Assembly: GCA_938023035.1 (NCBI GenBank) | Contig: CALIDI010000019.1 | Span: 1 to 32,676 of the forward strand | Origin: an uncultured Leptolyngbyaceae cyanobacterium | GTDB taxonomy: Bacteria; Cyanobacteriota; Cyanobacteriia; Leptolyngbyales; Leptolyngbyaceae | DNA length: 32,676 bases | Direction of reading: 5' to 3' | Part shown: positions 1 through 32,676 of the stretch, piece after piece | Position numbering within the stretch: position 1 is the first letter of the stretch | Layout: every line of letters starts with the position of its first letter | Position numbers and translations under genes: made by a program | Notes under the pieces: generated by a model | What the model was told of the DNA's origin: nothing | The model's input: only the letters and a program-made list of their open reading frames with translations | Databases searched by the model: none

Positions 1-899
1 GGGTGATTCTGGATCCAGAGGTGCTTTACTTTGCTCAAATGGCAACCCGCCAGGGTAAATCAGGTAGCCGCACACTAATTCTCTCAGAGGATCGGGGGCG
101 CTATATCAAACCAGTGTTGCCCCGTGGCAAAGTGCGGCGAATCGCTGTTGATGCGACCCTGCGAGCCGCTGCCCCCTATCAAAAGGCACGCAAGCAACGA
201 GCAAGAGCAACGGTAGGGGGTGCCGCTCCAGGGCAAGGGAAACGAGTCTATGTCGAGCCACCCGATATCCGCGCCAAGCGGCTAGCCCGCAAGGCCGGTG
301 CCCTCGTTATTTTCGTGGTCGATGCCTCTGGTTCAATGGCGCTCAATCGAATGAACTCGGCCAAGGGAGCGGTAATGCGCCTCCTTACAGAGGCCTACCA
401 GAGCCGTGACCAGGTGGCTCTTATTCCTTTTCGGGGGGAACAGGCGGAGGTGCTGCTGCCACCAACACGCTCGATTGAAGCCGCTAAACGGCGGCTGGAT
501 CAGCTTCCCTGCGGTGGGGGTTCCCCTCTAGCCCACGGTTTAACCCAGGCCGTGCGTGTCGGCATGAATGCCAAACAGTCGGGAGATGTTGGCCAGGTGG
601 TGATTGTGGCGATTACCGATGGACGAGGCAACGTGCCCCTCGCCCGCTCTTTGGGGGAAACGCTTCCGCCAGAGGAGAAGCCCGATATTAAGGGAGAACT
701 GCTGGATATCGCTGCTAAAATCAGAGAGATTGGGTTTAAGCTGCTGGTGATCGATACAGAAAATAAGTTTGTCTCTACAGGGTTTGCGAAGGAGTTGGCG
801 AAACAATCGGGTGGCAAGTATCACCATTTGCCAAGAGCTACCGATCAGGCAATCGCGGGTTTGGCTAAAACAGCGATCGCAGATTTAAAGACCCCCTAA
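1..899 (+). CDS. chlD: Magnesium chelatase subunit D, C-terminal part (5' truncated)
   Basis: This is the carboxy-terminal 298 residues of the ATPase-like D subunit of magnesium chelatase, which works with ChlI and ChlH to insert Mg2+ into protoporphyrin IX at the first committed step of chlorophyll synthesis. The frame is open from the left edge; the GTG at position 3 is an internal valine, not a start, since family members are roughly 670 residues long and the AAA+ half is missing here. The visible part is the linker, rich in basic and proline residues, and then the von Willebrand factor A (integrin I) domain. Its MIDAS metal site is clear at visible residues 107-111 (DASGS), followed by the AITDGRGN segment near residue 205. 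It ends with TAA at 897-899. No gene follows on the same strand for 5 kb, so it is probably the last gene of its transcript. Identification is firm. Confidence 0.95.
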
Positions 900-1514
900 G
901 GTTCCTGGATTCAAGCCATTTGAAACCTGAGAGTTTTACTACAGAGGCGCAGAAAATCCAGAACTATCCCCGGATAACTTCAACTTTGGGGTGAAATTTT
1001 ATTAGCGATCGCCAGGTTACTGAGTCTACTAGGGGGTGGGGATGTTGCTCCTAGCTATGGGTTCTACCCCTCAGTCTGATCCAAATCAATCAGGTAGCGA
1101 TAGCATCAGAGTCAAAGAGCGTAGAGGATACGACTGTTTCTGGTAACCTTCTAAGACCCAGCAGATTTTGCGGTGGAGATTTGGGAAACGCCAAAAAACC
1201 TAGCAAGATCCTAGATAAAAATTCTAGGAGGCATCGCTAGGGTAATTTATCAGAATGTTGGTGTTGCTTAACAAAGGGATGACTCGCCCTCATTCCCCTT
1301 TCTTGAATATCCGTTAAGACTATACCCCTCTCCTCAAATGGGTGCAGGGTCGCTCGGATTAACGTCCCTCTCCCTACTTGGGAGAGGGATTTAGGGTGAG
1401 GGCGAATTGGGTGATTCTTATCCAGATTCAGTAACGTCAGAACCTCCTAATTCTCCCTCGCACAGCTCCGCATTAGCTGTAGCAATCATAGCCTAGAGGT
1501 TATGAACTGGAACC
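900..1514. other. Gene-free spacer between chlD and pnp
   Basis: This 615-base stretch lies between the 3' ends of convergent chlD and pnp. It contains a HIP1 site near 1005 and a dispersed repeat (1284-1436, listed separately). An inverted repeat ACAGCT/AGCTGT sits near 1464-1482 at the pnp side, but it lacks a T-run, so I do not call it a terminator. No ORF with coding character was found. Confidence 0.6.
1284..1436. repeat. Dispersed intergenic repeat, copy 1 (CCCTCTCCC hairpin type)
   Basis: The segment starts with GCCCTCATTCCCC and contains a perfect hairpin, CCCTCTCCC (1366-1374) and GGGAGAGGG (1380-1388) with loop TACTT. It continues with TTAGGGTGAGGGC and a tail GATTC..ATCCAGATT.AG..ACGTC. 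The same tail pattern follows GGTGAGGGC in copy 2 (about 4191-4240), and the hairpin/GATTAGGG/GTGAGGGC pattern recurs in copy 3 (26590-26750). The element lies only in spacers. It could be a small non-autonomous element or a structural repeat; function is unknown. Confidence 0.6.
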
Positions 1515-3677
1515 CTAGACCTCTGCAGGAGCTGCGACCTCACCCCGAGCGGCGGCAGCCTCATCGGGATGGATGCCTAGGCGCGTCAGGTTAATTCGCC
1601 CGCGATTGTCAATCTCACGGATTTTCACAACCACCTCATCGCCAACACTGACCTCGTCCTCAACCTTGCCGACCCGATAATCGGCCAGTTGGGAAATATG
1701 GATCATCCCTTCCATACCAGGGAGCAACTCGACAAAGGCCCCAATCGGGATGATGCGCGTCACCTTGCCTGCGTAAACATCTCCCGCATTCAGTTTGCGC
1801 GTCAATCCTTGAACCATGGCGCGGGCACGCTTGGCGGCCTCCCCATCGGTAGCGGCGATAGTTACAGTACCGTCGTCGGCAATGTCGATTTTGACTCCGG
1901 TTTTCTCCGTAATGCCCTTGACTGTTTTGCCTCCTGGGCCAATCAGGGCACCAATCATATCCTGATCAATTTTGAGGGTCATCAAACGGGGGGCGTAGGG
2001 CGATAAGTCACTACGGGGAGCGGCGATCGCCTCTAGCATCTTGCTGAGAATATGAAGGCGCGCAGGCTTGGCCTGGTGAATGGCCTGGGCTACCACCTCC
2101 AGCGGCAGGCCTGTGATCTTCATATCCATTTGCAGGGCTGTAATCCCTGTATCGGTGCCAGCCACCTTAAAGTCCATATCCCCTAAGAAGTCTTCAATTC
2201 CTTGAATATCGGTTAATACCCGTACTTCCTCGCCCTCTTTAATCAGGCCCATGGCCGCTCCGCTTACAGGTTTGGTAATCGGTACGCCGGCATCCATCAA
2301 GGCCAGGGTTGAGCCAGAAACCGAACCCATAGAGGTTGAGCCGTTGGAAGATAGCACCTCCGACACCACCCGAATCACATAGGGAAACTCTTCTTTCTTA
2401 GGCAAAACGGGTAAGAGCGCCCGCTCAGCCAGCGCACCGTGACCAATTTCGCGCCGACCGGGCGATCGCATGGGGCGGGTCTCCCCCACCGAGAAGGGAG
2501 GGAAGTTGTAGTGATGCAGATACCGCTTCTGCTCATCGGGATGGAGGTCATCCATTTCTTGAGCATCGCCGGGGGTACCCAGGGTGGCAATGGAGAGCAC
2601 TTGAGTCAGGCCACGGTTAAACAAGCCGCTACCATGCACGCGCTTTGGCAACAACCCAACCTTACAAGAGATGGGGCGAACCTCATCCAGTTTGCGTCCA
2701 TCTACCCGCACGCCATCTTCAATGACCTGGCGACGCATCAGCATCTTCGTGACATCTTTAAAGGTATTCCCAAGAGCCTTCGGGTTCTCGGTAGCAGCCA
2801 GTTTCACTGGATCTGTCTCAGGCAATTCGGCGATCGCGGCCTCTACTTCTGCCTTAATCGCATCGAGAGCGGCATCACGCACGTTCTTATCTTTTTCAAA
2901 TCGAGCCAATACCTCCTTAACCGGCACAGTCGCCCGCTCTTTAATAAAGTTTTCTAGCGTGGGGTCAACCTGGGGAGGTTCTTCCTTAACTAGCTCAATT
3001 CCCAATTCCTTCAGTAAATCAAGCTGAGCCTGGATTAAATCACGCACGGCCTCATAGCCAAAGTCAATCGCCTCAATCACATCTTGCTCCGGCAGTTGGT
3101 TGGCCCCGGCCTCAATCATGATGATGCCATCGGGGGTACCAGCTACCACTAAGTCAAGATCCCCATCTTCAATTTCCTGATAGCTTGGGTTGATGATGAA
3201 ATCATCTCCCACCAGACCCACTCGCACAGCCGCCATCGGGCCATTAAACGGAATCTTTGCCAACAATACTGCGACCGAAGCACCGATGACAGCCAGGATA
3301 TCCGGAGGGACTCGTTCATCCATTGACATGGTGGTGGCCACCACCTGAATGTCATCGCGCAGCCAACTGGGAAAGAGTGGGCGCAGGGGCCGATCAATTA
3401 ATCGACTCGTTAAAGTAGCCTTTTCGGGCGGTCGCCCTTCTCTGCGCAAAAACCCTCCTGGAATACGCCCAGCTGCGTAGAGACGCTCTTCGTAATCCAC
3501 TAAAAGGGGTAGAAAATCAATGCCCTCACGGGGACTAGCGGAGCGGGTCGCAGTAACAAGCACAGATGTTTCTTCCGATTCGATCAAAACTGCGCCACCT
3601 GCTTGAGGAGCAAAAACACCGAGCTTCAGTCGAATATCCCTACCATCAAAGGATAACGACTTTACCAATTCTTCCAT
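1515..3677 (-). CDS. pnp: Polyribonucleotide nucleotidyltransferase (PNPase)
   Basis: PNPase is a trimeric 3'-5' phosphorolytic exoribonuclease that also adds heteropolymeric tails to RNA in cyanobacteria. The 720-residue product has the full family order: a first RNase PH-like domain, an all-helical linker, a second RNase PH-like domain (with [17 protein letters not shown] and the [12 protein letters not shown] segment), a KH domain around residues 562-625 with the GPGG loop, and an S1 domain around residues 630-700 ([19 protein letters not shown]). Length and architecture are normal. The ATG at 3675-3677 is preceded by a purine-rich AGAAGAAGG stretch about 12 bases upstream, which fits a ribosome binding site. 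It is convergent with chlD and stands alone. The second motif reads SMGSVSG where SMASVCG is usual in bacteria. Identification is firm. Confidence 0.97.
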
Positions 3678-3939
3678 GTAATGTGGTACCTTCTTCTTTC
3701 TCTGTTGTTTCTGTTGGCAATCCTAACACTGTTCGCCAAAAGCGAACGGCAGAACTCCCTGGTTTGCCCTAGAAAGCCAACTGGTCAACCCTCTCCACCT
3801 CTTCGGTGAAGCTGGATCAGGCACTTATGGAGAACAAATCTAGCGATCGCCGGCGGAGAAACTGCGCAATTTCACTGGAAAAAATTGATACATTTCTTAT
3901 AAAAATAAAAATCGGCTTTGCTTGACGTAAGGTACGAAT

Positions 3940-4240
3940 TGCCCTCATCCCCTTAAGTGCATCCCAGTTTCATGACCCACCCTGCCGCAAGCAAGCTACA
4001 CCCTCAATGCCTCTTCTAAGGCGGGATCGGGAATTTGAGATGGCTCGGCTCTCCTTCTCCTAGGTTGGGAGAAGGGGCTGGGGGATGAGGGCCTGCAAAG
4101 GTGACATGCTTTCAGGACGGGGTATATTTCTCTCCTGCCAAGAGAAGGGAGCTAAAGTCCGGTTGCTTTTGCCTTTGGAAGAGCGCCAGGGTGAGGGCAA
4201 ACTTAGATGATTCCCATCTAGATTTAGCACCGTCTCAGAA
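3940..4240 (-). repeat. Dispersed intergenic repeat, copy 2
   Basis: Read on the minus strand, 4109-4031 matches plus-strand 26592-26670 over 79 bases with roughly 80 percent or better identity by eye and two one-base indels. Shared blocks include ACCTTTGCAG, ATCCCCCAGCCCCTTCT, CCAACCT and CCGAGCCA. The core folds into a hairpin, CCTTCTCC (4053-4060) with GGAGAAGG (4068-4075). The flank at 4191-4240 (GGTGAGGGC, then GATGATTCCCATCTAGATTTAGCACCGTC) resembles the tail of copy 1. The segment therefore looks like two element ends or two nested copies, in opposite orientation to copy 3. Confidence 0.65.
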
Positions 4241-4344
4241 TTCAGATACTAAGCAAAAATAATGCATCCAGAGTTTGCGATACCGACCTGTTGCGATCGC
4301 CACCTGATTGAAGATAGAGTGCGGAGGTGGAACTCTTGGCTAGG

Positions 4345-4398
4345 GGCGCTCCCCTTAGCCCCCCAATAGACTCAGCCAACTAGCAATAGCCATAACAG
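4345..4398 (+). repeat. Second dispersed repeat, copy A
   Basis: This segment shares an exact 16-base core CCCCAATAGACTCAGC (4361-4376) with 29054-29069. Similarity extends on both sides: GGCGCTCCCC before and AAC..GC.ATAGC.ATA.CAG after. Both copies lie just beyond the 3' end of a gene, though of genes on opposite strands. It may be a remnant of a mobile or structural element. Function is unknown. Confidence 0.5.
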
Positions 4399-4501
4399 CC
4401 CCCTTGTGCGGATCTGTGGAATTTAAACGGCTCATCAAACAGCCCAGCGCATCTGTGCTTCTCATCTTCCTGAACCGCCGCTGAATGTCCGTTTGGGTAA
4501 A

Positions 4502-5278
4502 CTAAGCCATCCAATTGGAGAAATCCGCCGTAAATTGAGTCAGCGAAATGAGTTGAATTCCTGGGTGATGTTGAGCCGCTACTCGCTCTGCTGATGTGTT
4601 GTAGCCCCAGTCGGCCAGAAACAGCGTAACAAAGGGTAAATCGGGCTGCTGCTGCACCCCTAGCAGGGTTTTAAACCGATCTTCCACAAACCAAATATCG
4701 GGAGAATCTGGATAAGCAGCCGCTAACTCTCTCAGGGTTTGATGCTTAGGGCGCTTCACCTCCTTACCCAGGATTGTTAAGCCCTGGAGACGCAATCCCT
4801 GCTGGAGTAATAGTTGCCGGATGAAGCGGCCTTCCTTGGTGCTGATAATCCAGACAGGGGTGCCTTGATCGAGTACCTGCTGCAATCGCTCCATCACTCC
4901 AGGATAGAATGTATGCTCTGCAAGCCAGCCGGCTATATCAGCCGCAATCCAGCGATCGCGCACCTCATCAACTGCCCCCGTGAGCACCTGCGAAGTCAGG
5001 CGTTCAGTTTGCAACAGTTGCTGGGCGATTGTACTCCAGCTTTGCAAAATGCCCTGTTCTGACTCCCCTAGCAGCAGTGCTCGTAGGAGGAGTGGCATTT
5101 CCCAGCCAGACTCGACCACCGGGCGCAAGCGATAAAACAAATCTGCTAACTCCACAAGCGTTTCCGGATTGGTTGGCTGCCAAACTTCACAGTAGGCTTT
5201 TCGAGCTGTCTGAAAATATTCTCGCAACCCATTACAGATGACCCCATCAAAATCCAGTGCGAGCAAAGCTGGTGTCAT
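4502..5278 (-). CDS. HAD-superfamily hydrolase (phosphatase-like)
   Basis: The 258-residue product is a haloacid dehalogenase-type phosphohydrolase, probably cytoplasmic. Motif I is at the N-terminus (LALDFDGVIC, nucleophile plus acid/base Asp), motif II is the Ser/Thr in WIISTKEG, motif III is the Lys in GKEVKRPKH, and motif IV is the acidic pair in WFVEDRF. A helical cap domain lies between motifs I and II. The longer frame begins with TTG at 5297-5299, but the ATG at 5276-5278 has a good AGGGAG ribosome binding site about 8 bases upstream and starts directly before the conserved strand, so I use it. The upstream pentapeptide gene stops at 5290, 11 bases before this ATG, which suggests co-transcription and perhaps coupled translation. 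Substrate cannot be told. The stop is TAG and the same frame stays open for 48 more codons (see findings). Confidence 0.85.
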   Translation of the reverse strand: MTPALLALDFDGVICNGLREYFQTARKAYCEVWQPTNPETLVELADLFYRLRPVVESGWEMPLLLRALLLGESEQGILQSWSTIAQQLLQTERLTSQVLTGAVDEVRDRWIAADIAGWLAEHTFYPGVMERLQQVLDQGTPVWIISTKEGRFIRQLLLQQGLRLQGLTILGKEVKRPKHQTLRELAAAYPDSPDIWFVEDRFKTLLGVQQQPDLPFVTLFLADWGYNTSAERVAAQHHPGIQLISLTQFTADFSNWMA

Positions 5279-5289
5279 CGATTTTCTCC

Positions 5290-5790
5290 CTAGGGGCAAC
5301 CCAGTGAATCTCGTGTATCTACTCCTGTTACTGAGTTCTTACCTGTAGCCGTTTTGCAAAGTGCAATTACTTGCGCCCGATCTAAGACAGCGTCGGTAAA
5401 GTCAGCCCCCTCAACATTTGCGCCCCTAAAGCTCGACTTTAACAGCATCGCCGAGGTTAAAATTGCATCACTCAAATCGGCTTCAGCAAAGTCGGTGATA
5501 TAAGCGATGCCATCACTAAAATTAACCCCGTGTAGATTTGCTTGCTTCAGTGACGCGCCGTTAAACACGGCCCCTCGCAAATCGGCTCCACTAAAATTCG
5601 CCCCGGTTAACTTGGCATCACCAAACTCTGCTCGAATCAAGCTCTGCCCGGAATAATCTTTCACGGCGACTTCAATGTCGTCAAAAGCGCGAATCGCTGC
5701 TGAGCTAGCTGCGATCGCCGGCAGCGCCAAACATTGCAAGGTTAGAATCAGACCAACGCAAATGCCCAAAAGGTGCCGCAATACCCGCAT
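5290..5790 (-). CDS. Exported pentapeptide-repeat protein (thylakoid-lumen type)
   Basis: The 166-residue product starts with a signal peptide: a basic MRVLRH, a hydrophobic core to about residue 24, and an ALPAIAA-type cleavage site near residue 28. From about residue 53 it is built of A(D/N)LXX pentapeptide repeats (such as ANFSG, ADLRG, AVFNG, ANLHG, ADLSD, ANVEG, ADFTD), which form a right-handed quadrilateral beta-helix. The C-terminal tail carries two Cys, in ALCKTA and the final GCP, the pattern seen in lumenal pentapeptide proteins of cyanobacteria and plant chloroplasts. The likely location is the thylakoid lumen or periplasm. The biochemical role of this family is not established. 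The gene lies 11 bases upstream of the HAD hydrolase and is divergent from the exonuclease gene, sharing a 141-base promoter region with it. Confidence 0.88.
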   Translation of the reverse strand: MRVLRHLLGICVGLILTLQCLALPAIAASSAAIRAFDDIEVAVKDYSGQSLIRAEFGDAKLTGANFSGADLRGAVFNGASLKQANLHGVNFSDGIAYITDFAEADLSDAILTSAMLLKSSFRGANVEGADFTDAVLDRAQVIALCKTATGKNSVTGVDTRDSLGCP

Positions 5791-5931
5791 AGTTTCTAAA
5801 AGGGTTTACTGACTCAACTTCCTAAAAGTAACATTTTTACCCTCATTTTTCTGCTCTTGTACTAGCTAGACAGAATTTCTGGCCAGCCTAAACGCCGTAT
5901 CGCCCCTCCCTTTCAGCGCCTTGGTTCCCCT

Positions 5932-6927
5932 ATGCCGCTTATCACCGTGCGTCCCGAAGGACTTTACTGCGAAATTGGTGACTTTTTCATTGACCCGTGG
6001 CGAGCCGTCGATACGGCCCTGATTACCCACGCCCATGCTGATCACGCCCGCGCTGGTTCTCACCTCTACGTGGCCACGCAGATCTCTGAAGGCATTCTTA
6101 AAAAGCGACTGGGTAGTCAGATCCAGTTTCAGGGTGTGGAGTATGGCGAACCGCTCAAATTTGGTAATATCTGGGTTTCTTTCCATCCCGCTGGGCATGT
6201 GCTTGGTTCGGCGCAGATTCGAGTCGAGTATAAAGATGAGGTTTGGGTGGTGTCGGGCGACTATAAGCGATGTGTTGACCCCTCTTGTGCCCCCTTTGAA
6301 GTGATTCCTTGCCACACTTTTATTACAGAGGCAACTTTTGGCTTACCAATTTACACCTGGCAACCAGGAGCTACCACTGTTAAACAGATTTATGATTGGT
6401 GGCAGAGCGATCGCGATCGCCCCTCCCTGCTGTTTTGCTATGCTTTTGGCAAAGCTCAACGAATTTTGGCCGAGTTAACTCAGTTCACCGACCAGACTGT
6501 TTATCTCCATGGGGCCATTCATAGCTTGACTGAGAGCTATCGCACCGCCGGGGTGAGCATGATTCCAACCCTGTCTACTTCAGACCAGCCCCGTAGCTAC
6601 AAATTTAAGGGCGATTTGATTTTGGCCCCACCCTCGGCCCACCGCTCTAGTTGGATGAAGCGCTTCTCTCAACCGCAGACGGCCTTTGCCTCAGGATGGA
6701 TGGCCGTGCGGGGGGCACGGCGGCGACGCGGCTACGAGCGGGGGTTTGTCCTCTCCGACCATGCCGATTGGCCGGGGTTGGTGCAAACAGTACGCCAAAC
6801 CAAGGCGCAGCAAGTCTACGTGACCCATGGGCAGTCCGAAGCGTTGGCCCGTTATCTCACCGAACAGTATGGTTTGGAGGCCATGCCCTTAAAAACCCTG
6901 TTTGAAGGAGAAGGCGATATTGAATAA
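5932..6927 (+). CDS. Ligase-associated metallo-beta-lactamase exonuclease
   Basis: The 331-residue product is a metallo-beta-lactamase/beta-CASP type nuclease of the kind named ligase-associated DNA damage response exonuclease, often annotated as an mRNA 3'-end processing factor. The HxHxDH zinc motif is at residues 33-38 (HAHADH). Further metal and active-site segments are FHPAGHVLGSAQ, VVSGDYKR, ITEATFGLP, LSDHADW and VTHGQSEAL. In many bacteria this gene sits with an ATP-dependent DNA ligase, an Lhr-type helicase and a PdeM phosphoesterase as a DNA repair set. Here the ligase is 1.6 kb downstream on the same strand, with an ion channel between. No helicase or phosphoesterase of the set is in the window. 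The ATG at 5932 gives the expected N-terminus. Assignment of the family is firm; the in vivo DNA substrate is inferred. Confidence 0.9.
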   Translation: MPLITVRPEGLYCEIGDFFIDPWRAVDTALITHAHADHARAGSHLYVATQISEGILKKRLGSQIQFQGVEYGEPLKFGNIWVSFHPAGHVLGSAQIRVEYKDEVWVVSGDYKRCVDPSCAPFEVIPCHTFITEATFGLPIYTWQPGATTVKQIYDWWQSDRDRPSLLFCYAFGKAQRILAELTQFTDQTVYLHGAIHSLTESYRTAGVSMIPTLSTSDQPRSYKFKGDLILAPPSAHRSSWMKRFSQPQTAFASGWMAVRGARRRRGYERGFVLSDHADWPGLVQTVRQTKAQQVYVTHGQSEALARYLTEQYGLEAMPLKTLFEGEGDIE

Positions 6928-7032
6928 ATTAATCGTTGTCTGCCTGATGGCATTTCCTCTTAGGGTGATGGTGGTACAAAAAACACCCTTGATTACCCTG
7001 CGTCCGGGTCTTTTAAATTCTAGACGAGGGCC

Positions 7033-8505
7033 ATGTTAGTCGAAAAAAGACAACCTCGATTACCCAGAACAACGCTAATCTCTGCATCACCAGGCATTCC
7101 ACTCAAGGTGCGCATTGACCGCTTTCTGCATGCACCAGGTACAGAGGTGGCACTGATGTTGCTTATTTTGCTGTCGGTGGTAGTGGTGGTAGCAGAGCTG
7201 CTGCTCGGCCAAGAGAGCCTCCTGCGGCGGCAGCTAGAAGTGGCAGAAAGTTTGATTACGCTGATTTTTGCGGTTGAGCTATCGCTCCGCTATTTCACAG
7301 CGCGCAAAAAACGTCGGTTTTTTCGCCACTACTGGCTAGATATTCTGGCGGTGGTACCGTTTTTCTATTTGCATCGGCTCCTACGGTTGCTGCGGTTGCT
7401 GCGGTTGCTGCGATTAGGGGTACTCCTTAACCGTAATTTGAATCGGGTTTCTTCGGTATTTGCCGCTGGCTTGAGCGCGCAATTAGGATTGTTTGTTTTG
7501 ATTGGGTTGATTATCTTATCGGGGGCGATCGCGATCTATCTGCTTGAGGGTAACGATAATGAAGACTTTACTTCCTTCAAAACGGCCCTTTGGTGGAGTT
7601 TCTTTACCCTAGTCGCGGCTGAGCCGATTGGGGGTGAACCCAATACGGATGCGGGTAAATTCGTTACCCTGATTGTGATGCTGGGCGGCCTGACGATGTT
7701 TGCCGTCTTTACAGGTTTGGTTTCGGCAGTGATGGTACGGCAGCTCAAAACAGCAATGGAGGTCACCTATTTGGAATTGGATGAACTGCGGAACCATATT
7801 GTGATCTGCGGTTGGAACCGCAGCGCCCACCTGTTGATTGAAGAACTTCAAGCCGACCCCCAAATTAAACATTGCCCGATTGTGATTGTGGCAGAAATGG
7901 AAGAACCCCCTGCTTATCAGATGCGGCAGGTAGATCGTTCCCAGTTGTTCTACTATCAGGGCGATTACACCATGATTGATGTGCTAGAAAGTGTGGGAAT
8001 TTACTACGCGGGTCGTGCCATCTTACTAGCAGACTCTACCCACCCGCGCAGCGATCAGGATCGGGATGCCCGCACGGTGCTGGCTGCACTCACAATTGAA
8101 AAGTTAAATCCAGCAATCTACACCTGTGCCCAACTGCTCGATCGCAAAAATGATGTGCAGTTACGTTCTGCTGGGGTTGAGGATGTGATTGTGGCGGATG
8201 AGCTAGCCAGTCACTTGATTGCCACTTCTGCCCGTAACTTGGGAGCAGTGAATGTTTTGTCAGAGTTGTTGACCGTTCAGGTAGAGAACCAGTTCTACCA
8301 GGTCAATCTGCCAGAGTCTTGGACAGGGCTAACGTTTTGGTGCGCCACTCAAAAACTGAAGGATGAATACGATGCCATTCTGGTGGCGATTGATCGGCGG
8401 GTGAACGAGCATCGAGAAACGCTGGTTAACCCAGATAAGGAGATTCTGTTGCAATCGGGCGATCGCCTCGTCATAATTGCACGCGCCTTTCCACTCTTAC
8501 GGTAG
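7033..8505 (+). CDS. Voltage-sensor-like ion channel with RCK (TrkA-N/TrkA-C) domains and unusual pore
   Basis: The 490-residue product is a membrane channel subunit. Residues about 33-210 hold an S1-S4-like block and a two-helix pore domain; residues about 250-490 hold a cytoplasmic RCK domain, with a Rossmann-type start RNHIVICGWNRSA and a TrkA-C-like end. The S4-like helix has Arg at 115, 118, 121, 124 and 127, a strict every-third pattern, encoded partly by three perfect copies of the 9-mer CGGTTGCTG (7384-7410). The pore loop reads FFTLVAAEPIGGEPNTDAGK. Aligned on the P.T.AGK tail, AAEPIG takes the place of TVGYGD, so the K+ filter is missing. Plant CASTOR/POLLUX channels also combine RCK domains with a non-TVGYG filter, and phrases such as FTGLVSAVM and the RNHIVICGW start resemble them. 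Ion selectivity is therefore open. The ATG at 7033 follows GAGGG; the stop is 13 bases before the ligase start. Confidence 0.88.
   Translation: MLVEKRQPRLPRTTLISASPGIPLKVRIDRFLHAPGTEVALMLLILLSVVVVVAELLLGQESLLRRQLEVAESLITLIFAVELSLRYFTARKKRRFFRHYWLDILAVVPFFYLHRLLRLLRLLRLLRLGVLLNRNLNRVSSVFAAGLSAQLGLFVLIGLIILSGAIAIYLLEGNDNEDFTSFKTALWWSFFTLVAAEPIGGEPNTDAGKFVTLIVMLGGLTMFAVFTGLVSAVMVRQLKTAMEVTYLELDELRNHIVICGWNRSAHLLIEELQADPQIKHCPIVIVAEMEEPPAYQMRQVDRSQLFYYQGDYTMIDVLESVGIYYAGRAILLADSTHPRSDQDRDARTVLAALTIEKLNPAIYTCAQLLDRKNDVQLRSAGVEDVIVADELASHLIATSARNLGAVNVLSELLTVQVENQFYQVNLPESWTGLTFWCATQKLKDEYDAILVAIDRRVNEHRETLVNPDKEILLQSGDRLVIIARAFPLLR
7375..7410 (+). repeat. In-frame 9-bp tandem repeat encoding the S4 Arg-Leu-Leu array
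   Basis: Three perfect copies of CGGTTGCTG occupy 7384-7392, 7393-7401 and 7402-7410. A degenerate copy (CGGCTCCTA, 7375-7383) precedes them, and the pattern fades into CGATTA after. Each unit adds one Arg-Leu-Leu turn, so copy-number change would lengthen or shorten the charged helix without a frameshift. Confidence 0.9.
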
Positions 8506-8518
8506 GCTGTTGTTTGCC

Positions 8519-10159
8519 ATGAAGCGCTTTGCCCAACTGTTTCAACAGGTCGATGCGACAACATCCACCAATGCCAAGGTGCAGGCTCTGGCCCACTACT
8601 TTCAAACCGAGCAACCACGCAACTTGGTTTGGGCACTTTACCTCTTACTGGGCAAAACGCGCCGTCGCCTAGTGACGGCGCACACCTTGCGCAAGGTGTT
8701 TTTGCAAGTATCCGCCATGCCAGAGTGGCTATTTAGTGACTGCTATGCTCAAGTGGGCGACTCCGCCGAAACCATTGCCCTGTTGCTGCAAGATATCCCT
8801 TTGCGCCAAGGTCAGCCGGCAGTCGATGACCTCAACCTCCCCTTGCACGAGTGGATGGAGCGCGTCATTCCCCAGGTAAAAGACCTAGAAACCGAGACTG
8901 AACTGGTGGCTTGTATCACTTCCTGGTGGGCCGCTCTGGATAATTTTGAAGTCTTTGTTTTAAATAAGCTGTTAACAGGAGCCTTTCGGATTGGGGTTTC
9001 TGAAAAACTGGTGATCAAGGGCTTGGCAGTGGCTACAGGTATCCCAGAAGCAGTTCTGGCCCATCGTCTCATGGGGGATTTTGCTCCGACGCTGGGCTTT
9101 TATCAACAACTGCTCAGCCCAGAGGCAACAGAGCGATCGCCCAGCCAACCCTATCCCTTCTTTCTCGCTTCCCCATTGGAAGTCGATCGCTTTCAAACCG
9201 AAGATTTGAGCCAGTGGCAGGCCGAATGGAAGTGGGACGGCATCCGCGCCCAACTTATCCACCGCAGCGGCGAATGCTTTATCTGGTCACGGGGCGAAGA
9301 CTTAATTACCCATCAGTTTCCAGAATTGCAGCCCTTTCTGCAAAGCTTGCCCAGTGGGGTGGTGTTAGATGGCGAAATCCTCTGCTGGCAGGGCGATCGT
9401 CCGATGCATTTCAACCATTTGCAGAAACGTCTGGGGCGTAAACGCGTCAGTCAAAAGATGATCACAGAAAATCCGGTTTGCCTGATTGCCTATGACCTGC
9501 TGGAGTGGCAGGGAAAAGACTGGCGAAACTACCCCCTCTGCGATCGCCGTCAACAGCTCCTAGAACTATTGGAATCTTTTCCTTCTCCCGTAGCACGACT
9601 ATCTCAAGCCCTGGAATTTTCGAGCTTGGCAGATTTAGAACAATTACGCGCAGAGGCACGACAGCAGGGGGCCGAAGGATTGGTGCTGAAGGCTCGCAAT
9701 AGCCCCTATCTGGTCGGGCGAAAACGGGGCTACTGGTGGAAATACAAGCTAGAGCCAATGTCTCTTGATGCAGTGCTGCTCTACGCCCAGGCAGGCAGCG
9801 GTAAGCGAGCCAACCTCTTCACCGATTACACCTTTGCCCTCTGGCAAGGGCAGGATCTCGTCCCCTTTGCCAAAGCCTATTCGGGGCTGGATAACCAGGA
9901 AATTAATGAGCTGGATAAATGGATCCGGAAACATACCCTAGAAAAGTTTGGCCCAGTCCGCTCCGTTGAGCCAAGCCAGGTCTTTGAGATTGGCTTTGAG
10001 GGGATCACCGAATCCAATCGCCACAAATCTGGAATTTCAGTGCGGTTTCCGCGCATTTTGCGCTGGCGCAAAGATAAATCCGCTACCGAAGCCGATACTC
10101 TGGTAGCAGCTATTGCTCTGCTTAAGCTGATGGATAGAAGCACTAGCGCACCTGGATAA
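8519..10159 (+). CDS. ATP-dependent DNA ligase
   Basis: The 546-residue product is an ATP-dependent DNA ligase, which seals nicks through a lysyl-AMP intermediate. Order of domains: an N-terminal DNA-binding domain (residues about 1-200), the nucleotidyltransferase domain with the catalytic Lys238 in motif I (KWDG, residues 238-241), then SRGED, VLDGEILCW (motif III), LIAYDLLEW, EGLVLKAR (motif IV), WWKYK (motif V), and an OB-fold domain ending with RFPRILRWRKDK. A longer frame begins with TTG at 8477 inside the channel gene, but the ATG at 8519 gives the usual start MKRFAQLF and is preferred. The channel stops 13 bases upstream, so the two are probably co-transcribed. Cyanobacteria use the NAD+-dependent LigA for replication, so this enzyme most likely serves repair together with the exonuclease at 5932-6927. 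The family is firm, the role inferred. Confidence 0.94.
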   Translation: MKRFAQLFQQVDATTSTNAKVQALAHYFQTEQPRNLVWALYLLLGKTRRRLVTAHTLRKVFLQVSAMPEWLFSDCYAQVGDSAETIALLLQDIPLRQGQPAVDDLNLPLHEWMERVIPQVKDLETETELVACITSWWAALDNFEVFVLNKLLTGAFRIGVSEKLVIKGLAVATGIPEAVLAHRLMGDFAPTLGFYQQLLSPEATERSPSQPYPFFLASPLEVDRFQTEDLSQWQAEWKWDGIRAQLIHRSGECFIWSRGEDLITHQFPELQPFLQSLPSGVVLDGEILCWQGDRPMHFNHLQKRLGRKRVSQKMITENPVCLIAYDLLEWQGKDWRNYPLCDRRQQLLELLESFPSPVARLSQALEFSSLADLEQLRAEARQQGAEGLVLKARNSPYLVGRKRGYWWKYKLEPMSLDAVLLYAQAGSGKRANLFTDYTFALWQGQDLVPFAKAYSGLDNQEINELDKWIRKHTLEKFGPVRSVEPSQVFEIGFEGITESNRHKSGISVRFPRILRWRKDKSATEADTLVAAIALLKLMDRSTSAPG

Positions 10160-10718
10160 ATTATGTCCACTATGAATCAAGTGATACCGATTTCAACAGA
10201 AAATAGGATAAACATCTAGCTGAACACCTGGCGCTGTGGGGCTTCTGCTATCTAAAATCGCAAATCATTCGACCAGCTCACTACACCTCCAACATTCAAA
10301 ATGGGATAACTGATCACCAAAAACGCGGAAGACATAGCAGATTGATGAACCTCGATGAGCAGAGACATGAATGACTCAGCTTTTAATTCATGTCTTCTAA
10401 TTCACGTAACGTGTCAATCTCCTAAGAAATTAGATTTTCAATCAGCATAAATACTTAACCATTACATCCCATAACTTTCATCCAGAGGGCGCGCCAGCAC
10501 GTGCAATGCTAGGCATATTGCGTCAATCTAATTTCTGTACTTTTAGACACACTTTTCTTCAATTTCAAGCATTGATTGACCGTTCCCTATTCCACTCTGA
10601 CAACTGCCCATCTAACGCGACCTTTGCCGCTGGCAACGGGTCATAGTAAAGGTAGCCACGGTTAATTTAGAGGGGTATCCGCCATTCACGATCAAGTTAA
10701 CTGAACGGGTTTGTCCGG

Positions 10719-10850
10719 TTCACCTTTGAGAGAGTGTCATGGGCGACTCTTTACATTTCCAACTACCCCCCGCTCCGTTAAGTTTGCTCAAGGGATAGTG
10801 TTTGGTAGCTGTCTTCATCCTAGAAAAGGCCCTTGCATCTCAAAGGTGAA
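10719..10850 (+). ncRNA. Candidate structured RNA with a 13-bp closing stem
   Basis: TTCACCTTTGAGA (10719-10731) pairs perfectly with TCTCAAAGGTGAA (10838-10850) across a 106-base interior. Inside it, CAAGGG (10789-10794) pairs with CCCTTG (10830-10835), extendable by TGC/GCA across a two-base bulge, and a small GAGT/ACTC hairpin occupies 10732-10749. AACTACC (10761-10767) can nearly pair with GGTAGCT (10804-10810), which would cross the inner stem as a pseudoknot. Upstream, TGAAC (10702-10706) pairs with GTTCA (10718-10722), overlapping the closing stem, so two folds are mutually exclusive. It does not carry the SRP, tmRNA or RNase P signatures I know. A 6S-like RNA, another small RNA or a cis-acting leader are all possible. 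Strand is assigned from the hairpin plus T-run at 10879-10901 and is uncertain. Confidence 0.4.
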
Positions 10851-10878
10851 AGATCCGTAATTTTTCTGGCTAGATTTC

Positions 10879-10901
10879 GCCCCATATGGGGGCACCTTTT
10901 T
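10879..10901 (+). terminator. Terminator-like hairpin after the candidate RNA
   Basis: GCCCC (10879-10883), ATAT, then GGGGGC (10888-10893) forms a GC-rich hairpin, followed by ACC and a TTTTT run (10897-10901). It lies 28 bases past the closing stem of the candidate RNA, which fits an intrinsic terminator. The core CCCCATATGGGG is also a perfect palindrome and could instead be a protein-binding site. Confidence 0.4.
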
Positions 10902-11067
10902 CCTAGAAGGAACGTTATACTTCTGTATGGTTCACATTAATCATGTCTGCATCAACTTTTCACTTCCTTCTCAGACCTGCAATCGGATTTTATTCAGGAA
11001 AGCAGCCGATTCTTAGCGTAGGTAGAGATAGATATTTCAATCCTCATGTGAATGAGGCCGAGGTATT

Positions 11068-11442
11068 ATGAAACATTACCCTAACACCCCTTCCGCTTCA
11101 GGCAGTGGGCAGTTTGTATGGGTTTCGAGCGAAATTCCCTTCACTCCGGTCACTACGTCTCCTGTACGGCCTGCTCAACGTCGTTTTGCGCCGCTTCAAC
11201 CCCTACGCCAATGGCTTGACGAGCTAGTCATTGACGATCAAGAGCTGGCTCATCTGATTTGTCGTATGATTCCAGCCCAATGTCCTTTTGAGCGTCGCTT
11301 TACCCTCTTTGGGCGCACGATTCTTTACATCCCTCCTCTCTGTAAGCTCAATCCCCTTTATGAGCAGTTTGTGGGCTTGCGTTTTCGGGCGCTCTGTTAT
11401 CTGGCAGATGTCTGTGGTGAAGATGTCACTGCCTATTGCTAG
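11068..11442 (+). CDS. Small Mo-nitro_C (Mo-dependent nitrogenase C-terminal) domain protein
   Basis: The 124-residue product matches the short cyanobacterial family annotated as Mo-dependent nitrogenase C-terminus. The conserved block is residues about 46-124: LRQWLDELVIDD, LAHLICRMIPAQCPFER, LFGRTILYIPPLCKLNPLYEQ, LRFRALCYLAD and CGEDVTAYC. It has six Cys, at least some of them spaced as in relatives. The first 45 residues are low-complexity, rich in Ser, Pro and Thr. Despite the name, such stand-alone proteins are found in cyanobacteria that do not fix nitrogen, so the gene is no evidence for nitrogenase. A GAGG ribosome binding site precedes the ATG. The Rrf2-type regulator follows 70 bases downstream on the same strand. 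Function is unknown. Confidence 0.8.
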   Translation: MKHYPNTPSASGSGQFVWVSSEIPFTPVTTSPVRPAQRRFAPLQPLRQWLDELVIDDQELAHLICRMIPAQCPFERRFTLFGRTILYIPPLCKLNPLYEQFVGLRFRALCYLADVCGEDVTAYC

Positions 11443-11512
11443 GGTTGGGCCTTCCCAAAGCTAGCGATTACACCTGGTTGCGTTCTGCCACTGATCTCTG
11501 CCGCCGTTTTTA

Positions 11513-11956
11513 ATGAAGTTGACTACCCGTGGGCATTACAGCGTCAAGGCGCTACTTGATTTAGCACTACAGCCGGGTTATGGGCCAGCTTCGGTACGAG
11601 CGATCGCCCAACGTCAAGATCTTCCAGCCCCCTATCTGGAAAAGCTGCTGATTGAGATGCGCCGCGCTGGATTAGTGCAATCCATCCGGGGAGTGCAAGG
11701 GGGGTATCAACTGGCCTATCCCCCTGCACAAATCTCTTTAGGTCATATTCTGGAGGCTGTGGGCGAGAGTATTGATCCCCTTCCTCGGCATCGGCCTAAT
11801 GATGATCAGGCAGAGGATTGGGTCACTTTTACCCTATGGAACCGGCTACACCAAAAATTGCTGGAGGCGCTTTACAGCATCTCTCTGGAAGACCTTTATT
11901 ACGATGCTCGGAGCTGGCAGGCCTCTCAGGGAGAAGCTCCTAGCTTTGTTGTCTGA
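11513..11956 (+). CDS. Rrf2-family transcriptional regulator lacking Fe-S cysteines
   Basis: The 147-residue product is a winged-helix regulator of the Rrf2 family. The N-terminus MKLTTRGHYSVKALLDLA and the segments VRAIAQRQDLPAPYLEKLL (helix-turn-helix) and LVQSIRGVQGGYQLA (wing) are typical. IscR, NsrR and RsrR in this family bind an Fe-S cluster through three Cys in the loop after the wing; this protein has no Cys at all, and that region reads ESIDPLPRHRPNDDQ. It therefore belongs with the cluster-free members such as the CymR-type regulators, and its signal must be something else. The extended C-terminus ends SWQASQGEAPSFVV. Its targets cannot be told from the sequence; the nearest same-strand neighbour is the Mo-nitro_C gene 70 bases upstream. 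No ribosome binding site is obvious before the ATG. Confidence 0.88.
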   Translation: MKLTTRGHYSVKALLDLALQPGYGPASVRAIAQRQDLPAPYLEKLLIEMRRAGLVQSIRGVQGGYQLAYPPAQISLGHILEAVGESIDPLPRHRPNDDQAEDWVTFTLWNRLHQKLLEALYSISLEDLYYDARSWQASQGEAPSFVV

Positions 11957-12274
11957 AGGTTGCGATCAGAGCGGTTAGCCGTTAGCCCCTAGCTTTGACT
12001 AGCTTTTAACATTAGCTTTCCAGAGGTTGCTGGTAAACACCTGACACAAGCGATCTTTTCGTTGGCTCCCTGCAACCCGACCTGAACAACGATGCGCAGG
12101 AAGCCATCTTGAAGGGTTTGCTCCTTTCTGAAAATCGCCTGAGGGAGTTGCAGGCAATCTTGTACCGTGGGGGATACTCTACGAAAAGGCTATGCCAGCA
12201 GCAGTCTCTGCCCAAGGGGTTGAATCAGTCGGCAGAATCGGGGCCTTATTTCTACGCTTTCTTGGTTTTCGTGG
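11957..12274. other. Spacer between the Rrf2 gene and the ABC permease
   Basis: This 318-base spacer lies between two convergent genes. A plus-strand frame is open from 12037 to a TGA at 12283-12285 (82 codons, including NNDAQEAILKGLLLSENR), but it has no ATG or GTG start, so I do not annotate a gene. The minus-strand frame at 12012-12215 looks like a shadow. No terminator hairpin with a T-run was seen. Confidence 0.5.
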
Positions 12275-13120
12275 TCAGCCTTTGATTCCTGTGTTGGCAA
12301 TACCTCGAATAAATTGGCGTTGACCCAGCAAAAACACCACAACTACAGGCACAGTAGTAATTGTGACGGCTGCCATCAGCACAGACCAGTCGTTTGTGAA
12401 TTGCTCTTGCAATTCTGCCAGAGCGAGCTGCACGGTGCGCAGTTCTGGGCGAGTTGTAAACACAAGGGGTTTAAACAGGTCATTCCACTCGCCGACAAAA
12501 GTGAACAAAGCAACGGTTACAATGGCAGGACGGGCCAAAGGTAGCAACACCCATCCTAAAATTTGGAGACGATTGGCTCCATCCAGCATGGCTGCCTCTT
12601 CTAACTCGACTGGAATGGTCAGGAAATATTGCCGCATTAAAAAGATGCTGAACCCACTAGCAGCGGTGGGTAAAATGAGCGCCCCATAGGTATTAATTAG
12701 GCCAGCGGCTTTCAACAGCAGAAAGATCGGAATCACCAATAGCTGAAAGGGGATCACCAGGGTCGCTAACACCAGCAGTAAAACGATGTTTCGACCGCCA
12801 AAGTGAAGCCGTGCCAGAGCGTACCCGGCTAGAGTAGAGGTCAAGATCTGGCCGGCAGCAACACCTAAGGCCACAAGTAGTGAGTTGGCAAAAGCCAGTA
12901 AAAAGTCACCCTGCCTCCAGGCTTGCTGAAAGTTTGCGATGCCCCAATGGGCGACATTAGGCTCTAGCGTCCCTCCAGTGACCAGACAGGCGGTTGCTAT
13001 AACGATAACTAGGGGTAAGAGGGTTAACCCTGCCCCCAGACTCATAATGAGATTAGTCAATGGCTGCCATAGAGCCTGGGCAATTGCTTGTCGAAGGGAG
13101 GAGAGATTCTCTTGGGACAT
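12275..13120 (-). CDS. Carbohydrate-type ABC transporter permease (MalG-like), orphan
   Basis: The 281-residue product is an inner-membrane permease of the MalG/UgpE type. It has about six membrane segments, starting with a long hydrophobic segment near residues 22-50 and ending with VVVVFLLGQRQFIRGIANTGIKG, the usual C-terminus of this group. The EAA loop that docks on the ATPase is present (EEAAMLDGANRLQILGWVLLP). A longer frame begins at 13183, but the ATG at 13118-13120 (MSQENLSS) removes an atypical Cys-rich leader and is preferred; its ribosome binding site is weak. The usual partners (a MalF-type permease, a binding protein and an ATPase) are not next to it, so it probably works with subunits encoded elsewhere. 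The substrate is likely a sugar or glucosylglycerol-like compound, inferred from family only. It is divergent from ado over a 134-base region. Confidence 0.87.
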   Translation of the reverse strand: MSQENLSSLRQAIAQALWQPLTNLIMSLGAGLTLLPLVIVIATACLVTGGTLEPNVAHWGIANFQQAWRQGDFLLAFANSLLVALGVAAGQILTSTLAGYALARLHFGGRNIVLLLVLATLVIPFQLLVIPIFLLLKAAGLINTYGALILPTAASGFSIFLMRQYFLTIPVELEEAAMLDGANRLQILGWVLLPLARPAIVTVALFTFVGEWNDLFKPLVFTTRPELRTVQLALAELQEQFTNDWSVLMAAVTITTVPVVVVFLLGQRQFIRGIANTGIKG

Positions 13121-13150
13121 TGGTGATTTGCAGCGGTTAAAGGCTAAAGT

Positions 13151-13199
13151 AATACAAGTGCAGGTTGAGATGATCTGTAACACTCAACCTTAATGTATT
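13151..13199. promoter_or_regulatory. Nested inverted repeat in the permease/ado divergent promoter region
   Basis: AGGTTGAG (13162-13169) and CTCAACCT (13183-13190) form perfect arms around a 13-base spacer. Outside them AATACA (13151-13156) and TGTATT (13194-13199) also pair. The element lies 30 bases before the permease ATG and 55 bases before the ado ATG, upstream of both, so it may be an operator or a 5'-leader hairpin. No regulator can be assigned. Confidence 0.45.
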
Positions 13200-13254
13200 G
13201 TCATATTGTCCTAATGCCGAGCAATCGGCTAGTTTTCTGAGGAGATGAGACCCT

Positions 13255-13950
13255 ATGCCGCAGCTTGAGGCGAGTGTAGCAATCGATTTTCACTGTGAGG
13301 CTTACAAAGATGCTTACAGTCGGATTAATGCCATTGTGATTGAAGGCGAGCAGGAAGCCACAGATAATTACCAAAAGCTAGCTGAACTGCTGCCGGATGA
13401 CGCTGCCCAACTGCTCAGCCTCGCCAAAATGGAAAATCGACATCGTAAGGGCTTTGAAGCCTGCGGTCGAAATCTGGGCGTAATCCCAGATATGGAGTTT
13501 GCCCGCGATTTTTTTGCTCAACTCCATGGCAACTTTCAGCAGGCTGCCGCAGCAGGCAAGGTCGTTACCTGTCTGTTGATCCAATCTTTGATCATTGAGT
13601 GTTTTGCGATCGCAGCTTACAACATTTACATTCCTGTGGCGGATGATTTTGCTCGCAAGATTACTGAGGGTGTGGTGAAAGACGAGTATAGCCATCTTAA
13701 TTTTGGTGAAGAATGGCTGAAAGCGAATTTTGCTGATGCTAAGGCAGAGTTAGAGGAAGCTAACCAGCAAAATCTCCCCCTAGTCTGGCAAATGCTGAAT
13801 CAAGTTGAGGTAGATGCCCGCATTCTGGGTATGGAGAAGGAAGCCCTGGTAGAAGACTTTATGATTCAGTACGGAGAGGCTCTAGAAAATATCGGATTTA
13901 CGACCCGAGAAATCATGCGGATGTCGGCGATGGGTCTGGCGGCAGCTTAA
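13255..13950 (+). CDS. ado: Aldehyde-deformylating oxygenase (alkane synthase)
   Basis: The 231-residue product is the ferritin-like di-iron enzyme that converts fatty aldehydes to alkanes one carbon shorter, releasing formate and using O2 and electrons from ferredoxin. All six metal ligands are present: Glu32, Glu60, His63, Glu115, Glu144 and His147, at the same positions as in the 231-residue Synechococcus elongatus enzyme. The typical segments [18 protein letters not shown] and [16 protein letters not shown] flank them. The ATG at 13255 has a GAGGAGA stretch about 13 bases upstream. aar follows on the same strand after a 508-base gap, as in most cyanobacteria, and supplies its aldehyde substrate. 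The gap is long enough for aar to have its own promoter. Identification is firm. Confidence 0.97.
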
Positions 13951-14458
13951 CTGGGAGAGGATCGGCGTAGGCCAATCATTCCGAGTCAGGTTTTTCTAGG
14001 TTGGCGTTCTCTGGTTTTCTAGGGTGCGGTTACAGGGCAGCTTCGCAACTTCGATTTAGGGCGCTGTTTTGCAGCGCGATCGCTTGTGACTTGAGCGATT
14101 TTATGGCCTACTCCATAGTCAGAAGCCTGTTGCTTTGAGCGGCTGGCTAGAGGCGTAAAAGTCGTGCCTCCTCTAGAACATTCTGATAGAACATTCTGAC
14201 TCAAGCATTTAGCCATCTACTAACGTTGGCTCCTGAGCTTGGTTTGAAGCCTACCAGCGCGATCGCCCGACTTGGTCTGCGTTTGCCTTACCGATTAGAT
14301 TAAGTGATTGCCCTGGCAACTTCCCTTAAATGATTAAATCGAGTCTTTTTGCGTTTCCGATGCAGACGGGTAGCCTCAAACACCATTCTTAGGTACGCTA
14401 GTGACGTTTGCTCATTAATGATATCTTAAAACTCGCTTCAGAATAATTGGAACCATTC
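13951..14458. other. Spacer between ado and aar
   Basis: This 508-base region holds HIP1 sites near 14079 and 14261 and a tandem 13-base repeat (listed separately). It should contain an aar promoter; no clear box pair was picked out. The minus-strand frame at 14019-14216 has no coding character. Confidence 0.55.
14174..14199. promoter_or_regulatory. Tandem 13-bp repeat upstream of aar
   Basis: TAGAACATTCTGA occurs twice back to back (14174-14186 and 14187-14199). Each copy contains AGAA and TTCT as inverted arms, and the junction forms another such palindrome (TTCT-GAT-AGAA). The 13-base period puts the copies a little more than one helical turn apart. It lies 260 bases before the aar ATG. 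It may be a regulator-binding array, but position alone does not prove it. Confidence 0.35.
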
Positions 14459-15478
14459 ATGTTTGGTTTAATTGGTCACCTTACCAGCTTAGAGCATGCC
14501 CAAGCCGTCGCCAGAGATTTGGGTTATCCGGAATACGCAGATCAAGGGCTTGATTTTTGGTGCAGTGCCCCGCCACAAATCGTAGATGAGATTAGGGTTA
14601 CGAGCATCACTGGGCAGGTGATTGAGGGGCGGTATGTAGAGTCTTGCTTCTTACCAGAAATGCTGGCCAGTCGGCGAATTAAAGCAGCAACTCGTAAGAT
14701 TGTGAATGCCATGGCCCATGCTCAGAAGCATGGCATCAACATCACGGCCCTTGGTGGGTTTTCTTCCATCATTTTTGAGAACTTTAACCTGGAAAGCGTG
14801 AGTCATGTCCGCAATGTCATGCTCGACTTTAAGCGGTTCACCACTGGTAATACCCATACCGCCTATATCATTGCGCGCCAAATTGAACAGGCGGCCCCAA
14901 AGCTAGGGATTAATTTATCCCAGGCGACTGTAGCCGTCTGTGGAGCAACTGGTGATATCGGCAGTGCTGTTTGTCGCTGGCTCAATCAACGTACCGATGT
15001 GCAGGAGTTATTGCTGGTTGCCCGCAATCAAGAACGACTGGAAGCCCTCCAGGATGAGCTAGGACGCGGCAAGATTCTGGCTTTAGATGAGGCGATGCCC
15101 CAAGCCGATATCATTGTCTGGGTGGCCAGTATGCCAAAAGGGATGGAAATTGATCCCAATGTCTTGAGACAGCCCTGTCTACTTATTGACGGGGGTTATC
15201 CTAAAAATCTCGGGACAAAGATTCAACAGGACGGGGTCATTGTCTTGAATGGGGGCATTGTGGAGCATTCCCTCGATATTGACTGGAACATCATGCGGAT
15301 TGTTAACATGGATGTCCCAGCTCGGCAGCTTTTTGCTTGTTTTGCTGAGTCAATGCTGTTGGAGTTTGAAAAATGGCACACCAACTTCTCCTGGGGACGA
15401 AATCGCATTACGGTTGAGAAAATGGAGCAAATTGGTGAAGTGTCCGTCAAGCATGGTTTTCGCCCTCTGCTGGTCTAG
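14459..15478 (+). CDS. aar: Fatty acyl-ACP reductase (aldehyde-forming)
   Basis: The 339-residue product reduces long-chain fatty acyl-ACP (or acyl-CoA) to the fatty aldehyde with NADPH, the first step of cyanobacterial alkane synthesis. The nucleotide-binding glycine motif is at residues 161-168 (CGATGDIG). The catalytic Cys that forms the thioester is Cys294 in LFACFAES, the same number as in the S. elongatus enzyme. The N-terminus [15 protein letters not shown] and C-terminal FRPLLV are characteristic. The open frame extends 12 bases further to a TTG at 14447, but the ATG at 14459 gives the conserved start. ado lies upstream on the same strand. In many cyanobacteria accA follows aar; here the next gene is dnaB on the opposite strand, so that link is broken. 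Identification is firm. Confidence 0.97.
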
Positions 15479-15843
15479 TTCTGCTGACAGGGCTGAGGTT
15501 TAAAGCTGGGTCAACACTCAAAGTAATCGGGCTTTTACTGTGGTTAACCTGCTTGTACTCTCCTCTGCTCCAAAGCTCTAAAGAAGCTCTCAAGTTAGTG
15601 AGTTTGTAGCGATCGCTCCAGCGATTTCTTGTAACAGCTTAGATTTTGAATGTGCCATGCGGAAGAGTAGAAACCCTAAAGCGCTAGGCGTTTGATTAGG
15701 TGTCGCTCTATTGCCAGCTTGCTAAAATATTGGGAGTTGAGGCGGGTGAGTGATTGCCCATAACCTGCATCCTCCTCGTTCTTCACAACCAACAATATTG
15801 GCTCAGCTATCCACTGGCTAAGTATCCACTGACCAAACACCTA
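15479..15843. other. Convergent spacer between aar and dnaB
   Basis: This 365-base stretch contains one HIP1 site near 15609. I saw no ORF with coding character, no T-run hairpin and no repeat shared with other spacers in the window. Confidence 0.55.
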
Positions 15844-17196
15844 CTAGCTACGACTGGGATTGGCCAGGTTCCGAAACTGGGTAAATTGATTCTCAAATAA
15901 TAACTTGACGGTGCCGGTAGGCCCATTCCGATGCTTGGTTACAATCACCTCAGTAATCCCCCGATCCGGGGTGTCAGGGTTGTAGTATTCATCCCGGTAA
16001 AGCATCATAATCAGATCTGCATCCTGCTCAATTGAGCCAGATTCTCGCAGGTCACTCATCATTGGACGCTTATTTGTCCGCGACTCCACCCCCCGGCTGA
16101 GCTGAGAGAGGGCAATAATCGGCACACTTAATTCGCGGGCTAAGCTTTTTAAGCCACGGGTAATGCGCGACAACTCCTGTACCCGGTTATCGCTCCCCCC
16201 TTCCATCAATTGCAGGTAGTCGAGCATAATCATGCCTAGGGCGCCCCCCTGCTCAGCCTGGAGACGGCGCGCCTTAGAACGCATTTCAGTGATGGTGATG
16301 TTGGGGGTGTCGTCAATAAATATCGGCAATTGGGATAGCACGCTAATCGCGTGTCCCAGAGGCTCCCACTCTTGCTGACTAATTCGCCCAGAGCGAAGGC
16401 GACCACTCTCGATCCGAGCTTCGCTGGAAAGGAGACGTTGGACTAGCTGCTCCTTCGACATTTCCAGACTAAAAATGGCGATGGGTAATTTATGGAAAGC
16501 CGTAATATAGCGGGCAATATTCAGGACGAAGCTGGTTTTTCCCATTGAGGGACGTGCAGCAACAATCACCAGATCGGCCCGTTGGAACCCCTGGGTCATG
16601 GCATCCAGGTCATAGAAACCGCAGGTGAGACCAGGCATTACCATACCTGTGAAGCGATTTTCGATGTCGGCAAAGGTATCGGTGAGGATATCAGAAGCGG
16701 CGGTCAAGCCATTTTGAGGGCGATCTTGGGTAACACCAAATAACTTTTGCTCAGCCTGATCGAGGACAATTTCTAAGTCTTGGGTCGCATCATGACCCAG
16801 GTGCGCGATTTCATTGCCTGCTTTGATCAGCTTGCGACGAATGTATTTGTCTGTTACTAAGAGGGCGTATTGGTCAATGTTGACTGCGCTAACGGTGCGA
16901 TCGACCAGTTGAACGAGTTTACTTTGCCCCCCCACACGCTCAAGCAGGCCTTGATCGCGCAGCCAGGAGGTCACACTCATCAGGTCAGTGGGGCAACCCT
17001 GGGCATGGAGGGCGAGCATGGCCCGATAAATTTCTTGATGAGCTGAAATATAGAAGGCTTCGGGGCGGAGTAAATCAGCAACACGCCCCAAAGCTTCAGG
17101 ATCTAGGAGAATCCCCCCAAGGATTGATTCTTCTGCGTCGGTATTTTGGGGTGGCAGGCGATCGCTAATTGACTGAAAACTGAGTTCCTGAACCAT
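15844..17196 (-). CDS. dnaB: Replicative DNA helicase DnaB
   Basis: The 450-residue product is the hexameric 5'-3' replicative helicase that unwinds the fork and contacts DnaG primase. The N-terminal helical domain starts SDRLPPQNTDAEESILGGIL. The RecA-like domain has Walker A at ARPSMGKT (Lys220), a Walker B strand MIMLDYLQL, and C-terminal segments SDLRESGSIEQDAD and VTKHRNGPTG. The open frame continues upstream to an ATG at 17302-17304, adding 36 residues with no family match; the ATG at 17194-17196 gives the usual cyanobacterial start and is preferred, although neither has a good ribosome binding site. Many cyanobacterial dnaB genes carry an intein near Walker A; this one is uninterrupted. 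Two palindromes lie just upstream (17306-17344). It is convergent with aar. Confidence 0.95.
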   Translation of the reverse strand: MVQELSFQSISDRLPPQNTDAEESILGGILLDPEALGRVADLLRPEAFYISAHQEIYRAMLALHAQGCPTDLMSVTSWLRDQGLLERVGGQSKLVQLVDRTVSAVNIDQYALLVTDKYIRRKLIKAGNEIAHLGHDATQDLEIVLDQAEQKLFGVTQDRPQNGLTAASDILTDTFADIENRFTGMVMPGLTCGFYDLDAMTQGFQRADLVIVAARPSMGKTSFVLNIARYITAFHKLPIAIFSLEMSKEQLVQRLLSSEARIESGRLRSGRISQQEWEPLGHAISVLSQLPIFIDDTPNITITEMRSKARRLQAEQGGALGMIMLDYLQLMEGGSDNRVQELSRITRGLKSLARELSVPIIALSQLSRGVESRTNKRPMMSDLRESGSIEQDADLIMMLYRDEYYNPDTPDRGITEVIVTKHRNGPTGTVKLLFENQFTQFRNLANPSRS

Positions 17197-17305
17197 AGGA
17201 AGAGATTGAGCAAGGGGCACAGCGGGACGAATGGCCCAGTTCAGCAGTGGTGCCGTGGCATGGGTTTTCCAACTATACCCTTGAATCGGATTCGGCTCAA
17301 CCATA

Positions 17306-17344
17306 TTTAGTGCACTAAAAATACCTTCACCCTACCTGTAGGGT
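17306..17344. promoter_or_regulatory. Two palindromes upstream of dnaB
   Basis: TTTAGTGCACTAAA (17306-17319) is a perfect 14-bp palindrome, and ACCCTAC-CT-GTAGGGT (17329-17344) has perfect 7-bp arms. They lie 110-148 bases before the preferred dnaB ATG and directly before the longer alternative ATG, in the 304-base region between dnaB and the nuclease gene stop. They look like operator sites, but no regulator can be named. Confidence 0.4.
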
Positions 17345-17402
17345 AAAACCGGGAAGGCAAAGTTTTGAGTATGGATGTACTTTCGTATAAAGGTACTATA
17401 GC

Positions 17403-18098
17403 CTAGGGACAGAAGTTTTGCCCACCCTGGCGTCGCCAGTAGCGCTGTACCCGCTCTTGCCACTGGTGCCAATAGGGCATCAAGCTGTCACGGTCAAACC
17501 AAAAAAGTTCAGCCGGTGCGTTGGGCAGGGCGATCGCGAGCAGGGCGTGGCTCAAATCAACTCCCTCTGCCCGATAAAAGTGATTGACCGCTCCCCAGTA
17601 AGCCGCCAGTTGCAGTGGGTAATCGTAAAGCCTCTCCAAGCTTTGTTTGGGGCGATCGCTCGTCTTCCATTCGCAGAGGCAGGGCACCCCCGTGTAGCTC
17701 GCAACACAATCGACTTTGCCAGCATAACCCAGGTCATAGTGAAACACTGTGCTTTCTAACAACCGCACTTCGTCTATGGCTTGCAAAACTGGTTTCATAC
17801 TTTCCCAATAGGGTCGTACTCCCTCACTGCACCTGACAACATCTCCTCGCAGATAGCGCTCCACTTGCTTATGAGTACCGGTGCCACGCCGACTCGCGGC
17901 ACCGCTTATCTGAGTCGCCGCCTCGGCCCCAACCCTTTCCTTCCAGCTTGCCAGGGCTTGACGCTGCTCTGGGGGGCGGGTGGCACTCAAAATTGTGGTG
18001 ACACTGGGCAGTCGTTGTCCTTGAGGATCGATAAAATACTGCTGCCCCTGCTGGCGCATCGACTGGCTGGGGGCTGGGGGTAAGGGATTAGATAGCAT
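17403..18098 (-). CDS. PD-(D/E)XK nuclease, MGME1-like
   Basis: The 231-residue product resembles the MGME1 branch of PD-(D/E)XK exonucleases, related to the RecB nuclease domain. The motifs appear in order: PSVTTILSAT near residue 31, GTGTHKQVERYL (conserved His), DLGYAGKVDCVASY (active-site Asp), LCEWKTSD (the E-x-K pair) and LQLAAYWGAVNH (the Q-x-x-x-Y motif). The core is complete, so the enzyme is expected to be active. MGME1 degrades single-stranded DNA ends in mitochondria; a role in trimming DNA ends in this organism is inferred. The ATG at 18096-18098 is used; a second ATG 13 codons later is possible. It reads in the same direction as dnaB downstream but is separated from it by 206-304 bases including palindromes, and it is divergent from the antiporter gene. 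Confidence 0.82.
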   Translation of the reverse strand: MLSNPLPPAPSQSMRQQGQQYFIDPQGQRLPSVTTILSATRPPEQRQALASWKERVGAEAATQISGAASRRGTGTHKQVERYLRGDVVRCSEGVRPYWESMKPVLQAIDEVRLLESTVFHYDLGYAGKVDCVASYTGVPCLCEWKTSDRPKQSLERLYDYPLQLAAYWGAVNHFYRAEGVDLSHALLAIALPNAPAELFWFDRDSLMPYWHQWQERVQRYWRRQGGQNFCP

Positions 18099-18173
18099 TG
18101 CAAAATTTATCCGCCATTGTCGCTGTGATCCACAAAGCGAAGTCTGTGATAGGGTGCGATCGCACCCTCGTTT

Positions 18174-19844
18174 ATGTTGATTTTCATGAATGTTGCGTTC
18201 ACTGGGCTAAGTCGCTGGCTGCAAGACCGGCCTTTGATTGTCGCGAACCCACTCACCTCTGCACCCCAGGCTGGGCAACTGAGCGCAGAAATCGTTGCTC
18301 AACTAGCAACGACCCTTACCATTTTATTGCTAGTAGCCACCGGGGTTGCCCTTGTGTCTCGCCGGTATCGACTGCCCTACGTTACCGGGTTAGTGTTAGC
18401 AGGGTTGGCTGTCACTGGCCTTCTGCCCCGCCCCCTGCGGCTGGATTCTGCCTTGATTTTGAACTTGCTATTGCCGATTCTGTTGTTTCAAGCAGCCGTG
18501 AATACGGATGTGAGTCGTCTGCGCAGCACAATCAGACCGATTAGTCTGTTGGCTGGGCCGGGCGTTGCGATCGCCTCTGGCATTACTGCGGTCGTTCTCA
18601 AATTTGCCCTGAATCTAGACTGGCTCCCCGCCCTGCTCGTAGGAACCATTCTGGCAATTACAGACACGGTTTCAGTGATTGCCGTGTTTAAAGAAGTCGC
18701 TGTACCCAGTCGCCTATCTACGATCGTTGAAGGCGAAAGCCTGTTCAATGACGGTGTTGCGTTAGTGCTGTTTAGCTTATTTTTACAAGTTTATACCAAT
18801 GGCTCGATTCCCGTTTTAGACGGGCTGCAGCAACTACTGCTTGTGATTGTGGGTGGGGTGCTGCTGGGTCTCGCGATCGGTTCCCTCTGTGTTGTGCTCT
18901 TTGTGGCCCTCTCTGACGACCCCCTCAGTGGTATTTTGTTGACCGTTGCAGTCGCTTTTGGCACCTATCAGACGGGGCAATGGCTACAGGTATCGGGAGT
19001 GGTGGCAGTCGTGGTTGCTGGTCTCACAGTTGGCAACCGCGGTTTAAATCAAGCAATCTCTGCATCTAGCAAAATTACCCTGCTCAACTTTTGGGAATAC
19101 GCTGATTTTTGCGTCAATACGTTTATTTTTCTGCTGATTGGGCTAGAGGTTGACCCCTCACTGCTCTGGAGAATTATTCCTGCCGTTTTGCTGGCGATTT
19201 TGGCCTATCAAATTGGGCGTATCTTATCGGTGTATCCGCTCATCGCCCTGTCTAATCGGTTTGATCTGCCGATTCCTCTGCGCTGGCAGCATGTTTTGTT
19301 TTTGGGCAACATTAAGGGTTCCCTTTCAATGGTGCTGGCTCTAAGTCTACCCGTCACTCTGCCAGGGCGCAGCGATTTGATTGCCCTGGTCTATGGGGCG
19401 GTGTTTGTCTCACTCATCGGTCAGGGGCTGAGTCTCCCCTGGTTGGTTAAACGTTTGAAAATTACAACCATTTCAGAATCACGGCAACAAATCGAAAGGC
19501 TACAGTCTCAACTGATTGCTGCAAAGGCGGCCCAAAATGAGTTAGCGGTACTGCATCACACTGGGGTTTTATCGAAGGCGCTGTATGAGGAGATGCGCTC
19601 GACCTATCAACTTCAAGTAGCTGAGGCCGAAAATATGCTGCGCGATCTCCACAATCGTCGCCCAGATTCACTCACGGGCAATCCTGGCAGAACTTCAAAA
19701 CTCAATGCCGTCCGCCGTCGCTTGCTGATGGTAGAGCGCAGTGCTTTAAACGATGCGGCGCGAAAGCGCATTATCTCCGAAGATGTCATTATCCCCCGTT
19801 TACAGGCGATCGACTATCAGTTAATGAGTTTGGAGGATGAGTAG
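18174..19844 (+). CDS. CPA1-family Na+(K+)/H+ antiporter (NhaP/NhaS-like)
   Basis: The 556-residue product is a monovalent cation/proton antiporter of the CPA1 type in the plasma or thylakoid membrane. About 12 hydrophobic segments cover residues 40-425. The conserved transport site is GESLFNDGVALVLF, with the Asn-Asp pair, and the preceding ILAITDTVSVIAVFKE segment is typical. The C-terminal 120 residues are hydrophilic with heptad-like helices (ESRQQIERLQSQLIAAK, then LYEEMRSTYQLQVAEAENML), a cytoplasmic tail that is likely regulatory. Two ATGs, at 18174 and 18186, are both possible and neither has a clear ribosome binding site. It is divergent from the nuclease gene and convergent with a TrkA-like gene that may also serve cation balance. 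Cation preference cannot be told. Confidence 0.9.
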   Translation: MLIFMNVAFTGLSRWLQDRPLIVANPLTSAPQAGQLSAEIVAQLATTLTILLLVATGVALVSRRYRLPYVTGLVLAGLAVTGLLPRPLRLDSALILNLLLPILLFQAAVNTDVSRLRSTIRPISLLAGPGVAIASGITAVVLKFALNLDWLPALLVGTILAITDTVSVIAVFKEVAVPSRLSTIVEGESLFNDGVALVLFSLFLQVYTNGSIPVLDGLQQLLLVIVGGVLLGLAIGSLCVVLFVALSDDPLSGILLTVAVAFGTYQTGQWLQVSGVVAVVVAGLTVGNRGLNQAISASSKITLLNFWEYADFCVNTFIFLLIGLEVDPSLLWRIIPAVLLAILAYQIGRILSVYPLIALSNRFDLPIPLRWQHVLFLGNIKGSLSMVLALSLPVTLPGRSDLIALVYGAVFVSLIGQGLSLPWLVKRLKITTISESRQQIERLQSQLIAAKAAQNELAVLHHTGVLSKALYEEMRSTYQLQVAEAENMLRDLHNRRPDSLTGNPGRTSKLNAVRRRLLMVERSALNDAARKRIISEDVIIPRLQAIDYQLMSLEDE

Positions 19845-19986
19845 TCGCGATCGCTAGATCAGGAAATACGGTGCCCCTCCTACTGCCAACCACTCCTGAA
19901 ATGTTAAGGGGCTGTGCTGGGTTGTAGTGAGCGCTCTAGAGCTAGAGCACCGACCGCCAACTCTAGTCTTTAAGCGTGACACAGCA

Positions 19987-20694
19987 CTAGACCTGCGACT
20001 CTGGCAAAGGCTTTGAAGGGAGACATTCTTGTAAAAAATCGATCACAGGATGCAACGACTCTGGTTTAGTTGCAACTAACACAGTTGAATTGGGTTCTAG
20101 CACGGTTGTGCCATTGGGGATCATCAAATTCAGGTGGGGATAGGGTTGATAACCAATGATCAGGGAATTTGCTGGAAACCGAGAGTCTTGGGCAATTTCT
20201 GCCAGGTTGCGACCAACAATATGGCACTGAGATGGAATGGCGAGTTTAAGGACTTCAATTTGTCCTTGTTCAAAATGCATCATGGATTCTACCTGGGGAT
20301 ATTCCACTGCATTCACCATTGTTGATACAGTCAAATCAATAGTGCTGATGATGCGATGGGCACCGGCATGGCGCAAGGGTAGTTCAAAATCGCGATGCCG
20401 CATTCGGGAAATGATTTGGGGCACCTCGTAATGCCGGGCCAAAGAGACAATCGCCAGATTCAGAGCATCATGCCGTAGGGCTGCACAGACCACATCGGCT
20501 TTGCGAATCCCCGCCTCGGTTAAAACTTCTGTGCTGACTGCGCTGCCCTCAAAAGCCATGACTCCGAGGCGATCGCGCACATAACGACAGGCAGTTGGGT
20601 CGATATCGACCATCGCTAAGGTGTGTCCCAGTTTGATCAAGTTTTGCGCTAAGGTCAACCCAATCAATCCAGCTCCACAAATCAAGATGTACAT
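19987..20694 (-). CDS. TrkA/RCK-domain NAD-binding protein (K+ transport regulator-like)
   Basis: The 235-residue product has one full RCK unit. The N-terminal Rossmann fold starts MYILICGAGLIGLTLAQNL (GAGLIG nucleotide-binding loop), with the acidic residue MVDID at the end of strand 2. The TrkA-C domain follows from about residue 145 (QIEVLKLAIPSQCHIVGRNLAEI) and ends near TVLVATKPESLH. There are no membrane segments, so it is a soluble subunit that gates a separate channel or transporter, as TrkA/KtrA do. The neighbouring CPA1 antiporter ends 142 bases from it in convergent orientation; a partner K+ transporter is not in the window. It is distinct from the RCK domain fused to the channel at 7033-8505. 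The ATG at 20692-20694 gives the expected start. Confidence 0.88.
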   Translation of the reverse strand: MYILICGAGLIGLTLAQNLIKLGHTLAMVDIDPTACRYVRDRLGVMAFEGSAVSTEVLTEAGIRKADVVCAALRHDALNLAIVSLARHYEVPQIISRMRHRDFELPLRHAGAHRIISTIDLTVSTMVNAVEYPQVESMMHFEQGQIEVLKLAIPSQCHIVGRNLAEIAQDSRFPANSLIIGYQPYPHLNLMIPNGTTVLEPNSTVLVATKPESLHPVIDFLQECLPSKPLPESQV

Positions 20695-21036
20695 AGCACC
20701 TCTCTACATTCGCTGTCTCTACTCTAAAAACACCGTTGTGAATGGGATCTGAATCAATGCGCGTAATATGGCGATCTCTATACTTGGCGATCGCTAGGTT
20801 GCTCAGTCCATTGAAGGTTCATCGGGATAGGAGGGTGTTGCCCCAGCCAGGGGCTTACCTCTGCACCCTGTCCTCAATCAGGTAGCTATGGCGATAGCAG
20901 CGCTTTCTAAATCTCCCAAACTCTTTAGATCCTCTAGGTTTTAGAAAACCATCATAAGAATTACTGCATTTTTTCTCAATTTCCTCTAGGCCGGATGATG
21001 ATTGAGAGAATTTAACTCAACGATTGTGAGGTGAGA
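20695..21036. other. Divergent spacer between the TrkA-like gene and the RDD gene
   Basis: This 342-base region should hold both promoters. It contains a HIP1 site near 20789. An AT-rich GCATTTTTTCTCAATTTCC stretch lies about 70 bases before the RDD gene, and TCTCAATT/TTGAGAGA forms a loose inverted pair around 20974-21010. No gene was found. Confidence 0.5.
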
Positions 21037-21462
21037 ATGGTATACGTTGGACTAGGTAAGCGTTTTGTTGCCCTCCTGATTGACAGCATCTTACTGCAAG
21101 CGGTTAATGTTTTGCTGGCCTCTGTCTTTGGCACCACTACAGTTACAGAAGGGGGGGCAAGCTTTGCTTTACAAGGGCCAGCCGCTTTATTGGGTATACT
21201 GATTTCCTTTGTCTATTACATTGGCCTAGAGGGGCTACGGGGAGCGACTCTCGGCAAACAGGTGGTGGGCATCAAGGTGGTAAACGAAGACGGTTCGCCC
21301 ATTGACTGGACGGCTGCCATTCTTCGTAATGTCTTAAGAATTGTTGATGCCCTGCCCTGCTTCTACATTGTGGGAATCGTGCTGATTAACAATTCTGAGC
21401 AAAAGCAACGATTTGGCGATCGCATTGCTAAAACCGTTGTGGTTGAAAAGAACAGCGTTTAG
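21037..21462 (+). CDS. RDD-family membrane protein
   Basis: The 141-residue product is an RDD-family integral membrane protein. It begins with a conserved VGLGKRFVALLIDSILL segment, in which Arg and Asp sit in the first membrane helix. A second hydrophobic segment lies near residues 45-65, followed by the GLRGATLGKQVVGIKVVNEDG block and a last hydrophobic segment (IVDALPCFYIVGIVLI). It ends with RFGDRIAKTVVVEK, as in relatives. A GTG at 21031 opens the frame two codons earlier, but the ATG at 21037 has GAGGTGA immediately upstream at suitable spacing, so I use it. The role of the family is not settled; some members have been linked to ion exchange or small-molecule transport. A strong terminator follows at 21484-21563. 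Confidence 0.88.
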   Translation: MVYVGLGKRFVALLIDSILLQAVNVLLASVFGTTTVTEGGASFALQGPAALLGILISFVYYIGLEGLRGATLGKQVVGIKVVNEDGSPIDWTAAILRNVLRIVDALPCFYIVGIVLINNSEQKQRFGDRIAKTVVVEKNSV

Positions 21463-21483
21463 AGCTAAGCAAATTCCCGCCAT

Positions 21484-21563
21484 ACGCTAGGGCACTCCAA
21501 ACGCTCGCCAGTACGAACACAGGCTAGGACAGGGAGGCAGGGGAACCCCTAGCGTGTTTTTTT
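21484..21563 (+). terminator. Long-loop intrinsic terminator after the RDD gene
   Basis: ACGCTAGGG (21484-21492) pairs perfectly with CCCTAGCGT (21547-21555), and seven T residues follow at 21557-21563. The stem is 9 bp and the loop about 54 bases, longer than usual, but position and T-run fit termination of the RDD transcript. The rest of the 304-base gap to 21766 contains two closely spaced HIP1-like sites near 21720-21752 and nothing else I can support. Confidence 0.6.
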
Positions 21564-21766
21564 CTCTTATCTGTCCTTCTATCCGAACGTTTTAACGTGC
21601 CTGCCTAGCGCCATGCAAATGGGCAGGAAGTGAGTAAAAAGCCTGACAAAACCTCGTTTTCAGCCGCTGCACGGGTCTAAGCTGGTTCATCTAAGCCTGA
21701 CCTAAGGCAAATCACTGGGCGATCGCCGCCTTTGTGGGTAGGGGCGATCGCTATTTGCATTCAGCC

Positions 21767-22288
21767 CTAGTCAGGATACCAAAACATTCCCTTAATACCC
21801 TCTGGATCAGACATAAAGCCCAACCCCCGATAGAACTCCACCACCTGGGGGTCAGCAAACAGAGTAATATTACTAATATCTTCACTGCGGAGTTTTTTAA
21901 TCACCTGCTTCATCAAAGCTTTGCCTAACCCCTTTCTCTGGTAATCGGGATGAACCACCACATCCCAGATTGTGGCATTAAAGGCATGGTCAGAGGTGGC
22001 TCTCGAGAAGCCGATCAAACGCTTGACGGTACCCCGCTGTTCCCACATGGAGACAACTAAGAAGCTGTATTGAATTGCCTTCTTTACCTTTCTTAAAGGC
22101 CGTCGCGACCACCCCACTGCATCACACAGTTCCTCTAGTTCATAGAGGTCGATATCACGCTCAGTGCTGAAATAAATTCGCGTGGACGAGCGTTCACCCG
22201 CTTTATCCACAGGTATTGCCTCCATTTGCACTGGTTTCGGAGTGGAGGCAGCGTCAGAACCAGTAAACAGGCTTTTCCAGAAACCCAT
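21767..22288 (-). CDS. GNAT-family N-acetyltransferase (plastid NSI/SNAT-like)
   Basis: The 173-residue product is a GNAT acetyltransferase that uses acetyl-CoA. After a 35-residue variable N-terminus comes a block close to plant plastid GNATs: [19 protein letters not shown], then [18 protein letters not shown]. Motif A follows, [16 protein letters not shown], with the acetyl-CoA pyrophosphate loop QRKGLG at residues 117-122, and it ends [22 protein letters not shown]. Plant relatives acetylate lysines and N-termini of chloroplast proteins and some are described as serotonin N-acetyltransferases; the target here is unknown. The frame extends to 22321, but the ATG at 22286-22288 ([10 protein letters not shown]) matches the family start better. 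It is convergent with the RDD gene and divergent from the ACT-like gene. Confidence 0.88.
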
Positions 22289-22427
22289 GCGGATGTGGCT
22301 AAGTAGAGAGTAATAGATCACAGTAGATAGTATACGCTTTGTCTACAGTGTGCACTCTAGTCTTGTTTGGTTCTCCAGCAGGGAAAATCTGATTCCCCTA
22401 GGGCAGACCTCGTCATAATAGGGAGAG

Positions 22428-23255
22428 TTGATCGGTAGAATACAATACCGGGTGCCTGCGGGGGCGATCGCCCCTCTAGTGAAGTCGTTAGGTAAGCTTT
22501 TAGCAAACACAGCATCGTTTTTCGCCATGGCTTTGGGCTTAAAGTCGTCCACTTTAGAATTGCTGAAGCGCTTCAACCGGGCGTTTCCCCAGTTTTATGA
22601 GCAGTTTGTCAGCAGTGAAATCCAACTTCAAAATCTGCGCCTTGCTTACCAGCTTTATAAAACTCGACAAGCGGTAATCGAGCTAAAACCAGAAGGGACG
22701 AAGAGTGCGCTGCATTTTGCCTATCGCAATCAGTCGTTTTTGCTCAGCGACATTTTTGGAGTGTTGGCAGCCTATGGTTTGACCATTCACAGTCTTAGCC
22801 TCTATGGGCAGATCTATCCCCCGATGCTGGTGTTTATCAAGCTCATCGTCTCTCGCAGTGGCAAAGCCTTGACTGAAAAAACCGCTGAAAATGTCTGCCG
22901 TGCTATTCGTGAAGCCCTAGCAGGCCGCTTTGAAGTCGAGGAAATGTTGGCGGTTGAGTTTAACCTAGATGCTGGCTTGGAGCAAGTTGAAACCGAATTT
23001 TACGTCGATCCAGTCTTTCACCTACCGGCGCTCCTCATTGAAGCCGATAACCAGCCGGGCCTGTTTTACAAGGTGATGTATGCCATCTGGCAAGAAGATT
23101 TGCTGGTAGTCAATGCGAATTTACTCGTTTGGCGGGGGCGAACCCGGTTAATTCTCTACCTGCTTGGCCCTAATGAAGTGACAATCCCCGATTATCTGGG
23201 GCCCAAAATCGCAGACGGAGTCCGACAACGGCTCCTGGGTCGCCAACAATACTAA
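22428..23255 (+). CDS. Cyanobacterial protein with two ACT-like domains
   Basis: The product (up to 275 residues) has two segments that resemble ACT regulatory domains: LLSDIFGVLAAYGLTIHSLSLY around residue 105 and PGLFYKVMYAIWQEDLLVVNANL around residue 220, each in the pattern of a helix after a Gly- or Pro-containing turn and a following strand. No catalytic domain is visible, so it may bind a small ligand such as an amino acid, as ACT domains often do; I cannot name the ligand. The start is unclear. The frame opens with TTG at 22428 right after GGGAGAG; in-frame GTG codons lie at 22452 and 22479, and the ATG at 22527 gives 242 residues beginning MALGLKSSTLELL, where the conserved-looking part starts. 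The alpha/beta hydrolase begins 44 bases downstream on the same strand, so the two may form an operon. Confidence 0.65.
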   Translation: MIGRIQYRVPAGAIAPLVKSLGKLLANTASFFAMALGLKSSTLELLKRFNRAFPQFYEQFVSSEIQLQNLRLAYQLYKTRQAVIELKPEGTKSALHFAYRNQSFLLSDIFGVLAAYGLTIHSLSLYGQIYPPMLVFIKLIVSRSGKALTEKTAENVCRAIREALAGRFEVEEMLAVEFNLDAGLEQVETEFYVDPVFHLPALLIEADNQPGLFYKVMYAIWQEDLLVVNANLLVWRGRTRLILYLLGPNEVTIPDYLGPKIADGVRQRLLGRQQY

Positions 23256-23299
23256 AAATGAGTACTCGGTCGGATACCGACTCAGGCTAGCATAGAAAT

Positions 23300-24184
23300 A
23301 TGCCGAGCATTGATGTCAAGGGAGTTCCGCACTTTTACGACCTGACGGAACCAACGAGTGTTCCAGAGGTTCTGGTCTTTATCCACGGCTGGTTGCTCAG
23401 CCGTACCTATTGGCAACCCCTGGTTGATCAGCTAGTCGATACCTACCGTTGCTTGACCTACGACCTGCGCGGGTTTGGGCAATCTCAATGGTCTGATCTA
23501 CCTTTGCCCGACCAAGGAGCGACTGGCTACTGTTTGCAAGACTATGCAACGGATCTAAATCTGTTGTTAAAAGCTTTACACATTCAAAACGCTTGGTTGA
23601 TTGGTCACTCCTTGGGAGGTAGTATTGCCCTATGGGCCGCTGCCCAAATGCCCCAGAAAGTGCAGGGGGTCATTTGTTTGAATGCGGGCGGCGGCATTTA
23701 CCTTAAGGAAGAGTTTGAGCGGTTTCGGCTGGCCGGGCGGCAGTTAGTCAAGCTCCGACCTCGCTGGTTGTCTCGTGTGCCACTGTTGGATGTGCTGTTT
23801 GCCAGAGCTAGTGTGAATCAGAGCATTTCGGCGCGGTGGGGCAAGCAACGCTTACGGGATTTTGTTCTGGCTCATCCGGATGCGGCGTTAGGGGCCTTGT
23901 TAGAATCGACCACTGAGGCAGAAGTCCACCAGCTTCCCTTGGTAGTGAGTCAGTTGCCACAACCTGTCTATTTTCTGGCAGGAGCTGACGATAAAATTAT
24001 GGAATTGCGCTACGTTCACCATCTGGCTAGCTTTCATCCCCTGTTTGGGGAGTGCGGTGCAAACGTGTTTGAAATTCCGCATTGTGGTCATCTCGCGATG
24101 CTCGAGCAAACTGACCTTGTGGCAGAAAAAATTCGGGATATCCTGATGGGGGAAGTGGCGACTCGACGCGATCGTCAAAATTAG
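23300..24184 (+). CDS. Alpha/beta-fold hydrolase
   Basis: The 294-residue product is a cytoplasmic alpha/beta hydrolase. The oxyanion-hole HGW is at residues 29-31 and the nucleophile elbow GHSLGGS places Ser104. The acid is probably Asp230 or Asp231 in LAGADDKIM, and the general base is His264 in HCGHLAMLEQ. The catalytic triad is complete, so activity as an esterase, lipase or related hydrolase is expected, but the substrate cannot be predicted. A cap region lies between residues about 130 and 210 (FERFRLAGRQLVKLRPRW). Length is normal. It lies 44 bases after the ACT-like gene on the same strand. The ATG at 23300 gives the natural start. Confidence 0.88.
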   Translation: MPSIDVKGVPHFYDLTEPTSVPEVLVFIHGWLLSRTYWQPLVDQLVDTYRCLTYDLRGFGQSQWSDLPLPDQGATGYCLQDYATDLNLLLKALHIQNAWLIGHSLGGSIALWAAAQMPQKVQGVICLNAGGGIYLKEEFERFRLAGRQLVKLRPRWLSRVPLLDVLFARASVNQSISARWGKQRLRDFVLAHPDAALGALLESTTEAEVHQLPLVVSQLPQPVYFLAGADDKIMELRYVHHLASFHPLFGECGANVFEIPHCGHLAMLEQTDLVAEKIRDILMGEVATRRDRQN

Positions 24185-24401
24185 AATGGAATCTTTATTT
24201 TGTGTTGCCCTCGCGCTTACGGGTTGGTTCTTGCCATTTAAGTTTCTGTTTGACTCACGTCACGCACCAAACCTGGCTGGATTCTGTCTTTTGTACTACT
24301 GTTAAAGGGTTCGTTTTCCACACAGAAATCTGGCTTGCGGGGGCTGGGGCGATCGCGTTACCCCTGCCACCACCAAGCACTCACCAGACAGGTGTTAATC
24401 G

Positions 24402-25157
24402 ATGGTTCTTCAAATTCCCTCCCCCCCTTCCTCTCCAGCGCACCCTGTCGTGACCTGGGAACCACTCCCCTCAGACTTTAGGCTACCCGACGACCCAGTG
24501 GAAAATATTCAACAACCCCCGCTGGCAGCCGCCTTGACGGATGCCCTAGGAGCTACAGGTCGAATCACACCTGCGATGTTGATTGGCTCTAATTTTGCCT
24601 TGGTTGCCACCATTAACAAGAAAATCGTGGTTAAGGCCCCGGACTGGTTTTATGTACCCCAGGTTAGGCCCGTGGCCGATGGCATGATTCGACGCAGCTA
24701 TACCCCTCATTTAGAAGGAGATCCCGTCGCAGTTGTGATGGAGTTTCTTTCAGAAGCAGAAGGGGGTGAATTGTCAGTGCGATCTACTCCACCCTATGGC
24801 AAACTCTACTTCTACGAACAGATTTTGCAGGTTCCCACCTATGTGACCTTCGACCCCTACGAACCCAAGTTAGAAGTGCGTCATTTGCAACAAGGCACCT
24901 ATGAATTGCAGGCAACAAATGCTCAAGGACATCTACTGATCCCAGAGTTAAATCTTTGGTTGGGCATCTGGCAGGGAGAGCGCTTAGGCCAAACTGCCTA
25001 TTGGTTACGTTGGTGGGATGAAGCCGGCAACCTGTTGCTATGGAGTTCGGAGCAGGCCGAACAAGAGCGCCAGCGGGCCGAACAAGAGCGCCAGCGGGCT
25101 GAAGCACTTGCTGCTAAGCTACGGGAGTTGGGAATTGACCCTGAGCAGCTCGCTTAG
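24402..25157 (+). CDS. Uma2-family (DUF820) restriction-endonuclease-fold protein
   Basis: The 251-residue product belongs to the Uma2 family, which is hugely expanded in cyanobacteria and has a PD-(D/E)XK fold. The presumed active-site pieces are APDWFYVP, VVMEFLS (Glu) and the YGKLYFYEQI helix region, followed by VPTYVTFDPYEPKLEV. After residue 215 it changes to a charged coiled coil in which QAEQERQRAEQERQRAE is encoded by two copies of a 21-bp unit near 25054-25098, and it ends KLRELGIDPEQLA, the stock C-terminus of this family. The cellular role of Uma2 proteins is not established, and links to restriction or mobile elements are inference. The gene stands 217 bases after the hydrolase and is convergent with the aldo/keto reductase. 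Confidence 0.85.
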   Translation: MVLQIPSPPSSPAHPVVTWEPLPSDFRLPDDPVENIQQPPLAAALTDALGATGRITPAMLIGSNFALVATINKKIVVKAPDWFYVPQVRPVADGMIRRSYTPHLEGDPVAVVMEFLSEAEGGELSVRSTPPYGKLYFYEQILQVPTYVTFDPYEPKLEVRHLQQGTYELQATNAQGHLLIPELNLWLGIWQGERLGQTAYWLRWWDEAGNLLLWSSEQAEQERQRAEQERQRAEALAAKLRELGIDPEQLA

Positions 25158-25167
25158 AGTACCCCTG

Positions 25168-26367
25168 CTAGGATTGAGATAACCGCTGCACAACTTCGCC
25201 CCCAATCAGGGCGTGGGTTTCTTGCAACAATTGGGGAATTCTCTCAGCATGGGGGCTTTGCTGTAGACAGGGGCGGAGTTGTTCAGGATCTACTTGCTCT
25301 GCCCTCGCTCCTGGAAACCAATGCCCCCCACTACCCAATAAGTTATAGCGCATCTTGCCATACTCGACCATGTCGTAAGCCAATACCAGGTTACGCAACC
25401 AGAGAATCACTGGAATATTTAAATTCCCTGGAGTTTGATCGTAGCTGGGTAGCCCAATATGCCAGGTCTTATACCAGTCTTCCCCAAGCCGATCCACCGC
25501 TGCGGCTTCTAAGCGCTCAATAATCGGCGGCAACAGTTCATCTGCCTGGTCTAGTAAATCAAGAACTTTGATGTGCTCATCAAAATCAGTGGGACGGCTG
25601 GCTCCAATGCTGAGCGTATGAACCTGGGAGTGGCTCAGACAGAACAAATCATTAAACAGCATCGGACTCAGGGGCTGGCATAGTTCCACTAGTCGAGGGG
25701 AGGGCTTATCTAGCAAGCCGCCCTTGTTGCAAGGGCTAATGATAAAGACTCCCATATCCTGTTGGGTTGCGGCAGCGATCGCGGCCCAATTAGTCTGGTT
25801 GATGTAGTACCAGTGTAAATTCACATAATCAAACTGATGGGTTTGGATGGCCCGGATAATCACCTCTGTTGGCGCATGGGTAGAAAAGCCGACATAGCGC
25901 ACTTTCCCTTCCTTTTGCAATTGCTTCGCCACCTCCAGCGCACCGCCCCAGCTGAGGGTGTCTTCTAACAATGAGTCATTATTGATACCATGAATCCCTA
26001 GCAGATCGACATACTCCAGCCCCAAGCGCTGTAGCGATTCCTCAAACTCCCGGCGAAACTCCCGGCGTTTTCTGATAAAATTGCGTCCACTTTTGGGGGT
26101 TAGCTTGGTCTGCACAATCATTTGATCCCGCGGCAGTTTCGGTAGAATCTGCCCCAACTGAACCTCGGAACTGCCGTAGCCCCGCGCGGTTTCAATATGG
26201 TTAATGCCTAGGTCAAGCGCCCGCCGAATCGTCGCCTCTAAATTGGCTTGATTGTCAGCAGGGATTTCCGACATGGGTAAATGCTGCCATTTGTACTGGT
26301 AACGCATGCCCCCACAGGAGAGCACAGGCATTTGCAGTTCGGTTCGTCCAAAACGGCGATACAGCAT
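25168..26367 (-). CDS. Aldo/keto reductase
   Basis: The 399-residue product is an NAD(P)H-dependent aldo/keto reductase with a TIM barrel. It starts MLYRRFGRTELQMPVLSCGG. The catalytic tetrad reads Glu59 (in HIETARGYGSSE, where Asp is usual), Tyr64, Lys88 (IVQTKLTP) and His126 (LLGIHGIN). The Asp-to-Glu change is conservative and is found in other bacterial members with the same ETARGYG motif. It is longer than classic reductases (about 320) because of a C-terminal extension from residue about 290; relatives often carry a [4Fe-4S] ferredoxin-like segment there, but no CxxCxxC pattern is present here. The substrate is unknown. It ends 10 bases from the Uma2 stop in convergent orientation. The ATG at 26365-26367 is the natural start. 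Confidence 0.9.
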   Translation of the reverse strand: MLYRRFGRTELQMPVLSCGGMRYQYKWQHLPMSEIPADNQANLEATIRRALDLGINHIETARGYGSSEVQLGQILPKLPRDQMIVQTKLTPKSGRNFIRKRREFRREFEESLQRLGLEYVDLLGIHGINNDSLLEDTLSWGGALEVAKQLQKEGKVRYVGFSTHAPTEVIIRAIQTHQFDYVNLHWYYINQTNWAAIAAATQQDMGVFIISPCNKGGLLDKPSPRLVELCQPLSPMLFNDLFCLSHSQVHTLSIGASRPTDFDEHIKVLDLLDQADELLPPIIERLEAAAVDRLGEDWYKTWHIGLPSYDQTPGNLNIPVILWLRNLVLAYDMVEYGKMRYNLLGSGGHWFPGARAEQVDPEQLRPCLQQSPHAERIPQLLQETHALIGGEVVQRLSQS

Positions 26368-27092
26368 AACGTAAGACTTGATGGGCTAATCCTAATGGCT
26401 GGATTTGAGAAACCATGCATTTCCAAGATAATGAAGTCTTTGCAGAATCGGCAACTGCTGTTTTGCCCAACCCTGTGTGGGTGCAATCATTCAGAGGTGA
26501 GGCAACCATGATCAATCCCTGTGTCAGAAACCTCAGAGACCGCTACGATTTGATAGGATACTGGCAACTTTAGTAATACATATGCACGAGAGCATGCTAC
26601 CTTTGCAGACCTTTATCCCCCAGCCCCTTCTTCCAACCTGGAAGAAGGGGGCCGAGCCACCTCAAAGTTCCTCTCCCAATTTGGGAGAGGGATTAGGGCA
26701 ATCCGGGCATACCAGAAAAGGGTGAGGGCAAAAGTGACATGCATCCCACGTGCACTGCTAGCGATCGCTTTTCTAAAAGACCGCTGTTCCTATTCAAAAG
26801 TAGAGACTTTTCCATAGAGAAGGCTCTACCCTGGGGGTCTTCTGCGATGATCAATAATGCTTCCCTATGGGTTAATCTCAGGTCAACATTGCTGTCTTTA
26901 TTATCTTAGGGAAACCTACCAGCGTCTATATAAAGAGGAAAACCTTTTAAGCTCCTCCCTATTTTTCGCTCTTGGCTCATTCCCCTAGGGAGATCAGGTG
27001 GCTAAGGGGGAGTGTGTGAGTGTCGAGTCTTCCTACCTCTCAATTTTTTCGAACACTCTTTTAGCGATTCACTTCTTTCATTCTGGCCTTCC
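26368..27092. other. Spacer between the aldo/keto reductase and recN
   Basis: This 725-base divergent spacer contains copy 3 of the dispersed repeat (26590-26750), a HIP1 site near 26761 and a T/C-rich stretch before recN. The recN frame is open upstream to 27012, but those 27 codons (many Phe and Ser) do not match the family. Promoters of both genes must lie here; I could not define them. Confidence 0.5.
26590..26750 (+). repeat. Dispersed intergenic repeat, copy 3
   Basis: Plus-strand 26592-26670 matches minus-strand 4109-4031 (copy 2) across 79 bases. It holds two perfect hairpins: CCCCTTCTTCCA (26624-26635) with TGGAAGAAGGGG (26639-26650), and CCTCTCCCA (26670-26678) with TGGGAGAGG (26682-26690). 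GATTAGGGCA and, further on, GGGTGAGGGCAAAAGTGACATGCATCCC follow, recalling the GGTGAGGGC tails of copies 1 and 2. Confidence 0.65.
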
Positions 27093-28997
27093 ATGTTGCT
27101 CTCCCTGCGGATAGAAAATTTTGCTTTGATTGATCGGCTAGAACTGAATCTGGCGGCTGGGTTGACAGTATTGACAGGCGAAACAGGGGCTGGTAAGTCC
27201 ATTATTTTGGATGCCATTGATGCGGTTTTGGGGGGCAAGGTCAACGGGCGAGTAGTGCGTACCGGCGCGGAGAAAGCCGTGATTGAGGCGACGTTTTGCT
27301 TGGATGCTGGCCTGATGAATTGGTTGAAAGCGCAGGCGATTGCCCCGATCCATGACAATTATCTGGTCTGTAGTCGAGAGATTCGTGCGGGCCAGGCTAA
27401 TCGCAGCCGCCCTCGGGTCAACGGGGTCGTGGTTGATAAGCAACCATTCGAGCAGTTGCGCGATCGCCTGGTGGAGATCACGGCCCAGGGCCAAACTGTG
27501 CAACTAGGACAGCCTGCACTCCAACGGGAATGGCTGGACAGTTACGGTGGTGATCCTCTCCTGCATCAGCGAGCGCAGGTTGCAGTCGCCTTCGCCGCCT
27601 ATCAGCAGGCGACCCAGAGCCTAGAAAAACGCCGCCGCTTTGAGCAAGAACAGCAACAGCAGCTAGAACTGTTTGAGTTTCAACTGCGGGAACTGGAAGC
27701 AGCCCAGTTAAGTGACCCGGATGAGCTAGACCAGCTTGAGCAAGAGCGGCAACGTTTAACTCATAGCGTGGAACTTCAGCAAAAAAGCTACCAGGTTTAT
27801 CAACAGCTCTATGACAATGATCAGGAGGGTGGCACTGCCGCTGCCGATTTGTTGGGAGCAGCGGAGCACCTTCTGCAAGACATGGCAGAATACGACCCCC
27901 AAATTCAGCCCTTCCTGGAGCTGGTGAGCAACGCTTTGACTCAGGTGCAGGAGGCGGGGCGGGGCATCAACCTCTATGGCGAAAATATTGAGGCCGATCC
28001 CCAACGCTTGCAAGAAGTCGAAGAGCGGATAGTTGAACTTAAGCAAATCTGCCGTAAGTATGGCCCCCGGCTAGAGGACGCGATCGCCCTCTACCAGCAA
28101 CGCCAGCAAGAGATCGCAGAACTCACTGGGGGCGGGCAATCCCTAGATGCCTTGGAGCAGGCTCAGCGGTTGTGTCAGCAGCAATTGATTGCCGCCTGCG
28201 GGCAACTTACCCAGTTGCGTCAAACCGCTGCACAACAGCTAGAACAGCGACTGGTAGATGAACTCAGGCCCCTAGCCATGGAAAAGGTGCAGTTTCATGT
28301 GCAGGTGCAACCCGTACCACCATCGGCCACAGGTGCTGATCAGGTCACGTTTTTGTTTAGTCCTAACCCTGGCGAACCGCTCCAGCCCTTGAGCGAAATT
28401 GCCTCTGGCGGAGAGATGAGCCGTTTTTTGTTGGCCTTGCAGTCGAGCTTTTCCCAGGTTGATCCCGTCGGTACCCTAGTGTTTGACGAGATTGATGTCG
28501 GTGTTTCGGGACGGGTTACCCAGGCGATCGCCGAAAAGCTCTACCATCTGAGTCAGCACCATCAGGTGCTCTGCGTCACCCACCAGGCGATCGTCGCTGC
28601 GACTGCCGACACCCACCTACAAGTCAGCAAACATACAGTTGATAGTGATGGCGTGCGCCTCAATGACCCCGCAGATGAAACCAGGGGCAAAACCCACGAG
28701 GCTTTTCCGCCAGATGGCAATGACTTGAAGCAGGAACCCGACGCCGTGCGCACCGTGGTGCGGGTCGTACCACTGACAGAAATGCAACGCCGGGAAGAAC
28801 TAGCCCAACTGGCAGGAGGCAAAACCGATCCGGAGGCGATCGCCTTTGCAGAATCCCTGCTGAAACAAGCTGCGACCCTGCGACAGGCCGCTTCCCTGGC
28901 TACAACCTCGCCAGAGCCAACAACCTCAAAAGCAACAGCAACCCGTCCGACTAAGAGCTCAAAGTCACGGTCTAGTCGCAAGCACCCCTCCGCCTAA
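27093..28997 (+). CDS. recN: DNA repair protein RecN
   Basis: The 634-residue product is the SMC-like ATPase RecN, which acts at DNA double-strand breaks. The head begins MLLSLRIENFALIDRLEL and has Walker A GETGAGKS (residues 29-36). A long glutamine- and glutamate-rich coiled coil occupies residues about 160-370 (KRRRFEQEQQQQLELFEFQL and following). The ABC signature ASGGEMSR and Walker B LVFDEIDVGVSG come near residues 440-470. An insertion of about 25 hydrophilic residues (KHTVDSDGVRLNDPADETRG) separates DTHLQVS from TVVRVVPL, and a Ser/Thr/Lys-rich tail of about 45 residues extends the C-terminus, which explains the length over the usual 550-590. An upstream frame to 27012 exists, but the ATG at 27093 gives the family start. 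Confidence 0.96.
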   Translation: MLLSLRIENFALIDRLELNLAAGLTVLTGETGAGKSIILDAIDAVLGGKVNGRVVRTGAEKAVIEATFCLDAGLMNWLKAQAIAPIHDNYLVCSREIRAGQANRSRPRVNGVVVDKQPFEQLRDRLVEITAQGQTVQLGQPALQREWLDSYGGDPLLHQRAQVAVAFAAYQQATQSLEKRRRFEQEQQQQLELFEFQLRELEAAQLSDPDELDQLEQERQRLTHSVELQQKSYQVYQQLYDNDQEGGTAAADLLGAAEHLLQDMAEYDPQIQPFLELVSNALTQVQEAGRGINLYGENIEADPQRLQEVEERIVELKQICRKYGPRLEDAIALYQQRQQEIAELTGGGQSLDALEQAQRLCQQQLIAACGQLTQLRQTAAQQLEQRLVDELRPLAMEKVQFHVQVQPVPPSATGADQVTFLFSPNPGEPLQPLSEIASGGEMSRFLLALQSSFSQVDPVGTLVFDEIDVGVSGRVTQAIAEKLYHLSQHHQVLCVTHQAIVAATADTHLQVSKHTVDSDGVRLNDPADETRGKTHEAFPPDGNDLKQEPDAVRTVVRVVPLTEMQRREELAQLAGGKTDPEAIAFAESLLKQAATLRQAASLATTSPEPTTSKATATRPTKSSKSRSSRKHPSA

Positions 28998-29718
28998 TCT
29001 GTCGAGAACGGGGTGTAGGGTTACCCTCAGCTGAGGGCAAGCGCCCCCAAACTCCCCAATAGACTCAGCAACCCGGCGATAGCGATATCAGTGCACGCTA
29101 ATGAGGTCGGGGCTATGCCAACAAAACCCAGAACTTGGCTACGGCTGCCTTTGCTAACGCGGTCAAGCCTGAAGCCCCATGATGCCAGCACCCTTAAAGC
29201 GACTATAAAACTACGAGCCAAGGTCAGGACGAAGTGCAAAGCGAAGCTCCCGACCAGAGTTGAATCTTTCGCGGTTTTCTTTTGCCTAGATGTCTTGATA
29301 TGTTTGCGTATCACTATTGATAGAATGCCAGAAGCGTCTTGTCTCTCCCCTTTGCCATAATCTCAGGTAAGAGTCCACCCAAATTTCCTATCTGATGACA
29401 CAATTGGCTTAAGTCGTCCATTTTGCTGATGGTGACTTATCGTGCTGACTAGAATCGTTTCACAGGGCAATATAAAACGTGAAATGTCCCTCAAAGGAAG
29501 AAAGCACAATTGCCCATTTGTCAGAACAACGTTTGCCAGGTTAATAGTTGTAAGTGCTCGTAAAGCTGCTGGATTGTCATTGGACAACAACGCTCTGGTC
29601 ATGCTTCACCTATGATGGTGACTTTATGAGGTTAATTGGCTGATGTGAGGTTTTGCAAGAAGTTCGCGATCGCCCAATGCTTGGTTATTGTTTGAGTTCT
29701 TTAACGCTATTTTTAACC
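28998..29718. other. Spacer between recN and the cyclase
   Basis: This 721-base spacer contains a 14-bp palindrome CCCTCAGCTGAGGG (29024-29037) just after recN, copy B of the second repeat (29040-29092) and a possible 57-codon ORF (29442-29615, see findings). Overlapping frames on both strands at 29027-29360 have no clear start context or family match. The cyclase promoter should lie in the last 300 bases. Confidence 0.5.
29040..29092 (+). repeat. Second dispersed repeat, copy B
   Basis: CCCCAATAGACTCAGC (29054-29069) is identical to 4361-4376, with flanking similarity from AGCGCCCCC before to GCGATAGCGATATCAG after. It lies 42 bases past the recN stop. Confidence 0.5.
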
Positions 29719-32403
29719 ATGATCTCCCCTACGCCGCATCTGCCTGAACCCAACCGTTCGGAGGACGTTATTGATGTCACCCCCCACACCACCAAAGCAG
29801 GGGGTGAAGCCAAGATGACTGCCCTGGAGGATAATGCGACCGCCTCATCCAGCATTGGCTTAGCTCTCAAAACTCCCCCCAATGGAGATGCGATCAGCAG
29901 CCCAGGGGGGGCACTAGTTGCCAGGGGGGGTAACTTTGGTACGTTCCTGGCTCCTCTCAATAAGGAACGGTTTCGCGAAGTCGTTACAGATGTTGAGCAA
30001 AAACTGAGAATTGTCAACCAAACCCTTTCCATGCTGGATATGCAGGGGTTTGACGCCATCTTAGAAGAAATGCTCAGCTCCATCACCTTAAAAACAGGGG
30101 AGTTGCTCAATGCAGATCGCACGACCATCTGGTTGCTCGATCCGGAGAAGGGAGAACTTTACACTACGATCGCCCAAAGTGAAGGGGGGCAAAGCGTTGA
30201 GCTAAGAATTCCAGCGGATCGGGGCATCGTTGGTGAGGTGGCGATGTCTCGCCGAGTGGTGAATATTCCCTTCGACTTTTACGACGACCCGCGCTCAGCT
30301 GCAGCTAAACAAATTGACAAAAAGAACAATTACCGTACCTACACCATGCTCACCATGCCCCTAGAAAATGAGCAGGGAGATTTGGTTGCTGTCGTGCAAC
30401 TGATTAATAAACTCAAACCGGATGCCCCCCCGCAGGCAGACCTAGAGCAAAAAATCGACCAGCGGGGCTTTACCAGCGAAGATGAAAAGGTATTTGAAGA
30501 CTTTGCCCCCTCGATTCGGTTAACGCTGGAATCTTCCCGTTCATTCTACGTCGCAACCCAACGGCAGCGAGCCGCAAATGCGCTCATTCAAGCGACCCAA
30601 TCCCTCAGCAAAAGCAGCCTCGATCTGGAAGACACCTTGAAGAAGGTAATGGATGAGGCCAAAAAGTTGATGAACGCAGATCGTAGTACACTCTGGTTGA
30701 TCGATGCAGAAAAGGATCAACTGTGGACAAAGATTCCCATCAACGACCAGCTCACCGAGCTGCGCATCCCCCGGGGAGCTGGTTTTGCCGGACAAGTAGC
30801 AACCACTGGAGAGCCACTCCTAATTCCCTTCGATCTGTATGACCATCCCAATTCTCAAACGTCAAAGGAAACAGATCAAAAAACCGGCTATCGCACTTGC
30901 AGTATGCTCTGCATGCCCATTTTCAATGCCGATGGCGACTTGATTGGGGTGACCCAGTTGGTCAATAAGATCAAACAGGGGGACTATCCAGCCTATGACC
31001 CAGCGAACTACCCAGAAGCACCTGAATGCTGGAAGGCTAGCTTTAACCGCACCGATCAAGAATTTATGACCACCTTTAACATTCAGGCCGGGGTGGCTCT
31101 ACAAAATGCCAAGCTGTTTGAAACTGTGAAGCAGCAAGAGCAGATGCAGCGCGATATTTTGCGATCGCTGACCAATGGAGTTATTTCCACGGATCGGGAA
31201 GGCATCATCATTTCAGCCAATGAAAGCGCCAAAGAAATTTTGGGCCTGCCAGAAAACACCCCCCTAGAGGGGCGCCACATCCAGGAACTGATAAAGCTGA
31301 AAAAAGCCGACTTTTACAAATGGTTTAATGAAGCGTTAGTCAGTAATAACGCGGAAGAATACTACCCTGATCAAACCCTGGAATGTGCAGATGAGCTGGA
31401 GGAACGCAGCATTAACTTGGCGATTAATACCATTGCCGATGCCACCGATAAAACTAAAGTGTCTGGGGCACTGGTGGTAATGGAAGATATCAGCGATGAA
31501 AAACGGTTGAAGCTGACCATGTCTCGCTATATGAGTGAAGAGGTGGCACGGCAGTTGTTAGAAAACCCCGATGCCGCCAAGATGGGTGGTGATCGCAAAG
31601 AAGTCAGCGTCCTGTTCTCCGATATTCGCAGCTATACCACCATCACTGAAAGCCTCACCGCAGAAGAAGTGGTGAAAATGCTGAATGACTACTTTGAGAC
31701 GATGGTAGATGCAGTATTCGCCTATAAGGGTACCCTGGATAAGTACATTGGCGATGCCATTATGGCGGTTTATGGTTCTCCCCTCCCCCTAAAGGATCAT
31801 GAATGGATGGCCGTGCAGACTGCCATCGAAATGCGCCAGCGATTGACCGAGTTTAATAAAACCTGGGTTCGGCAAAATGAGAAACATGGGGGCGATCGCT
31901 ATCAACCGATTCGAATTGGCATTGGCATTAATTCAGACACGGTAATCAGCGGCAACATTGGCTCTACCAAGCGCATGGAGTTTACGGCGATTGGGGATGG
32001 GGTGAATCTGGGTTCTCGGCTGGAGAGTGCCAGCAAACAGTACGGTACCGACATCATCATCAGCGAGTATACCTATCGCCCCTGCGCCGATAAGATTTGG
32101 GCGAGGGAACTCGACTACATTCGGGTTAAAGGTAAAAATAAACCCGTCGCCATTTATGAATTGTTGGGATTGCGGAGTGATCCCATTCCCAGCTACAAAC
32201 AGGAAATCATTGAGCATTACCATGAGGGCCTCCGGCTTTACCGCAATCGCGACTTTCCCATGGCCATGGCAGAATTTGCCAAAGTGCGTCAGATCGCCCC
32301 TGATGATAAATCAGCCCAGCTCCATATTGAGCGCTGTAGCTATTGGCTCACAACCCCCCCCGCAGATGATTGGGATGGCTCCTGGACTCTGGAAAGTAAG
32401 TAA
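29719..32403 (+). CDS. Class III adenylate cyclase with GAF-GAF-PAS architecture (CyaB1-like)
   Basis: The product (894 residues from the ATG at 29719) makes cAMP from ATP and is built like Anabaena CyaB1. Order: a disordered Pro/Thr/Ala-rich leader to about residue 75; GAF-A about 100-275, with the NKFDE cyclic-nucleotide motif (NKLKP ... FTSEDE); GAF-B about 300-475, with an NKF.DQ variant (NKIKQ ... FNRTDQ); PAS about 480-595; cyclase domain about 625-800; and a TPR-like tail from about 830. Metal ligands are Asp635 (LFSDIR) and Asp679 (IGDAIM). Adenine is specified by Lys675 and Thr756, the same Lys/Thr pair as CyaB1, and Asn763 and Arg767 are the transition-state residues. In CyaB1, cAMP bound to GAF-B activates the cyclase; the same feedback is inferred. 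The frame opens with TTG at 29653, but no good start precedes 29719 apart from an ATG at 29677. Confidence 0.93.
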   Translation: MISPTPHLPEPNRSEDVIDVTPHTTKAGGEAKMTALEDNATASSSIGLALKTPPNGDAISSPGGALVARGGNFGTFLAPLNKERFREVVTDVEQKLRIVNQTLSMLDMQGFDAILEEMLSSITLKTGELLNADRTTIWLLDPEKGELYTTIAQSEGGQSVELRIPADRGIVGEVAMSRRVVNIPFDFYDDPRSAAAKQIDKKNNYRTYTMLTMPLENEQGDLVAVVQLINKLKPDAPPQADLEQKIDQRGFTSEDEKVFEDFAPSIRLTLESSRSFYVATQRQRAANALIQATQSLSKSSLDLEDTLKKVMDEAKKLMNADRSTLWLIDAEKDQLWTKIPINDQLTELRIPRGAGFAGQVATTGEPLLIPFDLYDHPNSQTSKETDQKTGYRTCSMLCMPIFNADGDLIGVTQLVNKIKQGDYPAYDPANYPEAPECWKASFNRTDQEFMTTFNIQAGVALQNAKLFETVKQQEQMQRDILRSLTNGVISTDREGIIISANESAKEILGLPENTPLEGRHIQELIKLKKADFYKWFNEALVSNNAEEYYPDQTLECADELEERSINLAINTIADATDKTKVSGALVVMEDISDEKRLKLTMSRYMSEEVARQLLENPDAAKMGGDRKEVSVLFSDIRSYTTITESLTAEEVVKMLNDYFETMVDAVFAYKGTLDKYIGDAIMAVYGSPLPLKDHEWMAVQTAIEMRQRLTEFNKTWVRQNEKHGGDRYQPIRIGIGINSDTVISGNIGSTKRMEFTAIGDGVNLGSRLESASKQYGTDIIISEYTYRPCADKIWARELDYIRVKGKNKPVAIYELLGLRSDPIPSYKQEIIEHYHEGLRLYRNRDFPMAMAEFAKVRQIAPDDKSAQLHIERCSYWLTTPPADDWDGSWTLESK

Positions 32404-32513
32404 ACGGTTAAACCCCTGCTTGACTGACAAAACTATGAGGGCATGAACCGAAAGCTGGGAGAGAAGCAGAGCATGATTGAGGCTGGTAAGTAACCCATAA
32501 ATCAGTCAAATCA

Positions 32514-32676
32514 ATGACCCCTACTTCCGGTCTTTATGATGCGCTGTCTCAATTGCTGCGTCAATGGGACATCGTATGGCAAGATGCTCGTCACCTGCAA
32601 ACGCTCTGCTGGATGATGGTTGGCACGATTCAAAGCCAGAATGTGCATCTTAATGGCTTTGGCATATACGTTGTCA
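32514..32676 (+). CDS. Transposase, N-terminal fragment cut by the right edge
   Basis: An ATG at 32514 opens a frame that runs off the window after 54 codons. The residues include LYDALSQLLRQW, ARHLQTLCWMMVGTIQSQ and LNGFGIYV, a pattern typical of the N-terminus of cyanobacterial IS4-like transposases (a Trp-rich line RHLxTLxWMxxGxIxS followed by a short LxxW/F-IY segment). The catalytic DDE residues would lie beyond the edge, so whether the gene is complete is unknown. An inverted repeat TTGACTGA (32420-32427) and TCAGTCAA (32502-32509) lies just before the ATG. The IS end should be between the cyclase stop at 32403 and the ATG but could not be fixed without the other end. Confidence 0.65.
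   Translation, partial: MTPTSGLYDALSQLLRQWDIVWQDARHLQTLCWMMVGTIQSQNVHLNGFGIYVV

Follow-up and report, generated by a model that had tools for sequence, protein, structure and literature searches.

The window analysed here is a stretch of 32,676 nucleotides from an uncultured Leptolyngbyaceae cyanobacterium (contig CALIDI010000019.1, positions 1 to 32,676). It encodes a 490-residue protein whose plan is six helices, a pore loop, and an RCK domain (Table 1). The gene is flanked on one side by that of a metallo-hydrolase, which we take to be the "ligase-associated exonuclease", and on the other by an ATP-dependent DNA ligase gene.

Table 1. Features of the channel gene and other reading frames of the window
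Feature	Position	Strand	Basis
Complete channel gene (490 aa; 6TM with voltage sensor, pore, and RCK domain)	7033..8505	+	ORF, translation, Pfam
S1 helix, aa 35-57	7135..7203	+	AlphaFold2 model, mean pLDDT 61
S2 helix, aa 63-89, with charge-transfer-type F79, E82, R86	7219..7299	+	Model; residues in 31/31 orthologues
S3 helix, aa 93-107, with D103	7309..7353	+	Model; D103 in 31/31 orthologues
S4 arginine ladder R115, R118, R121, R124, R127	7375..7413	+	Translation; orthologue counts
S5 helix, aa 141-172	7453..7548	+	Model
Pore helix, aa 182-195	7576..7617	+	Model; W187 in 31/31 orthologues
Selectivity filter AAEPIG, aa 195-200, replaces TVGYGD	7615..7632	+	Translation, alignments
S6 helix, aa 206-242, with family-specific T221, F223, A232, M234	7648..7758	+	Model; class-specific positions
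Single RCK domain, aa about 252-485	7786..8487	+	Pfam; PDB matches to MthK and BK
Metallo-hydrolase beside the channel gene	5932..6927		RMMBL match; sub-cut-off Lactamase_B match
Cation/proton-antiporter-like ORF	18174..19844	+	Named by eye
TrkA-like two-domain ORF	19987..20694	-	Named by eye

Pfam finds Ion_trans (4.4e-21; 75.6 bits, above the cut-off of 25) and, also above their cut-offs, Slo-like_RCK (1.1e-11) and TrkA_N (4.6e-10), and a match to Castor_Poll_mid (4.5e-05) that at 23.8 bits lies below the cut-off of 26.7. The Ion_trans fold, with S1-S6 and the P-loop in order in the model, places the protein in the voltage-gated-like ion channel superfamily, and the RCK/TrkA_N domain behind S6 places it among the RCK-containing channels. 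An earlier note on this DNA had described a voltage-sensor-like RCK channel, and the Pfam domains and conserved S2, S3, and S4 residues bear out an RCK channel with voltage-sensor-type S1-S4. The closest solved structures by profile and sequence are KvAP, BK, and MthK. An AlphaFold2 model, a monomer built from seven sequences and silent on filter geometry and assembly, shows the six membrane helices, pore helix, and RCK domain (mean pLDDT, 61; pTM, 0.35). Its residues from about 30 to 237 fit SthK chains with an rmsd of 3.5 to 3.9 A over 184 to 199 residues. Full-chain matches to Slo1 and Slo2 gave an rmsd of 15 to 20; because the domain packing is uncertain, we set that superposition aside and kept the transmembrane match.

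The filter and its conservation

In the translation, W187-W188, F191, and T192 precede the filter, residues A195 A196 E197 P198 I199 G200 stand in for TVGYGD, and P203, T205, and A207 G208 K209 lie behind it. We refer to channels with this kind of filter as EP channels and to relatives with a TVGYGD-type filter as GYG channels. A profile alignment of the two has no gap in the filter region, so that E197 aligns with the first glycine of the canonical filter and P198 with its tyrosine. The in-register replacement without length change that the earlier note had read from the window protein is borne out by this alignment and by homologues that share the motif. The same note had named two observations that would speak against it. 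One, a normal filter elsewhere in the protein, is not seen in the translation, where inspection by eye found neither GYG nor GFG; the other, homologues with TVGYG at this position, has no instance among the orthologues, although such channels do exist as a separate sister group at roughly 21 to 33% identity.

We aligned 31 distinct orthologues, 11 cyanobacterial and 20 from Myxococcota. Thirty have the filter [A/S/G]EPxG, so the window protein is no isolated case; one (L066) has ADPVVG, and TVGYG occurs in none of the 31. Glutamate stands at position 197 in 30 of 31 (aspartate in the other), P198 is invariant, and G200 is present in 30, with position 199 occupied by I (22), V (5), T (2), L (1), or M (1). 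At these three positions the 30 EPxG rows use different synonymous codons (E197 is GAG in 16 and GAA in 14, and four codons each are used for proline and glycine), which points to selection on the protein and not to recent copying. Chance and frameshift as origins of the filter are ruled out by the conservation in 31 orthologues together with these synonymous codons.

Eleven loci added later (L099 to L109), which stand outside the 31-row counts and some of which may duplicate genomes already counted, all keep EPI. One of them has VEPISG (L100) and another has alanine at P203 (L105), which shows that neither G200 nor P203 is strictly required. L109 is truncated, its frame starting near residue 92. 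A looser relative, L067, left out of the 31-row counts, has the filter ATQPTPD and sits on a long branch at the base of the EP channels; it is possibly an intermediate or a case of independent decay.

Might such a filter still select for K+ in an unconventional way? In its favor, the pore helix around the filter is retained, as are P203, G208, and a glycine of S6, G219. All six filter positions differ from TVGYGD, however, with a proline and an acidic side chain introduced, and no such change occurs in 30 canonical paralogues; we consider retained K+ selectivity very improbable.

EP channels were surveyed in even draws of genomes from cyanobacteria and Myxococcota, with at most 4 candidates scored per genome in the cyanobacterial sample and 8 in the Myxococcota sample, and the resulting counts are lower bounds. 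A separate contig scan with a single protein query detects close relatives only, and the host range given here is that of these two phyla. Orthologues are present in at least 6 of 386 cyanobacterial genomes (the window genome itself, the others at 53 to 67% identity), the next-best match in that sample being a different protein at 31%, and in at least 20 of 188 Myxococcota genomes, with L067 in one more. EP channels occur in at least 2 of 42 genomes of the window's order and in at least 14 of 29 of the order that holds Thermosynechococcus-like genomes, where the 15th match is a TVGYGD protein. The Thermosynechococcus-like genus has one in all 11 genomes sampled, once as a shortened frame; we infer that the genus is Thermosynechococcus from its close fit to named loci (L006 to L008) in the tree. 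Plasmids and viral contigs yielded no relative at the limits used.

A literature search, which reached few subscription journals, found no account of a channel family with an EP filter among the papers listed. The SynK channel was found by a search with the filter pattern T-X-G-[YFL]-G-D, according to the accessible text of that report (PMC2853561), and a search of this type would miss the EP filter. EP channels probably make up a bacterial channel class that has not been described so far and that conducts cations other than K+. The suggestion of a poorly described cyanobacterial class that keeps a voltage sensor holds for the sensor and for the searched literature, but not for the host range, given the counts in Myxococcota.

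Pore, voltage sensor, and phylogeny

We called a position class specific if its residue is found in 90% or more of EP channels but in no more than 10% of GYG channels. Eleven positions qualify: three in the filter (197, 198, and 200), four in S6 (221, 223, 232, and 234), and four in the RCK stretch (252, 351, 356, and 383). The voltage sensor, S5, and the pore helix contribute none. The filter and S6 thus have 7 class-specific positions among 47, compared to 4 among 400 elsewhere (Fisher test, 2e-5, with kinship among rows ignored), and those 47 positions also contain 11 of the 67 that are at least 93% conserved. As read from these alignments, the pore has changed as a unit and the sensor has stayed.

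The charge pattern of a voltage sensor (F and E in S2, D in S3, and an arginine repeat in S4) is found across the EP family, with F79, E82, R86, and D103 each in 31 of 31 orthologues. The five S4 arginines recorded in the earlier note are present in the translation; among orthologues, R124 is kept in 31, R118 in 30, R127 in 29, R115 in 23, and R121 in 19. Position 121 is proline in seven EP rows, and the pattern degenerates in one cyanobacterial branch. The view that this S4 is more regular than most does not hold: arginine occupies each of these five positions in 28 to 30 of the 30 TVGYGD paralogues, and R115 and R121 are less kept in EP channels, so a five-arginine S4 is not unusual. Some orthologues lack part of the S4 charges, so gating by voltage may not extend to the whole family.

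These 30 GYG rows are RCK channels longer than 440 aa, a length that serves as proxy for the label "six-helix", and all have the filter G(Y/F)GD, without exception. In a tree of 86 rows calculated by a quick method without the filter columns, the 30 EPxG rows, L066, and L067 fall on one branch (SH-aLRT, 97). Rows dropped beforehand were the duplicates L043 to L045; L002, L003, L012, L042, L047, and L048; and the second frame of L009. A tree of 62 rows, calculated by a careful method without the filter and S6 columns, has the EP channels (L067 among them) and the 30 GYG channels as two sides of one branch, with support of 78/97, which is short of the highest grade, and presence in 82% of 200 bootstrap trees. 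The cyanobacterial EP members form one branch, fully supported in the 86-row tree and at 100/99 in the 62-row tree. Canonical homologues inside the EP clade were looked for and none was found; the TVGYGD relatives form a separate group. A single filter change between the two groups is likely. We infer that the K+ filter came first from its spread, the tree being unrooted and giving no direction.

Other departures from the canonical filter were seen among shorter proteins. Three of the dropped rows, L002, L042, and L047, are RCK proteins of about 360 to 370 aa with the filters GVGFGE, SVGYGE, and TVGYSE. A second deviant-filter group consists of 11 cyanobacterial rows (L024 to L026, L029 to L033, and L035 to L037) of 357 to 391 aa, matched from the pore through the RCK domain, on one fully supported branch. 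Their filter, TL or AL followed by [MV][GA]EYP[DE]KP, is two residues shorter than TVGYGD and resembles the CNG-channel filter TIGETPPP quoted in the available portion of PMC5052707.

Gene neighborhood

Among 24 loci compared, the ligase neighbor of the window gene recurs solely in L111, from the window's family, and no conserved operon was found in cyanobacteria. The two cyanobacterial branches have no immediate neighbor in common among the loci compared, and the immediate neighbors in Thermosynechococcus-like loci differ from those in the window.

In Myxococcota, exbB lies directly downstream on the same strand in 6 of 20 EP loci (L117, L118, L119, L123, L124, and L126), counting among the 20 two whose sequence stops less than 150 bases past the channel gene, too soon for the downstream side to be judged (L132 and L136). 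Behind exbB, exbD is found in five of the six loci and a tonB-type gene was matched in four, where the contig of L123 ends inside exbB and that of L117 soon after exbD. All six also have a divergent upstream gene, head to head with the channel, which encodes 298 to 374 aa where read as an ORF, has a membrane-anchor-like N terminus by eye, and gives at most weak, sub-cut-off TPR matches; among the other 14 EP loci, L128 has a weak match to it about 2 kb from the channel. None of exbB, exbD, tonB, or the divergent gene was matched in 32 paralogue loci, all checked for a TVG(Y/F)GD filter and some of them short (L166, 4.0 kb; L167, 353 bases downstream), a difference for exbB with a Fisher value of 0.002 when kinship is ignored. 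For the neighbor comparison itself ORFs were picked mechanically, and in several loci an antisense frame was taken, e.g., over the channel in L126 and L128; the exbB result therefore rests on tblastn. The link concerns part of the family only and is compatible with a possible involvement of the channel in the uptake of ions or metals.

The exbB link, together with the loss of the K+ filter, could also be read to mean that EP proteins are non-conducting voltage or ligand sensors, i.e., regulatory membrane proteins acting alone or, in some Myxococcota, with ExbB/ExbD. A dead pore should drift, whereas the filter and S6 hold 7 of the 11 class-specific positions along with their share of the conserved ones, and a search of nine cyanobacterial loci and of the window stretch gave no ExbB/ExbD match. 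We regard a non-conducting sensor as unlikely.

A predicted cation pore and its known relatives

The best explanation, and from the sequences a fairly probable one, is that EP channels are voltage- and RCK-regulated cation channels that are not K+ selective and have a ring of four glutamates. Four copies of the gene product would assemble into a cation channel with the layout of BK, in which S1-S4 would form the voltage sensor, S5-P-S6 the pore, and the single RCK domains a cytoplasmic gating ring. TVGYGD and [A/G]EPIG would have been exchanged in this lineage without a change in length, S6 changing alongside. The four E197 side chains, one per subunit, would line the pore where a K+ filter has its first glycine and provide a high-field cation site instead of backbone-carbonyl K+ sites, and the channel would be gated by voltage and by an RCK ligand. 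Altered selectivity is soundly predicted from the filter, and we would expect with reasonable confidence that the channel is not K+ selective; that divalents permeate it is a possibility we place somewhat short of even, the sequence being compatible with divalent and with non-selective permeation alike. Gating by voltage appears evenly balanced, and gating by an RCK ligand is moderately favored. The fullest version is a separate bacterial class of BK-shaped, voltage- and RCK-gated channels for calcium or another divalent metal, derived from a K+ channel whose filter and S6 were replaced and cooperating, in some Myxococcota, with the ExbB-ExbD-TonB energy-coupling system in ion import; we offer it only tentatively.

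An EP subunit might instead join TVGYGD subunits in a heteromer and alter their selectivity. A second long RCK channel match is present in 12 of the 20 EP-bearing Myxococcota genomes, with TVG(Y/F)GD in those examined. The window genome has three other matches, one in a frame of 370 aa (covering 207-482), one in a frame of 280 aa, and one in a frame of 798 aa (251-339 only), and none has the 6TM-RCK form, which speaks against a heteromer; we hold it to be quite improbable.

The EP and GYG sister groups, which have the sensor and RCK plan in common and in which filter and S6 change together, would offer a natural experiment on the interconversion of a K+ pore and another kind of pore. If divalents do pass, bacteria would have in the EP channel a calcium-type channel that is gated by voltage plus ligand and does not belong to the NaChBac/CavMr family. 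Being small and present in all sampled genomes of the Thermosynechococcus-like genus, it would also be usable for structural work. To our knowledge, the NaChBac/CavMr family has no RCK domain.

The nearest paralogues are the Myxococcota TVG(Y/F)GD RCK channels longer than 440 aa, which have a BK/Slo-like plan and share with EP channels the voltage-sensor domain, pore, RCK domain, and S4 positions; they differ in their filter, in the residues at 221, 223, 232, and 234, and in having no exbB-exbD-tonB match nearby. MthK and BK (Slo1) share the RCK gating domain, and BK also the voltage-sensor domain, but both are K+ selective in their filter. Each BK subunit carries two RCK domains. The Ca2+ ligands of MthK are D184, E210, and E212; the latter two align to Q367 and L369 of the window protein and the place of D184 is uncertain at a gap. 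With E210 and E212 not kept, MthK-type Ca2+ gating is not expected.

Two other bacterial channels bear on the filter. NaKTs of Tsukamurella, a K+-channel relative with the proline-rich, non-canonical filter LPMGNGPLSP, is non-selective; according to the accessible text, it differs from EP channels in being 2TM and in a quoted filter that has no acidic residue, and its authors knew of no further channel resembling it in sequence from their search (PMC5052707). CavMr, of the NaChBac kind, is likewise a voltage-sensor channel with a filter glutamate, but its filter, TLEGWVD, belongs to a different family; the window translation has AEPIG and no TLExW. In the part of the source available, a mutant of CavMr whose filter carries a single negative charge retains a PCa/PNa of 144, while NavPp, with three acidic filter residues, is blocked by Ca2+ and is not Ca2+ selective, so that acidic residues alone are no proof of Ca2+ permeation (PMC7041947).

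The earlier note had drawn a parallel with the plant CASTOR/POLLUX channels. A search for their family (PF06241) in 178 Myxococcota genomes gave matches in 45, over the cut-off in 35. Of 21 bacterial CASTOR-type rows, made up of 20 loci of this search (L171 to L190) and L097, all except L185 carry D[P/S/A/T]G in the filter (e.g., LTDPGYLGDD, TLDSGTMGGD, and LTDPGNMAQD), and in a profile alignment the aspartate sits two positions before E197. EP channels have neither this motif nor the plant AD[SA]GNHA; their acid comes two positions later and is followed by proline. Acidic filters are thus seen, in these profiles, in two separate RCK branches and at different places.

That EP channels might themselves be bacterial CASTOR/POLLUX Ca2+ channels is suggested by matches of the RCK part to CASTOR and DMI1 chains (4e-13 to 2e-11), by the Castor_Poll_mid match, and by an acidic filter without TVGYG in both. 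The domain match is below its cut-off, however, the acid is shifted, and in local profile comparisons EP channels are nearer to GYG channels (7e-83 over 461 columns) than to the CASTOR type (6e-31, with GYG against the CASTOR type at 6e-34); we reject this membership as hardly tenable. The parallel stands as an analogy, in that both lack TVGYG, and not as close kinship. In the portion of PMC6697748 available, plant CASTOR is an RCK-gated, Ca2+-selective channel without TVGYG that, like its relatives POLLUX and DMI1, shares RCK regulation and an acidic filter residue with EP channels; it differs from them in its four predicted membrane segments without an S4 sensor and in its distant profile and filter, ADS(A)GNHA. 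Its filter mutant D265N abolishes current (PMC6697748); among the precedents, this Ca2+-selective channel best supports the view that Ca2+ can be what an acidic ring in an RCK channel stands for.
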